A stretch of DNA of 64,000 nt from assembly GCF_900403705.1 (NCBI RefSeq), contig NZ_OUNR01000001.1, positions 806,001 to 870,000 of the forward strand, written 5' to 3'. How positions within the stretch are numbered: the first letter of the stretch is position 1; every line of letters starts with the position of its first letter. Shown here piece after piece: positions 1 through 64,000 of this stretch. The notes under the pieces are model-generated. The model made no database searches. It was not told the DNA's origin and was given only the letters and a program-made list of their open reading frames with translations. The translations under genes and the position numbers were made by a program. The stretch comes from Nitrospira lenta (GTDB taxonomy: Bacteria > Nitrospirota > Nitrospiria > Nitrospirales > Nitrospiraceae).

Positions 1-1
1 C

Positions 2-1375
2 AAGAAAGACAGCCTGGCTTGGCTCAGCCTGGGCACCATGGCCGTCTGTATGGGATTGACCGCCGCGAGTTTCGGCTCGCCAACGACGGCCTTCGGCGGG
101 CTGGTGGTCATCGACAATTATTCCTGCTTCTGGAAACTACTCCTGTATTTCGTCACCGGGCTCACGATTCTGCTGTCCTTCCCCTACTTGAAAGAAGAAC
201 GCATTTATCTCGGCGAGTACTACGGGTTCATCCTCCTCACCCTCGCCGGCATGATGGTCATGGTCTCCGGCGCCGATCTGCTCACGATCTATCTCGGCAC
301 CGAACTCATGTCCCTCTCCCTCTATGTCATGGCGGGTCTCAAGCGGGCGGACGCCAAATCGCTCGAAGCCTCGGCCAAGTACTTCGTGCTCGGAGCATTT
401 TCATCCGGCATTCTGCTCTACGGCATCTCGCTGCTGTATGGCTCGGCCGGCAGCACGCAACTCTCGGCCATCGCCGCCGCGATCGCGGGGCGGAGCCTGG
501 ACGACCCCTTGCTCCTCTTCGCCACCATCCTCATCGCCGTGGGGTTCAGCTTCAAGCTGGCGGTCGTGCCCTTCCACATGTGGACACCGGATGTGTACCA
601 GGGCGCCCCGACGTCCGTCACGGCCTTTATGGCAGTGGCCTCAAAAGCCGCCAGCTTCGGCGCCTTCATGCGGGTCTTCGTCGAAGGACTCGGCGGCGTG
701 CGGGCCAACTGGTCGCTGATGTTCCTGCTGCTGTGCATCGGAACGCTGATTCTGGGCAACATCGTCGCGCTGGTGCAAACGAACGTGAAACGCATGCTCG
801 CCTATTCGAGCATAGCCCACGCGGGCTATGCCTTGATCGGCATCGTGGCCGCCGGCCGCCTGGCTCCGGCTGAAGCCTCGTCCGCGATTTCAAGCGTCAT
901 GCTCTACATTGCCTTGTACGCCTTCATGACCTTCGGCGCCTTTGCCATCATTGCGATGCTGCGGAAGGGCGGCCTGGAAGGCGATGAGATTGAAGACTTC
1001 AGCGGCCTGGCCAAACGCCACCCGTTCGCCGCGCTCCTCATGATGGTCTTCATGGTTTCGCTGGCCGGCATCCCGCCGACAGCCGGCTTCATTGGCAAGT
1101 TCTACGTATTCATGTCCGCCGTGCATGCGGGACTCGCCTGGCTGGCGGTACTGGCCCTGGTCTTTGCCGCGATCTCGGCCTACTTCTACCTGCGGCTCGT
1201 GATGGTGATGTACATGCGGGAGCCGGAAGCGGTCACCGCATTGTCGCCCAGGTTTGTGTCGTCCCCGGCCCTCTCCATTGTCCTGGCCTGTGCGATTGCA
1301 GGCGTGATGTTCTTTGGGCTCTATCCCGATCCGATTGTGAACCTGGCAACCCAGGCCGCCCTCACATTGAAATAG
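2..1375 (+). CDS. nuoN: NADH-quinone oxidoreductase subunit N, 5' end outside window
   Basis: Membrane subunit of respiratory complex I that takes part in proton pumping. The frame is open from base 2 with no start codon upstream of residue 1, and a preceding Lys-Lys-Asp stretch reads straight into the hydrophobic part, so the gene is cut by the window edge; the ATG at 38 is internal. The visible part (about 457 codons) is almost wholly transmembrane helices and holds the antiporter-like core: the GFSFKLAVVPFHMWTPDVYQ region with the pumping lysine, and further lysines in later helices (VKRMLAYSSIAHAGY). It ends with a hydrophobic tail typical of NuoN. It is probably the last gene of a nuo operon, since the next gene is unrelated and 111 bases away. 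Family assignment is firm. Confidence 0.95.
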   Translation, partial: KKDSLAWLSLGTMAVCMGLTAASFGSPTTAFGGLVVIDNYSCFWKLLLYFVTGLTILLSFPYLKEERIYLGEYYGFILLTLAGMMVMVSGADLLTIYLGTELMSLSLYVMAGLKRADAKSLEASAKYFVLGAFSSGILLYGISLLYGSAGSTQLSAIAAAIAGRSLDDPLLLFATILIAVGFSFKLAVVPFHMWTPDVYQGAPTSVTAFMAVASKAASFGAFMRVFVEGLGGVRANWSLMFLLLCIGTLILGNIVALVQTNVKRMLAYSSIAHAGYALIGIVAAGRLAPAEASSAISSVMLYIALYAFMTFGAFAIIAMLRKGGLEGDEIEDFSGLAKRHPFAALLMMVFMVSLAGIPPTAGFIGKFYVFMSAVHAGLAWLAVLALVFAAISAYFYLRLVMVMYMREPEAVTALSPRFVSSPALSIVLACAIAGVMFFGLYPDPIVNLATQAALTLK

Positions 1376-1486
1376 CGCTTCCTGTTCTTCAAATAGGATG
1401 CGCCACCGGCAAACCCGTGCTAGGCTCATCTACGCACGCACCTGAAGCCGCAACAGATCCACCATCGCGAGCATCCTGAACTGAAC

Positions 1487-2344
1487 ATGATGCAAGCTAT
1501 CCGGTTCGTTCTCGATCTCCTCAAAGCCTTCCAACGCCACGGCTGCGCCAGTCTGGCGGCGTCGTTGGCGTTCTTCTCGCTGCTCTCCCTGTTTCCGCTG
1601 GTGTTTCTGTTGCTGTACGGAATCAGTTTCCTGGTCAGCCAGGACGTCATCGGCGAGCAGTTCCTGCTGAGCTTTCTGAAAGGCTTTCTCCCGTCGCTGG
1701 GTGAGCGCCTAGCCGAAGAGCTGCACCGTATCAGCGTGCTGGAGAGCGTGCGATGGGCGGTCTTTTTGTCGTTTGCCTGGTTCGGCGCGCTGGTATTTTA
1801 CGAATTAGACTACGCGTTGAATGTCGTGTTCGAAAGTACCTGGAAACGTCACCCGCTGATCTCGACGGCGATTTCAGTCGCGTCTCTGAGCGCGACCGGA
1901 TTGCTCCTGATTGTTTCGTACGTGGCAACACAGATTATCAACTTCCTCACCGGCTACGTGCCGCGACTATGGGGGTTGGATTTGGTGGCGCTGGCCGCGC
2001 ATGATTTTCTACTCACCTACACCGTCCCGTTCGGACTGGCGTGCTTGGCCGTCACGGCATTGTACCGGCTCGTCCCGCGCCGGCGACCGGCGTGGCGCGA
2101 AGCGATGATCGGCGGCATGACATTCGGACTGCTGTGGGTGTCGGCCAAATTGCTGTTCGTCACCTATAGCGGGTATGCCACAGTCTATGTGCGGCTGTAC
2201 GGTTCACTCCTGGAAATCGTCCTCATGCTGCTCTGGGTCTACTATTCAGCCGTCTTGTTGCTCTTTGGCGCGGTGGTGGCCCACAAACTCCAGCAGCAGG
2301 CTCAAGCCCTTCCGCCTCCACCAGCTCCATCCGCCACCGCCTAG
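1487..2344 (+). CDS. YihY/BrkB family inner-membrane protein
   Basis: A 285-residue polytopic membrane protein of the YihY/BrkB (UPF0761) family. Five or six hydrophobic helices are visible, beginning with SLAFFSLLSLFPLVFLLL near residue 28 and ending with GSLLEIVLMLLWVYYSAVLLL near residue 245, followed by a short Gln/Pro-rich cytoplasmic tail. The conserved early Ala-Ser-Leu-Ala-Phe-Phe segment and the late Tyr-Gly-Ser-Leu segment are family hallmarks. The function is not settled: members were once called ribonuclease BN or serum-resistance factors, and neither should be transferred here. It stands alone, with unrelated neighbours on the same strand. Confidence 0.85.
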   Translation: MMQAIRFVLDLLKAFQRHGCASLAASLAFFSLLSLFPLVFLLLYGISFLVSQDVIGEQFLLSFLKGFLPSLGERLAEELHRISVLESVRWAVFLSFAWFGALVFYELDYALNVVFESTWKRHPLISTAISVASLSATGLLLIVSYVATQIINFLTGYVPRLWGLDLVALAAHDFLLTYTVPFGLACLAVTALYRLVPRRRPAWREAMIGGMTFGLLWVSAKLLFVTYSGYATVYVRLYGSLLEIVLMLLWVYYSAVLLLFGAVVAHKLQQQAQALPPPPAPSATA

Positions 2345-2451
2345 TCAAGACGGTCTTTACCCGACCCGCATACCCATGCGACTTCCGGCCTTTTTCTAGG
2401 CGATCCTCTTCTTCCTCGATACAATGGCTTCCGGCTATACAAGGGAGCGGC

Positions 2452-3807
2452 ATGTCGGACGACTTCGGCAAAGAACTGTTGATGTTGGGCGGAACCATCG
2501 CGGGCTTTGTGGCCGCGCTGCTCACGGTTCTCGAAAAGCTTCTCGACTTTCAAGCCCGCATGCACGGCAAGAAAGAAACGAAGGGCTCGCCCAGGCCTGA
2601 GCGAGCCGTACCCGAATCAGCCTCCACCATCGACTTTTTCTCGTCCAAACCGCTTCGCGGATCGTCCTATCTCCTCTTGTATGAAACCAGTGTGATCGTC
2701 GCCGCCGGCGTCATGTTGAACTATGTCGGCCTCACGCTTAGCCGTCATATGGAAAGTATTCTGTTCCTGGACATGACCGGCACGGCTCTAGTCGCATTTC
2801 TCTTGGGTCCTTGGTGGGGAGCCATCGTGGCCCTTCTCTCCAACTCCGTTGTGAACTGGCTGCTGTATCCGGAAGCCGGCGCCGATGTCGTCATTTTCCC
2901 CTGGTCGCTCGTGAATATGACCGGCGCGCTCTTTTGGGGCGTCATGGCGAGACAGCCGGGTTTCCAGAAGTACGTGCGGACGGCCAAGAGTTCAGCCCTG
3001 GCCCATACCTGGTTTTTGTTGAGCTTCGGCCTGGTCGGAGCAGTGGTCATGAGCATCCCCGGCACATTCGTACAGGCAGCGCTGAATGAGCGCGCCGTCT
3101 TCGCGTTGAACCCGGAGGTGGCGGAAGCGCTCAGCGCACGCGTGCTCCAGTGGGAAACCGTCGTACGGAGTTCCATTGAAGCAATGCTGGGCGTGCAATG
3201 GGGAGAAAGCATCAGCTGGTATGTCGTGAACTGGGCACAGAACATCGTCCGGTATATTCCAGACAAAACCATGAGCGCGGCGATCGCACTGGTCGTGCTC
3301 AAGTACGGCTACCCGTTATTTGAGCAGGAGTTGATCCACGGCGGCCCTGCAAAAGAACCACCCGGCGATGAGCGCATGCTGCCGTTGGTCCTCGGCCTGC
3401 TCTATGCGCCGTCCTATGCGACACTCATCAGCAGCGAAAGCTATGCCGGCATGCAGTTCTGGCCGCTCTGGTCGCTGCCGTGGATTTTTATTGTGATGGG
3501 CTACTTCAAGCTGCGCTATTGGGGATCGACGGATGAGGTGTTGCACGAGGCCCGCCTCGAACGCGCGGAACGGTATGCCCGCGCACTCAAGCCGATCGGG
3601 AAAGAACCGTCGTATGAATTCTGCCGGCGACTCACCTTCGTCACACTTGTCGCCAGCCTTATGTTTGCCCTGTGCCTGCCCATTCTCTTAATAGACTCCT
3701 ATCGCGTCACCTTCAAATTCTTCTGTGTGGTCTACGGCTTTCTGCTCGTCGTCCACCTCATCCGCGTCGCCATCGCACAAAATATCTCCGTGGCGCGCTC
3801 AGAATGA
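2452..3807 (+). CDS. Polytopic membrane protein with ECF-transporter S-like core
   Basis: A 451-residue membrane protein. Residues 5-30 are a first hydrophobic segment followed by a charged, Lys/Pro-rich linker (about 35-60). Residues 80-180 contain FLDMTGTALVAFLLGPWWGA and a following SNSVVNWLL helix, a pattern like the substrate-binding S component of ECF-type vitamin transporters (acidic residue, Gly-Thr-Ala, Gly-Pro-Trp-Gly). At least two further helices close the C-terminus (about 390-440). It is more than twice the length of a usual S component, and no ECF ATPase or T subunit is nearby, so a transport role is an inference only. The start is supported by AGGGAG about six bases upstream of the ATG. 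Confidence 0.55.
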   Translation: MSDDFGKELLMLGGTIAGFVAALLTVLEKLLDFQARMHGKKETKGSPRPERAVPESASTIDFFSSKPLRGSSYLLLYETSVIVAAGVMLNYVGLTLSRHMESILFLDMTGTALVAFLLGPWWGAIVALLSNSVVNWLLYPEAGADVVIFPWSLVNMTGALFWGVMARQPGFQKYVRTAKSSALAHTWFLLSFGLVGAVVMSIPGTFVQAALNERAVFALNPEVAEALSARVLQWETVVRSSIEAMLGVQWGESISWYVVNWAQNIVRYIPDKTMSAAIALVVLKYGYPLFEQELIHGGPAKEPPGDERMLPLVLGLLYAPSYATLISSESYAGMQFWPLWSLPWIFIVMGYFKLRYWGSTDEVLHEARLERAERYARALKPIGKEPSYEFCRRLTFVTLVASLMFALCLPILLIDSYRVTFKFFCVVYGFLLVVHLIRVAIAQNISVARSE

Positions 3808-3849
3808 GCGGTGGCGCGTCGTTCGTATCTCGTCGCGGAGAGATCGGCG

Positions 3850-5001
3850 TTACACTTTGTGCAGTTGCAGATAGTGCACGATCGCTGAATGGGTGACGAG
3901 CCCGGTGACCTGGCCCTCTTGCACGACGACCAAACGATCCAACCCCTCCTGACTCATCCGTTGCATCGCCTCCAATACCGGCACATTCGGCTCAATCCTT
4001 AACCCGGGCGACGCGGGGCGCATAATCTGGCCGATCTGCTTCCACGCCCAGAGCGTTTGGGGAACGGCTTGGACGTCCATCACGGTCACCAATCCGACCA
4101 GCTCCCCGTTTGCCACGACCGGAAAGCCTCCGTATCCGTGCGGGACAAAGAACTGATTCACCGCGTCTGCGACCGTACAATCCGGTGGAATAGCCACGAC
4201 CGTCCGAACCATCAGCTCGTGAACGGGAACGGCCGCCAAGGACTGACGCAAGCGGGCCTGCCGGCGACTGGCCAGTGCGGCCGCAAAGAGGAAGGTGGCC
4301 ACGAGGATAATCCAGCTGCCGTCGGAAGCCATCGATCCCGGCAAATCTCCGCTGAGCGCAGCGATCACGACGATCACCCCGGCCAGTCCGAACAACACAC
4401 CGAACACCAAGCCGCCCCACGAAGCCTGCACGGTCGCGCGATAGAAATCTTTCCCCCAGGCCCAGAGCCCGGCGCGCAAGACACGGCCGCCGTCCAGCGG
4501 GAACCCTGGAATCAAATTGAATAGGCCGAGTTGTAAATTCACAAACCCCACCAGGCTGCCAAGTACGAGCAACCCGCGCCACCCCGCAGCCTCGCCTGCC
4601 ATTCCGGCCAGCTCGACCGCTCCCAAGCACACCACCCCCAGCACAACACTTACGGCCGGCCCGGCAATGGCGATGAGAAATTCTGCGCGGGGATGCGGCG
4701 GCTCCGCTCGCATCTGCGCGACACCGCCGAAGATGAACAGGGTGATCTGGCTGATCGCGATCCGATAGGTCAACGCGACGTAGGCATGGCCCAACTCATG
4801 GAGGAGGACGGATCCGAACAACAGCAGCGCCGCAACAGCCCCCATGGCCCAATAGCGCTCTTCGGACAATCCGGGTAGATTGGCCGGCAAATATCCCGAC
4901 GCCAGACTGGAGGTCACCAGAAAAAAGACGAGGAACCAGGAGACATGGACCCGAATGGGAATGCCCAGCGCACGACCGATTTCCCAGGAACCGAATTGCA
5001 T
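3850..5001 (-). CDS. Site-2 protease (M50) family metalloprotease with CBS pair
   Basis: Intramembrane zinc metalloprotease of the S2P/M50 family. The zinc site is seen as LLHELGHAY (HExxH) about 55 residues in, and the third ligand as NLIPGFPLDGGRVLR (the N-x-x-P-x-x-P-x-D-G type motif) at about 160-175. Hydrophobic helices surround both. The C-terminal third, starting at VHELMVRTVVAIPPDC, contains two CBS domains, ending with TGLVTHSAIVHYLQ; such domains bind adenine nucleotides in relatives. I chose the ATG at 5001 (MQFGSWEIGRALGIPIRVHVS), the usual family N-terminus. A longer in-frame start at 5094 would overlap the start of the divergent gene at 5073. The substrate is unknown; no sigma/anti-sigma pair is adjacent. 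Confidence 0.85.
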   Translation of the reverse strand: MQFGSWEIGRALGIPIRVHVSWFLVFFLVTSSLASGYLPANLPGLSEERYWAMGAVAALLLFGSVLLHELGHAYVALTYRIAISQITLFIFGGVAQMRAEPPHPRAEFLIAIAGPAVSVVLGVVCLGAVELAGMAGEAAGWRGLLVLGSLVGFVNLQLGLFNLIPGFPLDGGRVLRAGLWAWGKDFYRATVQASWGGLVFGVLFGLAGVIVVIAALSGDLPGSMASDGSWIILVATFLFAAALASRRQARLRQSLAAVPVHELMVRTVVAIPPDCTVADAVNQFFVPHGYGGFPVVANGELVGLVTVMDVQAVPQTLWAWKQIGQIMRPASPGLRIEPNVPVLEAMQRMSQEGLDRLVVVQEGQVTGLVTHSAIVHYLQLHKV

Positions 5002-5072
5002 GTCTGCACGGTACCAGCGGGAACTGCACGCGGTCAATTCATCTTCACTCGGCTTGAGGTATACTGGAGGCC

Positions 5073-5786
5073 ATGTCACCGAAGGCATTCCCATGGGTGC
5101 TGAGCGCCCTGCTCATCGGAGGTCTGGGAGGATTCCGGCCTTCCGACACGATGGCTCAAGTCATCAAGTCCGGTCCGCCTTCCTGCCCGGGAATCGCGCT
5201 GACGTTCGATCTCTGCCCCGTAAAAAAAAGTCCGGGATACGATCACGCACTGGTCGACTATTTGATCCAACATCAGATCCCCGCCACCTTCTTCATGTCC
5301 GGCAAATGGATCGCGAGACACGATGCCGAAGTGGAACAACTGCTGGGGGTCGAGTTCTTTGAAATCGGCACCCACGGCGAGGTGCATGCGCATCTGCCGA
5401 TGCACAATGCCGGCGAACAGCAGAAAGAAATTCACGCTCCGGTCCGGCTTCTGAGCGAGCACTATGCCCATGACGCCACACTCTTTCGCCCACCTTACGG
5501 CGAATACAACGACACGACGATAGACGTCGTGAAACTCCTCGGCCTGCGGTTTATCCAATGGAGCATCGAATCCGGTGATCCAGATCCGATGCTGACGGCG
5601 GACCAGATCCTGGCCCGCATTGAGAAGCGCGCCAAGCCCGGCAGTATCGTGGTGCTGCATGCCAACGGAAAAGGCAAACAGACGAGAGCGGTGATCGAAC
5701 GACTGACGACCGACGTGCTCCCGCGAAAGGCGTTGAAACCTATGACCGTGAGCGAGTTGTTGGCTTGCAAACAGCGCAACCCATGA
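5073..5786 (+). CDS. Secreted polysaccharide deacetylase (NodB fold), atypical motif 1
   Basis: A 237-residue exported carbohydrate esterase family 4 protein: an N-terminal hydrophobic signal segment (about residues 7-28), then the NodB homology domain. Motif 1 reads LTFDLCP instead of TFDDGP, so the second, metal-binding Asp is replaced by Leu while the first Asp (D46) stays. Motif 2 is HGEVH (H101, H105), motif 3 RPPYGEYN, and a late VVLHANG motif carries the final histidine. Some deacetylase subfamilies share an L-C-type motif 1 with a downstream GYD, also present here, so this is probably a subfamily trait rather than decay. It overlaps the next gene by four bases (ATGA), suggesting coupled translation. 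The substrate is unknown. Confidence 0.82.
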   Translation: MSPKAFPWVLSALLIGGLGGFRPSDTMAQVIKSGPPSCPGIALTFDLCPVKKSPGYDHALVDYLIQHQIPATFFMSGKWIARHDAEVEQLLGVEFFEIGTHGEVHAHLPMHNAGEQQKEIHAPVRLLSEHYAHDATLFRPPYGEYNDTTIDVVKLLGLRFIQWSIESGDPDPMLTADQILARIEKRAKPGSIVVLHANGKGKQTRAVIERLTTDVLPRKALKPMTVSELLACKQRNP

Positions 5787-6259
5787 GCACACCCCACATC
5801 AGATCCATGCAAGCCGCCGACCGCGACGCCGTGGTGCAATTCCTGGCGGACTCCGACCCCTGGAAGACCCTCGGCTATACCAGCACCGACTGGACCCGGA
5901 TCTTTGCTCCGATCCCCCAAGGGCGCGACGCGATTGTTGCCTTGGTGACTGACAAAATCGCGGGCGTGGCTCTGATCCGGGAAAGATTCTTGCTGGGGGA
6001 TTATCTGGAGCTGCTCGGAGTGGCTCCATGGGCGAGACAATCCGGCGTCGGCGGAGCTCTCCTCGCCCATGTGGAGCACTCGGTCTTCGCGAGAACCAAG
6101 AACCTGTTTGCCTGCGTATCCGATTTCAACGCGCCGGCGAGGGCCTTCTACAAAAAACATGGGTTTCAGGAAATCGGCCCCATGCCTGATTTTTTAATCC
6201 CCGGCAGCGCCGAAATGTTGCTGCGGAAAACGGCCGGACCGGCGAGAAAAGGCGGGTGA
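5783..6259 (+). CDS. GNAT family N-acetyltransferase
   Basis: A 158-residue GCN5-related acyltransferase. The acetyl-CoA binding motif A is visible as LGVAPWARQSGVGGALLAHVE (Q/R-x-x-G-x-G), and the typical C-terminal FNAPARAFYKKHGFQEIG strand-helix follows. The ATG at 5783 overlaps the stop codon of the deacetylase (ATGA); an ATG at 5765 lies inside the upstream gene and is less likely. The acceptor substrate cannot be read from the sequence. Coupling to a secreted deacetylase might hint at a cell-envelope sugar, but that is only context. Confidence 0.85.
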   Translation: MSTPHIRSMQAADRDAVVQFLADSDPWKTLGYTSTDWTRIFAPIPQGRDAIVALVTDKIAGVALIRERFLLGDYLELLGVAPWARQSGVGGALLAHVEHSVFARTKNLFACVSDFNAPARAFYKKHGFQEIGPMPDFLIPGSAEMLLRKTAGPARKGG

Positions 6260-6263
6260 CTCA

Positions 6264-6662
6264 ATGAAGGTAACGAAGTTTCTCCATACCAGAATGCGCA
6301 TCAGTGATATGGATCAGACGATTCAGTTCTATACGTCCGTGCTCGGCCTTGAAGTCATCGAGCGCAAGACTTCCCCGCGCGGGTCACATCTGGCTTTTTT
6401 GAAAGTCCCTAACAGCGAGGAGCTGATCGAACTGACCAGCTTTCCTCCGAGCGGACCCGTGAAGGTGCAGGAAGATCTCGTCCATCTTGCCTTTCAGGTC
6501 GAAAACCTTGACGCAACCATTGCGTCCCTGACGGCTAAGGGCGTCACGATCACGGACGGCCCAACCCAGACATCGTCCGGCAGCCGCTTTCTCTTCATCG
6601 ACGCCCCCGATGGCTATGAGATTGAGCTGATTGAACGCCCTCAAGGTGTGAAGATCATGTAG
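6264..6662 (+). CDS. VOC-superfamily protein, glyoxalase I-like
   Basis: A 132-residue vicinal-oxygen-chelate protein made of two beta-alpha-beta-beta-beta units. It opens with FLHTRMRISDMDQTIQFYTSVLGLEV and has the four metal ligands expected for glyoxalase I: the His near residue 7, the Glu in EELIELTSF, the His in LVHLAFQVENLD and the Glu in GYEIELIER. That makes it a plausible lactoylglutathione-lyase-like enzyme detoxifying methylglyoxal, but VOC proteins are diverse and the thiol cofactor used here is unknown. It begins four bases after the GNAT gene and probably shares its transcript. Confidence 0.8.
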   Translation: MKVTKFLHTRMRISDMDQTIQFYTSVLGLEVIERKTSPRGSHLAFLKVPNSEELIELTSFPPSGPVKVQEDLVHLAFQVENLDATIASLTAKGVTITDGPTQTSSGSRFLFIDAPDGYEIELIERPQGVKIM

Positions 6663-6756
6663 CGGCACCAACCCCTTTTCCTTCTCCTCTCCTTCGTGTT
6701 ACGTTTCTCGCCCGATTCGATCCTTCGATCCATAGCCACTCAAGAGGAGCCTCTGC

Positions 6757-7626
6757 ATGAAGAACGGATTTTTTCGCGGTCACGGCCTCGGCAATGACTA
6801 TATCGTGATGGACCCCAAGGAACTGACCTTCAAGCTCACGCCCAAAAACATCAAAGCGGTCTGCGATCGCAACTGGGGTCTGGGCAGCGACGGCATCCTC
6901 GCGCTTGTCCCGAGCAAAAAAGCCGACTTCGGCCTGCGCATTTACAACCCAGACGGCAGCGAAGCAGAAAAATCCGGCAATGGCCTGCGCATTTTCGCCC
7001 GTTATCTCCACGCCACGGGAAAGACGAAGAAGAAACATTTCACCGTCGAGACGAAAGGCGGTCTGGTCACGATCGATTTGCATATCGATCGCCATGGCGA
7101 TGCGCGCGCCGTGACAGTTGAGATGGGGCAAGCCACATTCAAGCCGGCGGCACTGCCCTGCACCATGCCAGTCGACGAATTGATTCAGCAGCCGATCGAA
7201 GCGGCCGGACGTGCGTTGTCCTTCACGGGCGTGAGCGTCGGGAACCCCCATTGCGTGGTCTTCAAGCGAGCGGGAGAGTCTTGGTCGCGCGAAGATCTGC
7301 TGAAGCTCGGCCCTGTTCTGGAGAATCACTCCCTGTTCCCGAAACGAACGAATATCCAATTGGCCATCCCGACCGGCCCCAGAGAAATCTTCATCCTCAT
7401 CTGGGAGCGCGGCGCCGGAGAGACCCAGGCCTCCGGATCCTCTTCCTGTGCAGCCGCCAGCGCGGCAGTTCGCCTCGGGCTGGTCAAAAGTCCGGTCACG
7501 GTGAAGATGCCCGGCGGGACATTGAATATCGAAGTAGCGAAGGACTTTTCGCTCACCATGAAGGGGCCGGTGGCCGAAGTCGCGCGCGGCACCCTGAGTC
7601 CATCGTTCCTCCGCACGCTGAAGTAA
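6757..7626 (+). CDS. dapF: Diaminopimelate epimerase homologue with both catalytic Cys replaced by Ser
   Basis: A 289-residue DapF-fold protein. DapF interconverts LL- and meso-diaminopimelate for lysine and peptidoglycan, using two cysteines as acid/base. The fold signatures are clear: FRGHGLGNDYIVMD at the start, NPDGSEAE before the first active-site loop, GVSVGNPHCVVF in the middle, and WERGAGETQ before the second loop. Yet the first active-site residue is Ser73 (EKSGNG, canonical MCGNG) and the second is Ser226 (ASGSSSC, canonical ACGTGAC); the nearest Cys is C231. The codons are unambiguous (TCC and TCC). It may be a true epimerase using another chemistry, a paralogue with another job, or inactive. 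The gene is otherwise intact and highly expressed-looking. Confidence 0.85.
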   Translation: MKNGFFRGHGLGNDYIVMDPKELTFKLTPKNIKAVCDRNWGLGSDGILALVPSKKADFGLRIYNPDGSEAEKSGNGLRIFARYLHATGKTKKKHFTVETKGGLVTIDLHIDRHGDARAVTVEMGQATFKPAALPCTMPVDELIQQPIEAAGRALSFTGVSVGNPHCVVFKRAGESWSREDLLKLGPVLENHSLFPKRTNIQLAIPTGPREIFILIWERGAGETQASGSSSCAAASAAVRLGLVKSPVTVKMPGGTLNIEVAKDFSLTMKGPVAEVARGTLSPSFLRTLK

Positions 7627-7639
7627 GATCGGCGGTCGC

Positions 7640-7707
7640 GCGTCATTCGTCACCCGGGAAGATAAAGGACTGCGGTTCTTGCTATTCTTACGATTGACGG
7701 ATGACGC
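7640..7707. repeat. Inverted repeat ending at the uvrC start codon
   Basis: Arms GCGTCATTCGTCA (7640-7652) and TGACGGATGACGC (7695-7707) match at 12 of 13 positions, with a 42-base loop. The right arm ends directly before the uvrC ATG at 7708, and no Shine-Dalgarno sequence is visible there, so the hairpin occupies the place of the ribosome-binding region. It could be a small interspersed repeat or a translational control element. No T-run follows, so it is not a typical terminator for dapF. Confidence 0.6.
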
Positions 7708-9510
7708 ATGACGACCGACACACTCCAATCCAAGCTCGATCACTTGCCCGATAATCCGGGCGTGTACCTCTTTAAAGACTCGTCCGGCGAATTGCTCTAC
7801 GTCGGCAAAGCCGCCTCGCTCGCCGGCCGTGTCCGTTCCTACTTTCAGCGCGGCACCGACCATTCGCCTAAAACGACGTTGCTTGTCGGCCACATTGCCG
7901 ACCTCGAAACTATCGTCACCCGCTCGGAACTTGAAGCCCTCATCCTTGAAAGCAATCTCATCAAGCGCCATCGTCCGCGCTTCAATGTCGTGCTCCGCGA
8001 CGACAAGCAGTATCCCTACCTCCGTCTGCCGATCAAAGACCGTTTCCCGCGCCTCTCTATCGTCCGCCGGGTTCAGAAAGACGGCGCGCTCTACTACGGC
8101 CCCTATACGCCGGCCGGCGCGCTCCGCGAGACCCTGAAGGTCATTAAGAAATCCTTTCCACTCGCCACCTGCACCATCGAGATCGACGGCACCGCCGAGC
8201 GGGCCTGCCTGGAATTTGAAATCAAGCGCTGCATGGCACCCTGCACGGGCAACCAATCGCAGGAGGACTACCTCAAGATCGTCGGCCAGGTCCGCCAGTT
8301 TCTGGAAGGCCGCGACCATGAACTGCTGGACGATCTTCGCGCACAGATGGAAGCGGCGGCGGAGCGGGAGGAGTTTGAAGAAGCGGCCCGACTGCGCGAC
8401 CGGCTCTTCAAGATCGAACGCACGCTGGAGAAGCAGCGCATCACGCAAACGACGGCGACCGACCAGGATGTGATCGGCTTGGCGCGACAAGGCACGGCTG
8501 TGGACCTGCAGTTGCTGTTCGTCCGCGGCGGGCTGCTCATTGGGCGGAAGGATTTCTTCTGGCCGCAATCGGCCGATGTCAGCGATGAAGATCTGGTCCG
8601 ATCCGCCATCGAGCAGTTTTACAACAAAGACGGCCAGCCGCCCAAAGAGCTGCTGGTGCCCACCGTGCTTGCCGACGCAGCGCTCATCGAACAATGGTTG
8701 AGCGACAAACGGGGATCAAGCGTGAAGGTGCTCGCCCCGGAACGCGGAGCGAAGCACCAATTGGTCCTGCTGGCCGAAGAAAATGCGGCGGCCTCGGCGG
8801 CCAACCACCTGCGCGACGAAGCCCTTGACCGGCAGGCCGTCGAAGATCTGAAACGGCTGCTGCATCTGGAGAAAGCGCCCCGGCGCATCGAGGGATTCGA
8901 CATCTCCAATACGATGGGCAATCAGTCGGTCGCGTCGATGGTCGTGTGGGAAGACGGCCAGATGAAAAAGGCGGATTATCGCCGCTTCAAAATTCAGACG
9001 GTCATCGGCGCCAATGATTTTTCGAGTATGCAGGAAGTGGTGGCCCGGCGATATGGCGACTCGGAACATCTCGCCCGACCGGACCTGATCCTGATTGACG
9101 GCGGCTTAGGGCAATTAGCCGCCGCCATGGAAGGGCTGAGGCAGGTCGGGCACCGCGATCAAGCCATCATGGGTCTGGCCAAAGCGCGCGGCGAAAAAGA
9201 CGAGCGCATTTTTCTTCCCGGCCGCAAGAATCCTATTCTGCTCAGACCGAACGCCCCCGCCACTCACCTCGTCCAACGCATCCGCGACGAAGCCCACCGG
9301 TTCGCCATCACCTATCACCGCAAGCTTCGCGGTAAAGCCTTCACCGCCTCTAAGCTGGATCAAATCATCGGCATCGGCGAAATCACACGCACCAAGCTAC
9401 TCAAGGAATTTGGAAGCGTCGACGCTCTGATCAACGCGAGTGATACGGCGCTTGCAGAAGCCGGCCTGGACTCCAAGACCATCGTCGCGCTCCGCAACAC
9501 CCTCCCGTAA
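7708..9510 (+). CDS. uvrC: Excinuclease ABC subunit C
   Basis: Dual-incision nuclease of nucleotide excision repair. The 600-residue product has the whole family architecture: the N-terminal GIY-YIG nuclease (NPGVYLFKDSSGELLYVGKA, residues about 15-95, 3' incision), a Cys-rich stretch with CLEFEIKRCMAPC, the UVR motif (about 205-240, binds UvrB), the RNase H-like 5'-nuclease domain (GFDISNTMG ... LILIDGGLGQL) and a C-terminal tandem helix-hairpin-helix (about 545-600). Length is normal. It lies downstream of dapF and converges with the porin gene 16 bases away. uvrA is elsewhere in this window (minus strand, 41.4 kb). Confidence 0.97.
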   Translation: MTTDTLQSKLDHLPDNPGVYLFKDSSGELLYVGKAASLAGRVRSYFQRGTDHSPKTTLLVGHIADLETIVTRSELEALILESNLIKRHRPRFNVVLRDDKQYPYLRLPIKDRFPRLSIVRRVQKDGALYYGPYTPAGALRETLKVIKKSFPLATCTIEIDGTAERACLEFEIKRCMAPCTGNQSQEDYLKIVGQVRQFLEGRDHELLDDLRAQMEAAAEREEFEEAARLRDRLFKIERTLEKQRITQTTATDQDVIGLARQGTAVDLQLLFVRGGLLIGRKDFFWPQSADVSDEDLVRSAIEQFYNKDGQPPKELLVPTVLADAALIEQWLSDKRGSSVKVLAPERGAKHQLVLLAEENAAASAANHLRDEALDRQAVEDLKRLLHLEKAPRRIEGFDISNTMGNQSVASMVVWEDGQMKKADYRRFKIQTVIGANDFSSMQEVVARRYGDSEHLARPDLILIDGGLGQLAAAMEGLRQVGHRDQAIMGLAKARGEKDERIFLPGRKNPILLRPNAPATHLVQRIRDEAHRFAITYHRKLRGKAFTASKLDQIIGIGEITRTKLLKEFGSVDALINASDTALAEAGLDSKTIVALRNTLP

Positions 9511-9526
9511 GAGGGTGCCCGCCTGG

Positions 9527-10975
9527 TCAGAAAAGAAATTTGAAGCTGAATGTTCCGAGATGCACAAAGGCGTGATAGGTGCCATTGACCGTCGGATTGA
9601 TATTCCCCGTCACCGTACGCGGTTCGTAAAACCATTCCTGGTAGGCCACATCAAAGCCGATGGCCTTAGGCCAGAGAGCGGATTCCCCTCCGCAGGGAAG
9701 CATTCCCAAAAACCTCCCTCCCTGCTTGCACAGGAAACCGGCGCCCAGTGAGAGCGTATGGGACGATAACGAGATGGACACCGGATTGAAGGTCAGATCC
9801 GGAACGGGATTTTCGGTTCTTGTATAGCCGCCCCGCGCCGCCACATCCCAGTGCGGCAACCAAGACGGATTGAGCCATTTGTACTCGGTCCCCACCGCAA
9901 CCACCTGAACGGTCTTCCATTGTTGCGGTTGCGGAACCGTCGATCCATTGGATAAATAGACATTCAAATCTTTGTTGGATTTCCAGCCGACAAAATCCAC
10001 ATCCAACTCCAGCTTCCATTCTTGCTCACTGGTACGAATCGGCCAGACCGCTACGGCAGCCGTGTAAATCGGTGGCAACGCCAGACTCGTCGAGGCATCT
10101 GCCACCTTAGCCCCGTTGACCAACAACGTGCCGCGTAACGGCAAGACCGCTTGGCTACGATAGACCAAGCCGATTGACGCCAATGGTTTTCCATCACTGT
10201 TTCGGATCGGAGTATAAAGCAGACTGGCATTCACCCCTACAGCGGGCCCCTTCCCGTTTAATTCAACGGACGCTCCGGCCGGAATCCCAAAGAGACCGGC
10301 CCCCACTTGTTTTTGTTCAACATGCCCCTGCCCGAGCAAACTGGAGAAGGTGTAGATATCGGCACCCAGTCCTAGCGACAGGTCCTCATTGACCTTGTAC
10401 GCAAGAGTTGGCTTGATATCGACGAGCGGCAGCGCCGCTGATGTCCCAGCAGTATTGAAAGGACTATCGACAGGATACCGGGTGCTCAATCCGAATGGAG
10501 AAGTCAGGCCAATGCCTATGGTCATCGCAGAAAGGCTAGAGAATCCGAGCGATCCAAGATTGGCACTGAGATAGGTGTGACTGGGGGGAGGAAACACAAG
10601 ACTTCCCCCAAAGTCACCGCGGGTATCGATCCCCGTCGGGCCCTTCGCTTTGATCGATCCCCCCAGAAGCGCCGTCCCAAAGACAGCTTGAACCCCCTCG
10701 ACCTGTGTAAGCCCCGCAGGATTGTACTGAATAGCCGATGCATCATCAGCCTGAGCGGCAAACGCATTGCCCTGCCCTACGGCATTGGCTCCTTGTGGCT
10801 GGAATCGAAGGGCTTGGGCGAAGACTTCTACCGGATTGAGGAGAAGACTCGTCAGCAATACAAAGAGAAGCAAGTTCAACACGCCAAACTCTATCCTACT
10901 GACAGTAATAGAACTTATCGCCGGCGCTTCATAGCCACTCTGGATCGCGTGACTGTGTATAAGTCGGTGCTCCAC
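9527..10975 (-). CDS. FadL/OmpP1-type outer-membrane transport protein
   Basis: A 482-residue outer-membrane beta-barrel of the FadL family, which lets hydrophobic compounds (long-chain fatty acids, aromatics) cross the outer membrane. A hydrophobic export segment (LNLLLFVLLTSLLLNP, about residues 33-48) is followed by the characteristic mature start ALRFQPQGANAVGQGNAFAAQADDASAIQYNPAGL, including the NPAG motif. The C-terminus ends in a barrel strand with terminal Phe (FSFKFLF). The 25-residue extension before the hydrophobic stretch is longer than usual, but no internal ATG/GTG gives a better start. It is divergent from luxR, so its substrate could include acyl-homoserine lactones (inference). 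Confidence 0.85.
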   Translation of the reverse strand: MEHRLIHSHAIQSGYEAPAISSITVSRIEFGVLNLLLFVLLTSLLLNPVEVFAQALRFQPQGANAVGQGNAFAAQADDASAIQYNPAGLTQVEGVQAVFGTALLGGSIKAKGPTGIDTRGDFGGSLVFPPPSHTYLSANLGSLGFSSLSAMTIGIGLTSPFGLSTRYPVDSPFNTAGTSAALPLVDIKPTLAYKVNEDLSLGLGADIYTFSSLLGQGHVEQKQVGAGLFGIPAGASVELNGKGPAVGVNASLLYTPIRNSDGKPLASIGLVYRSQAVLPLRGTLLVNGAKVADASTSLALPPIYTAAVAVWPIRTSEQEWKLELDVDFVGWKSNKDLNVYLSNGSTVPQPQQWKTVQVVAVGTEYKWLNPSWLPHWDVAARGGYTRTENPVPDLTFNPVSISLSSHTLSLGAGFLCKQGGRFLGMLPCGGESALWPKAIGFDVAYQEWFYEPRTVTGNINPTVNGTYHAFVHLGTFSFKFLF

Positions 10976-11076
10976 GGGATCATAGCGAGAGCGATCTAGA
11001 GATGCCAGTTGAAAAGATCACCGTGCAACTCCAGCTTGCTCGACATGGCAGACTCGCTCGTAAGAAGCCGTCCCTG

Positions 11077-11105
11077 TTGATTTTCCGATCCCAGATGTCT
11101 AGAAT
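11077..11105 (+). promoter_or_regulatory. Predicted sigma-70 promoter of luxR
   Basis: TTGATT (11077-11082), a 17-base spacer, then TAGAAT (11100-11105): 5/6 and 5/6 matches to the -35 and -10 consensus with ideal spacing. Transcription would begin near 11112, downstream of an in-frame ATG at 11002 and upstream of the ATG at 11158. That argues for 11158 as the true luxR start. Confidence 0.6.
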
Positions 11106-11157
11106 TCCCTCACTATTTAACTATTTTAGAGTCATTACCGATGCGTGCCAGGAACCG

Positions 11158-12099
11158 ATGATGCGTTCGATTCAGAAACAGCATCAGGAAATCTCACCAG
11201 AATCTTTATGTGGGGAGTTTCCTTTTATCCGATATGGGGCATGCGAGAACAGCGCTTCCTCAGAAAATGAGTTGACCGCCTTCCCCCAAGTCAGAGCCAC
11301 GGGTCAGCATCAGTCTGTAAACTCGCCCCGTCGATTTCCGTCGGAAGTATTTCAAGATCTTAGCCGAAAAGAAATCCAACGCGTCCTTGAGATTCTGCAT
11401 TACTCTGTCGCTGCAACCACGGGCGACGATGTTCTCCATGTCCTTCAGCTTCTTAAGGAGACTGTCGCCTGTCCCAATGTCATTGGAGGAGTGGTCGAAC
11501 TGACATCAGCGGGAATTTTTAAAGAATTTAATAGCGTGATCAATGTCAGTTACTCCAGCAACTGGCTCTATACCTACGGCAAGAACGGATATGCTGAGGT
11601 CGATCCGGTCCTTCAATCAGCAGTTTCTTCATTCCAGACACAGGTCTGGGAACAGACCTACGAGGGGGCTCGCTCGCCAAAACAATTAGAGTTTATAGAA
11701 GAAGCGCGCTCCTTTGGCCTCACTCATGGAATTACTACCGGAATGGTAGAGCGGACCAAAAACTTCGCAACCTTCTTCTCATTTGCGGGAGGAGATCGAA
11801 AATCTACCACCCGCTACAAAGATCTCCTCCAATATCTTCTTCCATATCTTCACCACGTCTTGATTGCCAACACATCTACCCCTTTGTCGAATCGTGTGAA
11901 AGGGCTTTCTCCTCGCGAAGCTGCGGTATTAGTGTGGATGAAACAAGGCAAAACCAACTGGGAAATCTCGAAAATTTTAGGCGTCAGCGAACGCACCATC
12001 CGCTTTCATGTGGAAGGCATCTTCTCTAAACTTGACGTAAGTTCACGAACTCAAGCCGTGGCCTACGCCATGGAACATGGGTTAGTCAAAGAAGAGTAA
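11158..12099 (+). CDS. LuxR-type quorum-sensing transcription factor
   Basis: Regulator that binds an acyl-homoserine lactone (AHL) and DNA. Of 313 residues, about 85-245 are the autoinducer-binding domain: NWLYTYGKNGYAEVDPV keeps the W-x3-Y and D-P residues that line the AHL pocket, and VWEQTY keeps the next Trp. Residues about 250-313 are a LuxR helix-turn-helix (LSPREAAVLVWMKQGK ... SERTIRFHVEGIFSKL). The ATG at 11158 has AGGAA five bases upstream and follows the predicted promoter; the frame is open back to 11002. Even so, it carries about 70 N-terminal residues more than a typical 240-residue LuxR. It converges with the luxI-type gene. Base composition is visibly more AT-rich than in flanking genes. 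Confidence 0.9.
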   Translation: MMRSIQKQHQEISPESLCGEFPFIRYGACENSASSENELTAFPQVRATGQHQSVNSPRRFPSEVFQDLSRKEIQRVLEILHYSVAATTGDDVLHVLQLLKETVACPNVIGGVVELTSAGIFKEFNSVINVSYSSNWLYTYGKNGYAEVDPVLQSAVSSFQTQVWEQTYEGARSPKQLEFIEEARSFGLTHGITTGMVERTKNFATFFSFAGGDRKSTTRYKDLLQYLLPYLHHVLIANTSTPLSNRVKGLSPREAAVLVWMKQGKTNWEISKILGVSERTIRFHVEGIFSKLDVSSRTQAVAYAMEHGLVKEE

Positions 12100-12128
12100 C
12101 CTACCAGCCTTTCTTCTTTCTACAGCCC

Positions 12129-12896
12129 TCAGGCAGCCACAAGTTTTCGATTCGCCTCTAGGCGGATCGGTTGACGTTCCTGCATTCCATCTCTTGAAAC
12201 TCGCACTTTTGGATCCAATGCCAAAAATGAACTTTTCTCAAATGTCGTCTGCCCCATTGCCATATTAATCCAACGGAAAAACTCAGGCTGCTTTTGCGGG
12301 CAAGTTTCTTCGAACCTGTTCCAATCAAGAACGGCCGCAATTGAAAGAGCTTCTGCCGGAGGAAGCGAGACTGCTGGGCTGATGGGATCACACGTAAATC
12401 CCATGCCGCGAAGGACACGCAAGAATCGCTTCTCAACCACCATGTATAGAAATCTAGCCTCGTTTTGAAGACACCACTGATATACACCCTTATACAAAAC
12501 CTGCATGTATCGAATAGATAATCCCTTATCCATTAGACTCGGGTCTAAGGCCAGTCGAGTAATCTCCACCGTATCAGCCTCTTTACGAATTTCGCACCCA
12601 GGAAGCAGACAAGGCCTGAATTCGTGTTCCAGCATAAAGGGATGAGCCGCACTCACCATTCGAAACACCCCGCGCAAGCATTGCTCTTCATCGAACAGCC
12701 CAACTGTTGAAGAGTACGGGTCGTATGAATCCACTTCCAATCTGTCACTGCTTTCAGGAACCCACTTCAACCGCTCAGCAAACACGCGATGGCGTAGCCG
12801 GTAGGATTCTCGGAGTTCCTCATCACTGGTAAGGGTCTTAACAAGTAATCCGCCATCGGAAAATTCTATCGCGCGAACCTCTTCCAGTACTTGCAT
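12129..12896 (-). CDS. LuxI-type acyl-homoserine-lactone synthase
   Basis: Makes an AHL signal from S-adenosylmethionine and an acyl carrier. The 255-residue product has the LuxI invariants: RLRHRVFAERLKWV (Arg, Phe, Trp), EVDSYD (two Asp), the Arg in LRGVFRMV, and EITRLALD (Glu and Arg). It is about 50 residues longer than most LuxI proteins, with a C-terminal basic tail. The related PEP-CTERM/exosortase acyltransferase group is the alternative, but the adjacent luxR and lux box favour AHL synthesis. GAGGAGG lies four bases before the ATG, confirming the start. The acyl chain cannot be predicted. Confidence 0.87.
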   Translation of the reverse strand: MQVLEEVRAIEFSDGGLLVKTLTSDEELRESYRLRHRVFAERLKWVPESSDRLEVDSYDPYSSTVGLFDEEQCLRGVFRMVSAAHPFMLEHEFRPCLLPGCEIRKEADTVEITRLALDPSLMDKGLSIRYMQVLYKGVYQWCLQNEARFLYMVVEKRFLRVLRGMGFTCDPISPAVSLPPAEALSIAAVLDWNRFEETCPQKQPEFFRWINMAMGQTTFEKSSFLALDPKVRVSRDGMQERQPIRLEANRKLVAA

Positions 12897-12958
12897 AAAT
12901 CCTCCTCGAATAGAGTGTGGGGAAATTCAATGCAAGCATTTGCGCTCTTCTCCTGATG

Positions 12959-12990
12959 TCCGTCACCTGGCGGATCCGCCAGGTGACGGA
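12959..12990. promoter_or_regulatory. Perfect 32-bp palindrome containing a lux box (12965-12984)
   Basis: TCCGTC + ACCTGGCGGATCCGCCAGGT + GACGGA is a perfect palindrome of 32 bases. The inner 20 bases match the Vibrio fischeri lux box layout ACCTG-N3-GATC-N3-CAGGT as I recall it. It lies 68 bases before luxI (minus strand) and 112 before the histidine-kinase gene (plus strand). On the plus side TATTAC (13007-13012) starts 22 bases past the box, close to the class II activator arrangement. On the minus side no clean -10 is seen at that distance. No T-run follows either arm, so it is not a terminator. Confidence 0.85.
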
Positions 12991-13096
12991 AGGGCTTGTC
13001 CTCACGTATTACTCTCCACCTAGGTGCGAAATTGTAACGAAGAAAACGCTGACTCCGTGTATGCGCGAAAATTAGGAAGAGAGGAGGACTGACACT

Positions 13097-13915
13097 GTGA
13101 GTGAAAACACACGACTCCATCTCATTGATGGGTTTCGGCAATCCCCACCCCTAGGGCATCGCCATTCATTTGGACAGGGGGAGGGCTCTCGGCCCAAAAA
13201 CGAGAGCGATCGCTTCTCCAAACCCACTGCACCGGCCGGAGGCCAGCTGACGGTCGCGCTCAAAACCACAGAAAAGCGCTTGAGTAGTTTGCTGGAAGAT
13301 CGAGCGCGCATCAGCCGGGACCTCCACGACTCCGTCCTGCAATCGCTGTATGCCATCGGCCTCAGCTTGGAGACCTCTCACCGCACCGACGCCTCGCCAC
13401 GGCCCAGCGGCGATCGCCCATACCGTCATGCCGTGGATCAGCTCAATCGCTTGATTCACGAAGTCCGAGGCCTCATCAAAGGGCTTGCCGACGGATCGGT
13501 CCAGGACATGAACTTGTCCGAGGAGCTCAAGCAATTGGCCAGCAGTTACGAGCAGCTGAGTCCCGTTAGGATTACGCTCAGCCTGCAGCCGTCGGCGCTG
13601 GACATTCTCACCCGTGAGGAAGAGCAAGAGATCCTGAACATTGTGCGAGAGGCCTTGAGTAATTGCATCCGCCATGCGCAGGCGGCTCATGCCGAAGTAG
13701 CGATCAAGACGCACGGCAATCGAGTCCGTATCTGCATCTGCGATGACGGCAAGGGATTTATCGAAACTGGGGGGCACCCCAAAGGGTACGGCTTGATGAA
13801 TATGGAAGCACGGGCCAAGAAACTCGGCGGCAGCCTGCTGCTTCGCTCGAAGCCCGGCCATGGCACTCGCTTGACCGCGGAATTTTTACTAGAGCCGATA
13901 TTGGCGCCCGTATGA
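13097..13915 (+). CDS. Soluble sensor histidine kinase, NarL-type (HisKA_3)
   Basis: A 272-residue cytoplasmic kinase with no transmembrane or recognisable sensor domain. The DHp helix with the phospho-accepting His is ARISRDLHDSVLQSLYAIGL (about residues 73-92). The ATPase part has the N box EALSNCIRHA, DDGKGF and GYGLMNMEARA. It begins with GTG, preceded by GAGGAGG about nine bases upstream. The first 60 residues are polar and unordered-looking. It overlaps the response-regulator gene by ATGA, so the two are a translationally coupled pair. The lux box and TATTAC element upstream suggest quorum-sensing control of the operon. What it senses is unknown. Confidence 0.87.
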   Translation: MSENTRLHLIDGFRQSPPLGHRHSFGQGEGSRPKNESDRFSKPTAPAGGQLTVALKTTEKRLSSLLEDRARISRDLHDSVLQSLYAIGLSLETSHRTDASPRPSGDRPYRHAVDQLNRLIHEVRGLIKGLADGSVQDMNLSEELKQLASSYEQLSPVRITLSLQPSALDILTREEEQEILNIVREALSNCIRHAQAAHAEVAIKTHGNRVRICICDDGKGFIETGGHPKGYGLMNMEARAKKLGGSLLLRSKPGHGTRLTAEFLLEPILAPV

Positions 13916-14586
13916 AACCCGCACGCACGACACTCCTTATCGTCGATGACCACGAAGTCGTACGACAGGGGCTCCGAACACTCCTTGACCTTGAGCCGGA
14001 TCTCCGCGTCATCGGGGAAGCGGCCTCGGCCGAGGATGCCGTCACGCAGACGAAATCCCTCCGGCCGCATGTCGTGCTGCTTGACGTCAAACTCCACGGC
14101 GGATCCGGAATCGCCGCCTGCCGCCAGATCCTCGCGACGATGCCGGCCACCCGCATCCTGATGTTGACCAGCTTTTCGGACGACGCCATCGTGGTCGACG
14201 CCGTTCAAGGCGGAGCCCACGGCTACGCGCTCAAGGATGTCCGCACGCAGGACCTGATTCATGCGATTCGCACCGTCGCCAGCGGCCACGGCTATCTAGA
14301 CCCGCGCGTCGCCCAGCAGACCCTGCATTGGATCCGCGATCGATCCCACGCAGCGCCCGGTCACGCTACGGATCGTCTCACGAACCTCTCCCCGCAAGAG
14401 CGCGCCATTCTGCCCTTGCTCGCCGAAGGCAAGACCAACAAAGAAATTGCCATCGACCTCCACTTGAGCGACAAGACGGTCAAGAACTACCTTGCCAATA
14501 TCTTCGACAAACTCCAAGTACGCCGGCGCACCGAAGCCGTGAGCTGGTATATCCGAACAACTCGGGCCTCCTCGCAACACTCCTGA
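13912..14586 (+). CDS. NarL/FixJ-family response regulator
   Basis: A 224-residue transcription factor: receiver domain at about 1-120 (LIVDDHEVVRQG with the acidic pair, VVLLDVKLHG with the phospho-accepting Asp, LKD with the conserved Lys) and a LuxR-type helix-turn-helix at about 155-215 (LSPQERAILPLLAEGKTNKEIA ... DKTVKNYLANIF). It should be phosphorylated by the kinase encoded immediately upstream, with which it overlaps by four bases. It is a close paralogue of the regulator at 18220, sharing most of the receiver and the HTH. DNA targets are unknown. Confidence 0.93.
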   Translation: MKPARTTLLIVDDHEVVRQGLRTLLDLEPDLRVIGEAASAEDAVTQTKSLRPHVVLLDVKLHGGSGIAACRQILATMPATRILMLTSFSDDAIVVDAVQGGAHGYALKDVRTQDLIHAIRTVASGHGYLDPRVAQQTLHWIRDRSHAAPGHATDRLTNLSPQERAILPLLAEGKTNKEIAIDLHLSDKTVKNYLANIFDKLQVRRRTEAVSWYIRTTRASSQHS

Positions 14587-14759
14587 CTCTAGACTCTACG
14601 TATTCCATATTGTTCAATCCCGCACCCTCTAGAAATTCAGGGGCTTCAGGCCCTATGCTAGTCAGTCCGCCAGAACACCCGCAGTGAGGTGAGTAGGATC
14701 ACTCCGGGGTAGACCGATGCCCCACAGCTGACCAGCGAACCGAGGCACGAAGCGCCATC

Positions 14760-17700
14760 ATGCACCGTTTCCGCTCTTCCTCGCCGACCGAGGCCACAAC
14801 CCAAGCCAGCAACGGCATCCCGCCGGAACAGTCCGCGCTGCAGGCTTCTTCCCCTACTCATCATGCCGTAGAAGCAACGCCTATCGGCGCCTGGGAATGG
14901 CGGTTCGCCAGCGGACGGATCGAGTGGTCCCCGCAAGCCGATACCGTTTTCGGGCTCGCACCTGGCAATTCTCCCCGCACATTCGAAGGATTCTTGAACC
15001 TCGTGCATGAGTCAGATCGGCCGCAGTTCCAAGCGGCGATTCAGACAACGCTCGAAACCCGTCAGCCCTATCAGCTCGATCACCGCATCATCACCCCGAG
15101 CGGAACCGTCCGATGGGTTGCCTGTCGAGGTCGCGCGGCTCTGGATACAGACGGTCGCGTCACAGGCATGGCGGGAACGACCGAAGATATTACCCGTCGG
15201 AAAGAAACCGAGCTGGCCCTTTTCGATCTGCAAGGGACCCTGGAGCAGCGAGTGCGAGAGCGTACCGCCGGACTCGAACAAACCGTGCGGAACCTTCAAG
15301 AGGAAATTGAGCAGCGGCAGCAAACGGAAGACGCTCTGAAGGCCAGCGAGCAACGGTATCACGCTCTCTACGAACACAACCCTACGATGTACTTCACCCT
15401 GACGCCTGACGGCACCGTCCTCTCCGTCAACCGGTTCGGGGCGGAAGAATTGGGATACCGTGCGGACGAACTGGCCGGGCAATCGGTCCTCACCGTCTTC
15501 CTAGCCGCCGATCACCACACCGTGTTGGAACAACTGCGCCTCTGCTCACAGAGCCCGGGACGAACGTTCAACTGGGAAATTCAGAAAGTACGGAAGGATG
15601 GACAGCGCCTCTGGGTCAAGGAACGGGCGCGGGCCATCACCGGGCCGGATGGAATTCCGATCATTCTCATCGTGTGTGAAGACATTACGGAACAACGGCA
15701 GACGCAAGCGCTGATCCAGGATCGGGAACAGCTACTACACAACACCACGCAGTTTCTCCATACCCTGGTGCGGGAGTCTCCTCTTCCGATTATCAGTCTA
15801 AGCGCCGACGCGCTGGTCACCAGTTGGAACCAGGCCGCCGTAAGACTTTTCGGCTGGACCGAAGAGGAAGTCCTCGGCCAGGAACTCCCCTATGTGCCAG
15901 CCGGCCAAGAGACGGAGGCCGATGCCCTCTGGGGCGAGGGCACCCGCCGCGCGATTTGTGGACCAATCCCCTTGCGCCGGCAACGGAAAGACGGAACGCT
16001 CCTCGATCTGCTGTTATGGCCGGTGTTCGTGAACGATGCCAACGGGCAGCTGGAAACCGCGGTCGGCCTCTACGTCGATCAATCGGAACTCCGCCGGGCA
16101 GAGGATGCCCGCCTGCACAGCGAAGAACGCCTCCGATCGTTCTTAAATGCCCTCGACGACCTCGCCGTTGAGCTCGACGAGACAGGCACCTACGTGAACG
16201 CCTGGACCAGGAACGAAAACAGTCTGCTGGTGCCGAAGCAAGCGCTTCTTGGAAAGACACTTTTGGATCTCCACGGAGAAGAAGCCGGAGCACGCTACGT
16301 AGAAATTGTGAACCGTGTCCTCCAATCGGGGCAACCGGACACCATCGAATATTCACTGGCGATGCATGGGCAGCTTCGGCACTTTTCCGCCATCCTCAGC
16401 CGTATTCCGGCGAGTGCGAGCACCCCATCGACCGTCGCCTGTGTCGTCCGCGACATGACGGAGCAAAAACGCTCGGCGGAAGCACTGCACCTGAGCGAGC
16501 TCCATTTAAAAAGCATCATCGAGACGTCGCCGGAATGTTTCAAACTGGTGGCCGCTGACGGGACACTGCTCCAGATAAACGCGACCGGGCTGGCCATGAT
16601 CGAGGCCGACGACATACGAAACGTACTCGGCCAATGCATCTATCCGATTGTCGCCGAACCTCATCGCGAGGCCTTTCGGGCCATGAATGAACGGGTCTGC
16701 CGGGGGCAAAGAGAATCGCTTGAATACGAGGTCGTGGGCTTGCAAGGGACTCGCCGCTGGGTGGAAACCCATGCCGTGCCGTTGCGCAATCCCGCCGATG
16801 GCGCCATGGTTCAGCTCGCCATCACGCGCGACGTCACCGACCGCAAACAAGCCGAACTGGCGCTTCGCCTGAGCGAAGAGCGCTTCGAAATTGCCTTTCG
16901 GTCAAGCCCCCATCCAGTCATAATTACCGAATTGGAGACGGGCCGCTGCATCGAGGTCAACGACACGGCCCTGCACCTCTTTGGGTTTCAACGCCACGAA
17001 GCAGTCGGGCACACGACCATCGCCATTGAGCTGTGGCCGAAGCCGGACGACCGGGTGCGATTTGTGACGCAACTTCTGGCGCAGGGCACCCTCCGAGGCG
17101 TGGAGTTCACGCTCCAAACCAAGGACCGCCGCTTGCGGCACTGTCTGGTCTCAAGCCAATTGATCGAACTCAACGGGACGCGGTGCATCCTCACGGTGGG
17201 CACGGATGTCACGGAAAAGAAAGAAGCGGAAGCCGCGCTGCTGGAAAGCGAAGAGCGCTGGCAGCGGTTCGTCGCCGATGCGCCGGTGGGGCTGGTCGTC
17301 GTCGATGCCGACAAACACATCCTGAGCGCCAACAAAGCCTTCTGTACGCTCACGGGCTATTCCGAGCAGGAAGTGATTAATAACACCTACGCGCCGTACA
17401 CCCATCCCGACGACCTGCCTAAAAATCTACAATTGACCGATGAACTGTTTGCAGGGCAACGGGACGCCTATCTTTACGAGAAACGGTACATCCGGAAAAA
17501 CGGCGAAATTATCTGGGTCTCCGTCCGCGCGAGTCATCTCTCCGCTCATAGGAACGATACGCCGCTGGTGCTCGCCGTCGTGGAAGACATTACCGACCGC
17601 AAGCAAGCCCTGGCGGAGCGAGAACGAATCAGCCAGGATCTGCACGACAATATTCTTCAATCCCTCTACGCCATCGGCATGCAGCTCGAAGCGGGAAAGT

Positions 17701-18230
17701 TTCTGGTGGGAACCGCCCCGCGCAAATCCAAGCGGCATGTCACTCAAGCCATCCGGCAATTGAACCATCTTGTGCTGGAGGTCCGGCAATTCATCACGGA
17801 TCTGACCCGCCGCACGGCGCCGACATTGGACTTCAGTGTGGCGCTGAAGCAACTCGTCGCCTCCTGCTCATCGAACAATCATCCCATGCCGACATTGGAC
17901 ATCGATCCGGCCGCACTCATGGCCGTCACCCCGGCGATCGGCGAGCAATTGATGAACATTGCGCGAGAAGCCTTGAGCAACAGCGTCCGCCATACCGGTG
18001 CAACCCGCCGTTCCGTCAGCCTCATGACAACCGACCGAGCCATCCGGCTGCGCGTGACCGATGACGGCAGCGGCTTTGACCCCGGCCGCACCAGGCGCCG
18101 CGGTCACGGACTGGCCAATATGGCGGCACGAGCCAAAACCATCGGCGCGCAATTCACGCTCGACAGTGCGCCGGACCACGGCACCTCGATCACGATCGAC
18201 GTGCCCACAGGAGATCCGTATGCCTGCTAA
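14760..18230 (+). CDS. Multi-PAS sensor histidine kinase, NarL-type
   Basis: A 1156-residue kinase without membrane helices. I count seven PAS domains: the first at about 35-140 (GAWEWRFASGRIEWS), then a coiled-coil signalling helix (about 150-200), then PAS units starting near 200, 330, 455, 580, 700 and 830. The output end is HisKA_3 (ERISQDLHDNILQSLYAIGM, His near 965) and an ATPase (EALSNSVRHT, DDGSGFD, GHGLANMAARA). The DHp region is strikingly like that of the kinase at 13097. The stop codon overlaps the next regulator's start by 11 bases, so they form a pair. The PAS ligands (haem, flavin or none) cannot be read. Confidence 0.92.
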   Translation: MHRFRSSSPTEATTQASNGIPPEQSALQASSPTHHAVEATPIGAWEWRFASGRIEWSPQADTVFGLAPGNSPRTFEGFLNLVHESDRPQFQAAIQTTLETRQPYQLDHRIITPSGTVRWVACRGRAALDTDGRVTGMAGTTEDITRRKETELALFDLQGTLEQRVRERTAGLEQTVRNLQEEIEQRQQTEDALKASEQRYHALYEHNPTMYFTLTPDGTVLSVNRFGAEELGYRADELAGQSVLTVFLAADHHTVLEQLRLCSQSPGRTFNWEIQKVRKDGQRLWVKERARAITGPDGIPIILIVCEDITEQRQTQALIQDREQLLHNTTQFLHTLVRESPLPIISLSADALVTSWNQAAVRLFGWTEEEVLGQELPYVPAGQETEADALWGEGTRRAICGPIPLRRQRKDGTLLDLLLWPVFVNDANGQLETAVGLYVDQSELRRAEDARLHSEERLRSFLNALDDLAVELDETGTYVNAWTRNENSLLVPKQALLGKTLLDLHGEEAGARYVEIVNRVLQSGQPDTIEYSLAMHGQLRHFSAILSRIPASASTPSTVACVVRDMTEQKRSAEALHLSELHLKSIIETSPECFKLVAADGTLLQINATGLAMIEADDIRNVLGQCIYPIVAEPHREAFRAMNERVCRGQRESLEYEVVGLQGTRRWVETHAVPLRNPADGAMVQLAITRDVTDRKQAELALRLSEERFEIAFRSSPHPVIITELETGRCIEVNDTALHLFGFQRHEAVGHTTIAIELWPKPDDRVRFVTQLLAQGTLRGVEFTLQTKDRRLRHCLVSSQLIELNGTRCILTVGTDVTEKKEAEAALLESEERWQRFVADAPVGLVVVDADKHILSANKAFCTLTGYSEQEVINNTYAPYTHPDDLPKNLQLTDELFAGQRDAYLYEKRYIRKNGEIIWVSVRASHLSAHRNDTPLVLAVVEDITDRKQALAERERISQDLHDNILQSLYAIGMQLEAGKFLVGTAPRKSKRHVTQAIRQLNHLVLEVRQFITDLTRRTAPTLDFSVALKQLVASCSSNNHPMPTLDIDPAALMAVTPAIGEQLMNIAREALSNSVRHTGATRRSVSLMTTDRAIRLRVTDDGSGFDPGRTRRRGHGLANMAARAKTIGAQFTLDSAPDHGTSITIDVPTGDPYAC

Positions 18231-18912
18231 GACAAAATCCTCCGTCATTCGGTTGCTGATCGTCGACGACCATGAGGTCGTTCGAATCGGGCTCGGTGCG
18301 GTGCTCGATCTGACACCGGGAATGAAAGTCGTCGGCCAAGCCCGGAGTAAGGCCGATGCCATCACGCAATGCCGTCGCACAAAAGCGGACGTCGTGTTGC
18401 TCGACATCCGTCTGCCGGACGGCAGCGGAATCGATGCCGCCCGCGAGATTCTGTCGGTGCACCCGAACATCCGCATCCTGTTTCTGACCAGCTTCGCCGA
18501 CGAACACACGGTGCTTGAAGCGATCCTGTCCGGCGCCCAAGGCTATGTGCTGAAAGACATCGGCTCCGCTGCGCTGATCCGCGCCATCAAAACCGTCGCC
18601 GCCGGACACCCCTTGATCGACCCGCGCCTAGCCACGCACACGCTCTCATGGATGAAGCACCTGCCGGACGGCCAGCCCCTCGCCAAACGCTCCCTCCTCT
18701 CGCCTCAAGAGCAGCGGATCCTGCCGCATGTCGCCGGAGGCCTGACCAACAAAGAGATCGCGCAACGCCTGAATCTGAGCGAGAAGACCGTGAAGAATTA
18801 TTTAGCCAACATCTACTCCAAACTCCAGATCGGACGGCGCTCCCAGGTCGCCGCCATGTACGCCGGAAGCTTCAAGGGTTCCGCGCCGCCACTCGCCTCC
18901 AAATCCTCCTAG
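18220..18912 (+). CDS. NarL/FixJ-family response regulator
   Basis: A 230-residue receiver plus LuxR-type helix-turn-helix. The start ATG at 18220 (MPAKTKSSVIRLLIVDDH) is inside the end of the kinase gene and has AGGAGA five bases upstream; the frame is open further back, but only within kinase coding sequence. Receiver landmarks: LLIVDDHEVVRIG, VVLLDIRLPDGSG (phospho-accepting Asp), VLKDIG (Lys). The HTH is LSPQEQRILPHVAGGLTNKEIA ... EKTVKNYLANIYSKL. It pairs with the multi-PAS kinase upstream and is a paralogue of the regulator at 13912. Confidence 0.93.
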   Translation: MPAKTKSSVIRLLIVDDHEVVRIGLGAVLDLTPGMKVVGQARSKADAITQCRRTKADVVLLDIRLPDGSGIDAAREILSVHPNIRILFLTSFADEHTVLEAILSGAQGYVLKDIGSAALIRAIKTVAAGHPLIDPRLATHTLSWMKHLPDGQPLAKRSLLSPQEQRILPHVAGGLTNKEIAQRLNLSEKTVKNYLANIYSKLQIGRRSQVAAMYAGSFKGSAPPLASKSS

Positions 18913-19127
18913 GACGGGCACCCATCCGAGACGCCCTCACCTCGAGCCATCCCCATCGACCTCAAGATTTCCTCTCGCGAGCCGATACAGATCCGCTGCC
19001 TACAGAGAGGCTCGGCCTCCCTCCGTTTCAGCCGGCCTCACGAGAGGCGCATCAAGTTCGTTCCTCCACCATCCGACAAAGACGTGGGCCTTCGCATCTC
19101 AACGGCCCTGTGTCAGATGAGGAGCTC

Positions 19128-22100
19128 ATGTTCGATCTATCTACATTCCGGCTGCAAGACATGGCGCTCTGCAGCATGACAGTCCGCCAACTTGGAGAGG
19201 GTGCCTCATCCATAGAAGCGGCCGCCGACCGGATCACCCGCTTTCTCTATACCAACCTCACCACCGGACCGAACGAAGATCCCGCCTGCGTCCTCGTGCG
19301 CGCGTTCAAGACGCATCCCTATAGTCGGCTGACCCCAGAACTCCAGGCCCTGGTTGATACGCGCCTCGGGCGCACACCCGCCCACCTCGACATGAAATGC
19401 CTGACACTGTTGGCCAGCACGGGCGCCGTCTCCGGCTGGAACACGCCCGCCCTCTCAAGTCGATTCCGCGTCATTCCCTTAGCCGGGCCGGAGGCGCTGG
19501 AACAGTTGCCGATGTTCGCCCAACTATTTACTCAATTCCATATCGACCTGCCGTATCTTCAGGATACGCCCGTGTCGCTGCTGTTGGATAAGCATGCCAC
19601 GACCTTCAATGCCTTCCATGTCCCCCAGGCCCTCAACAGTCCCTATGTGCCGGGACAACAAGACTTCGTCGTTCCCTTCGGAGTACAGTCGGTCTTCGGC
19701 TGCGGAGGGCTGCTGCCGACCGGCGAGATGTTCGTTTTCGTCCTCTTTTCGAAAATCGCCGTCTCCAAAGAAACGGCCGACCTGTTCAAAGCCGTCGCCC
19801 TATCCGCCAAGCTGGCCCTCGCGCCGTTCGAACACCCTGTCCTGATCCTGCCGACGGCAACGGCCGCGTCCGGGGCCAGGGGCGCACAGCCCCCCGCCAC
19901 CCTCACCGCCTTGCAAGACCGTGTCGCCACCCTCGAAGCGATCCTGACGGTGCAAGAACAAGCAGTGGACGCCCAGTCCAGCCGACTCGAAAATAATCTG
20001 GCCGAGGCGGTCAGGCAGCGGGAGACCTTACAGAAACACAGTGTGCGCGTTGAAACACTCTCTGCCGCATCCCCGGTCGGCCTCTTTGAAATGGATGCGG
20101 ACGGAAGCTGCCTCTACGCCAATGCCGCCTGGCAAACGATCGCGGGGCTCTCGCTCTCGGAGACCCTGGGCGCCGGATGGCGCCGCGCTATTTATGAAGA
20201 AGACCGCGCCGGGGTCTTGGCCGCATGGAATCAAACTGCGAAAGCCGACGACGACTGTGCGCTAGAGTTCCGGATGCAACGACCTGACGGCACGATTCGC
20301 TGGGTCCAGGCCAGGTCCCGCCCATGCCGGGACGATGAAGGCCGCGTCACAAGCCACATCGGCACGCTGGAAGACATCACGGAACGAGCCCTTGCCACGA
20401 CCGCGTTACGGGAAAGTCAGCAGCGGCTTGATCTGGCGGTACAAGGATCGCAAACTGGAATCTGGGACTGGGAGATACGCACCAATCAGGTCTATTTCTC
20501 TCCTATTTGGAAACGGCAGCTCGGCTATGACGCTCATGAATTGCAAGGACGGTTTGAAGAGTGGCGTGACCATCTCCATCCCGACGATCGCACCCGCGCA
20601 CTCGCCACCGTAGAATCCTATTTGGCGGGACAGGCATCCGGGTTCGAACTCGAATGCCGGCTTCGCCATAAGGACGGCTCTTACCGGTGGATGCTGGCTC
20701 GCGGAATCTGCGTACGCGACGAACAAGGCACGCCGTATCGCATGGTCGGCTCACAGATCGATATCACCGAGCACAAGGACGCCCTGGCCCGCCCGAGCGA
20801 AACAGACAGACGCAGGACATTCGCCTTCGAGAGCAGCGGCGACGGAATCTGGGATTGGGATGCCGCGACCGACACCGTGTTCTTCTCGGATCGATGGAAG
20901 ACCATGCTCGGCTATTCGCCCTCCGACATCGGGGATACGCTCGACGAATGGCTGTCCCGCGTCCATCCCGACGATCTTCCGCCTCTCAAGGCCGATCTTC
21001 ACCGCCATTTTCGCGGTGAGATGCCGCTCTACACGCATGAACATCGGGTGCGGTGCAAAGACGGATCCTATAAATGGCTGCTGAATCGCAGCCACGCGGT
21101 TGCGCGTGATGCCGAGGGGACACCGCTTCGCGTGGTCGGCACTCACAGCGACGTCGCCACCCGCAGGCTGTCCACCGACGCACTCCAAGAAAGCGACGAG
21201 CAATTCAGTCAATCCTTTCACGAAGCCGCCATCGGCATGGCGCTGGTCTCGACCGACGGCCGCTGGTTGCAAGTCAATCGTGCATTGTGCGACCTGGTCG
21301 GGTACTCGCGGGAAGAATTGGAAGCCACCACCTTCCAAGCTCTCACCTATCCCGACGATCTGGAAACGGATCTGGGATATGTGCAGCAGATGCTGAACGG
21401 GGACATCCGCACCTACCAGATGGAAAAGCGGTACCTGCACAAAAGCGGGCATATTGTCTGGGTGCTGCTCAGCGTATCGTTGGTCCGGCATGCCGACGGG
21501 ACGCCACGCTACTTCATTGCACAAATACAAGACCGCTCGCACCGGAAACGCGCCGAGGAGCAATTGCGGTTGGTCGTGGAGGCCATCCCGACGGGCATTC
21601 TGCTGATCAATCATCACGGCGCGATTCAGCTCATCAATGCGCAGATGGAAGAAATGTTCGGATACTCACGCAACGAGCTCATCGGTCAGCCCATGGAAGT
21701 CCTCATTCCCGAACGATTCCGCTCGCCGCATCCCGAACATCAACGCCGGTACTTTTCGAACCCAGCGACCCGGAGAATGGGAGCCGGCCGGGATCTGTAT
21801 GGACTCCGGAAAGACGGGTCCGAATTTCCCGTAGAGATCGGGCTCAATCCCGTTCAGACGTCTCAGGGAATCGATGTGATGGCCTCCGTCGCCGATATCA
21901 GCTTGCGCAAGCAGATGGAATCGACCCGGTTCCAGCTGCAACAGGCCATCGACCATGCACAGGACGGGATCGCGTTGTTCGACGACGCCGGCCACTTCAC
22001 GTATATGAACCCGGCGCACGCGGCGATCTACGGCTATGCCGTCGGGGACCTGCTCGGCAAGAACTGGACGCACCTCTATCCCGAAGAATGGGCGGCAATG

Positions 22101-23921
22101 ATCGGGCAGATGTATCTCCCGATTCTGCGCTCCGAGGGGCAATGGCAAGGGGAGGTGGTCGGAAAGAAGAAGTCGGGCGATGCGTTCCACGTCGACCTTT
22201 CGCTGACGCTGCTGGAGAAACCCGGCACGGCACAGCAGACTATCCTCTGCACCTGCCGGGATATCTCCCTCCGCAAACAGATGGAGCTGGACCTAGTCGC
22301 CGCCAAAGACGCCGCCGAGGCCGGCATTCGGGCCAAGTCTGAATTCCTCGCGACCATGAGCCATGAAATCCGCACGCCGATGAACGGCGTCCTCGGCATG
22401 ACGGACCTGTTGATCGACACCACGCTGACGACGGAACAACGGGAATTTGTCCATACGCTCCGGCATTCCGGCGAATCGCTCATGCGGATCATCAATGACA
22501 TCCTGGACTTTTCAAAAATCGAGGCTGGAAAGCTTACGATCGAAACGCTCCCGTTTGACTTGCGCATGACCATTGAGGATACGCTGGATCTCCTCGCGCC
22601 CACCGCTCAAGCGAAGCATCTTGAACTGGTGGGGCTCATCGATGCGCAGGCCCCCAACGGCGTGATCGGAGATCCGGGGCGCATCCGCCAGATCCTCACG
22701 AATCTCATCGGCAACGCCATCAAGTTTACCGATCGCGGAGAAGTCTTGGTGCAGGTCCTCAAAGCGGAGGAAGAGGCGTCGTCCGTGCTGCTGCGTTTTG
22801 AAATCGTCGACACCGGCGTAGGATTGACCGAAGAAGCCAAAGCGAAACTCTTTCAATCCTTCACGCAGGCCGACAGCTCGACGGCTCGGAAATACGGCGG
22901 AACCGGCCTCGGTCTAGCCATCTGCAAGCGTCTGACGGAACTCATGGGCGGCCAGATCGGGATCCAGTCTTATCCAGGAACAGGCACCTGCGTGTGGTTT
23001 ACCATCCGCTTGCGCACGCAGACCAATGCCCCCGCGCTCCCGGCACCGGCACTCGTTGAAAGCCTCAGCGGGCTGCGCATCTGCCTGATCGACGACAATG
23101 CGACCAATCGCAGTCTGCTGCAGTACCACGCGTGCGACTGGAAGATGCACTACGAGAGCGCGGAGGATGGCCCCTCCGCGCTGGCGCTGATTCGCCGGGC
23201 CGCGGCCGCGGGCACGCCCTTCGACCTGGCCATTCTCGACATGCATATGCCCGGCATGGATGGACTTGAGCTCGGGCGGACGATCCGGGCCGATGCAAAT
23301 CTCAACGGCACGCGGCTCGTCCTGCTGACTTCGCTGGGTCGCAGAGGCGACGCCAAGCTGGCTCAATCAGCGGGATTCTCAGGCTATCTGACGAAGCCGG
23401 TCCGCAAAGCCCATCTCTACGATTGCCTACGCCTTGTCATGGGGCAAGCCCCCGTCTCTTACCAGGAGAGTCAGGCCGCTCCCGCCGAGACGCCCCTCAT
23501 CACCCGCCACCAGGTCAAGGAGGTGACCGCGCACATTCGTTTGTTGGTCGTGGACGACAATCTCGTCAATCAAAAAGTGGCCGTAAAAATGCTGGAGAAA
23601 CTCGGCTATCGCGTCGACGTGGCAAGCAACGGGAACGAAGCGCTCGCCGCGCTGACCCGCCATCACTACAATCTGGTGTTCATGGATTGTCAGATGCCTG
23701 AATTGGATGGGTTTGAAACGACGAACATGATCCGCACCCACGAGCAACCGGGCACCCGTCTTCCCATCATCGCCATGACCGCCAATGCCATGGAGGGGGA
23801 CCGCGAACACTGCCTGGCCTCAGGCATGGATGATTTTGTCAGCAAACCGGTCAAGAGTCAGGACCTCAAAACCGTGCTGACCCATTGGCTGAGCCCACCC
23901 GATGACCGCGCGGCGGCCTAA
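19128..23921 (+). CDS. Giant soluble hybrid histidine kinase (six PAS, two receivers)
   Basis: A 1597-residue hybrid kinase starting at the ATG at 19128 with GGAG four bases upstream; the frame stays open back into the preceding gene, which I discount. Order: an unassigned N-terminal domain (about 1-245, perhaps GAF-like, with [21 protein letters not shown]), a coiled coil (about 260-300), six PAS domains (about 305-1080), HisKA ([15 protein letters not shown], His near 1100), HATPase ([22 protein letters not shown]), a first receiver ([11 protein letters not shown] ... [13 protein letters not shown]) and a second ([11 protein letters not shown] ... [12 protein letters not shown]). No Hpt or DNA-binding domain follows, so phosphate probably goes to a separate partner. 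No membrane segment is seen. Confidence 0.9.
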
Positions 23922-23927
23922 CCTGCC

Positions 23928-24590
23928 ATGACAGACCACGCCCCAACGTCCCTTGTACTGCTCGGGTCTGACGCCTCCTTGGCCGGAGCCCTCGACGCGT
24001 GGCTGCGCGCGCAGTTTGCCGAACCGCTGGAGATCGCGTCCGTTCACACCGTCCCCGAGGCGCTGGCCTATCTCCAGTCGCATCGAGTTGATCTGATCCT
24101 TGCGGATGAAACAGCGGCGCGTAGCGAGCTGCGCACCATCCACACCGTCTCGCCTGCCACTGCGATCATCGGGCTGATCATGAAGATGGACGACTCCGTT
24201 CAGCTTTCCATGCTTCGGCAAGGCATTCACGAAGTGCTCTGCCTGCTCCCCTCGGCCGACGCCGACCACGCTCGCGTCATTGAACGAGCCCTGGCCCGAG
24301 TGAATGGACGTCCCGGGCTGCTCAAGCCGGATGCCTCGCGCCTCAGCATCTCGACCGCGCCGCCCCGGCTGATCCACGACCTGAACAATCTCCTCACCTC
24401 CGTCAATGGGTTTGCCAATCTCTTGCTCGCCCAGCTCCCACCCGACAGCCCGGCCCATATGAGCGCCGAGCAAATTCATCTGGCCGGGAAACGCGCCGCG
24501 GCATTGATCAAGACTCACGCTCCGGGAGCGTCTCCGTCACCCGCTCCTTCAACATCCGCAACGCAATCCATCGCCGCCCGAGCTGCGTAA
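23928..24590 (+). CDS. Degenerate receiver plus orphan kinase DHp-like helix
   Basis: A 220-residue protein six bases after the hybrid kinase, so almost certainly co-transcribed. Residues 1-125 look like a receiver fold (SLVLLGSDASLAGAL, DLILADE with a possible phospho-accepting Asp) but lack the usual acidic pair and the late Lys. Residues about 145-190 contain LIHDLNNLLTSVNGFANLLL, which resembles the H-box of histidine kinases (H-D-x-N-N-L-L), followed by a second helix, but there is no ATPase domain. The last 25 residues are Ala/Ser/Pro-rich. It might take phosphate from the hybrid kinase like a phosphotransfer protein; this is inference. Confidence 0.6.
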   Translation: MTDHAPTSLVLLGSDASLAGALDAWLRAQFAEPLEIASVHTVPEALAYLQSHRVDLILADETAARSELRTIHTVSPATAIIGLIMKMDDSVQLSMLRQGIHEVLCLLPSADADHARVIERALARVNGRPGLLKPDASRLSISTAPPRLIHDLNNLLTSVNGFANLLLAQLPPDSPAHMSAEQIHLAGKRAAALIKTHAPGASPSPAPSTSATQSIAARAA

Positions 24591-24631
24591 GCACCACGCC
24601 ACCGAACTACACCGAACCTTCCTTGCCTGAA

Positions 24632-24660
24632 TTGACAGGTCGCCCGACGCACTTTAGGAT
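24632..24660 (+). promoter_or_regulatory. Predicted sigma-70 promoter of the YqhA-like gene
   Basis: TTGACA (24632-24637), a 17-base spacer, and TAGGAT (24655-24660). The -35 is perfect and the -10 matches four of six. The start codon lies 50 bases downstream with AGGAGG just ahead of it. Confidence 0.65.
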
Positions 24661-24710
24661 ACGCGGCACACTGTGCCCGAAGCGGGCAGATGATTGGTTG
24701 AGGAGGCCTG

Positions 24711-25277
24711 ATGTCCAGCGAGCATTCGTCCCCATTGCACACGTCGACCGCAGCGAAACGAACCACCGGAGCCCAGGTTGAACACGTCTTTGAAACCATC
24801 GTGTTTGCCAGCCGCTGGATTCAAGCGCCGCTGTACGGCGGGCTGATCATCGCGGAGCTGCTCTACGCCTACAAGTTTTTGATCGAACTCTGGGAAATGG
24901 TCCGGCACATCAACCAGCAGGAAGAAACCATCTTCATGCTGGGCGTGCTGGGATTGATCGACGTCACTATGGTCGCCAATCTGTTGACCATGGTCATCAT
25001 CGGCGGGTACGCCACGTTCGTCAGCAAGCTGGATCTGGAAGAACATCCGGATCGCCCCGACTGGCTCACCCACATCGATCCGGGGACGATCAAGATCAAG
25101 CTGGCGGCGTCGCTTATTGGCATTTCCAGCATTCATCTCTTGAAATCCTTCGTCAACATTCACAACGAAAACTACGACGACATCAAGTGGAAAATTTTCA
25201 TCCACATCACCTTCCTCGGCTCCGCCATCCTCCTGGCCTGGACAGACAAGATCATGCAGAAAGATAAAAAGCACTGA
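24711..25277 (+). CDS. YqhA/UPF0114 family membrane protein
   Basis: A 188-residue inner-membrane protein of the YqhA (UPF0114, TIGR00645-type) family. After a polar N-terminus come three or four helices, beginning with VFASRWIQAPLYGGLIIAE (about 30-50), through LGLIDVTMVANLLTMVIIGG (about 83-103) to HITFLGSAILLAW near the C-terminus. The conserved Arg-Trp after the first helix start and the D-P-G-T-I-K-I-K-L-A segment are family traits. The biochemical role is unknown. It has its own promoter and a strong AGGAGG ribosome-binding site, and is not linked to the kinase cluster upstream. Confidence 0.85.
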   Translation: MSSEHSSPLHTSTAAKRTTGAQVEHVFETIVFASRWIQAPLYGGLIIAELLYAYKFLIELWEMVRHINQQEETIFMLGVLGLIDVTMVANLLTMVIIGGYATFVSKLDLEEHPDRPDWLTHIDPGTIKIKLAASLIGISSIHLLKSFVNIHNENYDDIKWKIFIHITFLGSAILLAWTDKIMQKDKKH

Positions 25278-25477
25278 GCCCGTATCGAAACCCATACAGA
25301 ACTGTATCGCTCTCGGCCTACCGAAAGCCTGCCGGTTGGATCTAGGTAACCGCCTCCAGGCAAATAGTTGACGTTATGCCTCTCGGGCCACCCTCCACAG
25401 AGGGCATAGCCCTTGCGAATCGTTCCATCTCATAGGCAGCCGTGCCCCCATCTTACATCCTGCGATTGGAGACCATC
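25278..25477. other. Intergenic stretch with one small hairpin
   Basis: Two hundred bases upstream of the lipoprotein gene. TATGCCTCT (about 25375-25383) can pair with AGAGGGCATA (about 25398-25407), allowing one bulged base, a weak hairpin without a T-run. A TTGACG hexamer near 25368 has no convincing -10 partner. Nothing else is evident. Confidence 0.4.
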
Positions 25478-26539
25478 ATGCTTCGCCTTGGTTTCGTCAT
25501 GCTCCTCACGCTTCCGCTTCTGACGGGCTGTGCCTCGTCGTTCATCGATTTGCGAGAGAATCTCGACGGGCATCGATCTTCGTTCGAGGAAAAGCTCGCG
25601 GGCGATCCGGTGAAGATGGAACAATTCAGGGCCTGCAGCGGACAGGCCCATGACGGCAGCAGCCTGCCCCTCAGCCTTGCAACGGATACTCCCGCAACGC
25701 AACCGGTCAGCGCACCCGTCACAAGCGCCGGCAGACTTCGGGCCCCGGTGCAAGCATTGGTCGAACGGATTCACGAACGGGCCGGGAACAACGCAACGTC
25801 CCTCGGCGTCCTCTCCGGCATGGTCGATGATTTCGCCGATTCCTCACGGCGCCGGTTGGATCTGGACAAACTCCGCCTACTCACCGACGCCATCCGCCAT
25901 TGGCAGGCTCACCTCGATTTCGACGACGATGCATTGGCGAAAGACGCCTCGCTTTTTGCCCGACTCTTCCTCGCTTACAACCGGGCCTACTTCGGCGACG
26001 TGCGCTATGCCATCGCCCCCGACCCCGCCTCAGGAACGGTGCGCGGGATTGTCCAGATCACTTCGCGGGGGTTTGTCGACCGCGGTGGCAACACCGTTCG
26101 GTTTCCCGGCCTCTCCGCCACCGCGCAGATTGACGCGACTCGCACCGTTGAACTGACGACGACTCCCGTCAACTCTCAACAGGTCAGCGCCGACCTCACG
26201 CGCATTTTCCTTGAAGCCTTCTTCGATGCCGCGTTTCGTGTTCCCGCCGTGCACCAGGCCACGGCTCTCCATCTGCCGGCACAAACGCCGCTCTATCCGG
26301 CATTCGACCCCTCACACCCGTCCATTTCACTGGATGCGCTGGCGACAGTGACCCAGCGCGCGCTCAAGACTGAAGCCATCGTACTCTCTCTGACAGGGAA
26401 AGCTCTGCGCGGCGGGAGTCTGTTCGGCACAAACAACGAAACCGTTGTCGCCACGCTTGAAACAGCCGCGGGGGTTTTTGCAAAGAAGCTCGTCGAGCAC
26501 GAAGGCTTCTGCTATTTTCAAGTCACACCGCATCCCTAA
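25478..26539 (+). CDS. Lipoprotein of unknown function, first gene of the patatin cassette
   Basis: A 353-residue predicted lipoprotein: MLRLGFVMLLTLPLLTGC gives a signal peptide and a lipobox with the lipidated Cys at residue 18. The ATG at 25478 has GGAG about seven bases upstream; a GTG at 25442 is in frame but would push the signal peptide inward. The mature part has no motif I recognise; it alternates short beta-like stretches (GIVQITSRGFVDRGGNTVRFPG) and helices. It stands 41 bases before a patatin lipoprotein and likely shares its transcript, so a partner or chaperone role in the envelope is possible. Confidence 0.75.
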   Translation: MLRLGFVMLLTLPLLTGCASSFIDLRENLDGHRSSFEEKLAGDPVKMEQFRACSGQAHDGSSLPLSLATDTPATQPVSAPVTSAGRLRAPVQALVERIHERAGNNATSLGVLSGMVDDFADSSRRRLDLDKLRLLTDAIRHWQAHLDFDDDALAKDASLFARLFLAYNRAYFGDVRYAIAPDPASGTVRGIVQITSRGFVDRGGNTVRFPGLSATAQIDATRTVELTTTPVNSQQVSADLTRIFLEAFFDAAFRVPAVHQATALHLPAQTPLYPAFDPSHPSISLDALATVTQRALKTEAIVLSLTGKALRGGSLFGTNNETVVATLETAAGVFAKKLVEHEGFCYFQVTPHP

Positions 26540-26580
26540 TCGCTTGCTCTCAACGCATCTGACGAACTGATGAGGATTCG

Positions 26581-28017
26581 ATGACACGCACACGCTCATT
26601 CAGCCTTATTCTGGCATGCCTCCTCCCACTCAGCGGATGTTTTGCCAAGATCCATCAACTCCCTGCCCATACCGACCAACACCAGCCAGTCTTTGCCCCG
26701 TTGCCTGATCGGGACACGCTGGTCGGCCTCGCCGTATCGGGCGGCGGAAGCCGCGCCGCGACCTTTGCCGCCGGCACGTTAGAAGCGCTGGCAAATGTCC
26801 GCTTCATGGAGGGTGGGCAGGAACGCAGCGTCCTCGAAGCCATCACCCATATGTCGAGCGTCTCGGGCGGAAGCCTGGCGACGGCCTACTACGCCGTGAA
26901 GAAACCGGCGAAGACGGAACCCGTCTTCGCCGGCTCACAGCTATCCCCCGCCTACCAGCAGTTTTTTGCCCGCTTCAAAGACGACATGCAGAAGAACTTT
27001 CAGATCCGGGCACTGGGACGCCAAGTGCTGAACTTCCGGGTGGCCAACCCAACTAAATTTGCGCATTCGTTCGCCGACGTCTGGGATGCCAACTTCTTCG
27101 ACGAGATCACCTTTGCCGGACTGTATGAGCGGACCAGACAAGGAGATGCGCCGCAGATCATGCTGAATGGCACGATCTACAACTCGGGCCGGCGGTTCGT
27201 ACTGACCACGCTGGCTCCGGCTGACTTTGCCTACGATTTCACCGCAGAGTTGCGCGCCAAGCTGATCGCCAAGGGGCTCCAATTCACCCCGGAAGGCAAG
27301 GCCAGCTTCGATCGAAGCGTGGACCGGGCCAAGAATCAATTTCTGCCGCTGACAATGGAAGACCTCGGCGGCGATCACCGCACATTGCCGCTGTCGCTCG
27401 CCGTCGCCACCTCCGCCTCCTTCCCGCCGGTGGTCGGACCGGTCACCTATCAGACCGCAGGATCCTCATCGTATACCCACGTCGGCGACGGCGGCCTCTT
27501 CGACAACCTCGGCACGGAATCGCTGACCACCCTGTTCCTGAACAAGTTGAACCCGGCCCACCCGCACACAGGCCGCGGGCTGATCCTCGTCATCGATACC
27601 TCCTATCCCTTCGATGAGGGATCCGCCGATCTCGGGAGCAGCGAGAAAGGGTTTGAAGTATTTATCGACGATCCTTCCCGGATTGTCGGCATCATGGAGG
27701 AACGAGCCAATGCCTATCAGGCGATGCTCTGGCACAGCCTCCGGGCAGAAGGCGTCCTCCTCCCGGATTACGATCATCTGAAACTCATTATTCTTCGGCA
27801 TACCGACGCCGAGTGGACGAAGGACGATCCCATCCCCGCCGGATGCCCGTCCGGACTGACCCCGGCGGATGTGAATCGGGTCATCCGGAAAATTCCGACC
27901 CTGTTCAAGATCGACGAGGATTGCCACGCGCCGCTGCTGTTCACCGCAGCGAAGAAAGTCGTGGAGAAACAGCAGCGCCGAATTGTGACATTCTTACAAG
28001 CAGCCCCGGCACACTGA
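26581..28017 (+). CDS. Patatin-like phospholipase, lipoprotein
   Basis: A 478-residue lipid acyl hydrolase anchored by a lipobox (ILACLLPLSGC, Cys at 20). The patatin fold is marked by the oxyanion loop VSGGGSRAATFAAG (about 53-66), the nucleophile-elbow Ser in SSVSGGS (about 93-99) and the catalytic Asp in GDGGLFDNLG (about 302-311). The elbow reads S-V-S-G-G rather than G-x-S-x-G, as in several patatin-like subfamilies. It probably hydrolyses phospholipid or another ester in the envelope. It lies between a lipoprotein gene and a second, membrane-embedded patatin gene 36 bases downstream. Confidence 0.88.
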   Translation: MTRTRSFSLILACLLPLSGCFAKIHQLPAHTDQHQPVFAPLPDRDTLVGLAVSGGGSRAATFAAGTLEALANVRFMEGGQERSVLEAITHMSSVSGGSLATAYYAVKKPAKTEPVFAGSQLSPAYQQFFARFKDDMQKNFQIRALGRQVLNFRVANPTKFAHSFADVWDANFFDEITFAGLYERTRQGDAPQIMLNGTIYNSGRRFVLTTLAPADFAYDFTAELRAKLIAKGLQFTPEGKASFDRSVDRAKNQFLPLTMEDLGGDHRTLPLSLAVATSASFPPVVGPVTYQTAGSSSYTHVGDGGLFDNLGTESLTTLFLNKLNPAHPHTGRGLILVIDTSYPFDEGSADLGSSEKGFEVFIDDPSRIVGIMEERANAYQAMLWHSLRAEGVLLPDYDHLKLIILRHTDAEWTKDDPIPAGCPSGLTPADVNRVIRKIPTLFKIDEDCHAPLLFTAAKKVVEKQQRRIVTFLQAAPAH

Positions 28018-28053
28018 CCACCGAACTGACCGAGGGAGCAACCGGACAAGAAT

Positions 28054-30711
28054 ATGACCATGATGGATTCTGACCAGACCGACGGCCCGATCCCGCTGGC
28101 GCAAGTCCTCGCGGAAGAAGCGGCGGAATTGCACGACGCCCATCGCTCATTCCCCGACCATCTCTCGCCGGACGAGCACTTGAAGCAGGTCTTCTCGTCG
28201 ATCCATCAGCTGAATCCCACGCGTTCCGCACTCTGTCTGTCCGGCGGAGGCATTCGCAGCGCCACCTTCGGACTCGGAGTGTTGCAGGGATTGGCGCGGC
28301 ACAATCTGCTCCGGCATTTCGATTACCTCTCCACCGTATCGGGTGGCGGCTACATCGGCAGCTGGTTTAGTGCCTGGATTCATCGCGATCCGGACGGCCT
28401 CCAAGGAGTCTGCGACCAACTGGGCCAGGCCGCGCCACCCGGCGCAACGGCCCATGAGCCCGAGCCGGTGAGCTGGCTCCGCACCTACAGTAACTATCTC
28501 AGTCCCCGCCTGGGACTGATGTCGGCCGACTCGTGGACCCTCGTGGGCACCTATCTGCGCAACCTCCTCCTGAATTGGCTGGTGCTCGTCCCCTTCTTAC
28601 TGGCACTGCTGGCCCTGCCCCTGCTCTACCACTCCGCGTTGAACGCACCGGCTTCCCCGTCAGCCATGACAGCACTGGTACTGCTGGGATCCTCCGGCTT
28701 GCTGATCAACCTGACGTATCTGCACCTCTGCCGGCCGAATTTATGGAAACTGCGGCAAGCTCCCGTCTGGAAACGGATCGAAACTCAAGGGACATTCCTC
28801 GTTGCCTGTCTCCTGCCCCTCATGGCGGGAGCTGTCTGCCTCACCATCGCCTGGGGATGGTTTCACCGGCAGCCGGACTACTCACTCGATCGCCTCTCCT
28901 TGTTCGGATTGCCCAGCTTGGTCACGCTGGCCTTGGGAGCCGGTGCCATGCACCTGACCGCGTGGCTCATCGCAGCCATTCTCCTCCGCCGGCCATGGCT
29001 GGACTGGTGGCGCTTCTTCGAGTCGCTGACGATTGTCCTAAGCGGCCTGCTCGGAGGAGGACTCCTCTGGGTCGCCCTCAAGCAGCTCGATCGGATCAAA
29101 GCGCTCGACCCCGATCTGCTCTGGTACACCTGTGCAGCAGTCCCGGCTTTCCTCTCCCTCTTCCTCCTTGCCGCGACTCTCTTCATCGGCATTGCCAGCC
29201 GCTCGACCGGAGACGGCGACAGGGAATGGTGGGGCCGCGCGGGATCGTGGATACTGATCGCGTCCGTCTGCTGGGTCGGCCTGGGAAGCATCGCCATCTT
29301 CGGTCCGGCCTGGTGGGGAAAACTGTCTACAGAGGTCGCCTCAGCGGGCGGGATCACGGGCCTCCTCACCGTGGTGCTGGGATTCAGCGCCAAGACCGAT
29401 GCGAAGCCCTCAGGGTCCGAGCCAGCCTGGTGGAAGCAACTCGGGAAGCAGGTCTATCTGCTTCTGTTGGCGCCGCTGACCATCGGGCTCATCCTCATTC
29501 AGCTCGCGCGCATCACGCAGGCCATCGTCGCCGAGGCACCGTGGTTTCAGGTCGGTGAATTCATCGTCGGCATGGCGCTCTTCAGCGTCCTGCTGTCTGT
29601 CGTCATCAATATCAACAAATTTTCGCTGCACTCGATGTATCGCAACCGTCTGATTCGCGCCTATCTCGGCGCGTCGCGCTGGAACTCTCGTACACCCAAC
29701 TCCTTTACGGGATTCGACTCGGGGGATAATCTCGCTATGGCCGATCTCGCCCCCCAAGCGAGCGCGGCGCAGAAACCTTTCCACGTGGTCAACATCGCAC
29801 TGAATCTGGTCCATGGGAATAATCTCGCCTGGCAACAACGCAAAGCCCAGTCCTTTACCGTGTCACCGCTGCATTGCGGCAGCTTCGTGAACCAGCTCGG
29901 CTACCGCCGATCCTCTGAGTACGGAAAGAACCCGGCCGTCAATCAAGCCATCACCCTCGGCACCGCCCTCGCGATCTCAGGCGCGGCCGCCAGCCCAAAC
30001 ATGGGCTACCATTCGTCGCCGGCCATCACGTTTTTACTGACGCTCTTCAATATCCGGCTGGGTTGGTGGCTGGGTAATCCCGGCCGCGCCGGGCAAGATA
30101 CCTACTCACAGTCCTGCCCGGAATTCGCCGTCGGGCCGATGCTGGCGGAAGCGTTCGGTTTCACCAATGAACAAAAGCGGTATGTGTACCTGTCCGATGG
30201 CGGGCATTTTGAAAACCTCGGGCTCTACGAGATGGTGTTACGGCGATGCCACTACATACTCGTGAGTGACGCGGGTTGCGATGAGAAGATGGAGTTTCAG
30301 GACCTGGGGAATGCCATTCGAAAGATCCGAATCGATCTGGGCATCGATATCGACATCAATGTGGAGCCGCTGCGACCGTCGGCCCAGCACCGCTCCGGAG
30401 TCCACTATGCGGTCGGCGCCATCCGCTATAGTCGGGTTGATCCGGGTGCCCCTGACGGCATCCTGATTTACCTCAAACCTTCTCTGAGCGGGGATGAACC
30501 GGTCGACGTGTTGGAGTATGCGGCCCATCACGGGCAATTCCCGCATGAACCGACATCCGATCAATTTTTCGACGAGTCCCAATTTGAATCGTATCGCCGG
30601 CTGGGCAGACATGTGGCAGAAGAGGTCTTCGCCTCCGTCACCGCACAGGCCGGCACATTGCCGGGCGCCTTCGACGCACTGCGGGCGCGGCACGCCCCCT
30701 CTCAGGGATAA
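28054..30711 (+). CDS. Large membrane-embedded patatin-like phospholipase
   Basis: An 885-residue protein in which a patatin domain is split by a membrane region. The N-terminal part carries the oxyanion loop LCLSGGGIRSATFGLGVLQG (about 63-82) and the nucleophile in STVSGGGYIGSW (about 97-108). Residues about 165-510 hold roughly eight to nine hydrophobic helices. The C-terminal part returns to a soluble fold with the catalytic Asp in YLSDGGHFENLGLYE (about 710-724). Ser-Asp dyad residues are therefore about 600 residues apart in sequence. It should act at the membrane face. It is the last gene of the lipoprotein-patatin-patatin set. Confidence 0.85.
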   Translation: MTMMDSDQTDGPIPLAQVLAEEAAELHDAHRSFPDHLSPDEHLKQVFSSIHQLNPTRSALCLSGGGIRSATFGLGVLQGLARHNLLRHFDYLSTVSGGGYIGSWFSAWIHRDPDGLQGVCDQLGQAAPPGATAHEPEPVSWLRTYSNYLSPRLGLMSADSWTLVGTYLRNLLLNWLVLVPFLLALLALPLLYHSALNAPASPSAMTALVLLGSSGLLINLTYLHLCRPNLWKLRQAPVWKRIETQGTFLVACLLPLMAGAVCLTIAWGWFHRQPDYSLDRLSLFGLPSLVTLALGAGAMHLTAWLIAAILLRRPWLDWWRFFESLTIVLSGLLGGGLLWVALKQLDRIKALDPDLLWYTCAAVPAFLSLFLLAATLFIGIASRSTGDGDREWWGRAGSWILIASVCWVGLGSIAIFGPAWWGKLSTEVASAGGITGLLTVVLGFSAKTDAKPSGSEPAWWKQLGKQVYLLLLAPLTIGLILIQLARITQAIVAEAPWFQVGEFIVGMALFSVLLSVVININKFSLHSMYRNRLIRAYLGASRWNSRTPNSFTGFDSGDNLAMADLAPQASAAQKPFHVVNIALNLVHGNNLAWQQRKAQSFTVSPLHCGSFVNQLGYRRSSEYGKNPAVNQAITLGTALAISGAAASPNMGYHSSPAITFLLTLFNIRLGWWLGNPGRAGQDTYSQSCPEFAVGPMLAEAFGFTNEQKRYVYLSDGGHFENLGLYEMVLRRCHYILVSDAGCDEKMEFQDLGNAIRKIRIDLGIDIDINVEPLRPSAQHRSGVHYAVGAIRYSRVDPGAPDGILIYLKPSLSGDEPVDVLEYAAHHGQFPHEPTSDQFFDESQFESYRRLGRHVAEEVFASVTAQAGTLPGAFDALRARHAPSQG

Positions 30712-30752
30712 CTCCGATACCGATTCCAGGCGAACGCGTGGACGGAGAGGAC

Positions 30753-31391
30753 TTATTCATCCAATTTGGCGTCAATGGCGTATCGAATCAATTCGGCTGT
30801 CGTCTGGCAGGACAGCTTTTCAAGAATTCTGGCGCGGTAGGTGCTGACCGTTTTCACACTGAGCGCCAGCTCCTCGGCGATCACACTCACGGATTTTCCC
30901 TGCCCGAACAATCGCAGCACTTGCAACTCCCGATCGGACAGGCGCGCGTGCAAGGCTCCTTCGACGCCGGCTTCGAGCGCCTCGGCCATCTGATCGGCCA
31001 GGGCCTCCGTAATATACCGGCCGCCTTGCAGCACCCGGCGAACAGCCGTGAGAAGTTCGGACGGGGCGCTTTGCTTGGTCAGATACCCGGACGCGCCGGC
31101 CCTGATCGCCCGCATCGCAAACTCCTTCTCGGGATACAGGCTCAGCATGAGCACCGGCAATCGCGGCTGAAGCAGCTTCGTCTCTTTCAACACCTCCAGC
31201 CCATGCTTGTCCGGCAGCGCGACATCCAGGAGCAGCAGGTCCCAGGGCTCCCGCCGAATCGCTTCCAACGCGGCTTCCCCGCCGCTGGCTTCTTCAATCT
31301 CGGAACACAGCTGTTCATGCAACAACAGATCCCTGACACCCCGCCGAACGATCGGATGATCATCAACCAAAAGACAGCGGCAGGTATTCAT
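30753..31391 (-). CDS. NarL/FixJ-family response regulator
   Basis: A 212-residue regulator starting at ATG 31391 (MNTCRCLLVDDHPIVRRG), whose first bases overlap the stop codon of the kinase upstream (ATGA). Receiver landmarks: LLVDDHPIVRRG, LLLLDVALPDKHG with the phospho-accepting Asp, and YLTKQSA with the conserved Lys. The C-terminal helix-turn-helix is LSDRELQVLRLFGQGKSV ... VKTVSTYRARILEKL. It is more distant from the regulators at 13912 and 18220 than they are from each other. Partner: the multi-sensor kinase at 31388. Confidence 0.93.
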   Translation of the reverse strand: MNTCRCLLVDDHPIVRRGVRDLLLHEQLCSEIEEASGGEAALEAIRREPWDLLLLDVALPDKHGLEVLKETKLLQPRLPVLMLSLYPEKEFAMRAIRAGASGYLTKQSAPSELLTAVRRVLQGGRYITEALADQMAEALEAGVEGALHARLSDRELQVLRLFGQGKSVSVIAEELALSVKTVSTYRARILEKLSCQTTAELIRYAIDAKLDE

Positions 31392-34300
31392 GATCCCGCT
31401 TTCTCCGGCGCCGGTTCGGCCACCGGAATCCACACCGTCACCGTACTGCCGGCGCCGGGGCTTGAAGTGACATCCACCCGGCCTCCCAAAATTTCGGCCC
31501 GCTCACAAACACCCCGTATCCCCATCCCGCTGCTGGACTCGGCTTGTGGGTCGAATCCGATCCCGTCATCCTGAATCGTCAACATCCAACCCTGGGCATC
31601 CACCGTGAGGACGACCGACATCGTCATCGCCTGCGCATGGCGGACCACATTGGTCACCAGCTCTTGAGCCATTCGGTAGAGCGCCGCCTCAATTGTCGAG
31701 TTCGCCCGCGTCTCAACGGCTTCGGCTTCGATCGAAATGGAACACACTAAATCCGACCGGGACTGAATCTCCGACACCAGGGCCTCAAGCGCCTCTTTCA
31801 ATCCCAGCGCTTCAAGCACCGACGGTCGCAGCGCCCGGACGATGCGCCGCAGCCGCACAAACAGTTCATCCGTGGTCTCCAGCGCGCACCGCGTCCGCTC
31901 GCGCGCACGCGCGGGCGACACCACGCTGGTCTCGCCCAGCGCCTGGCGAGTCGCTTCGAGATCGAACTTCAATGCCGTCAGCAATTGTCCGACCTCGTCG
32001 TGCAATTCCCGCGAGAGCCGGCGGCGTTCGTTGGACTCCACGACCTGCAACTCTCGGGACAGGCTTTGAAGCCGCTGATAGGCTGCCTCTAATGAGGCAT
32101 ACGCCCGCTTGGAAAAGGTCACATCGATCATGGCCCCGATCATCCGGAGCGGCCGGCCGGCCGCATCGCGGACGATTTGCCCGCGATCGAAGAAATATCC
32201 GTAGGACCCGTCCGCCAGCCTAAAGCGATACTCCGCCGTGACGGTCTTGACCTCCGACGCCAGAGCCGCATCAATGACCGCCAGGATGCGACTCCGATCC
32301 TCAGGATGCAGCCGGTCGGCCCAAGCCGCCAGACTCGGAGCTTCAGGCGAGTCATAGCCGAACTTTTCCCGCGCATTCGGCGACCACCAATGCTCCTGCG
32401 TCACAAGATCCCAATCCCATAAAATATCGTTGGTCGCTTCGGCCACGAGCCGGAACCGTTCCTCGCTCCCTCTGAGCGCTTGCTCGTCGTGCCTCCGCTG
32501 GCTGACGTCACGCACGAACGCGCAGCTATACTCACGTCCCTCATACTGCAAGAACTGCACATTCACTTCGACAGGGATCCTTCGGCCGTCCTTAGCACAG
32601 TGCTCGCTTTGGATCGAGGTCGTTCCCGTTCGTTTGAGCTTGACCCAAAAATCCGGCCAGCTCACGACAGCGAAATGCGGATTAATGTCAGGAACCGTCA
32701 TCTGCCTGAACTCCTCCACCGTATACCCCAACATCGCACAGGCCGCGTGATTCACATTGCCAATGCGAGCGTGCTGATCGACCAAATAGAACGCGTCGGT
32801 CGCATGGTCGATGCAAAATTGCGTCAAGCGAAGCTTATCCGCCGCGCGGGTCCGTTCGATGGCGATGCTGGCCATGTGGCTTGCGCGGTCGACCAATTCC
32901 AGGTCGACGGCCTTGGGATAGCGGGGCCGGGCCCAATAGACGGCAACGGTGCCGAGCACGGCGCCGTCCGCGGCAAGGATCGGCGTAGACCAACAGGCCT
33001 GCAGGCCATGAGAAAGCGCCAGCTCGCGGTAATTCTCCCAGAGGGGATCTGCGGCAATATCCGACACGATGATCCGCTGTTTTGTGGCTGCGGCAGTCCC
33101 GCATGAACCGGCAGCGGGCCCGATCGCCGCGCCGTCGATCGCACGCACATAGGCCTCAGGCAAACTAGGCCACGCGCCATGCCACAAACGCGTCCCGTCA
33201 TGATCGAGCAGCAAAATGGAGCAGAACGATTCTGCCAGACACACCTCCAACGCACGGCACATCGTGGTCAAGATGGCCGGCAGCGCCGCATTCGTGGCGA
33301 TCATATTCAACAGATCGTTCTCCGTGACGATAAGCGACTCGCGAATCTTCCGGTCGGTGATATTCTTGCAGGAACCGGATATGCGCCGAGGGATTCCGAA
33401 CTCATCCCAGGTCGCCTGCCCACGCGCGTAGATCCATCGATAATCGCCGTGACTGGTGCGCAGCCGGTACTCGATCTCATAGGGAATACGGCGGTCGAGG
33501 TGTGCCGTCAGCAGGTTGAATACGCGTTCTTTGTCGTCGGGATGCAGCCTACTGGCCCAATGTGACACCAAGTCGAACGGCTCCGACTCCTCCAAGTCTA
33601 GAATCATACGCGTGCGCGGAGACCACCAGACCGGGGTGGCAGACTCCCATGATTCGCCCGGCCTAATATGCATGTCCCAGAGGGCGTCATTCGCTCCGGC
33701 CGCAGCCAGCGCAAAACGCTGCTCGCTCTCCGCAAGCGCCTGCTCCATCTCCTTGCGCGCCGTGATGTCCGTATGCGATCCAAGAAGACGAATCTTCCGA
33801 CCGTCATCTTCCGTGACGAACGACGCATGTGAGTCGAACCACCGATAGGAGCCGTCTTTGTGCCGCAAACGAAAATCTTGCTGATAGACACCGACAGGAT
33901 TGGCTGGATATCGTTGCGCGTACAGGATCGCCCGGTCGCGGTCATCCGGATGCAGCCGGGAAGCCCACGTCTCAAGACCATTCGCCAGTTCCGTCTCGTC
34001 GTATCCGATCTGGCTTTTCCATTCTTTGGAGTAACAGACTTCGCCCGTCTCGGTATTCCAATCCCACAATCCTGTATTGGAAGCCTGAAGCGCCAGATGA
34101 AGCTGCTCCTGCGAGAGTCGCAGCGCTTCCTCCGTCTGTTTGCGCTCACTGATGTCATACGTAATGGCCAATTGCTCTGTCCCACCGGTAACGGGATTGT
34201 GAAAGGGCACGGCATGGGTTTCCAGCCACCGGCGGGTTCCTTGAAAGCCCTGCACTTTGAACTGAAGCGTTCGCGACGCGCCCCCTATCACGTCGTGGTG

Positions 34301-35080
34301 CATGCGCATGAATGCCTCGCGATACTCGGGGAGCACCAGGTCGAAGACCGAGCAGCCCACCACTTCCTCCTCACGACACACCTCAATCAGGCTGAGCCCG
34401 GCGGGATTCATGTGCAGCAGCGTTCCATCGGCGGCCACGCGCTTGATACAGCCCGGCCCGGTGTTCAACATAAGGGCACACAGCATGTCCCGTTTCGACC
34501 GCTCCTCATTCACTCGCGGGCCGACATTGGGGTCTTGCAAGAACGCCGTAGCGGGCGACGACTCGACGGACGCCGCCCCGGCCTCGCCGCCTCGTCGCAG
34601 TTCAAGTTGAGCCACCACCTGTTTGGCCAAGGTGCGCAAGGCGTTGCCTTGCTCGGAAGTCAGCGCGCGCGGCACCGTATCCATGACGGCCAACGCACCG
34701 AGGGCATGGCCATCAGGTGTGAGCAGCGGCGCTCCGGCATAGAACCGGATGGACGGAGACGCGACGACCCATGGATGATCGCGAAACCGCTCATCGGCAT
34801 CGGCGGCATCCACGATAAAGAGATCCGTTCCAAGAATGGTGTGAGCACAGAACGCTCTGGATCGCGGGAACGGGGTATAAGAAGACAGGCCCACTACGGA
34901 CTTGAACGACAGGCGCGTGGAGTCGACAAAAGAAATGACCGCAATCGGAGCCTGACACACATAGGCCGCTAATTGGGCCAGTTCGTCGAAAGCCGGCTCC
35001 GAAGGCGTATTGAGGATGCGGCTGCGATAGAGGGCCTCGAGCCGGGCAGATTCACGGGAAGGGATCGGAGCAATAACCAT
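31388..35080 (-). CDS. Soluble GAF/PAS multi-sensor histidine kinase, NarL-type
   Basis: A 1230-residue kinase without transmembrane segments. Domain order: GAF (about 15-170, RLSFKSVVGL ... RFYAGAPLLTPDGHALGALAVMD), three PAS domains (about 200-570), a second GAF (about 590-740, CSILLLDHDG ... STPILAADGAVLGTVAVYW), two PAS domains (about 750-1000), HisKA_3 (NERRRLSRELHDEVGQLLTAL, His near 1026) and the ATPase (MAQELVTNVVRHA, DDGIGFD, GMGIRGVCERAEILGG). One PAS domain (EAFMRMHH ... GTRRWLETHAVPFHNP) closely resembles one in the kinase at 14760. It is translationally coupled to the regulator at 30753. Confidence 0.92.
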   Translation of the reverse strand: MVIAPIPSRESARLEALYRSRILNTPSEPAFDELAQLAAYVCQAPIAVISFVDSTRLSFKSVVGLSSYTPFPRSRAFCAHTILGTDLFIVDAADADERFRDHPWVVASPSIRFYAGAPLLTPDGHALGALAVMDTVPRALTSEQGNALRTLAKQVVAQLELRRGGEAGAASVESSPATAFLQDPNVGPRVNEERSKRDMLCALMLNTGPGCIKRVAADGTLLHMNPAGLSLIEVCREEEVVGCSVFDLVLPEYREAFMRMHHDVIGGASRTLQFKVQGFQGTRRWLETHAVPFHNPVTGGTEQLAITYDISERKQTEEALRLSQEQLHLALQASNTGLWDWNTETGEVCYSKEWKSQIGYDETELANGLETWASRLHPDDRDRAILYAQRYPANPVGVYQQDFRLRHKDGSYRWFDSHASFVTEDDGRKIRLLGSHTDITARKEMEQALAESEQRFALAAAGANDALWDMHIRPGESWESATPVWWSPRTRMILDLEESEPFDLVSHWASRLHPDDKERVFNLLTAHLDRRIPYEIEYRLRTSHGDYRWIYARGQATWDEFGIPRRISGSCKNITDRKIRESLIVTENDLLNMIATNAALPAILTTMCRALEVCLAESFCSILLLDHDGTRLWHGAWPSLPEAYVRAIDGAAIGPAAGSCGTAAATKQRIIVSDIAADPLWENYRELALSHGLQACWSTPILAADGAVLGTVAVYWARPRYPKAVDLELVDRASHMASIAIERTRAADKLRLTQFCIDHATDAFYLVDQHARIGNVNHAACAMLGYTVEEFRQMTVPDINPHFAVVSWPDFWVKLKRTGTTSIQSEHCAKDGRRIPVEVNVQFLQYEGREYSCAFVRDVSQRRHDEQALRGSEERFRLVAEATNDILWDWDLVTQEHWWSPNAREKFGYDSPEAPSLAAWADRLHPEDRSRILAVIDAALASEVKTVTAEYRFRLADGSYGYFFDRGQIVRDAAGRPLRMIGAMIDVTFSKRAYASLEAAYQRLQSLSRELQVVESNERRRLSRELHDEVGQLLTALKFDLEATRQALGETSVVSPARARERTRCALETTDELFVRLRRIVRALRPSVLEALGLKEALEALVSEIQSRSDLVCSISIEAEAVETRANSTIEAALYRMAQELVTNVVRHAQAMTMSVVLTVDAQGWMLTIQDDGIGFDPQAESSSGMGIRGVCERAEILGGRVDVTSSPGAGSTVTVWIPVAEPAPEKAGS

Positions 35081-35200
35081 AGTCCGCCTTCCTGCTAAGA
35101 GACGGAGACTATCCTACAAAATTACAGCCCCTTCGTACCATAGAGGCGAATTACCCTAGTGACTGCTCCGGAGCCCGCTCCGCAACCGCAGCCACCGCCG

Positions 35201-37684
35201 CTAGGACCAGGCCGGCGTGACCAGCCCCTTCGCATCCCGCCAGTGCGGCGTCCACGCAAGAACGACAAGCTTTACGGCAATGTTGGCTTTGGTCGGCTTG
35301 ATGGAGATGGACTCGAGCTTTTCGTTCAATGGATCGGTCGCGGCCGCCATCGCCTCGCTCTCGGCATTGAATTGCGCGTCGAGGTCCGCCAGCTGTTGCT
35401 GGAGTGCCGACACATTTTCTTCGGCGTAACCGACATCCTGCGACTCCTTCATCACGCGGCCGGCGCTCTTGATCGCCGTCGTCGCCCGCCCGATGTTCGT
35501 CGCGCTGATCGTCTTGCGTCCTAAAAATGCGCCGAGGATCGAGGCGCCGACACTGATGGCCGCCTGCACCTGGCTGGAACGGGACTCCGCCTGCTGCTTG
35601 GCCTTCATCTGTTCGGCTCGCCTGATGCGGTCCTGCAGCATCGCAATCTTCGGCGCGTATTTCTGGCGCAACGCCCCGGCCGCTTTGTCTCGCAACTCGC
35701 GGCCGGACTGTTGGAGCCGCACACGGAAATCCCGTTCGGACTCGCCCGGCTTGGAGACGTCTTTCGTCGTCGGGCTTTTCAACAGCTCAAGCTTTTGGGT
35801 CCTGAAGAGCCAGCCGCCGAAGTCTTTATTCCAGTCGGCATAACTCTTGGCCTTGCCGGCGCTGGCGGGGAGCGGAAGGAACTGGGCATTCCCATCCGGC
35901 GACTGCTCCAGATCCGCAACCGCGATGTCCGCAACAAGGGCCTGATCCCAATCGACCGGCACCGCGCCGTCAGTCATAGGTGCCAACACCGTCACCTCCT
36001 GCGTCTGGTCGATGCCGCTTTTCGTATCAGAGAACCGGATCTGAGACGATCCCAGCAGCATCGGGGCATACATAAGCTCACTGCCCTCCGGCTTGGAACC
36101 CCGCAACGGCACAAACTGCTGCGGCACATCCGGCGGAACAATCGGGCGCTCTCCACCCGTAGCGCTCTTCATCGACTTGGCCGCCGAACCTGCGGCAGTC
36201 CCGGCATGCGCGGCGCGCTGCGAATCCATCAGCTGTTTGATCTGCGTTCTCGTCAGAGGACCGCGCAAGTAGGACAGGCACCAGCGGGTTTCAAATACGA
36301 CCGGCTCATCCTCATGGACATTGTTCATCAGGAAGATGCGGTTACCGAGACCGGCAAGCGTCTGCTCCATGCGCCCCTTGTCAAATTTCTTTCCCGCGCT
36401 GGAGGAGGCGCCTTCCAAACCTTCGAGCACCCGCGCCTTGTCGCGCTCCGTCTGCAACCGTCCGATGAACCAGGTGCCGGTATTGGACAATCCTTTATAG
36501 TCGAGATCGACGGGATTCTGCGTCGCCAACACCACGCCCAGACCGAACGCGCGCGCCTGCTTGAGCAGCGTCATCAACGGCAGTTTCGACGGCGGATTCG
36601 CCACCGGCGGGAAGTAGCCGAAGATCTCATCCATATAGAGAAGCGCCCGCAGGCTCGTCGTGCCCGATTGCGCCCGCATCCACCCGACCATCTGACTCAA
36701 TAAGAGTGTCACGAAGAACATGCGCTCGGCGTCGTTGAGATGCGCGATGGAGAAAATCGCCAGGCGCGGCTTGCCTGCCGGCGTATAGAGGAGCGACTGA
36801 ATATCGAGCGCGTCTCCTTCGAGCCAGGCCTGAAAGCCGGGCGCGGCGAGAAGATTGTTCAACTTCATGGCCAGCGCAAAACGGTCCTTGGACGGGAAGA
36901 AGGAATCCACGTCCATCACGCCGATCTTCGAGACCGGCGGCGTTTGAATGGCGTGAATGAGCGAGGCCAGATCCAGATCTTCCCCGTTCCTCCACGTGCG
37001 ATCAAGAATCGTGGAGAGCAGAATATGCTCGCGGCTCTGGATTGGATCGGCTTCAATCCCGAGCAGGCCGAGGAGGCTGGTCACGGTGGTACTGATACGT
37101 TCGCGGAAGAGCTCGGTATCTTCGCGCACATCGGCAGCCGGTGCGGCGAAAGACTTCAGAATAGAGACCGGAAGCCCCGCATTGCTGCCTGGCGTGTAGA
37201 TCGCCACATCCGCTGCATCGCGCAGCCGCTGGATACGCGCGCCGTCCTGCTGCCAGCCGGCCAGCCCTTTGGCCCAGAGCTCGGCCTGCACCTTGGCGAA
37301 GTCGGCCGGCGACAAGCCTTTCTTGCGTGCGTCGTCTTCATTGATCCAGGGTTGAAAGTCTTCGCCCTTCAGACTCGGAAACGTCAGCATCAAGTTGCCG
37401 AGATCGCCCTTGGGGTCGATGATGATGGCGGGGATGTTATCGATGGCCGCTTCTTCGAGCAGCGAGAGACAGAGGCCGGTCTTTCCGCTGCCGGTCATCC
37501 CGACGCAAACCGCGTGGGTCACAAGATCTTTCGAATCGTAGAGCAACCAGCCCGGCTTCGCCTGTTTCGCCGCCATGTCATAGGGACGGCCAAGATAGAA
37601 CACCCCGAGCTTTTCGAAATCTTCCGCTGAACTTGCAGCAACCGGTTCCTTCGACTTCCCTGTCTCTTTCTTCTTAGGCGGCAT
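35201..37684 (-). CDS. HerA-like ATPase / DUF853-type NTP-binding protein
   Basis: An 827-residue P-loop ATPase of the HerA/FtsK superfamily (DUF853-like). Walker A is GMTGSGKTGLCL (about 62-73), followed by IIDPKGDLGNLML; Walker B is LLYMDEIFGYFPP (about 350), and TQNPVDLDYKGL is the usual sensor region. A basic, Lys-rich start and a helical coiled-coil segment (about 650-780) flank the ATPase. Relatives are predicted DNA or protein translocases; no partner nuclease such as NurA is adjacent, so the role is open. It is followed three bases later by a DUF486 gene read from the other side of the pair (that gene lies upstream). Confidence 0.85.
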   Translation of the reverse strand: MPPKKKETGKSKEPVAASSAEDFEKLGVFYLGRPYDMAAKQAKPGWLLYDSKDLVTHAVCVGMTGSGKTGLCLSLLEEAAIDNIPAIIIDPKGDLGNLMLTFPSLKGEDFQPWINEDDARKKGLSPADFAKVQAELWAKGLAGWQQDGARIQRLRDAADVAIYTPGSNAGLPVSILKSFAAPAADVREDTELFRERISTTVTSLLGLLGIEADPIQSREHILLSTILDRTWRNGEDLDLASLIHAIQTPPVSKIGVMDVDSFFPSKDRFALAMKLNNLLAAPGFQAWLEGDALDIQSLLYTPAGKPRLAIFSIAHLNDAERMFFVTLLLSQMVGWMRAQSGTTSLRALLYMDEIFGYFPPVANPPSKLPLMTLLKQARAFGLGVVLATQNPVDLDYKGLSNTGTWFIGRLQTERDKARVLEGLEGASSSAGKKFDKGRMEQTLAGLGNRIFLMNNVHEDEPVVFETRWCLSYLRGPLTRTQIKQLMDSQRAAHAGTAAGSAAKSMKSATGGERPIVPPDVPQQFVPLRGSKPEGSELMYAPMLLGSSQIRFSDTKSGIDQTQEVTVLAPMTDGAVPVDWDQALVADIAVADLEQSPDGNAQFLPLPASAGKAKSYADWNKDFGGWLFRTQKLELLKSPTTKDVSKPGESERDFRVRLQQSGRELRDKAAGALRQKYAPKIAMLQDRIRRAEQMKAKQQAESRSSQVQAAISVGASILGAFLGRKTISATNIGRATTAIKSAGRVMKESQDVGYAEENVSALQQQLADLDAQFNAESEAMAAATDPLNEKLESISIKPTKANIAVKLVVLAWTPHWRDAKGLVTPAWS

Positions 37685-37687
37685 CGT

Positions 37688-38017
37688 TTACCATTCCTTG
37701 AATATGAGGAACACGGCTCCAATCATCAGGCCGAATCCGGCCAGATAATTCCACTTGAGCGGCTCTTTGAGATACAGCACAGAAAAGACGCAAAACACGA
37801 TAAGGGTAATCACTTCTTGAATGGTTTTCAATTGCGCCGCCGTGAATTCATAGTGCCCGATCCGGTTCGCCGGCACCTGGAAACAATACTCAAAGAACGC
37901 AATCCCCCAACTCACCACAATCACGATCCACAAAGGCGAGTCCTTATACTTCAAATGCCCGTACCAGGCGAAGGTCATGAAAATATTGGAGATCGTGAGC
38001 AGGAGAATTGTGTGCAT
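37688..38017 (-). CDS. DUF486 / DMT-like small membrane protein
   Basis: A 109-residue protein with four hydrophobic helices. MHTILLLTISNIFMTFAWYG and the ending FGLMIGAVFLIF are typical of the DUF486 family, which resembles half of a drug/metabolite transporter. I chose the ATG at 38017 because family members start there and GGAAAG lies about six bases upstream; an ATG at 38044 is in frame. The role is unknown. It immediately precedes the HerA-like gene with a three-base gap. Confidence 0.85.
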   Translation of the reverse strand: MHTILLLTISNIFMTFAWYGHLKYKDSPLWIVIVVSWGIAFFEYCFQVPANRIGHYEFTAAQLKTIQEVITLIVFCVFSVLYLKEPLKWNYLAGFGLMIGAVFLIFKEW

Positions 38018-38070
38018 GTGATCTTTCCAAATAATCTTGATCAAACCTGAGAGACCACAGCAGGGCGTTC

Positions 38071-38577
38071 TTACCGTTTACAGGGCGCCTGCTTAAGATT
38101 ACTCACTTCAGCCTCGGTTGTAGGCTTCCACGTTTCTTTGATGGTCCGCACGGTGTACGTTCCATTTGCATCCATCGGTGAATGCCCATTTACAATGCCG
38201 CTGTTATCATATTCCGCTAAATCTAGTGCGACGATTATCTTCCCGGGTCCAAATTCCACATAACCCATTAAATTTTCGTAATTCCAGGGAAACTCGATAC
38301 ACCGCCATTGGGGTGTAAGAATTAGCTCACTCGAGGGAATCTTGCCGTCAACCTTGTTGGTGTAAATCCAATAAGAGCTGTCCCATTTGTACAGTTTCCA
38401 ATCGAAAAGATTGTGGGGATTTCCACCTCTGCCCTCCCAGTGCCCTTTTATCTGCACTTCATAGATATACCCATTTGCTCCAGGGCGGATAATGACCTCT
38501 TGGTCAAACGCACCATCACGGTAACATCCACTCAGAAACAAGAAGAGTGCAACACCATAGAGTCTAAGATAGCCCAT
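38071..38577 (-). CDS. Small lipoprotein of unknown function
   Basis: A 168-residue predicted lipoprotein. MGYLRLYGVALFLFLSGC gives a signal peptide and lipobox (Cys 18). The ATG at 38577 has GAGGAG eight bases upstream; an in-frame ATG at 38613 would bury the signal. The mature part is rich in Trp and Tyr with beta-like segments (YIYEVQIKGHWEGRGG, WRCIEFPWNY), suggesting a small beta-sandwich. Its bases are more AT-rich than its neighbours, which hints at acquisition. I do not recognise the family. Confidence 0.65.
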   Translation of the reverse strand: MGYLRLYGVALFLFLSGCYRDGAFDQEVIIRPGANGYIYEVQIKGHWEGRGGNPHNLFDWKLYKWDSSYWIYTNKVDGKIPSSELILTPQWRCIEFPWNYENLMGYVEFGPGKIIVALDLAEYDNSGIVNGHSPMDANGTYTVRTIKETWKPTTEAEVSNLKQAPCKR

Positions 38578-38676
38578 TCGTGCAGCTCCTCTTCCTACCG
38601 AGCACTCATTCATGCGAAAAGCACAGATACCCTATGGGCTGATAGCTTCAAGGACATCAGCTTCCACTCCCTCAGC

Positions 38677-38865
38677 GGGGTGGAAGGGCGGACCTTTCGG
38701 AAGTCGTCATAGCGGGCATGGAGAGATGACAGCCATAAGGATGCCGCAGTGCGACGACATGCGATTCTCATCGCGTTTTAGAGTCGCACGCGATGAGTAC
38801 GGAGCCTGAAGCAGCCTCTATTCATCGCATCGTGGCGACTCTCGAAAGATCTGCCCTTCCACTCC
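38677..38865. repeat. Long imperfect inverted repeat (MITE-like or structured RNA)
   Basis: Arms of 33 bases at 38677-38709 and 38833-38865 match at 26 or more positions when one is reverse-complemented, and the differences I see are all transitions, so a transcript could keep most pairs as G-U. A nested perfect stem CTCATCGCG (38767-38775) / CGCGATGAG (38789-38797) sits in the middle. It fills most of the 344-base gap between the lipoprotein gene and uvrA. No gene is seen inside. Confidence 0.6.
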
Positions 38866-38886
38866 GCACCCCTCTCCCATCCTAAC

Positions 38887-38922
38887 GGGGACAGGCACCG
38901 CCGGGTGGCGGAGCCAGTCCCC
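38887..38922. repeat. REP-like hairpin at the end of uvrA
   Basis: GGGGACAGGCACCGCC - GGGT - GGCGGAGCCAGTCCCC forms a 16-base stem with two symmetric A-A mismatches and a four-base loop. It ends on the first base of the reverse-strand uvrA stop codon. The GGGGACAGGCACC type core is like repetitive extragenic palindromes found in other bacteria. It could also serve as a transcript-end stabiliser for uvrA. Confidence 0.6.
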
Positions 38923-41429
38923 TACAGACCGGCTTCTTTGAGCACTTGCCCGGTGTAGGACCGCTTGGACTTCGCCACTTCGCGAGGCGGGCCTTCGACG
39001 ACGATTTCGCCGCCGCGATCGCCGCCCTCGGGACCGAGGTCAATGACCCAGTCGGCGTTCTTGATGACGTCGAGATTGTGCTCAATGACGAGGACCGTAT
39101 TGCCCGCTTCCACCAGCCGATCCAGCACATCGATCAGCCGCTGCACATCGGCAAAATGCAAACCGGTGGTCGGCTCGTCCAGAATGTACATGGTCCGTCC
39201 CGTCGGACGTTTCGAAAGTTCGCGCGAGAGCTTGACGCGCTGAGCCTCGCCGCCGGAAAGCGTCGTGGCGGACTGGCCGAGCTTCACATAGTGCAAGCCG
39301 ACATCGTGCAGCGTTTCCAGCTTCCGCTTGATAAAGGGAATGTGCTCGAAGAACTCCACCGCATCGTCGACGGTCATGTTCAACACATCGGCGATGCTCT
39401 TGCCCTTATGCAGAATCTCCATCGTCTCGCGGTTGTACCGCTGCCCTTTGCAGACCTCACAGGTCACATAGACGTCGGGCAGGAAATGCATCTCGATCTT
39501 GATCAGCCCGTCGCCCTGACAGGCTTCGCACCGCCCGCCTTTAACATTGAAACTGTAGCGGCCCGGCTTGTAGCCACGAACTCGGGACTCGGGAAGATTC
39601 GAATAGAGATCCCGGATGAAACTGAACAGGCCGGTGTAGGTCGCCGGGTTGGAGCGAGGCGTGCGGCCGATCGGCGATTGATCGATGTCGATAACCTTAT
39701 CCAGCGCATCCACGCCGCGCAGTTCCTTGCAGCCGTCGATCTTGGGCTTCTTCTGATAGAGCATCTGCGAGAGCGAATGGAAGAGCACTTCGAGCACGAG
39801 CGTGCTCTTCCCCGAACCGGAGACGCCGGTCACACAGGTCAACATGCCCAGCGGAATCTTCGCCGTCACATTCTTGAGATTGTGCTTCTGCGCGTTCGCG
39901 ACTGTGAGATAGCCCTTCGGCTTGCGGTCTCGCTTGGGCAGCGAAACGGTCTGAATGCCGCGCAGATACTGGCCGGTGATGGAATCGGGATTCCCCATCA
40001 CCTCTTGCGGCGTGCCCTGGGCGATAACATGGCCGCCGTGCGTGCCGGCGCCGGGCCCCATGTCGAGCAGGTGATCCGCGGCCATCATCGTTTCGGCGTC
40101 ATGCTCCACCACCACGACCGTATTGCCGAGATCGCGCAGCCGCAGCAGCGTCTGCAAGAGCCGGCGGTTGTCGCGCTGGTGCAATCCAATCGACGGTTCG
40201 TCGAGAATGTAGAGCACGCCGACGAGGCCCGAGCCAATTTGCGTCGCCAAACGAATGCGTTGGCCTTCGCCGCCGGACAAGGTCGCGGCCGCCCGATCCA
40301 GGGTCAGATAATCCAGCCCCACATTCACCAGAAAGCCCAGCCGTTCGCGAATCTCTTTCAGGATGCGATGCGCGATGACGAGCTCACGGTCCGTAAACTT
40401 CAGCGAGACAAAAAATTCCGCCGCCGCCCGGATCGACAGACTCGTGACTTCGGCGATGGATTTCTTCTCCAGCTTGATCGCGAGACTTTCTGGCTTGAGC
40501 CTGGCGCCATGGCAGACCTCGCAGGCATCCAGCAACGTAAAGTCTTCTTCTTCCGAGGCCCCGGGGGTCATGGCGTAGCCGATACCGTCACAGGCCGGAC
40601 AAGCCCCGTGCGGGCTGTTGAAGGAGAAAATGCGCGGTTCGACTTCAGGGTAACTCACGCCACACTTGATACAGGCCAGCTTGTCGCTATAGAGCCGGGT
40701 CTTGCCGTTGTCGGTCAGGACCGCGACCAGCCCGCTGGTCAGCTTCAGCGAGGTCTCGACCGAGTCGGCCAGTCGTCGCATCAGCGCATCACCCGCCTTC
40801 ATGACGAGGCGATCGACGATGATTTCAATCGTGTGCTTTTTCTGTTTATCGAGGACGATGTCCTCGCCGAGGTCGACGATCTCCCCGTTCACGCGGGCCC
40901 GGACATAGCCGGCCTTGCGCATCTCTAACAACTCTTTGCGATATTCCCCTTTGCGCCCCCGCACGATCGGCGCCAGAACTTGAAACTTCGCGCCCTCAGG
41001 AAGACCCGCAATGGCATCGACCATCTGCTGCACCGTCTGCGCAGCGATTTCTTCTCCGCACTGAAAACAGTAGGGCCGCCCGACCCGCGCAAACAACAAT
41101 CGCAGATAGTCGTAGATCTCCGTGACCGTCCCGACGGTGGAACGCGGATTGTGACTGGTGCTCTTCTGCTCGATGGAAATGGCCGGCGACAATCCCTCGA
41201 TCGAATCGACATCCGGCTTGCCCATCTGCTCAAGAAACTGTCTGGCGTAGGCCGACAGCGATTCGACATAGCGCCGCTGTCCTTCGGCATAAATGGTGTC
41301 GAACGCGAGCGACGACTTGCCTGACCCGCTCAAGCCGGTAATGACGACCAGCTTGTCGCGTGGAATGACGACGTCGATATTTTTGAGGTTATGTTCGCGG
41401 GCGCCTTTTATGGTGATCGTATTGCTCAT
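38922..41429 (-). CDS. uvrA: Excinuclease ABC subunit A lacking the insertion domain
   Basis: Damage-recognition ATPase of nucleotide excision repair, 835 residues instead of about 940. Present: first Walker [13 protein letters not shown] (32-43), the UvrB-binding region (about 120-245), the first zinc finger (C253, C256, C277, C280), the signature [12 protein letters not shown], Walker [11 protein letters not shown], the second Walker [12 protein letters not shown], the second zinc finger (CEACQGDG ... CEVCKG) and the second signature [11 protein letters not shown]. Missing: about 100 residues between GYAMTPG (about 285) and CEVCHGARL (about 303), the place of the insertion domain. The reading frame is intact. 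A canonical UvrA2 lacks the UvrB-binding domain instead, so this is a different variant. Confidence 0.93.
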
Positions 41430-41499
41430 AAGCGCGGGATTATACCATGGCCGTCCGGTTGCCTTGACAAAGTCTGAAGGCAGGTGCTACCACGGCGCC

Positions 41500-42276
41500 A
41501 TGGTACAAACGCGACCGCCCTCTGCTTCATCCGGCACCCAAGTCCCCGCGCAGGCGGTCTCGACCTGGTCCGGACCTGCGCGCGAACAGGCCGTGCAGCG
41601 GATGTTCACCGCCATCGCGGGCGTCTACGACCTCAATAACACGCTCCTGAGCTTCGGACTCCATTACCGCTGGAAGAAAATCACGGCGTCGCTCGTCCCG
41701 CCAGTCGAACAGGGCACCGCGCTCGATGTAGGAGCCGGCACGGCCGACCTGGCCCTGTTGGTCGAGCCCCGCATGGGAACTAACGGCCGCGTGGTCGCGT
41801 CCGATCTCAATCACGCCATGCTCGCCGAAGGGCTCAAGAAGGTGGACCTCAAAGGTCGCACGGGAAGAATCGCCTGTCTGCAAGCCAATGCGGAACATCT
41901 CGGATTCACGGACAACACATTCGATGCGGTGACGACCGGATTCTGCATGCGCAATGTCGGAAACCTGCCGCAAGCGGTCGGCGAAATTCGCCGGGTGATG
42001 AAACCGGGTGGCACGTTTGTCTGCCTGGAGTTCTCTCGGCCGGTCTTTGGCTGGCTGCGGGCGCTCTATGATTGGTACTCGTTTAAATTGCTGCCTTGGG
42101 TTGGAACGAAGGTCGCGCGGGATACCACCGGCGTGTATGAGTATCTCCCCGCCTCGATCCGCACGTTTCCCGATCAGGAGCGGCTCTGCCAGGTTCTGCG
42201 CGAGGCCGGCTTCCGACAGGTGTCCTATCAGAATCTGACCGGCGGCATTGTGGCCATCCATGTGGCGGTGAAATAA
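41500..42276 (+). CDS. ubiE: Demethylmenaquinone / ubiquinone C-methyltransferase
   Basis: A 258-residue SAM-dependent methyltransferase of the UbiE/MenG family, the last step of menaquinone synthesis. FTAIAGVYDLNN and the SAM-binding DVGAGTADLALL (motif I) are present, and TTGFCMRNVGNLPQ matches the family signature. The ATG at 41500 gives the expected length; the frame is open to 41293 but only across the uvrA start. TTGACA at 41464 is a possible -35 with no strong -10. The start lies 70 bases from the divergent uvrA start. A radical SAM gene follows after four bases, probably in the same transcript. Confidence 0.88.
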   Translation: MVQTRPPSASSGTQVPAQAVSTWSGPAREQAVQRMFTAIAGVYDLNNTLLSFGLHYRWKKITASLVPPVEQGTALDVGAGTADLALLVEPRMGTNGRVVASDLNHAMLAEGLKKVDLKGRTGRIACLQANAEHLGFTDNTFDAVTTGFCMRNVGNLPQAVGEIRRVMKPGGTFVCLEFSRPVFGWLRALYDWYSFKLLPWVGTKVARDTTGVYEYLPASIRTFPDQERLCQVLREAGFRQVSYQNLTGGIVAIHVAVK

Positions 42277-42280
42277 GCCC

Positions 42281-43924
42281 ATGAATTCCGTTCTCTACGT
42301 TTTTCTGCCATGCAAGAAGGTCTATCCGATAGGAATCACCTATCTGGCTGACTTCATTCACCGCCGCCAGCCGGACGTACGTCAGCAAATCCTCGATCTG
42401 TCACTCTTTCCCGTTTCCCAGCGCAGCCAGGCCCTGCGCGATGCGGCGACCGCCTTCAAGCCTGACCTGGTCTGTTTTTCCTGGCGGGATATTCAGATTT
42501 TCTCCCCCCATGAAGGCGATTCGTCGCTGGAACATGCGTTCAACTTCTACTTTGCCAGCAACCCGCTCAAGCGCGTGGTGGCCTCGTTTGCGGGCGTGCA
42601 GCAGCTCTACCGCTACTACAGCCACATCTACAAAATTCTGTCGTATCCCTGGTTGATCCGCAAAGAGTTTTCCAAGGCGCAGATCATGATCGGGGGCGGA
42701 GCCTTTACGGCCTTTGCCGATCAGCTCATCGAGAAATTGCCGGAGGGCACGATCGGCCTGCTCGGCGAAGGGGAAGATGCGATCCTGAAAGTGATCGAAG
42801 GACGCTCAATCGAAGACGAACGCTACATTATTAAAGAAGGCGGAAAAGTTCGGAAAGGCCAGCAGGGCTCTCCGGCGCTGCTTGATGCCCTGACCGTCGA
42901 TCTTCCTTATCTGACGTCGATTTTCCCTCAGCATCGCGAATTTATCGGCGAATCGATCGGCGTGCAGACGAAACGGGGCTGTCCCTACGACTGCGCCTTC
43001 TGCCTCTACCCCTATATTGAAGGGAAACGGGTCCGGTATCGGCCGCCCGCCATGGTCGTGAAGGATATTTCCCAGCATTACCATCAGTGGGGAGCGCGGC
43101 GGTTCTGGTTTACCGACGCGCAGTTCATCACTGGGAAAGAAGCCTATCCCCAATGCACGGAGATTCTGGAACGGATTGTCAGTGAAAAGTTGGAGATCGA
43201 ATGGTCCGGCTATATCCGCACCTCTCTCATTACGCCTGAGCTGGCGAAGCTGATGGTCCGATCGGGCGTCGGAGATCTGGAAGTGGCGATTACATCCGGA
43301 TCCCAGGAGGTGCTGAACAACCTGCATATGGGGTTCAAGCTCGAACGCCTCTATGATGGATGCCGCTACCTGGCCGAAGCCGGATTCAAAGGCAAAGTCA
43401 TCCTGAACTATTCGCTCAATTCTCCCAAAGAGACGGAAGAGACGCTCTTGCAAAGTGTGGAGTCCTATAAGATCGTCGCCTCGATCCTTGGAGAAGAACG
43501 GGTGTTCCCCCTGATGTTCTTCCTGGGCATCCAGCCGAATACCGACCTTGAGCAGCGCTTGCTTGAAGAAGGGTACCTATCAGCCGGCTATAACCCCTTG
43601 ATGCTCACCCCGACCAGCATCCGGAAGCTGCTCTATAACCCAGCCCCTCTCAACGGCTTCATTGCCAAAGCCTGTCTGAAGGCCTGGGAACGGAAGGAAG
43701 GCAGTCGCGATCCAAGGAAATGGACCGGCTCCCTCTCTCAAACAGCGTCCGCCGACACGACGGGGCAATCCGGCCAATATGCCGACAAGAGCCTGGTCAA
43801 AGGGATCGAGGGGAACTCCGGCCGGGATGCATTGCTCTCACTAGAAGAGATTCTTCGGTCGCGCAAAAACCTGTCTTCTTCTGCGCCCTCCTCCTCAAAA
43901 TCATCCGCGACACCCGTTTCCTAA
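42281..43924 (+). CDS. B12-binding-type radical SAM protein
   Basis: A 547-residue protein. The N-terminal 170 residues have the Rossmann-like layout of cobalamin-binding radical SAM proteins (VLYVFLPCKKVYPIGITYLADF, then FKPDLVCFSW and AQIMIGGGAF) but no clear D-x-H-x-x-G cobalamin motif. The radical SAM core starts with the cluster motif KRGCPYDCAFCLYPYIEG (C-x3-C-x2-C), with family traits such as FWFTDAQFITG and EVAITSGSQEVL. The C-terminus is Ser/Thr-rich. Relatives include the BchE/HpnP type of tailoring enzymes; the substrate is unknown. Its neighbours are ubiE/menG and the PCP_red genes, which points toward quinone, lipid or tetrapyrrole modification. Confidence 0.8.
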   Translation: MNSVLYVFLPCKKVYPIGITYLADFIHRRQPDVRQQILDLSLFPVSQRSQALRDAATAFKPDLVCFSWRDIQIFSPHEGDSSLEHAFNFYFASNPLKRVVASFAGVQQLYRYYSHIYKILSYPWLIRKEFSKAQIMIGGGAFTAFADQLIEKLPEGTIGLLGEGEDAILKVIEGRSIEDERYIIKEGGKVRKGQQGSPALLDALTVDLPYLTSIFPQHREFIGESIGVQTKRGCPYDCAFCLYPYIEGKRVRYRPPAMVVKDISQHYHQWGARRFWFTDAQFITGKEAYPQCTEILERIVSEKLEIEWSGYIRTSLITPELAKLMVRSGVGDLEVAITSGSQEVLNNLHMGFKLERLYDGCRYLAEAGFKGKVILNYSLNSPKETEETLLQSVESYKIVASILGEERVFPLMFFLGIQPNTDLEQRLLEEGYLSAGYNPLMLTPTSIRKLLYNPAPLNGFIAKACLKAWERKEGSRDPRKWTGSLSQTASADTTGQSGQYADKSLVKGIEGNSGRDALLSLEEILRSRKNLSSSAPSSSKSSATPVS

Positions 43925-43963
43925 GCTCACCGTTCACGAGGCCGTTGACTCTGGATCTGCGCC

Positions 43964-43993
43964 TTGCATTCCAGAACGGGCCAATGCTATCAT
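43964..43993 (+). promoter_or_regulatory. Possible sigma-70 promoter of the Usp/PCP_red unit
   Basis: TTGCAT (43964-43969), 18 bases, TATCAT (43988-43993). Both hexamers match five or four of six consensus positions. The leader would be about 94 bases, ending in GGAGGAGG ahead of the ATG at 44094. Confidence 0.4.
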
Positions 43994-44093
43994 CCGACCT
44001 CTTTTATGCCGGGGATCTCAGGCAACCGTTTGGTTTTTCTCACAATTATGACGGTTCGCCCCGACAAAAAGAGGCCTTGGAGGAGGCGTCTCA

Positions 44094-46190
44094 ATGTATA
44101 AGACCATCTATATCCCGGTCGATAATTCCGACCATTCCAATACAGCCGTCGACGTGGGCGTCGAGTTCGCGAAGACCTTCGGATCCAAGATTGTCGGCAG
44201 CCACGTCTACGCGGCGAAGATGCACGACAAACGCTTCAAGCAGATGGAAGCGGGACTGCCGGAGGAGTATCACGATGAAAAGGAACTGGACCGCCAGCGG
44301 CAGATCCACGATTCGCTGATCACGCGCGGGCTCCAGATCATCACGGACTCCTACCTCGACTACGTCGACAAGAAATGCAACGAGTCCAACCTCCCGATTG
44401 AGCGGAAATCCCTTGAGGGCCGCAATTGGAAGGTGCTGGTCGAAGATATCAATACCAACGCCTACGATCTGGTCATCATGGGCGCGCTGGGCGTCGGCGC
44501 GGTAAAAGACAGCGTGATCGGCAGCAATACCGAACGCGTGATCCGCCGCATCCGCAACTCGGACATGTTCATCATCAAGAACACCGAGCCGATGAACAAT
44601 GGCAAGATCGTAGTGGCGGTCGACGGCAGCCCCTACTCATTCGGCGGATTAATGACGGGCCTGGCCCTCGGCAAAGCCTTTAATCGTCCGGTTGAAGCCA
44701 TCGCGGCATTCGATCCCTATTTCCACTATGCCGCCTTCCACAGCATCTCGGGCGTATTGAACGAAGAGGCCGGCAAAGTCTTCCGCTTTAAAGAACAGGA
44801 AAAGCTCCACGAAGAAATCATCGACAGCGGCCTGGCCAAAATTTACCAGTCGCATCTCGATATTTCCCGAGAAATCGCCCAGGCCGAGGAAACTGACGTC
44901 AAGACGACGCTCCTCGACGGCAAGGCGTTTGAAAAGATCATCCAGTATGTCCGCAAGGATGTCCCCTGGCTGCTGATCGTCGGCCGCATCGGCGTCCATA
45001 GCGATGAAGATATGGATATCGGCAGCAACACGGAGAATCTCTTGCGCAGCGCTCCGTGCAATGTCTTAGTGTCCAATCGCAAGTATGTGCCCCCGATCGA
45101 TACCCAGGCCGAGTACACCATCGCCTGGACGGAAGAGTCCCTTCGCCGCATGGAAAAGATCCCGATCTTCGCCCGTGGCGTCGCCAAGACGGCCATTCAC
45201 CGCTATGCGATCGAAAAGGGCCACACGATTATCAGCAACACCGTCATTGATGCTGCGGTCGGCCACATTCTCCCCAAGGGCGCGATGGACGCGATGCGCG
45301 CGTTGGGCGGCAACCTTGAAGCGGCCGGAATCGATCGCGACAAGATGCAGGCGGACGATTCGGTCGCCCAAGACCTCATGGGGAACACCCTGAGCGGCAT
45401 GATGACCGGCATTGTAGAAGAGAAACCGAAGAATTCTGCCGGAACCCAAGCCTATCTCGACCGCATGAGCCAAAACTACTTCGTGTGCGACGGCTGCGGG
45501 TATATCGGAAAGGGCGACACGCCGGTGAAATGCCCGGTCTGCTCAGCCGACGGCGACAAATTCAAGCTGGTCGATAAACAGATCTTCGAAGCGGCCGCCA
45601 AAGCCGAAGGCGAACTGGAAACCGATCTGGCCTATGACGATGTCCCTATGCAATGGACGAAGGACGCGAAGGAAGCGATCCGCGCGGTTCCCGCCGGCTT
45701 CCAACGCCGTCGCGCCAAAGCCAGGATCGAAAAGAGCGCCAGAAAGCTCGGCATGACGACAATTACATTGGAATACGCCGCTCCTACGATCAAAGAAGCA
45801 GCGGATGAAGACTATCAACCCATTTTCGCAAATAAAGGCACCGGCACCTCGCCGGCCGCTGAGGTCAAGCTCGCCGCAACGACCACGAATGGGACGAACG
45901 GCGAACATGCAAACGGCAACGGCACCGCTAAGCCAGAAGAGACCTCTCCGTTTACCTGGAGCGCCGACGCCCAGGCTCGGCTGGAGCGGGCTCCGGAAGG
46001 TTTTATGCGCGATTGCACCAAGGCCTTGATCGAAAAGCATGCGGAGAAGATCGGAGCGACCCTCATCACGGCTGAAGTGGCCAATGAAGGCATCGAACAG
46101 GCCAAGGGCTATATGGCCGACGCCATGAAGACAGGCAATCTCAAAGACATGATTGCCAATCTGACCGGTTCGAAGTCCGGGGCCAACTGA
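44094..46190 (+). CDS. Universal stress protein fused to rubredoxin-like and three PCP_red domains
   Basis: A 698-residue cytoplasmic fusion. Residues 1-165 and about 168-335 are two Usp domains (YKTIYIPVDNSDHS; KIVVAVDGSPYS), which bind ATP in some relatives. A C-x2-C ... C-x2-C rubredoxin-like knuckle (CDGCGYIG ... CPVCSADGD, about 465-490) follows. Three copies of the small domain found at the C-terminus of protochlorophyllide reductase subunit B (PCP_red) are present: WTEESLRRMEKIPIFARGVA (about 347), WTKDAKEAIRAVPAGFQRRR (about 521) and WSADAQARLERAPEGFMRD (about 625). The stop overlaps the next start (TGATG). A redox or tetrapyrrole role is inferred; no photosynthesis gene is seen. Confidence 0.82.
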   Translation: MYKTIYIPVDNSDHSNTAVDVGVEFAKTFGSKIVGSHVYAAKMHDKRFKQMEAGLPEEYHDEKELDRQRQIHDSLITRGLQIITDSYLDYVDKKCNESNLPIERKSLEGRNWKVLVEDINTNAYDLVIMGALGVGAVKDSVIGSNTERVIRRIRNSDMFIIKNTEPMNNGKIVVAVDGSPYSFGGLMTGLALGKAFNRPVEAIAAFDPYFHYAAFHSISGVLNEEAGKVFRFKEQEKLHEEIIDSGLAKIYQSHLDISREIAQAEETDVKTTLLDGKAFEKIIQYVRKDVPWLLIVGRIGVHSDEDMDIGSNTENLLRSAPCNVLVSNRKYVPPIDTQAEYTIAWTEESLRRMEKIPIFARGVAKTAIHRYAIEKGHTIISNTVIDAAVGHILPKGAMDAMRALGGNLEAAGIDRDKMQADDSVAQDLMGNTLSGMMTGIVEEKPKNSAGTQAYLDRMSQNYFVCDGCGYIGKGDTPVKCPVCSADGDKFKLVDKQIFEAAAKAEGELETDLAYDDVPMQWTKDAKEAIRAVPAGFQRRRAKARIEKSARKLGMTTITLEYAAPTIKEAADEDYQPIFANKGTGTSPAAEVKLAATTTNGTNGEHANGNGTAKPEETSPFTWSADAQARLERAPEGFMRDCTKALIEKHAEKIGATLITAEVANEGIEQAKGYMADAMKTGNLKDMIANLTGSKSGAN

Positions 46191-47593
46191 TGGGTAAATC
46201 GCTCCCGATGCTGGGCCTTCCCTCGTTGCAGGGAGCGCTCGGGTCGCTTCAACAGCAGATCACGCAGTTCATGACCCCCGCGCCGAAGGGCGAAGGAGTC
46301 TATGACGGCCGGACCGTCGATGACTTCAAGCCGTATCTCGTTGCGCTCAATCTGACAAAGCGCTGCAATCTCAAATGCGATCACTGCTACCTCGATGCCA
46401 CCACTAAATCGGCCGGCGGCGACGACGAGCTCTCGACTGAAGAGTGCTACAAACTCATCGATCAAATCGCAGAAGTGAATAAGGGCTGCCTGCTGGTCAT
46501 TACCGGCGGAGAGCCGCTGGTCCGTCCCGACATTCTCGACATCGCCCGCCATGCGGTGAAACTCGGCTTCATGGTCGTCTTCGGCACCAACGGCATGCTC
46601 ATCAACGACCAGATGGCCAAGGCCCTGGTCGAGATCGGCGTCATGGGCGTCGGCATCAGCATCGATTCGCTCGATGCCGCCAAACACAATTCTTTCCGTG
46701 GCGTCCCGGGCGCCTGGGAAGCCGCTGTGGCCGGCATTGAAGCCAGCAAGCGCAATGGCCTTCAATTCCAAGTCCATTTCAGCGCGCAGCCGATGAACTA
46801 TCAGGAGCTGCCGGCGGTCATCGAATGGTCGCATCAACTCGGCGCGCGGGTGCTCAATGTGTTCTTCATGGTCTGCACGGGCCGTGGCGAAGAGCTCACG
46901 GACATTACGCCGGCGCAGTACGAAGAAGTGCTGGGCTACCTGGTCAATTGCCAGGACAACTACAAGGGCATGCTGGTCCGCGCCCGTTGCGCTCCCCACT
47001 TCAAGCGCTTGGCCTATGAGAAGGATCCGAACTCTCCCATCACAAAAGCCACCGGCTACATGGGCGGCGGTTGCCTCGCCGGCACGAACTACGCGCGGGT
47101 CACACCGAACGGCGAATTGACGCCCTGTCCGTATATGCCGCTTTCGGCCGGCAATGTCCGCGAGAATAGTTTCGTCGACCTGTGGGAAAAGTCCGACGTC
47201 TTCAATTCCTTCCGCTACCCACAGCTCAAGGGGAAATGCGGCGACTGCGAATATACCGATATCTGCGGCGGCTGCCGCGCCCGTCCCTACGTAGATCATG
47301 GCGACTGGCTGGATGAAGACGAATGGTGTCTCTACACGCCCAAGGGCGGAGAAAAGATTAAAGTCGCCTTCAACGTCGCGGAAGAATCCGCAATCCCCTG
47401 GGACGAGGCATCCGAGCTGCGCTTGAGCCGCATTCCCTATTTTCTCCGCGCGATGGTCAAGAAGGGCGTCGAGAAGCACGCCCGCGAGAATAGCGTCCCG
47501 CTGATCACCATTGAGTTGATGGAAGAACTCAGGAAAAAGCGATTCGGCAACGACGCGCCCGTCTTCAATTTCGACATGAAGGGTAAAGAGTGA
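46190..47593 (+). CDS. Radical SAM-SPASM enzyme with C-terminal PCP_red domain
   Basis: A 467-residue radical SAM protein. The core cluster motif is LTKRCNLKCDHCYLD (C-x3-C-x2-C, about 57-67), with TGGEPLVRPD soon after. The SPASM/auxiliary cluster region carries GGGCLAG, TPCPYMPLSAGN, and CGDCEYTDICGGCRARPY ... EWCLY (about 350-380), as in the haem-modifying NirJ/AhbC/AhbD branch. Residues about 405-455 are a PCP_red domain (WDEASELRLSRIPYFLRAMV ... VPLITIELMEEL), the fourth copy in two adjacent genes. It is translationally coupled to the upstream gene. Likely a tetrapyrrole or peptide-modifying enzyme; haem synthesis is my leading guess. Confidence 0.82.
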   Translation: MGKSLPMLGLPSLQGALGSLQQQITQFMTPAPKGEGVYDGRTVDDFKPYLVALNLTKRCNLKCDHCYLDATTKSAGGDDELSTEECYKLIDQIAEVNKGCLLVITGGEPLVRPDILDIARHAVKLGFMVVFGTNGMLINDQMAKALVEIGVMGVGISIDSLDAAKHNSFRGVPGAWEAAVAGIEASKRNGLQFQVHFSAQPMNYQELPAVIEWSHQLGARVLNVFFMVCTGRGEELTDITPAQYEEVLGYLVNCQDNYKGMLVRARCAPHFKRLAYEKDPNSPITKATGYMGGGCLAGTNYARVTPNGELTPCPYMPLSAGNVRENSFVDLWEKSDVFNSFRYPQLKGKCGDCEYTDICGGCRARPYVDHGDWLDEDEWCLYTPKGGEKIKVAFNVAEESAIPWDEASELRLSRIPYFLRAMVKKGVEKHARENSVPLITIELMEELRKKRFGNDAPVFNFDMKGKE

Positions 47594-47640
47594 GGTCGTA
47601 ACGGCGGCGAACGGTTGCTGTCTTCCCTCACGAATGCGCT

Positions 47641-48150
47641 ATGGATGCCCTCCAAAGTATTACGACGGATCTGAACACTCTGATTCCGATCATCAATCAC
47701 TGGTTCCACCTGCTGTCCGCCATCATTTGGATCGGAGGGCTGGCGTTTCTCGTCATGGCCGTGACCCCGGGCCTAAAGAAAGCCGTGGCGAAAGAGCAGA
47801 TTAAGCCCATCAGCGACGTGTTTTACCAACACTATAAGAAGATCGCCGGAATTCTTTTAGTGGTGCTGCTGTTTACCGGCGGGGTCAACCTGCACTACGT
47901 CAATCAGGTCATGACCTCGCAGACGCAACTGGGCATCCAGCACAATGCCAAGTACTTGACCGTGTTCTTCATCAAGCTTGGATTAGTCCTCTGTCTCATG
48001 ACCCTGTTTCTCTATACCGTCATCTTCAAGTCAGATGATGACGTAGAGGCCGACGAGGATTATGAAGTCATTCCCTATCAACGTGCGGCTCTCTGGATGG
48101 GGTTTTTCATTGTCCTCTGTGCGGCCGCAATGAAACATCTCCACCTATAA
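47641..48150 (+). CDS. CopD-like four-helix membrane protein
   Basis: A 169-residue inner-membrane protein with four helices: HWFHLLSAIIWIGGLAFLVM (about 20-40), IAGILLVVLLFTGGV, FFIKLGLVLCLMTLFLYTVI, and LWMGFFIVLCAAAM. The His-rich entry of helix 1 (HWFHLL) followed by IWIGG is typical of CopD-related proteins, and the size and topology also recall HemJ-type protoporphyrinogen oxidases. Acidic residues (SDDDVEADED) line the last loop. It begins 47 bases after the radical SAM gene and probably belongs to the same unit; it could supply electrons or bind haem or metal. Confidence 0.75.
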   Translation: MDALQSITTDLNTLIPIINHWFHLLSAIIWIGGLAFLVMAVTPGLKKAVAKEQIKPISDVFYQHYKKIAGILLVVLLFTGGVNLHYVNQVMTSQTQLGIQHNAKYLTVFFIKLGLVLCLMTLFLYTVIFKSDDDVEADEDYEVIPYQRAALWMGFFIVLCAAAMKHLHL

Positions 48151-48673
48151 GCGCGTCGTCCCCTCGCTCTCGCTCCCACGCTGTATCAAAGCAGATAGCG
48201 CTCGTACTGTTTCAGATACATTGATTCGCCATCGGTTATTTCCTCTCGCCAGGAATTTTCTCCACCTCATTTCCGCATCATAAAAAATCAATGCTTTAGG
48301 ACTCCTTTGCTTGAACGAGGGCTGCGCTATGTCTGGTACGCCCATTGCTGTAGCACTGGTACGTACTTGTTCTCCCTAGGGCCCATTCGAAGAAAGGATC
48401 GTTCCTTTTGGCTATGACGTCTTTTTCATTCAGTACTCCATTCGATCGGATATGGCATGGCGCGACGCCGCCAGTTACGCACCTTGTCTCTGAGGGTTCC
48501 CCTCTGCAGGGTGATGCTGTTCTTGGATTGTGCCCATCCAAAAGCACGCTGGTGCCTTCGTCCATCGCCATGAGCGCCGTGCCTCCGAAAGGAGGCACGG
48601 CCTATCGTACTCATTGTTTCCAACAGGTTCGACACAACGCTTTGCGTATCGCCGTCATCATGAAAGGGTTGCT
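48151..48673. other. Gene-free stretch with four consecutive hairpins
   Basis: No credible gene lies in these 523 bases. Between 48492 and 48600 there are four stems in a row: GAGGG-TTC-CCCTC (48492-48504), TTGGAT/ATCCAA (48523-48541), GCAC/GTGC (48544-48555), and a perfect ten-base stem CCGTGCCTCC-GAAA-GGAGGCACGG (48577-48600) closed by a GNRA tetraloop. The last stands 73 bases before the next ATG. No T-run follows. It may be a structured leader or small RNA; I do not recognise a known riboswitch. Confidence 0.45.
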
Positions 48674-49144
48674 ATGTTGATGATTCATCCTCCGGCAGAG
48701 TCGACCATGGGGATCAGCTCACAATCAGAACGTCCGCCATCTCAAAAAGAGCCTCGACGGGTCTCTTTACAGCACAAGCCGACGACCAGGCTGACGATCA
48801 CGCTGTCATTGCAACTGGTCAATCAACTGCGAGATGCCGCCTACTGGACGCCGCAGACCACACTGGCCTGGCTCGTTGAAGACGCCCTTCGTGCGGCCCT
48901 CACGACGATGGAAGCCACAAATCGTGGCCCATTCCCCCCTCGTGAGCAAGAACTGAAAGCTGGGCGCCCGCGCGGAACGCGGAAGGCAGGACAAACCAAG
49001 ACACTCTTGATCCGGCAAACGATATCCGGACAACCCGGCGGATCGGCGGCACTCTCATCGAAGAAATGGCCCGCGCCACCGAATCACAGCGGAATCAACA
49101 CGCCATCCGTCGCAACCAGCACGGAAGAGCGCGTAAGAAACTGA
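48674..49144 (+). CDS. Small ribbon-helix-helix-like protein
   Basis: A 156-residue basic protein. Residues about 40-70 ([20 protein letters not shown] ... [13 protein letters not shown]) have the strand-helix-helix pattern of ribbon-helix-helix DNA-binding proteins, followed by [16 protein letters not shown], a Pro-rich turn common after such domains in small plasmid- or mobile-element-type proteins. The C-terminal half is low-complexity Ser/Thr/Lys-rich. The ATG at 48674 has AGGG seven bases upstream; the frame is open to 48530 but only across the hairpins. No toxin or partner gene is next to it. DNA binding is inferred. Confidence 0.55.
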
Positions 49145-49196
49145 GCGTCTGGCTTTCCAGTTCCGCTATGTGGAAGAGGGAGTCGTGATCGGACAA

Positions 49197-49958
49197 TCAG
49201 GATGTGCGCGGGCCTGAGAAGGCCCGCTTGAATACGGCCTTCAGCCCGAAATAGGCGAACGAATCTTTCAGATTTGAGTAGAACCGTTGGAACCGCCCCA
49301 TCTCAGGATTCGTCACATACTCCATCGTCAGCGCAACCCGCTCCTCGCCTTCTGCCAGAGGGGTGACCGCATGCCAGAGCTTGTCACCGTTGAAGATCAC
49401 CATGTCTCCGGGCTCGGTGATGAGTTCCAGATGCTGCGTCTCCTTCGCAGGGTCGTCCTTAAACAGATCGCACACCAACTTGCAGTGCGTTGAGCGGTCG
49501 ACCATCCCCATCAAGATCGTATAGCGCGCACCCTTGTAGTACGACGTATCGTAATGATACCCGATGTGGTCCCCCGCCTCCGTGTAGTAGTAGAGGGCGC
49601 AGGAATGCGGGTCATCGTCCGGGCACAACAGCAGATTCGCCTGCACCAACCGGTTCAGAAAACTGCGATAGGCGGACGACCGGTAAAGATCGAGGAACAG
49701 GGGCGCCTGTTCCTGCACCGTGTAGTAACTGACGCTGCCGCCTTTTTTGTGGCCGGGAATATAGTTGCGGTTGATGCGCGGCTTGAGCTCGTTCGCCTGC
49801 GGCACAAACGTCGACTCGACAAACGACCGCGGAAGAAATTGCTTGATGACAAGAAACTCGTTCTGCTCCCAATAGGCCTTGTGCAACCGGTCGAAATCGA
49901 GGGCCGCAACGGCCTGGTCTACGGCTTCCGTCACTGACATCATGCTGATCGATTGCAT
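49197..49958 (-). CDS. 2-oxoglutarate/Fe(II)-dependent oxygenase family protein
   Basis: A 253-residue protein with the double-stranded beta-helix iron site: HYDTSYY carries the H-x-D pair, LWHAVTPL the distal His, and ERVALTMEYV the Arg that would bind 2-oxoglutarate. The core GDMVIFNGDKLWHA fits the fold. I prefer the ATG at 49958 (MQSISMMSVTEAV), with GGGAGG about 11 bases upstream; a GTG at 49982 is in frame. The substrate is unknown (amino acid, lipid or small molecule). It is monocistronic between a small RHH gene and lolA. Confidence 0.78.
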   Translation of the reverse strand: MQSISMMSVTEAVDQAVAALDFDRLHKAYWEQNEFLVIKQFLPRSFVESTFVPQANELKPRINRNYIPGHKKGGSVSYYTVQEQAPLFLDLYRSSAYRSFLNRLVQANLLLCPDDDPHSCALYYYTEAGDHIGYHYDTSYYKGARYTILMGMVDRSTHCKLVCDLFKDDPAKETQHLELITEPGDMVIFNGDKLWHAVTPLAEGEERVALTMEYVTNPEMGRFQRFYSNLKDSFAYFGLKAVFKRAFSGPRTS

Positions 49959-50017
49959 GTGCGCTCTAGCCTCCCGCATCACCCATCCACCAATCTCACC
50001 TGGACGTACCGGAGCGG

Positions 50018-50728
50018 TTAATTCAACACCGGGGCTTTCACCACTTCGACGTCGGCAGGCGCTTTGAACTCGAAGACCTCTTCCCCCAGTCCAAGATTCG
50101 GCTTCAACGATGAAAACTCAAAGGTGGCGACATTCCCGCTGATCTCATGCAGCCACACCGTGCGAATAAAATAGGTCTTCGGAAAGACCTCCACGACAAT
50201 CCGCTGCACATGCCGCGAGGGATCCGTCTCCCGTCCCTTCGGCACCAGACTCAAGAGGCGAAGCCCGCCCACGCCGCGCTCTTTCCCGGTTGCCGGAGAA
50301 ATCTCAAATGATTCGTCCAGCTTCGCCGCGCCTTGGAGAAGCTCCAACGGGGCTTGCGAGGCCGCCATGTGTGTCAGCTTGCCGATGAGCACCTGCTTAT
50401 GTTCCGGCACATACACTTTGACGTCGTCATGATTCACATAAATCTGCTCATTCGCCGGATCGAGATAGTCCCACCGCAGGCGTCCCGGCTTTTTGATGTA
50501 AACCTTGCCCGAAGAAGTCACCGGCCGCTCAAATCCTTCAATCCTGGTCTTTTGCGTAAAGTCCGCCTGAAGATCTTTGGTTTTCTCATAGCGAGCCTGC
50601 AACTGCTTCACGACCTCGTGAACTTCCTGCATCGCCTTCTCATTGGGCAGCTCTTCCGCGCCCCAGACAGACCAGACCGGCACGCAGGCGACCATCCCGA
50701 CCACCACCCAGGCTTTCCATATGCTCAT
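50018..50728 (-). CDS. lolA: Outer-membrane lipoprotein carrier protein
   Basis: Periplasmic chaperone that carries lipoproteins from the inner-membrane LolCDE complex to the outer membrane. A signal peptide (MSIWKAWVVVGMVACVPVWSVWGA) precedes a beta-rich mature domain with LQADFTQKTRIEGFERPVTSSGKV and the RWDYLDPANEQIYVNHDDVKVYVPEHKQV strand pair typical of LolA. The ATG overlaps the ftsK stop codon (ATGA), so it is co-translated with ftsK. Its presence fits the many lipoproteins of this window. Confidence 0.9.
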   Translation of the reverse strand: MSIWKAWVVVGMVACVPVWSVWGAEELPNEKAMQEVHEVVKQLQARYEKTKDLQADFTQKTRIEGFERPVTSSGKVYIKKPGRLRWDYLDPANEQIYVNHDDVKVYVPEHKQVLIGKLTHMAASQAPLELLQGAAKLDESFEISPATGKERGVGGLRLLSLVPKGRETDPSRHVQRIVVEVFPKTYFIRTVWLHEISGNVATFEFSSLKPNLGLGEEVFEFKAPADVEVVKAPVLN

Positions 50729-53148
50729 GCTTCAGTTGCTCCCACTGGTCCACGGCGACCCAGCACTTCCCTACGCCCGTCCCGGCCCGCCGCTCCGACG
50801 ATTCCATCCGCTTCCATTTGTTCGATCATCCGAGCAGCGCGGGGATAACCGACGCGCAACCGGCGCTGAATCAGCGACGCGGACGCCTGCCCGCTCGTGA
50901 GCACCAAGTCTTTCGCCTGCTCGTAGACTTCGTCTTTCGCTTCCTCTTCCGCTGCATCTTCCTGCTTCAACGACTGCAGCTCAGGATCATATTTGGGCAA
51001 CGCTTGTTTCTTCACAAATTCCACGACGCGCCGCACATCGTCATCGGACACGAACGAGCCGTGCAACCGGGCGAGCCGTCCCGTGCCCGAAGCCAGATAT
51101 AACATGTCGCCGCGGCCCAACAACGCTTCGGCGCCGTTGGCATCCAGAATCGTGCGCGAGTCGGTCTTCGATGACACTTGGAAGGCGATTCGGGCAGGGA
51201 AGTTCGCCTTGATCAGGCCCGTCAGCACATCCACCGACGGCCGCTGCGTCGCCAGCACGAGGTGGATGCCGGATGCTCTGGCCATCTGCGCCAGGCGGGC
51301 GATCTTGTCTTCCACATCTTTCGGCGCCACCATCATCAAATCGGCCAACTCGTCGATCATCACGACAATATAGGGCAGCGGCTCAGGCGGCGTCGGACGA
51401 TCACGAGGGGCCGGATCGACTTCGGGATCCGTCGATTCACCGGCGGAAAGGCGCTGCTCTTCCGTCAGGAACTGCATCGGCAATTCCGGCTGATTCGCCG
51501 CCGCCGTCTCTTCCGCAAACACCTCATGCAACCCTGCCACCTTGCGATTATAGGCGTCGATATTCCGCACACCGGCTTCCGACAGCAACTTGTACCGCCG
51601 TTCCATCTCAGCCACCACCCATCCCAACCCGCGCGCCGCCGACTTCGCATCGGTGATGACGGGCCGCAGCAAGTGGGGAATACCGTCATACGACGAAAAT
51701 TCCAGCATCTTCGGATCGATCAAGAGCAACTTGACTTCGCTCGGCCGAGCGGAAAACAGAATGCTCAATAACATTGTATTGAGTCCAACGCTCTTGCCGG
51801 CACCGGTGGCACCGGCCACCAGCAGATGCGGCATCGTCTTAAGGTCTGCGATCGCAGGAGCGCCGAAGATATCCTTGCCCAGCGCCAGCGTAAGCTTTGA
51901 GCGGGCCTTCGTGAAGGTCTCGCTCATCACCACTTCTTTCATCGACACCGTTTCGCGGGCCAGGTTCGGCACTTCGATTCCAACCACCGACTTCCCAGGG
52001 ATCGGCGCGACAATGCGCAAACTGATCGCCTTTAATCCCAGGGCCAGATCGTCCGCCAGATTCACAATCCTCGCCACCTTCGTTCCGGGCGACGGTTCAA
52101 ACTCATACATCGTCACGACCGGTCCTGGCCGCACCTCCGTCACCTTGCCGATGATTCCAAAGCTGGCCAATGCGCGCGTCAGCACATCCGACTGGGCCTT
52201 CAATTCATCATCCGACATGCGCGTGATCGGACCGGTCGGATCGCTCAACAGCACATCCGGATCGGGAAGTTCATAATCCCCGGCATCGACCTGCGTCGAA
52301 ACGGCCTCCACCTCCTGGTCGTTCGCTTCGGCGGGAGCAGGAAAGGACGCGATCGGCGGCTGAATCACCGGCCACTCCGTCACCGCGGCCGGCTCATATT
52401 CTTGGACCGCTGAAGCCTCGGCAATCTCTTCCGCGGCAGGCAGGACACTTTCTTTCACCACTCGGCTCCGCTGCCGTCGATTACCGGTCTCTACCGGTGG
52501 TTCATCCACCGGTTCCGGCATCCATGCTGCCAGCTTCTCTCTCCAGGCTGCCCAACGCTCCGGGAAGCCCTGAACCAACTCAGTCAATGACAGCGGTGTC
52601 GTGAACAGAAGCGAGACCAAGAAACTGGCCAGTATCACAATGTGGGCGCCGGTGCTGGCAAACCAAGATCGAAGTCCATCGGCCAGGACTTGTCCGAACA
52701 CGCCTCCCGCCATCCCTCGATGCACGAAGCCGCTGCTCAACGTAGGCACGGCCGTGGCTTCGAGATGTAGAAAGGCACTCAGGAACAGGACCGCTCCGAG
52801 CGAACTGACGGCCGTGCGCAGCCGGATACTGACGGGACTCTGAGAAAAGCAGCGCAAGCCGAGTTTGCCGAGCAAGGGAGGAAACAGGTAGGCCGCCCCG
52901 CCGATCAGGAAAAAAAATCCCCCGGCAAGGACCGCCCCGAATGAACCGATCAAATTGCGCGGCGGGGCCGAAGCCGGAGCGCCGGACGCCACTGTCTCGG
53001 CTTCACCCGGCACAAATGACAGCAGGCTTAACAGCGTGAGCAAGCTCAGCGCGACTAAGATCACGCCAATGACTTCACGCTGGATATGGGAAGGAGGAGC
53101 GGGGGCGCGGCGGGCTTCACCCCGCTTCGCCGACGTAGTAGCACCCAT
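50725..53148 (-). CDS. ftsK: DNA translocase FtsK/SpoIIIE
   Basis: Septum-associated motor that pumps chromosomal DNA at division. From the ATG at 53148 the product has 807 residues: four or five N-terminal membrane helices (VIGVILVALSLLTLLSLL onward, about 25-205), a linker rich in Glu/Pro, then the RecA-like motor with Walker A GATGAGKSVGLN (about 430) and Walker B VVMIDELADLMM (about 580), and a C-terminal gamma winged helix (LIQRRLRVGYPRAARMIEQM) that reads the KOPS/SRS orienting sequences. The frame is open to a TTG at 53202, which I discount. Confidence 0.95.
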   Translation of the reverse strand: MGATTSAKRGEARRAPAPPSHIQREVIGVILVALSLLTLLSLLSFVPGEAETVASGAPASAPPRNLIGSFGAVLAGGFFFLIGGAAYLFPPLLGKLGLRCFSQSPVSIRLRTAVSSLGAVLFLSAFLHLEATAVPTLSSGFVHRGMAGGVFGQVLADGLRSWFASTGAHIVILASFLVSLLFTTPLSLTELVQGFPERWAAWREKLAAWMPEPVDEPPVETGNRRQRSRVVKESVLPAAEEIAEASAVQEYEPAAVTEWPVIQPPIASFPAPAEANDQEVEAVSTQVDAGDYELPDPDVLLSDPTGPITRMSDDELKAQSDVLTRALASFGIIGKVTEVRPGPVVTMYEFEPSPGTKVARIVNLADDLALGLKAISLRIVAPIPGKSVVGIEVPNLARETVSMKEVVMSETFTKARSKLTLALGKDIFGAPAIADLKTMPHLLVAGATGAGKSVGLNTMLLSILFSARPSEVKLLLIDPKMLEFSSYDGIPHLLRPVITDAKSAARGLGWVVAEMERRYKLLSEAGVRNIDAYNRKVAGLHEVFAEETAAANQPELPMQFLTEEQRLSAGESTDPEVDPAPRDRPTPPEPLPYIVVMIDELADLMMVAPKDVEDKIARLAQMARASGIHLVLATQRPSVDVLTGLIKANFPARIAFQVSSKTDSRTILDANGAEALLGRGDMLYLASGTGRLARLHGSFVSDDDVRRVVEFVKKQALPKYDPELQSLKQEDAAEEEAKDEVYEQAKDLVLTSGQASASLIQRRLRVGYPRAARMIEQMEADGIVGAAGRDGRREVLGRRGPVGATEA

Positions 53149-53235
53149 GCCGCGGATGCTAACACAGGGGGGAAAGCGTTTCAAACAATGGCGCCGGAAC
53201 AAGACTGAGCATGCCGCGATCCCGACGCCCAGCAG

Positions 53236-54063
53236 TTATCCCGGGGAGAGCATGCCCCGCGTCAGCTGGATCAATTGCTCACGCGACAACACTTCCGCTC
53301 TGACGGAAGGCGAGAGAGCCAGGCGGTCAAGCGCTCCGGCAATGCGCCCCTGATCGTAGCCTTCGTCCTTGAGCGAGTTCACCAGCGTCTTGCGCCGGTG
53401 GGCGAAGGCGGCCTTCACAAGCGCCGCAAACTTCGGCTCTTCTGCAGCGCTGAGCTCCCGCTGCACTCTCGTCCGCAGCAAGACCACCGCGGACCCAACT
53501 TCCGGCCGGGGCCGGAAACATTGGGCGGACACGCGGAAGGCTTTGGTGATCTCAGCGGCATACTGCGCCATGACGGACAAGACGCCATAGTCGGAGCTGC
53601 CGGGCTTAGCGACCAAACGGTCGGCCACTTCATTCTGAAGCATCAGGACTAAGCGGGGGAATCGATCCCGCTGATCCAGCAATCTGAACAACAACGGCGT
53701 CGAGATGTAATACGGCAAATTAGCCACCACGATGGTTCCGCTCGGCAGATTTTCCACGGGATAGACCAAGGCGTCATCAAGCACGAGGGTCAGATTGGGA
53801 AACTCCGCCTGCCGTTCAGTGAGATAGGCATAGAGCCGCGGGTCGATCTCCACGGCCGTGACATGGCCAGCGGTCTTACAGAGCACCTCCGTTAGCACAC
53901 CGCGACCCGGGCCAATTTCTAGGACCGGGTCGTTCTGGGAAATGTCCGCCAGCGCCACGATTTTGCGCACGATGTTGGGATCGATGAGAAAGTTCTGACC
54001 GAGCCGTTTGATCGCGGCGGGAGGATCGGCCGGAGAATTCAAGAAAGGATCCGACTGTCCCAC
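53236..54063 (-). CDS. rsmA: 16S rRNA (adenine-N6,N6)-dimethyltransferase
   Basis: KsgA/RsmA dimethylates two adjacent adenosines in helix 45 of 16S rRNA, a late ribosome assembly step. The 275-residue product has the family motifs LGQNFLIDPNIVRKI at the start, VLEIGPGRGVLTEVL (SAM-binding motif I) and VANLPYYIS (catalytic motif IV). Length is normal. It lies 87 bases upstream of ftsK and three bases after the small gene at 54067, so part of the minus-strand run. Confidence 0.95.
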   Translation of the reverse strand: MGQSDPFLNSPADPPAAIKRLGQNFLIDPNIVRKIVALADISQNDPVLEIGPGRGVLTEVLCKTAGHVTAVEIDPRLYAYLTERQAEFPNLTLVLDDALVYPVENLPSGTIVVANLPYYISTPLLFRLLDQRDRFPRLVLMLQNEVADRLVAKPGSSDYGVLSVMAQYAAEITKAFRVSAQCFRPRPEVGSAVVLLRTRVQRELSAAEEPKFAALVKAAFAHRRKTLVNSLKDEGYDQGRIAGALDRLALSPSVRAEVLSREQLIQLTRGMLSPG

Positions 54064-54066
54064 GCC

Positions 54067-54390
54067 TCACGCACCAGGAGGGGTGCGTGGGGTTGCCGCC
54101 AACTGCTTGGCCAACGTCGCCAGCGGCGTACGGTAGCCGTCAATCGTGTCGTTGAACTCTTCGACCAAATCGTTGGTAAACGACGGCCCCGGGTGAATCG
54201 CGGCAAACTTCTGCCCCTCAGCCGGCCCCACCGCCTCGGTAATGAGCGTGACCGTGCGGGCTTTCCACTTCGCCACCCGCTCGTCACCCGCCACCGTGTT
54301 CAAATCCTCGCGCGTTTGCTTGGCCAGCGCGTCCAGTTCTTTGATCTGCTGCTGAACCACTGCCAGGCCCTTAGATACTTCCTGCGACAT
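54067..54390 (-). CDS. Small helical hypothetical protein
   Basis: A 107-residue protein, mostly amphipathic helix (SKGLAVVQQQIKELDALAKQTREDL near the start, probably coiled coil), with a conserved-looking GPSFTNDLVEEFNDTIDGYR in the middle. No enzyme motif is recognised. The ATG at 54390 has AGGAAGGA upstream, while the frame is open to 54441 inside pdxA. It lies between pdxA and rsmA with gaps of 16 and three bases, so the three are likely one transcript. Confidence 0.65.
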   Translation of the reverse strand: MSQEVSKGLAVVQQQIKELDALAKQTREDLNTVAGDERVAKWKARTVTLITEAVGPAEGQKFAAIHPGPSFTNDLVEEFNDTIDGYRTPLATLAKQLAATPRTPPGA

Positions 54391-54406
54391 ATCGGCGGAG
54401 TCCTTC

Positions 54407-55450
54407 CTATTTGACGCGCGCCATCGCACGATTTTGGGCAATCCTGGCGGCCAGCGTCATCGCTTCCACCAGGCTGCCGGGATCAGCCACGCCTTTCCCG
54501 ACAATATCGAACGCCGTGCCGTGATCGACGGAGGTGCGGATGATCGGGAGTCCGACCGTCAAGTTCACGCAGGTCCCGAACGCCACGAGCTTCAATGGGA
54601 TCAAACCCTGGTCATGATACATCGCCACGATACCGTCATACTGCCCCTTGACCGCTTTCCCGAATAGCGTATCGGCCGGCTGTGGATCGCTGGCCATGAT
54701 CCCCTGCGCCTGCGCGGCACGGGCGGCAGGAAGAATCACTCGGGCCTCCTCATTACCGAAGAGCCCATGTTCACCGGCATGGGGGTTCAATGCGGCGACT
54801 CCGATTCTGGGCTTCTTGATGCCATAGAGATCGGTAAGCGCCCGATGGGCGAGTCGAATCGCCTTTTCAATCTTCGCCTGCGTCAGGAGCTTGGACAAAT
54901 CCTTGATCGCCACATGCGTCGTCACGAACATGATGCGCAGCGGCCCGCCGACGATCATCATGCCGGATTCTTTGGCGCGAGTCAGATCCGCTAGCAGTTC
55001 GGTATGGCCCGGGTAGTGACAGCCCGCCATGTTGATGGCTTCTTTATTGATCGGCGCCGTGACGATACCGTCGATACAGCCGATTTCCGCCAGATGCACG
55101 GCTTTCTTGATGAACTCGACGGAGGCCGCGCCGGTTTCCGCCGCCGCGATGCCTAATGCAAATTTCTTCAGTGGCTTCTCCATCGGATCAAGCACGGCCA
55201 CGGCATTCCCCTTCGGCGGAACGGGATCGTGACCCTGCACCGGCACCACCGCCAGCTTGAGCCCTAACTTCTTGACGGTCCGCTCCATGACCGACACAGA
55301 CCCGATCACCAGCGGCAAACAGAGGCGCTGCACCTCTCGACCCGCCAGCGCTTTGGCGATCACCTCCGGACCGATCCCGGCGGGATCGCCCATCGTGATC
55401 CCAAGCAGGGGCAATGACGGTTGCGTGCTGACTGAACGTTTAGAAGGCAT
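54407..55450 (-). CDS. pdxA: 4-hydroxythreonine-4-phosphate dehydrogenase
   Basis: Vitamin B6 (pyridoxal phosphate) pathway enzyme: NAD-dependent oxidation and decarboxylation of 4-phosphohydroxy-L-threonine. A 347-residue product from the ATG at 55450 (MPSKRSVSTQPSLPLLG). Motifs: GITMGDPAGIGPEV, the metal-binding His in YPGHTELLA, and MYHDQGLIPLKL. The stop of the antiporter gene upstream overlaps its start by 11 bases. The frame extends to 55474 but with a less likely start. Confidence 0.94.
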   Translation of the reverse strand: MPSKRSVSTQPSLPLLGITMGDPAGIGPEVIAKALAGREVQRLCLPLVIGSVSVMERTVKKLGLKLAVVPVQGHDPVPPKGNAVAVLDPMEKPLKKFALGIAAAETGAASVEFIKKAVHLAEIGCIDGIVTAPINKEAINMAGCHYPGHTELLADLTRAKESGMMIVGGPLRIMFVTTHVAIKDLSKLLTQAKIEKAIRLAHRALTDLYGIKKPRIGVAALNPHAGEHGLFGNEEARVILPAARAAQAQGIMASDPQPADTLFGKAVKGQYDGIVAMYHDQGLIPLKLVAFGTCVNLTVGLPIIRTSVDHGTAFDIVGKGVADPGSLVEAMTLAARIAQNRAMARVK

Positions 55451-56444
55451 AGAGATACACCGTATACCCCACATACAGGATGGCGCCAGCGCCCAGCAGC
55501 GCGGGCTGCCATCGACCGCCGACGAGAATTTGGAGCAGGCAAAGGCCTGCCGCGACCATGGCCAAGACCATGGTGAGCATCGCTGACGGGGCCAGCGCCC
55601 ACTCAGTTCCGATCAACCCCACCGAGACAGGAAAGGTCCCCTGGAACACCATGGCTCCGGTGACATTCCCGATCGCCAGACGATCTTTTTTCCGATAGAG
55701 CCAGAGAAAACTGTTCGACATTTCCGGCAATTCCGTCGCCAGCGGAGCAATGAGCAACGCCAGAATCAGCGGGGAAACCGCAAACGTGGTCGCCACGGTC
55801 TCCGCGGCGGTCACAAATAAGTGCGCCCCCGCAATCAATCCACCGAGACCGGCCACCGCTTGCAGCCCGATCATCGTATACGACGGCGTCTGAGCTCGTT
55901 TGGCAAACACCAGCGGGTCCAGCGATCCTTCGCCACCGTCTTCATCCTCGGCGCTGAATTTGATCTTCATGTAGTAGATGTAGAGACCCATCAATCCGAT
56001 CGCCGCCGCCACATGGACCGCATGGGAGGGAATGAACACGCAGCCCAGCGCGACGGCGTAGCCGACCGTAAAAAACGTCAGATCCGTCCGAACCTCACCG
56101 TAATTCAAATGGAACTGCGCCGACCGCTTGCCGGCGCGGGCAAACAAGATCAGCAGCAGGGCGAGAATCGGCAGTACCAGCGTACTGAGCATGAACGGGG
56201 CTCCGAGGATCGCGCCCAGACCGACGTCCGCTTCCTGCTGACTCTTCCCGAAAAAAATCGCGATGACGGGAATCGACGTTTCCGGCAAGGTGGTTCCGAT
56301 TGCCGCAAAAATGCTGCCGACCGCGCCTTCGGAAATACCGAGCCGCTTCCCCAGCCACTCGATGGCATTGGTGAATAAGCTACATCCGCCCAGCGTGACG
56401 GCCACTGACACGAGAAACAACAGCACATAGAACAGCAGAGTCAC
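55440..56444 (-). CDS. Calcium/sodium antiporter, CaCA family
   Basis: A 334-residue membrane exchanger with two inverted alpha-repeats, visible as GTTLPETSIPVIAIFFG (about 50-66) and ATELPEMSNSFLWLY (about 245-259). About ten hydrophobic helices are present. The acidic ion-binding Glu in each repeat (LPE) is intact, so it should be an active Ca2+ or cation exporter. The central loop (KFSAEDEDGGEGSLDP) is short. It starts with GTG overlapping the larC stop (GTGA). Confidence 0.88.
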   Translation of the reverse strand: MTLLFYVLLFLVSVAVTLGGCSLFTNAIEWLGKRLGISEGAVGSIFAAIGTTLPETSIPVIAIFFGKSQQEADVGLGAILGAPFMLSTLVLPILALLLILFARAGKRSAQFHLNYGEVRTDLTFFTVGYAVALGCVFIPSHAVHVAAAIGLMGLYIYYMKIKFSAEDEDGGEGSLDPLVFAKRAQTPSYTMIGLQAVAGLGGLIAGAHLFVTAAETVATTFAVSPLILALLIAPLATELPEMSNSFLWLYRKKDRLAIGNVTGAMVFQGTFPVSVGLIGTEWALAPSAMLTMVLAMVAAGLCLLQILVGGRWQPALLGAGAILYVGYTVYLYAF

Positions 56445-57652
56445 GAGCGTTGTCCCTTCTTGCCCTTCCGCAGCGCCAACCGAGAGTACGCCACGCGCGC
56501 CTCATCCATGACATCTTTCAACGGACGGCCGGTTCGAACGGCAATCTTCTGGCAATCGACATATTCCGGCGCCGCCTTTTCCCACCCGGCTCCGACCTCG
56601 CCGACTTTCATCCGCACCGATCCGCCGGGTACCGCAACCGTTACAAATCGCCGCGGGAGCACCTGCCGGTCGAGCTCCTGAATCCGGACACCCAACGCCG
56701 TGGTTTCCTGCAAGACGACCTCCACCACCGCATCGATAGATGTGCGTGGCGCGAGACAACTCAGGATGACGCCGGGCCGGCTGCGTTTCATAATGACGGG
56801 AATCAACGCCACATCGAGCGCGCCCACAGCAAACAACTGCGCCATCACGTGCTCGTAGGCTTGAGGGTTCAGATCATCAAGATTGGTTTCGACCTGCACC
56901 ACTCGGTCGGTCGGCCGCCCGCTGGCCGCTGTCTCATCGGCCAGAAAGACCCGGAGCGCATTGGGCCACCCCTCAGGATCGGCATCGCCGGCACCGTACC
57001 CGACTTGCGCAGACTCAAGCACGGGCATTGCTCCGAACGAAGTCGCCAGCGTACGCAACAGCGCCATCCCCGTCGGCGTCGCCAATTCGCAGCGTGGCCC
57101 GTCCGAATAGATGGGAATGCCCTTCGCAAGCGCGGCAACGGCCGGTCCGGGAACCGGGAGCAACCCGTGAGCAGTTCGTATCGTCCCGGCGCCGACATTT
57201 ACCGGCGAAGCGGTGACCGTCGTGACTCCCAGCAGATGACAGCCCAATATGCCCCCTACGACGTCGATAAACGAATCGATCACACCGACTTCATGAAAAT
57301 GGACATCGCGCTTTTCGACTCGATGGGCTTGCCCTTCGGCCTCCGCCAGATGGTCGAACACCGTCCGGCTCTGTTCTTTCACCACCGCCGGTAAAGTGCT
57401 GTCCGTCAGAATCTTGTGAATGCGGGAAAGCGTGAGCGGGCGATCGAATCCGCGTTGGATTGCCACCGTAATCTTGGTTGCATGCAACGCCCCGCGGTGC
57501 ACCTGCCGCTGTTCAAGACGATATCCCGCTAATTTCAGACGTTTCAGTTCGGTCCGTAGCGTGGCCAGCGAAAGTCCGACATCGACGAGAGCGCCGAGCA
57601 CCATGTCCCCGCTCACGCCCGAGAAACAATCGACATGCAACCGTCGTCCCAC
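56441..57652 (-). CDS. larC: Nickel-pincer cofactor nickel-insertase
   Basis: LarC inserts nickel into the pyridinium pincer cofactor of lactate racemase and similar enzymes. A 403-residue, single uninterrupted frame; in Lactobacillus the gene is made through a programmed frameshift, not seen here. HVDCFSGVSGDMVLGAL at the start and VNVGAGTIRTAHGLLPVPGPA are family motifs, and EHVMAQLF and MKVGEVGAGWEKAAPEY mark the C-terminal domain. I prefer the GTG at 57652 because AGGAG stands five bases upstream; the first GTG at 57658 overlaps that site. larB lies 0.8 kb upstream on the same strand; no larE or larA is in the window. Confidence 0.9.
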   Translation of the reverse strand: MGRRLHVDCFSGVSGDMVLGALVDVGLSLATLRTELKRLKLAGYRLEQRQVHRGALHATKITVAIQRGFDRPLTLSRIHKILTDSTLPAVVKEQSRTVFDHLAEAEGQAHRVEKRDVHFHEVGVIDSFIDVVGGILGCHLLGVTTVTASPVNVGAGTIRTAHGLLPVPGPAVAALAKGIPIYSDGPRCELATPTGMALLRTLATSFGAMPVLESAQVGYGAGDADPEGWPNALRVFLADETAASGRPTDRVVQVETNLDDLNPQAYEHVMAQLFAVGALDVALIPVIMKRSRPGVILSCLAPRTSIDAVVEVVLQETTALGVRIQELDRQVLPRRFVTVAVPGGSVRMKVGEVGAGWEKAAPEYVDCQKIAVRTGRPLKDVMDEARVAYSRLALRKGKKGQRS

Positions 57653-57740
57653 GCACACTCCTTATCGACACATCGTGAAAAATCCGCTCATCTTACCCAA
57701 GGCGCCGCACAACGGCAATCGCTTCATCGGGTGGTAGCGG

Positions 57741-57858
57741 CAGGATGCTCAAAAAGATCACGGCTCTCGCCCACCCAACCCCGGCGAGTCGTCCGCTCCG
57801 GTACGTGGAACCTCTGAGCGACGCGAGAACGACGCTGGCGGTCTTTTTCAGCATCCTG
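57741..57858. repeat. MITE-like inverted repeat element
   Basis: Arms CAGGATGCTCAAAAAGA (57741-57757) and TCTTTTTCAGCATCCTG (57842-57858) match at 16 of 17 bases when one is reverse-complemented. The centre carries GTACGTGGAACC...GCGAGAACGACG. I recall repeats of this look scattered in Nitrospira genomes, but this is memory. It sits in the 250-base gap between larC and a secreted-protein gene, and its right arm has an in-frame GTG for that gene, which I do not use. Confidence 0.65.
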
Positions 57859-57905
57859 TGCGGTCTTTCATTGACAGCCCCTGGAGGCTATGTTATCCCC
57901 GGTAC

Positions 57906-58472
57906 ATGACGCACACATGTTTCGAATTCGCTTCCACAGCTGCACGGACTACTTCGATCACACGCGCGAGCCGCTCAACTCCGATCTTCCTCCTGCTTGG
58001 ATGCCTGATCGGCTTTATGGCGATCGCTCCTGCCGACGGATTTGCCAAGACAAAGGCGCCGCGCGTCCCGCGCCCGGATCCGGAACTCAAAATTCTGGAC
58101 TTACGCATCGCCCCAACGCCCTATGAGGCAGGCAACGGGTCCTTGGATTTTTCTATGAATATCCAGCTCCCGAAAGAGCTGAACGGCGCGACCGTCCTCG
58201 AAGTCTCTGCCCTGATCAGTTCTCCCTCGAAAACATCCTTGCGCTTTCTGACACATCGCCAGGCGCTTCAGCCGCAATCAACCAAGCCCGGCGAAGCACG
58301 AACAACCCTCCCGATCCGCCTGTCCTGGGATGGGAAGGACCACCGAAAGCAACTGGCCGGCCCAGGCGTCTATGCATACGAAGTCCGCACGAAATTGCTG
58401 GCGAACGGCGAGAAAGGGCTGCGCACCATGATGGTGGCTTGGCCTAAACGCGGGGAGCTGACCATTAAGTAG
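57906..58472 (+). CDS. Secreted protein with FlgD-type C-terminal fold
   Basis: A 188-residue exported protein: a long N-terminus with a hydrophobic signal stretch (TPIFLLLGCLIGFMAIAPADGFA, about 27-49), then a Pro-rich linker, then two beta-rich parts. The last 50 residues (RLSWDGKDHRKQLAGPGVYAYEVRT) look like the Ig-like domain found at the C-terminus of FlgD and similar proteins (WDG...G.Y.Y.). No enzyme motif is seen. The start is not certain (no clear ribosome-binding site); a GTG at 57858 in the repeat is the alternative. It converges with larB, overlapping it by eight bases. Confidence 0.65.
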   Translation: MTHTCFEFASTAARTTSITRASRSTPIFLLLGCLIGFMAIAPADGFAKTKAPRVPRPDPELKILDLRIAPTPYEAGNGSLDFSMNIQLPKELNGATVLEVSALISSPSKTSLRFLTHRQALQPQSTKPGEARTTLPIRLSWDGKDHRKQLAGPGVYAYEVRTKLLANGEKGLRTMMVAWPKRGELTIK

Positions 58473-59238
58473 CGGCCGGCAAACGGGCGGCATTGCCCAT
58501 CATATTGATGCGATGGGCGAGACATCCCGCCCCGAATCCATTGTCGATATTCATCACTCCGACACCCGCTGCGCAAGAATTCAGCATCGTGAGCAACGCG
58601 GCGAGCCCCCCGAAGCTTGCGCCGTAACCCCGGCTCGTCGGCACCGCCACGACAGGGCAATCGACCAACCCTCCGACAACGCTTGGCAACACGCCATCCA
58701 TTCCGGCAACCACAACCGCCACGCGCGCCTCAAAGAGCCGCTCCTTCCGGCCTAGCAACCGGTGCAGTCCGGCAACACCCACATCGTATAGCGTTTCGAC
58801 ATGACTGCCCATCACCTCCGCCGTCACTCGCGCCTCTTCGGCCACCGGCACGTCGGCAGTCCCGGCGGTTAGAACCAGAATATGTCCTGCGCGGCGCGCG
58901 GGTTTGCGGTCGATCGCCACGATGCGCGCCTCGGCATGATAGCGGGCCCGGCGATCGAGTTTCAGAATGGCCTTCGCAACCCCTGGCTCGGCTCGGGTCG
59001 CCAGAAACGGCCCGCCGTTCTTGATCAAGGCGCGGGCAATGGCGACCGACTGTTTCACCGTCTTGCCTTCGCACAACAGCACTTCAGGAAACCCCTGACG
59101 GAGCGACCGATGATGATCCAGCGAGGCAAAGCCAAGATTTTCGAACGGCAGGCTGCGCAACCGCTGGACAGCGCGGGCGACCGTCATCCGACCAGTGCGC
59201 ACATCCGTTAACAGCTGCTCAATCCCCTCTGGACTCAT
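58465..59238 (-). CDS. larB: Nickel-pincer cofactor carboxylase/hydrolase
   Basis: LarB carboxylates nicotinic acid adenine dinucleotide in the first step of nickel-pincer cofactor synthesis. The 257-residue product has a PurE-like C-terminal domain: VLTAGTADVPVAEEARVTAE, VVAGMDGVLPSVVGGLVDCPVVAVPTSRGYG, and NSCAAGVGVMNIDNGFGAG. Start at 59238 overlaps the gpsA stop by four bases (ATGA). The usual partners larC (here 57.6 kb) and larE (not in the window) would be needed. What enzyme uses the cofactor is unknown. Confidence 0.92.
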   Translation of the reverse strand: MSPEGIEQLLTDVRTGRMTVARAVQRLRSLPFENLGFASLDHHRSLRQGFPEVLLCEGKTVKQSVAIARALIKNGGPFLATRAEPGVAKAILKLDRRARYHAEARIVAIDRKPARRAGHILVLTAGTADVPVAEEARVTAEVMGSHVETLYDVGVAGLHRLLGRKERLFEARVAVVVAGMDGVLPSVVGGLVDCPVVAVPTSRGYGASFGGLAALLTMLNSCAAGVGVMNIDNGFGAGCLAHRINMMGNAARLPAAT

Positions 59239-60254
59239 ATCCGTCCCTTCTCCGGCTTTGCATCCCGTTCCATGAGATCACTCACCGCCTTCCGGCAAGA
59301 TTTTCCCTCGAACAAAACGGCATTGATCTCCTGCGTAATCGGCATCTCGACTTGATGCCGCTGCGCGAGTCCCAGCGCGGCCCGCGCCGTGCGAACCCCT
59401 TCCGCCACGGCCTGCATCCCTCCCAAAATGGCATTGAGGGATTCGCCCTGGCCCAGTCGCACACCAACCGTGTGGTTCCGGCTGAGCGAACCGGTGCAGG
59501 TCAAGACCAGATCGCCGACACCGGAGAGTCCGTATAACGTTCGCGGATCTGCGCCCATCGCCGCACCCAACCGCACAATCTCGGCAAGCCCGCGCGTGAT
59601 CAAGGCGGCCCGTGCGTTATGCCCTAAGCCCAATCCATCGACCACTCCGGCGGCCAGCGCCATGACATTCTTCAACGCCCCGCCGAGTTGCAGCCCGATG
59701 AGATCGGTATCGCCATAGACCCGCAAAGCCGGTGTCATCAAGGCAGCCTGAAACCGCGCCACCAGCTGCGCATCACGCCCGGCCAGACAGACCGCCGTCG
59801 GCTTCCCGGCGCTGAGCTCGCTGGCGAAGCTCGGCCCGGATAGCGCCATCAGATATTGCTCCATGGATTCCGGGAGCACCTCGTCCATGATCTGCGTCAT
59901 CAGTTTTGAGCTGTCCTCCTCCACCCCTTTGGTAGCACTGATGAGCGGAATCGGACGCGACAGGCAAGCGGCCATCTTCCGAAGCACCAGTCTCGTCACA
60001 TGGGACGGGACCACAAACAGAATGCCGTCGCGCTGCTCAATCGCCTCCGTCAGGGACGCAGTCGCAGTCAGCGAGTGCGGAAGCGGAACCGCGGGAAGAA
60101 ACACTCGATTCTCGTGTGTCGCATTGATGGAATCGACCACTTCACGTTCATGGGCCCAGAGGTGAATCTCCAGCCCCTTCTCCGCCAAGTGCTTGGCCAG
60201 AGCGGTCCCCCAAGCACCGGCTCCAATGACTCCGAGTGATCTGATCTCCTGCAT
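59235..60254 (-). CDS. gpsA: Glycerol-3-phosphate dehydrogenase [NAD(P)+]
   Basis: Makes sn-glycerol-3-phosphate for phospholipid synthesis from dihydroxyacetone phosphate. A 339-residue cytosolic enzyme with the Rossmann motif VIGAGAWGTALAKHLAEKG (GxGxxG), the family motif LSGPSFASELSAGKPTAV, and the substrate-binding LKNVMALAAGVVDGLGLGHNARAALITRGL. Length and order are normal. It is the first gene of a short minus-strand run with larB. Confidence 0.95.
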   Translation of the reverse strand: MQEIRSLGVIGAGAWGTALAKHLAEKGLEIHLWAHEREVVDSINATHENRVFLPAVPLPHSLTATASLTEAIEQRDGILFVVPSHVTRLVLRKMAACLSRPIPLISATKGVEEDSSKLMTQIMDEVLPESMEQYLMALSGPSFASELSAGKPTAVCLAGRDAQLVARFQAALMTPALRVYGDTDLIGLQLGGALKNVMALAAGVVDGLGLGHNARAALITRGLAEIVRLGAAMGADPRTLYGLSGVGDLVLTCTGSLSRNHTVGVRLGQGESLNAILGGMQAVAEGVRTARAALGLAQRHQVEMPITQEINAVLFEGKSCRKAVSDLMERDAKPEKGRI

Positions 60255-60493
60255 TTCGGATCAATCCTATCGTGAAAATGGAGGCGGCGCGGATTATAGG
60301 AAGCCCCCGGCTAGGAGTCAACGAACGGAACAGCGCTCTTGGAATTGTCAAGCCAGGAGCGATGGAACATCAATACTCCGGACGACGATGGCACATGCCT
60401 TGCTCCATCCATGCGTAGTTTTGCAAAAATCCTTCGCCGGAATCGCATCGGGACTTAGGATAGGTCAACCACTGCTGTAGTCGGAGAACGCCT

Positions 60494-61225
60494 ATGACGC
60501 AACGAATGTCTACAAACCGTACCTGGGGAGGAGCCCTATTGGTGGGCCTCTTGTCCTTTCTTATCGCCACGCCCTATGCGTATCCTGAGGCCTACATCGG
60601 GGGACAGATCGGAACTACACTCGCAGGAAACAGCCTTAGCAGAGTGGACCTCACTGACTTCTCACCCTTGGGATCGATGTCAGGCCGTGACCTCGCAGGC
60701 TCTCCTTTACTCGGTGGAAAGGTTGGGTACTACTTCCCAAAAGTTCGTTGGTTCGGCATCGAATTCGAAGCCAACTATAGAACTCCCCACATAGAGCAGC
60801 AGCAGACGAGGGTATCGATTCCCACATCTGCGGTTCTCAGAGATTTCGGACCAGTCACCGGCGGAGAAGCAAATGGAATATTATCCGGTGACCACTTTCG
60901 CGTCATAACAATAGCGCCTATCAATTTAATGTTCCGATACCACAAAATACGACTTCAGCCCTACTTCGGAATTGGCCCCGGAATATTCCTGGCAAAAGTG
61001 ACTACGACTCAACCTGCTTTTGCTGGTTCGCAGAGCTCCACCCAGCTAGGCCTGAATGCTAAGGTGGGTGCGGAATACTTCTTCACAAAACACTTCACAG
61101 GGTTTGTTGAGGCCAAATACAACTATGCGAGATTCAACTTCGAATCTAATAGCACAGGTAGCTTTGGATTCAGAGGCACCTACAACCCTCTCTTCCTTTC
61201 CTTCGGAGTTAGCTACCACTTCTAG
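60494..61225 (+). CDS. Outer-membrane beta-barrel protein
   Basis: A 243-residue protein with a signal peptide (GGALLVGLLSFLIATPYAYPEA, cleaved near residue 32) and a repeating pattern of alternating hydrophobic residues to a C-terminal FGVSYHF, the typical last strand of an OmpA/OmpW-type barrel. YIGGQIG opens the barrel. No transport substrate can be read. GGAG is six bases before the ATG. Base composition is more AT-rich than most of the window, so it may have been acquired. Confidence 0.75.
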   Translation: MTQRMSTNRTWGGALLVGLLSFLIATPYAYPEAYIGGQIGTTLAGNSLSRVDLTDFSPLGSMSGRDLAGSPLLGGKVGYYFPKVRWFGIEFEANYRTPHIEQQQTRVSIPTSAVLRDFGPVTGGEANGILSGDHFRVITIAPINLMFRYHKIRLQPYFGIGPGIFLAKVTTTQPAFAGSQSSTQLGLNAKVGAEYFFTKHFTGFVEAKYNYARFNFESNSTGSFGFRGTYNPLFLSFGVSYHF

Positions 61226-61350
61226 CCGCCGCTGCGCTGTCATGAAACAACAGCGCGGCACATACCCACACCACACATATCCGATATTATTTCCCGCTCC
61301 CGTCACTACTCTGTCCCACCGGTTTACGTGGGGTGCCGTTTCACCGTAGT

Positions 61351-61728
61351 ATGCAGGGTATGCAGATCTGTCCGAGCTGTCACCAGTCACTCCCGGAGAT
61401 CAATCGCTTCTGTACCCAGTGCGGACAACGGCTCGCGGCGACCGCATCGTCTTCACCGGAGCCTGCCTCGCCTCCTGCGCAGCCGACGGCACCGGAACAA
61501 TTAAACTTGAATGTCCTCTATGGCATGGTGGGCGCGTTGATCCTCGCCGTACTGCTCCCCCCATGGGAAACCCCGCCGAGTCAGCCTCCGGAATTCCTCG
61601 GTTTTCACAGCGTCCTCTCCCCGCCGACTCCCGAGGCGATCATCAGCCGCATGTTGCTCACCATCGAGCTGACCACCATCACCATTGGGGGCTTGTACGG
61701 GGCGTTCTTCTTCAGGCAAAGACCGTAA
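61351..61728 (+). CDS. Zinc-ribbon protein with one or two membrane helices
   Basis: A 125-residue protein. ICPSCHQSLPEINRFCTQCGQRL is a zinc-ribbon of the C-x2-C ... C-x2-C kind at the N-terminus, followed by a Pro/Ala-rich linker, a hydrophobic helix (VLYGMVGALILAVLLP) and a second (IELTTITIGGLYGAFFF). Such proteins are usually of unknown function. The ATG at 61351 or 61360 is likely; a GTG at 61333 is in frame. Confidence 0.6.
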   Translation: MQGMQICPSCHQSLPEINRFCTQCGQRLAATASSSPEPASPPAQPTAPEQLNLNVLYGMVGALILAVLLPPWETPPSQPPEFLGFHSVLSPPTPEAIISRMLLTIELTTITIGGLYGAFFFRQRP

Positions 61729-61841
61729 ATCAGACACCAAATGACAAGTCTTACTCATTGAACTCAACTGCAAGTCATCAGGCCGCTCAAAATGTCCCGA
61801 TAACTAGGCCGCAGGTGAGTGCAAACCGGAAGCGTACCCGT

Positions 61842-61966
61842 CTCACCCGCCCACCCCTCGCTGCTAGCGCAGCTTCTCCCCGGTGGGGTACGTTGAGGAT
61901 TTTCACGAGCCGAGAACGACGTCTGGGAACCGGCGCGTCTCGGCGCGCCAGGGTTGGGCGGGTGAG
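61842..61966. repeat. Second MITE-like inverted repeat element
   Basis: CTCACCCGCCCA (61842-61853) and TGGGCGGGTGAG (61955-61966) are perfect reverse complements. The centre has GTACGTTGAGGATTTTCACG and GAGAACGACG, which resemble the centre of the 57.7 kb element, and an inner GGCGCG / CGCGCC stem near 61932-61948. It lies in the 268-base gap between the zinc-ribbon gene and the arginine dihydrolase gene. Confidence 0.55.
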
Positions 61967-61996
61967 AACGTAGGCATTTTCAGCGGTCTTGAAATC

Positions 61997-62797
61997 TCAA
62001 TCCAGAGCCAGCGTGAGACACTTGGCCGACCCGCCGGACTTCATGAATTCGTCCAACGGCAGAGCGTGCGTTCGATATCCGCGGGATTGAAGCTGCTGTT
62101 CCGTCTCGGGACATCCGGCGGGCAACACCACATATTTTCCCACACACACCGCATTGCACGCGAACCGGAGGGCTTCGCTTTCGGGAACGACGAGGCGAAA
62201 CCCATCGGGCACCCGCTCCGTGATGACCTCCTGTCCATCCGTATCGAACGCCGCGGGAAAGTAGAGCAGCTCGCCGCCGGACAGGGGACAGAAGCACGTA
62301 TCGAGATGGTAGAAACGTCCGTCGACAAGTTCGAGGGGAATGATCTCCTGCGTGAAGACCTCGCTAAGCAGGGGGAACACCCGTATATCCGATCGCTGGC
62401 GATAGCCTCCGAACCAGCAATCTGAAAACCCCAGCAGGTCCCCGGCGCCTTCGAAAAAGAACTCGGGCTCCAAGGTCACCACGTCATAGCCGGCGCTGCG
62501 AAACCAATCCTCGAAATAGGCTTCCTCCCGTTGACGCTCGGGATAGCGAAACCGGCTAACGACCGCTCGCCGGCCGACGACCACACCGGCATTGGCAGTA
62601 AACACCAAATCCGGCAACCCCGGCACCGGGCGCATCCGCTCCAGTACCACTCCGGCTTTCCGCTCAAGCACATGCATGAGCCCGTGCCACTGCCTAACGG
62701 CACTGACACGATCGACCGTGTTGGAACGCCGCATCCAGGGATTGATCTCATACTCGATGTCGAAATAGTCCGGAGGACAGACCAACAGCCGGCTCAC
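61997..62797 (-). CDS. Arginine dihydrolase-type amidinotransferase-fold protein
   Basis: A 266-residue pentein (guanidine-modifying) enzyme. PDLVFTANAGVV (Asn at 69) replaces the R-D pair of arginine deiminases, YHLDTCFCPL has the catalytic His-Asp region, and GSAKCLTL has the catalytic Cys near residue 260. Cyanobacterial ArgZ/AgrE has an N-terminal domain of this kind that turns arginine into ornithine, CO2 and two ammonia, joined to a LOR/SDH domain; here the same two parts are separate coupled genes. It starts with GTG overlapping the upstream stop (GTGA). A dimethylarginine hydrolase is the alternative. Confidence 0.8.
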   Translation of the reverse strand: MSRLLVCPPDYFDIEYEINPWMRRSNTVDRVSAVRQWHGLMHVLERKAGVVLERMRPVPGLPDLVFTANAGVVVGRRAVVSRFRYPERQREEAYFEDWFRSAGYDVVTLEPEFFFEGAGDLLGFSDCWFGGYRQRSDIRVFPLLSEVFTQEIIPLELVDGRFYHLDTCFCPLSGGELLYFPAAFDTDGQEVITERVPDGFRLVVPESEALRFACNAVCVGKYVVLPAGCPETEQQLQSRGYRTHALPLDEFMKSGGSAKCLTLALD

Positions 62798-64000
62798 AGA
62801 GACCTCCCGAGTTGCCTGGCCAGTTCGTTGAGAAAGGAGGCCGCATCCATCACCAGACCGACGGCTTGGAAACTGCCTCGATCGGCAAGCTTCGTGGGAA
62901 CCGACGCATTGATATCGACACAGACGGTCGGCACGGACGCGGGAAGCAGATTCCCGGTGGCCACCGCATGCAGCGTGGAGGCGACCAATAGTGCCAACCC
63001 GACTCCCGGAATGGCTTCCCGCATGGCCGCTTGCGCGCGCATGGAATCTGTGATGACACCGGGCAATGGGCCATCGTCTCTGATCGTGCCGGCCATCACG
63101 ACATGAACCCCGGTCTTGATACAGGCCGCCATGATGCCGCGCTTGATCGTTCCTGATTCGACGGCATCCCGAATGCTGCCGATGGCTCGAATCCGGTTGA
63201 TGGTCCGCAGGTGATGCGCATGCCCATGCGGAACCGCGTGACCGGCATTCATCGCATAGCCTAACGAGGTTCCGTACATATCGGCCTCCATATCATGAGC
63301 GGCCAGGGCATTGCCGCAGAACAGGACATGGATGAACCCTTCCTCGATCAACCAGGTCAACGCATCCCGCCCACCGGCATGGATGATGGCCGGTCCTCCG
63401 GCTAGCAGTACCTTGGCTTGCCCGCTTCCCGCCCGCCGCTCCTCACGAAGCATGCGCATTCGCCGGGCCACGTCGGCAATGACGTGGCTATGCGGACGCT
63501 CAGCGGACACCTTTGATTCCATGAAGGCAAACACGTCACGTTCGCGAGGGCGCTGCAACGGCATCACGCGCACACCCGCCTGGCCGGTCACGATCAGATC
63601 TCCCTTGCGGACATCGGCCATCGGAACTGTTCGAGCGGTCATGTGCTGTAGATCCACAGTAATGCCCAGGTCCATCTCGACCCGTTGGACATCCACCCAG
63701 GTCTCGTTCAGGCGAACTTCGGTCGGCAGATGGGTAGTGGAATAGAACTCGTCAGGGAATATGCCGTCGGCGGGTGCCGGCTGCACGGCACAATCGGAAT
63801 CCCGCTCGACCACAGCGCCGTGCGGCTGAATCGCACGCAGAATATGGTTCAACGTCGCGGGCGTCGGAGCCCGTACGACAATCCTCGCCTGCGACTGGTC
63901 CTCCCGGGTGCGGCCGATCTCGACCTGATCGAGATCGAACGAGCCTCCCATCATCAGAATCAGATCCAGGACCTTCGCCAGGATCAGAGAGTCGATAATG
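62794..64000 (-). CDS. LOR/SDH-domain protein (ornithine cyclodeaminase-like), 5' end outside window
   Basis: Visible part about 402 codons, running off the right edge. The ATG at 63954 is internal, since upstream codons read IIDSLILAKVLDLILMM and match the family start. It resembles the TIGR00300/LOR-SDH proteins that form the C-terminal half of cyanobacterial AgrE, which makes proline from ornithine. A nucleotide-binding fold is suggested by KVLLAGGPAIIHAGGRDAL and FCGNALAAHDMEADMYGTSLG. The last four bases overlap the next gene's start. It is likely an operon with the dihydrolase. Confidence 0.8.
   Translation of the reverse strand, partial: IIDSLILAKVLDLILMMGGSFDLDQVEIGRTREDQSQARIVVRAPTPATLNHILRAIQPHGAVVERDSDCAVQPAPADGIFPDEFYSTTHLPTEVRLNETWVDVQRVEMDLGITVDLQHMTARTVPMADVRKGDLIVTGQAGVRVMPLQRPRERDVFAFMESKVSAERPHSHVIADVARRMRMLREERRAGSGQAKVLLAGGPAIIHAGGRDALTWLIEEGFIHVLFCGNALAAHDMEADMYGTSLGYAMNAGHAVPHGHAHHLRTINRIRAIGSIRDAVESGTIKRGIMAACIKTGVHVVMAGTIRDDGPLPGVITDSMRAQAAMREAIPGVGLALLVASTLHAVATGNLLPASVPTVCVDINASVPTKLADRGSFQAVGLVMDAASFLNELARQLGRSL

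Follow-up and report, generated by a model that had tools for sequence, protein, structure and literature searches.

A palindromic lux box between luxI and a sensor-less histidine kinase operon of Nitrospira lenta as a probable bidirectional quorum-sensing operator

The palindrome that separates luxI from a divergent two-component operon in Nitrospira lenta is very probably a bidirectional operator, at which AHL-bound LuxR activates both luxI and the kinase and regulator genes. AHL made by LuxI would accumulate, LuxR would bind the box within the palindrome and RNA polymerase would be recruited in both directions. In the luxI direction this would give positive feedback. In the kinase direction LuxR would be a class II activator: the box would stand in for the -35, the -10 would be the hexamer TATTAC or lie close to it, and the signal would raise the amount of a kinase without sensor domain together with its partner regulator. 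Crowding is thereby probably relayed into a second signalling system. The gene identities, the box, its conservation and position and its persistence in the absence of luxI were observed here, while activation in two directions has been published for a relative. Nitrospira are major nitrite oxidisers and include complete ammonia oxidisers.

The window, i.e. the whole stretch of DNA analysed, is 64,000 nt of N. lenta (NZ_OUNR01000001.1, positions 806,001-870,000) from a genome of 3.76 Mb (code G000). The gene order is a FadL-type membrane protein gene (-), luxR (+), luxI (-), kinase (+), response regulator (+), a PAS-rich kinase (+) and a second regulator (+), preceded by a first gene that we take to be uvrC. 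Start to start, luxI and the kinase are separated by 200 bp (12897-13096), and the start of the regulator overlaps the kinase stop by 4 bases. The palindrome was also considered as a terminator and rejected, as it lies between divergent gene starts and a terminator scan found no such site.

Table 1. Features of the luxR-luxI-kinase locus, in window coordinates.
Feature	Position	Strand	Basis
luxR	11002-12099	+	Autoind_bind + GerE (Pfam)
luxI, AHL synthase	12129-12896	-	Autoind_synth, E 1.7e-16
GCAAAT, best luxI-side -10-like hexamer, weak	12938-12943	-	at +22, 3/6 to TATAAT
Perfect 32-bp palindrome, two 16-nt arms, holds the lux box	12959-12990		sequence
lux box ACCTGGCGGATCCGCCAGGT, 20 bp, CTG-N10-CAG	12965-12984		only full match in genome
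Conserved block downstream of box, covers the -10	12995-13023	+	alignment of window and three near relatives
TATTAC, proposed kinase -10	13007-13012	+	begins +23 after box, 4/6 to TATAAT
AGGAGG, kinase ribosome-binding site	13082-13087	+	read from sequence
Soluble histidine kinase, no recognisable sensor domain	13097-13915	+	HisKA_3, HATPase_c; no other Pfam match
NarL-type response regulator	13912-14586	+	Response_reg (REC) + GerE

Loci for comparison comprised every luxI match of the genus except one remnant, which gave 64 loci in 62 of 79 genomes, the window included. Eight LuxI residues that we take to be the conserved ones of the family were checked; the window has all of them, and each occurs in 63-64 of the 64 loci. 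The LuxR residues W, Y, D, P, W and G, presumably the LuxR/TraR ligand contacts, are present in 62-64 of the 64, and LuxR is the sole Autoind_bind match in the whole window genome. Judged from sequence, the two proteins would qualify as an AHL quorum-sensing pair, with a synthase that carries the catalytic residues and a receptor that has AHL-binding and GerE domains. The best solved-structure match to the window LuxR is a CviR-type LuxR (Chromobacterium), from which it differs in genomic context and targets.

The kinase had been described as lacking a sensor domain, and this holds for the family: no sensor domain was recognised by Pfam in any of 59 aligned members (the frameshifted kinase of L047 being left out of the alignment and of the set), and no GGDEF or EAL domain was found by Pfam in these 59 proteins, all of which have HisKA_3 and HATPase_c. 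In about the first 60 residues the sole conserved feature is a short motif around G12. H77, N189, D216, G218 and G220 are invariant in 59/59 members, and the short kinase is therefore probably active; we assume H77 to be the phosphoacceptor and the others to belong to the N, G1 and G2 motifs. The kinase presumably passes its phosphate to the regulator, which would act on downstream targets, and control by the amount of kinase, as the preliminary description suggested, may apply. The nearest solved structures are DesK catalytic cores. As in NarX/NarL- and DesK-like systems, a kinase with HisKA_3 and HATPase_c is paired with a REC-GerE regulator, but the N. lenta kinase has neither membrane nor sensor domain and its expression is apparently set by quorum sensing. 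A second kinase/regulator pair follows directly (14760-18912) and is conserved with the locus; its kinase (14760-18230) has about six or seven PAS domains. This pair could supply the sensor input that the short kinase is missing.

The arrangement of genes and box is stable across the genus. The short kinase is head-to-head with luxI in 58 of the 59 loci that have at least 1.5 kb beyond luxI, and the regulator comes right after the kinase in 56 of these 59. A box with at most two mismatches over 16 positions lies between luxI and the kinase in 60/60 luxI loci that have the kinase, and is exact in 53; all such box and kinase counts are inflated by shared ancestry. For L044 and L063, where the contig ends before the kinase, the last box was used as the kinase-side box, and L045 gave no spacer to test, since its contig stops 48 bp beyond luxI. 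Although the luxI-kinase intergenic length varies from 132 to 1015 bp among the 60 kinase-bearing loci, the box nearest to the kinase is as a rule not far from it (40-192 bp in all, with gene starts extrapolated from protein alignments in this and the following distances). Two or three boxes are present in 16 loci, where the distance to the kinase is 69-101 bp for the box on its side and the distance to luxI is 96-132 bp for the box on the other. Two further loci, L042 and L293, have a single box, which is near the kinase (87 and 102 bp) and far from luxI (262 and 265 bp). Among the reading frames between duplicated boxes in six loci none was judged worth following.

Some loci depart from this arrangement. 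In L287 (G103) luxI and luxR are kept, the kinase, the regulator and the box are all missing together, and luxI abuts the PAS-rich kinase gene. In part of the genus (L129, L133, L165, L166, L181 and L183) a second kinase-like gene and another regulator come after the short kinase, which is about 39% identical, with reading frames and domains of this variant as checked in L129. A contig scan for box-like stretches gave 93 matches, 80 of which were examined for context; those among the 80 without luxI or kinase, mostly outside Nitrospirota, were taken as chance matches.

The preliminary description had placed TATTAC 22 bases from the box on the kinase side, and its position is confirmed, 22 bases after the last box base, 12984. 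A match of at least 4/6 to TATAAT at one of three offsets has a chance of about 0.10 at the local base composition, and the hexamer alone is therefore not evidence. It also lacks the final T of the consensus -10, which counts against the kinase-promoter reading. A generic sigma-70 promoter scan of the window found no promoter on either strand; this was counted against the activation model, although the scan was also judged uninformative.

Alignment of the flanks on the box gave a clearer signal. On the kinase side (48 flanks, 42 non-redundant after 6 were removed) the mean match to TATAAT peaks at +22 with 2.69 of 6, as compared to a shuffled maximum of 1.96 (sd 0.08) and a highest value of 2.26 in 300 shuffles; T is found at +22 and A at +23, each in 30 of the 42 flanks. 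In the window and its three near luxI-positive relatives (uvrC 93-95% identical) only one long block is conserved in the stretch that separates the box from the ribosome-binding site, and it covers the hexamer, which is TAYTAC in all four: TATTAC in the window and TACTAC in the three relatives. The class II arrangement, CTG-N10-CAG with a -10 about 22 bases downstream, is thus found both in the window (+23, 4/6) and in the genus peak (+22). TATTAC predicts a transcription start of the kinase near 13019, some 44 bases away from the centre of the box; this start and activation in N. lenta itself are inferred. In class II LuxR-dependent promoters the start is about 42 bases from the box centre. 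The Vibrio fischeri luxI promoter is presumably alike, with CTG-N10-CAG, a -10 about 22 bases beyond and no separate -35. Its divergent units are luxR and the luxI operon, whereas in N. lenta luxR lies elsewhere and the second unit is the two-component pair.

That there is no good -10 at such a distance on the luxI side, as was also claimed, is true of the window, where no hexamer at +18 to +28 exceeds 3/6, but does not extend to the relatives. Their luxI-side flanks (48, 38 non-redundant after 10 were removed) show a -10-like excess at +14 (2.39) and at +22 (2.26) over a shuffle maximum of 2.05. A promoter on the luxI side is therefore not lacking in the genus as a whole, and this excess was likewise counted against the activation model.

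A Nitrospira lux box that works in both directions is already known. In the available text of PMC8553950 (2021), 61 Nitrospira upstream regions were tested in E. coli, and two overlapping regions that share one box, ACCTGGCGGTTCCGCCAGGT, were the only ones to respond without an added sigma factor. C8-HSL with NspR1 gave a 196.6-fold increase towards a gene called GGDEF/EAL and a 14-fold increase towards nspI; the activation needs NspR1, which in purified form binds a box of this type together with RNA polymerase. The same text describes AHL production and response in a related Nitrospira and predicts 219 regulated genes. The NspR1/NspI system and that of N. lenta belong to the same genus, have the same box core, ACCTGGCG-N4-CGCCAGGT, and have one box between luxI and a divergent gene; activation by AHL in both directions was shown for the former in E. 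coli and would hold for the latter. They differ in that the divergent gene, named as a hypothetical GGDEF/EAL protein in the published text, encodes the sensor-less kinase in N. lenta and in the relatives with that exact box.

Nine loci have the box ACCTGGCGGTTCCGCCAGGT; as L029, L064 and L212 are the same locus, seven are distinct. In each of the seven, the gene across the box from luxI either gives a tblastn match to the short kinase or shares its length and N-terminal motif. The gaps between box and genes given in PMC8553950, as far as its text is available, are 125 and 81 bp. Depending on the start codon, possible kinase starts in the seven loci are mostly 89-117 bp and luxI starts mostly 54-91 bp from the box (no luxI frame was found in L214), and the pair of 125 and 81 bp was reproduced as a pair in none of the ACCTGGCGGTTCCGCCAGGT loci, with no certain match. 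The published divergent gene is either labelled differently or truly different; its label and the unmatched gaps were weighed against the activation model. The available texts of PMC12342949 and PMC13049253 report the distribution of luxI and luxR and do not contain the term lux box, nor does that of PMC13049253 contain histidine kinase. Literature searches for Nitrospira with lux box, and for Nitrospira with AHL and histidine kinase, which covered titles, the beginnings of abstracts and few subscription papers, found no description of the kinase pair as a quorum-sensing target. Within the literature searched, the kinase-pair target, the near-single-site pattern and the variant without luxI appear to be new.

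No intact luxI match was found in 17 of the 79 genus genomes. Five of these (G021, G025, G029, G032 and G043) have a LuxR-like gene, a box with one or two mismatches and the kinase and regulator, in that order and on one strand; in G021 a luxI remnant with a stop is still visible. The kinase is the only gene downstream of the box in these genomes, and TATGAT or TATAAT occurs at +24 in 5/5, four of which are closely related, so that they are not five independent cases. In the LuxR-like proteins of G032 and G021 the HTH and the N-terminal segment are kept but the ligand-contact region is gone, and a domain scan of the two gave no Autoind_bind match. The proteins of the other three match that of G032 over the full length with 69-82% identity, which implies that they too are without the ligand core. 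V. fischeri LuxR reduced to a C-terminal fragment activates in the absence of inducer (Choi and Greenberg 1991, cited in the available text of PMC7585371), and by analogy the proteins with deleted ligand core may be constitutive. The luxI-less relatives form a natural comparison, in which the kinase output appears uncoupled from the signal.

Between uvrC and the LuxR with deleted ligand core, G032 has genes for an EpsA-like LuxR, a 474-aa protein, a FabF-like ketosynthase and a P450 (L115:2647-7631, with parts in L084 and L154), which may together form a small biosynthetic cluster that includes a LuxR-type regulator of its own.

Three other readings of the box were weighed. The response regulator of the kinase has, like LuxR, a GerE-type DNA-binding domain and co-occurs with the box in most loci; it might itself bind the box, alone or in competition with LuxR, and give autoregulation or feedback. 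We consider this improbable. In L159:3600-4340 (CP070743.1, Nitrospirota) luxI, luxR and the box are accompanied by a divergent gene for an unrelated PAS/GAF-like kinase of 859 aa, and some of the genus have a different regulator next to the kinase; the box thus follows LuxR. The binding of purified NspR1 with RNA polymerase, in the available text of PMC8553950, points the same way. Since the L159 kinase is unrelated, kinases may have come to lie next to luxI on more than one occasion.

It is also quite improbable that the box serves luxI only, the kinase being merely a conserved neighbour with a constitutive or separately regulated promoter of its own. Genes in head-to-head orientation often have a spacer in common by mere chance, and neither direction of the window shows a good sigma-70 promoter. 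Against this, the reporters of PMC8553950, as described in its available text, respond in both directions, one copy of each duplicated box remains near the kinase, in two loci the sole box lies near the kinase rather than luxI, and in the five luxI-less genomes the kinase is the only gene downstream of a retained box. The same observations, together with the conserved position of the box, support the claim of the preliminary description that AHL and LuxR switch on the kinase/regulator pair.

Some LuxR homologues, those of the EsaR type, are repressors. Repression of the kinase operon by LuxR, either as apo-receptor or through obstruction of polymerase, with AHL relieving or imposing it, is very improbable, given a -10 downstream of the box at activator spacing and the 196.6-fold, NspR1-dependent rise of the reporter with C8-HSL in the available text of PMC8553950.

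For the preferred reading, a bidirectional operator bound by LuxR, the number of boxes per genome bears on how far the signal reaches. The exact core CCTGGCG-N4-CGCCAGG is found in 61 of the 79 genomes, as against 2/79 for the reversed control. Among the matches listed there are at least 78 sites, of which 5 are outside the luxI/kinase locus, the last three genomes being placed by their luxI loci. The core is present in 61 of 67 genomes with the LuxR HTH and in 0 of 12 without it (Fisher p 3.6e-10, a value that overstates independence due to shared ancestry). The six HTH-positive genomes without the exact core comprise four with one or two mismatches in the box, one contig end and the deletion in G103. 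In three of the 12 box-less genomes (G002, G020 and G110) kinase or regulator homologues lie at contig ends; here the absence of the box may be an assembly gap, leaving a count of 0/9. In the window genome the locus is the only site with fewer than two mismatches, the next best being two sites with two. A larger regulon, suggested by the loose pattern ACCTGNCNGATCNGNCAGGT (41 sites, 13 in the reversed control), was rejected, as the stricter pattern ACCTGGCGNNNNCGCCAGGT with up to three mismatches gave only a small excess (30 sites, 25 in the reversed control); weaker sites may nonetheless be in use.

As the genome has hardly any other strong box, most further effects of quorum sensing would probably run via the kinase/regulator pair. 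A possible but somewhat doubtful extension is a one-site regulon, in which LuxR would act directly only at the box and all AHL output other than luxI itself would pass through the pair; in the luxI-less lineage a LuxR without ligand core would then make the kinase independent of the signal, with the switch hard-wired on. If the signal does run via one kinase/regulator pair, the question of what it controls narrows to which targets a single response regulator has.

Compared to the window, L060 (G053) and L065 (G051) are 94-95% identical in uvrC and 72-84% in the kinase, yet only 51-53% in luxI and 46% in luxR, as if the luxR-luxI cassette (11002-12896 in the window) had been replaced in place by a diverged allele.

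Follow-up and report, generated by a model that had tools for sequence, protein, structure and literature searches.

In the 64,000 nucleotides of Nitrospira lenta DNA analysed here (the window), three adjacent genes encode a Usp/rubredoxin/PCP_red protein, a radical SAM (rSAM) enzyme ending in a PCP_red domain and a small membrane protein. The strongest clue to the role of this unit is its co-occurrence, near-perfect among Nitrospirota, with bd-like oxidases of the OR-N type, next to which its genes also repeatedly lie. The Usp and rSAM genes form a conserved pair, the rSAM proteins make up a single clade in the heme-enzyme branch, and porphyrinogen oxidase genes, several of them extra copies, are linked to them. 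We tentatively favour the reading that these genes form the core of a dedicated pathway for tailoring or delivering a tetrapyrrole, whose clients would be the OR-N bd-like oxygen reductases and their surrounding cytochrome c complexes. The link from unit to oxidase is comparative, and we infer from it and from what follows a tetrapyrrole substrate, binding of the macrocycle by PCP_red, a porphyrinogen oxidase role for gene 3 and the bd-like oxidase as client. The unit is laid out as follows (window positions).

44094..46190, plus strand: protein 1, 698 aa, with two Usp domains, a PCP_red domain, a rubredoxin-type domain and two further PCP_red domains (open reading frame; Pfam)
45126..45257, plus strand: PCP_red domain 1, in protein 1 (48.3 bits, above cut-off)
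45480..45566, plus strand: rubredoxin-type zinc ribbon of protein 1, residues 463-491, CxxC...CxxC (RUBY_RBDX, 27.4 bits against 26.5)
45654..45773, plus strand: PCP_red domain 2, in protein 1 (41.8 bits, above cut-off)
45957..46082, plus strand: PCP_red domain 3, in protein 1 (38.3 bits, above cut-off)
46190..47593, plus strand: protein 2, 467 aa, radical SAM/SPASM enzyme with C-terminal PCP_red (Pfam; NirJ2/AhbD scores; fold model)
46349..46765, plus strand: radical SAM core of protein 2, residues 54-192, with cluster motif C59-x3-C63-x2-C66 (Pfam; cysteines invariant in 34 homologues)
47072..47251, plus strand: SPASM domain of protein 2, residues 295-354, with Cys 295, 313, 350 and 353, and with Cys 359, 362 and 380 just downstream (Pfam; all invariant in 34 homologues)
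47399..47533, plus strand: PCP_red domain 4, C-terminus of the rSAM enzyme (52.8 bits; three helices in the model; matches the solved domain 2kru)
47641..48150, plus strand: protein 3, 169 aa, a probable four-helix membrane protein of approximate CopD/HemJ type (adjacency in relatives; alignment; low-confidence fold)

Genes 1 and 2 overlap by one base (TGATG, 46188-46192). The earlier note had reported four PCP_red domains in these two overlapping genes, joined to stress-sensing and rubredoxin domains, and this observation is confirmed: in profile searches the small domains do match PCP_red, all four (positions and per-domain bits from a six-frame search) above the Pfam cut-off, and both Usp and RUBY_RBDX pass theirs in protein 1. 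There Usp PF00582 reaches 112 bits over two stretches (gathering score 24) and PCP_red PF08369 108 bits across three; protein 2 scores 81 bits for Radical_SAM, 41 for SPASM and 48.6 for PCP_red (the last against 32.5), each above its cut-off. Upstream of the unit, at 42281-43924, lies a radical SAM gene of cobalamin-binding type, nearest to slr0320 'PSII high light acclimation' (443 bits against 775) and kept also in two other Nitrospirota loci (L067, L069).

The rSAM-PCP_red protein is present in 55 of 148 Nitrospirota genomes, carriers being told from AhbD-like matches by a match that extends into the PCP_red tail or, where a contig end cuts it, by higher identity. Named close relatives, in Nitrospira/Nitrospirota MAGs (L067, L069), have rSAM proteins that are ~84-86% identical. 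The order Usp gene, rSAM gene, gene 3 is kept at every Nitrospirales locus examined, so that the three genes do stay together in relatives; the Usp/rSAM-PCP_red pair is kept far more widely than the trio, in deeper Nitrospirota families and in Pseudomonadota. Beyond Nitrospirales, gene 3 has an adjacent position in Poribacteria and in three further families of the class. Full-length rSAM relatives beyond Nitrospirota come from Nitrospina, Brocadia, another planctomycete, Poribacteria, Pseudomonadota MAGs, a deltaproteobacterial MAG and a Bacteroidota MAG. Not every carrier has the pair: five loci outside Nitrospirota (L062, L063, L064, L065, L068) have no nearby Usp gene. In the most divergent families (L053-L056) the Usp partner is free of PCP_red, which suggests that the pairing is older than the PCP_red string of that partner. 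A pyridoxamine-phosphate-oxidase-like gene (weak PF01243 match) follows the rSAM gene at L053, L055, L056 and L075. No paper describing the unit was found in the open-access literature searched and no curated family tested takes it in, in keeping with the proposal that the system had not previously been described.

Several of the neighbours concern heme. In five genomes a HemY gene adjoins the rSAM gene or the Usp gene; the linked HemY scores 223-291 bits against TIGR00562 (98) at L044, L066 and L074, and was found by six-frame search in G049 and likewise, in partial form, in G155. It is extra to another HemY in G008, G049, G155 and G156, and G152 also has a HemJ. At L074 a heme o synthase follows the rSAM gene, and elsewhere (L166:4036-5058) PCP_red is fused to a Chlor_dismutase/HemQ-type domain. 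These links point to a dedicated tetrapyrrole branch, and of the two roles that the earlier note had offered they favour tetrapyrrole tailoring, redox repair being the less favoured; its interpretation as a whole is partly supported. A single ancestral dedicated HemY was also considered: the linked genes give no sign of a single origin and no clear grouping in a poorly resolved tree spoilt by ferrochelatases and an antisense frame, which was not used as evidence. The PCP_red-HemQ-type fusion is apparently general in one Nitrospirota family that has no oxidase.

In the window genome a second, dedicated porphyrinogen oxidase could be the product of gene 3. That it is the genome's only such enzyme is ruled out by a HemY-HemH operon. 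The label CopD/HemJ fits as an approximate description of a probable four-helix membrane protein and fails at the curated cut-offs: 34.6 bits against 195 for CopD NF033808, no match to PF05425 (CopD) in Pfam and, for HemJ PF03653 (gathering 34.2), no match in the window genome at E 0.001, the poribacterial homologue reaching 22 bits. His23, Pro43, Thr79-Gly80, Tyr105 and Lys112 are invariant in the alignment of gene 3 proteins. An hhalign probability of 20% indicates a weak relation to HemJ, in which His23 and Lys112 can be tentatively aligned with the HemJ His/Lys pair; the structure model (pLDDT 61) is too poor for a fold search. At the loci read, HemY and a gene of the gene 3 type never stand together directly beside the rSAM gene, which hints that they may do the same job; G129 has both within a wider cluster.

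The co-occurrence was scored in the same 148 Nitrospirota genomes by searching them with the bd-like protein of the window genome. Both rSAM-PCP_red and the oxidase are present in 53 and neither in 91; two have the rSAM alone (G002, G008) and two the oxidase alone (G018, G069). Fisher's p is 3.7e-35 by genome and 1.2e-17 with Nitrospirales counted once; by family, 11 have both and 15 neither with no exception (p 1.3e-7), shared ancestry being not fully corrected in any of these values. The two rSAM carriers with no oxidase match, the only ones among Nitrospirota, are both fragmented MAGs, and at lower stringency one of them (G002) has an oxidase fragment at a contig end. Outside Nitrospirota the oxidase is found in eight of ten carriers; G152 and G156 have no oxidase match, and the G156 locus holds oxidase-type cytochromes c. 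In five of 20 hand-picked representatives (G049, G111, G129, G025, G157) the rSAM and oxidase genes lie within 15 kb of each other, against 0.3 expected (p ~8e-6). In Nitrospirales they are unlinked (on different contigs, or 311 kb apart in the window genome); there, and in G007, a gene with two PCP_red domains lies close to the oxidase gene.

The query family is probably the published OR-N family, to judge from its host range and gene context and from a partial similarity to Cyt_bd_oxida_I. Published bd-like/OR-N oxygen reductases, known from Nitrospira, Nitrospina and anammox bacteria, are uncharacterised, and they are highly transcribed in N. moscoviensis (PMC6606698, PMC3578206, PMC10839748, PMC12342949); which cofactors and electron donors they use, and what they do, is unproven (PMC6606698, PMC3578206, PMC10839748). 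No paper connecting them with a radical SAM or PCP_red gene was found in the open-access literature. Close to bd-like oxidase genes or to Aio-like genes, a secreted protein of carboxypeptidase-regulatory-like type is found repeatedly (L011:11615-12451, L066:5330-6067, L172:8634-9461).

The partner compared in these counts is the bd-like oxidase. In the strongest rival explanation the unit would serve a different component of that high-potential respiratory chain, such as nitrite oxidoreductase (NXR) or another type II molybdoenzyme with its cytochromes, and would follow the oxidase through lifestyle only. NXR is common to Nitrospira, Nitrospina and anammox bacteria, and the co-occurrence may mirror a shared high-potential respiratory lifestyle. 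The L054 cluster includes an NXR/type II DMSO-reductase-like alpha subunit and an Fe-S beta subunit, and at L066, in a genome with no oxidase match, the pair adjoins an AioA-like molybdoenzyme. It is nevertheless the oxidase, not a molybdoenzyme, that recurs beside the unit (L047, L054, L075, G129, G025) and that has the two-domain PCP_red genes close by, and the presence of HemY and of heme o synthase speaks for heme rather than molybdopterin. We consider an indirect link of this kind unlikely.

Protein 2 scores 324 bits against NirJ2 TIGR04055 and 316 (317 in the six-frame search) against the AhbD heme b synthase TIGR04545, each with a cut-off of 500, and 177 against NirJ of heme d1 synthesis, TIGR04051 (cut-off 515). 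In a tree built on cores trimmed of PCP_red, the proteins that carry PCP_red form one clade (support 100/96) between the NirJ2 and AhbD groups, next to two methanogen proteins. Cys 59/63/66 and 295/313/350/353/359/362/380 are invariant in 34 homologues, giving the CxxxCxxC motif and SPASM cysteines of the AhbD type; Cys267 is invariant too, and the three radical SAM and seven SPASM cysteines and Cys267 are common to AhbD and NirJ2, His270 to AhbD. Because family scores, an independent tree and common cysteines agree, membership in the heme-enzyme branch (AhbD, NirJ2) is supported, as the earlier note had supposed.

The AlphaFold model of protein 2 (pLDDT 80, pTM 0.73) has a SPASM fold and a three-helix PCP_red domain. 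It retrieves radical SAM enzymes in general, SPASM ones first (PqqE, SuiB, SkfB, anSME), with no AhbD or NirJ structure among the fold matches listed; judged on the model, fold searches do not discriminate substrate. That the closest solved folds are those of peptide-modifying SPASM enzymes, and that PCP_red also occurs in long strings with no catalytic partner, would suit a peptide- or protein-modifying system in which PCP_red is a recognition or docking domain, as in RiPP maturases, and the target a cytochrome or oxidase subunit. Sequence, however, puts the enzyme in the heme branch, the fold similarity spans all SPASM enzymes, no small precursor gene recurs among the clustered neighbours of at least 70 aa, and the HemY, heme o synthase and HemQ-type links would be left unexplained. 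Such a system seems to us distinctly improbable.

PCP_red itself proves to be more widespread than the earlier note allowed in calling it otherwise known from BchB. The window genome has no BchB; its PCP_red domains sit in short multi-PCP_red proteins, the Usp protein and the rSAM enzyme. A six-frame search finds seven more strong domains at three other loci: a protein with four PCP_red domains adjoining an IHF-type gene, a rubredoxin-like protein with two adjoining an Mrp/NBP35-type ATPase, and a protein with two that lies two genes from the bd-like oxidase. The structure of a cyanobacterial protein with a single such domain, Asr4154, has been solved (2l09). In a set of 192 distinct domains, conservation of the signature W, A, R, P-x-F-x-R, A, G is 79-97%. 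PCP_red loci that are scattered in the window genome are gathered in one stretch in G129 (L043, L172), with cytochromes c, a bd-like oxidase and HemY. Between the genes for the rubredoxin-like two-domain and the four-domain proteins of the PCP_red cluster lies a heme-oxygenase-like (CADD/BesC-type) protein (L043:8566-9252, L169:7731-8501). PF08369 is listed, and has served, as one of the most prevalent Pfam markers of phototrophs (PMC12815261); its 11-12 copies per genome in the non-phototrophic Nitrospirales have a practical bearing on such use. No paper on PCP_red outside BchB was found in the open-access literature.

Rubredoxin-like PCP_red proteins adjoin an Mrp/NBP35-type ATPase at L043, L075 and L169 as well as in the window genome, and protein 1 of the window combines a pair of Usp domains with a rubredoxin domain. 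From these associations one could construct a system for Fe-S clusters or for redox repair in general, made up of rubredoxin, the Mrp/NBP35 carrier and Usp proteins, in which PCP_red would be an adaptor between proteins; yet it does not account for the heme-type radical SAM enzyme, the linked porphyrinogen oxidases or the oxidase co-occurrence, and hardly for an rSAM gene that, among Nitrospirota with no oxidase match, turns up in two fragmented MAGs only. We give it marginally less credence than the peptide-modifying system.

HemF and HemN are not found above cut-off in Nitrospirales, and this had raised the idea that the rSAM-PCP_red protein is the missing coproporphyrinogen/coproheme decarboxylase. 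HemQ (~200 bits) and HemY are present in Nitrospirales and HemH in Nitrospiraceae, the window genome having all three, and other carriers of the unit have HemN/HemF with HemH, AhbD with HemH, or AhbC/AhbD-like enzymes; in view of these routes the idea was rejected. Since each of the known routes to heme b is found in some carrier of the pair, the unit is, to judge from gene content, an addition to heme b synthesis and no replacement for it. A role as the lineage's coproheme decarboxylase or heme b synthase in place of AhbD, for which closeness to AhbD and the lack of HemF and HemN would speak, was already disfavoured and is on this showing very improbable. Five near-complete genomes of the second Nitrospirales family (G065, G081, G123, G131, G135) have no match to the ferrochelatase family PF00762, though HemY and HemQ are present.

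In the dedicated pathway that we tentatively favour, a porphyrinogen oxidase (the HemJ/CopD-like gene 3 protein in the window, a dedicated HemY in other lineages) would oxidise the macrocycle. PCP_red domains, both those of the Usp-rubredoxin protein and those of partners whose genes lie elsewhere, would bind it or hand it on, and the rSAM-PCP_red enzyme would carry out radical chemistry on it, with the propionate side chains as the likeliest target, by analogy with AhbD and NirJ. The SPASM clusters and the rubredoxin domain may move electrons, the Usp domains may couple the process to ATP or the stress state, and the product would be inserted into the oxidase. A further step, which we think doubtful, is that the system makes an undescribed heme, side-chain- or ring-modified, from porphyrin that a porphyrinogen oxidase of its own diverts, that the OR-N reductases found in nitrite oxidisers, anammox bacteria and other organisms depend on it, and that PCP_red is a general porphyrin-handling domain. 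A bd-type oxidase with only b-type hemes is active in archaea, so the chemistry does not require a special heme. A large part of the nitrogen cycle is driven by nitrite oxidisers and anammox bacteria, many of which have bd-like (OR-N) oxygen reductases. If a maturation system has been inherited together with these enzymes, the question of their cofactor and function would become testable, and PCP_red would gain a role beyond chlorophyll synthesis.

Set against known systems, the unit shares with subunit B of dark-operative protochlorophyllide reductase (DPOR; BchB/ChlB) the PCP_red domain with its signature W-A-R-P-F-R-A-G; the likeness is confined to a 45-residue tail, the nitrogenase-like body being absent (62.7 bits, tail only, against the 490 of the full BchB family TIGR01278), and, unlike the DPOR context, no photosynthesis genes were seen with the unit. 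Gene 3 may resemble the HemJ and CopD membrane families in its four probable helices and, for HemJ, in the tentatively alignable His and Lys, and differs in falling below every curated cut-off. The OR-N type cytochrome bd-like oxygen reductases are the proposed client, sharing genomes with the unit and repeatedly linked to it. The heme d1 pathway offers a parallel, in that NirJ is a radical SAM enzyme acting on a tetrapyrrole for a respiratory enzyme (PMC7242693), as we propose for the unit; the scores differ widely (177 against 515 bits), and no heme d1 genes were recognised among the neighbours read. AhbD and NirJ2 belong to the same radical SAM/SPASM branch, with the cysteines noted above in common and His270 shared with AhbD, whereas the unit's enzyme is a separate clade at 316-324 against 500 bits, has a C-terminal PCP_red domain and usually a Usp partner and, unlike AhbD, coexists with full heme b routes. 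By sequence the rSAM-PCP_red unit thus lies outside every curated family tested, as a variant of the heme-tailoring radical SAM systems; if its product were a new heme, it would be more than a variant.
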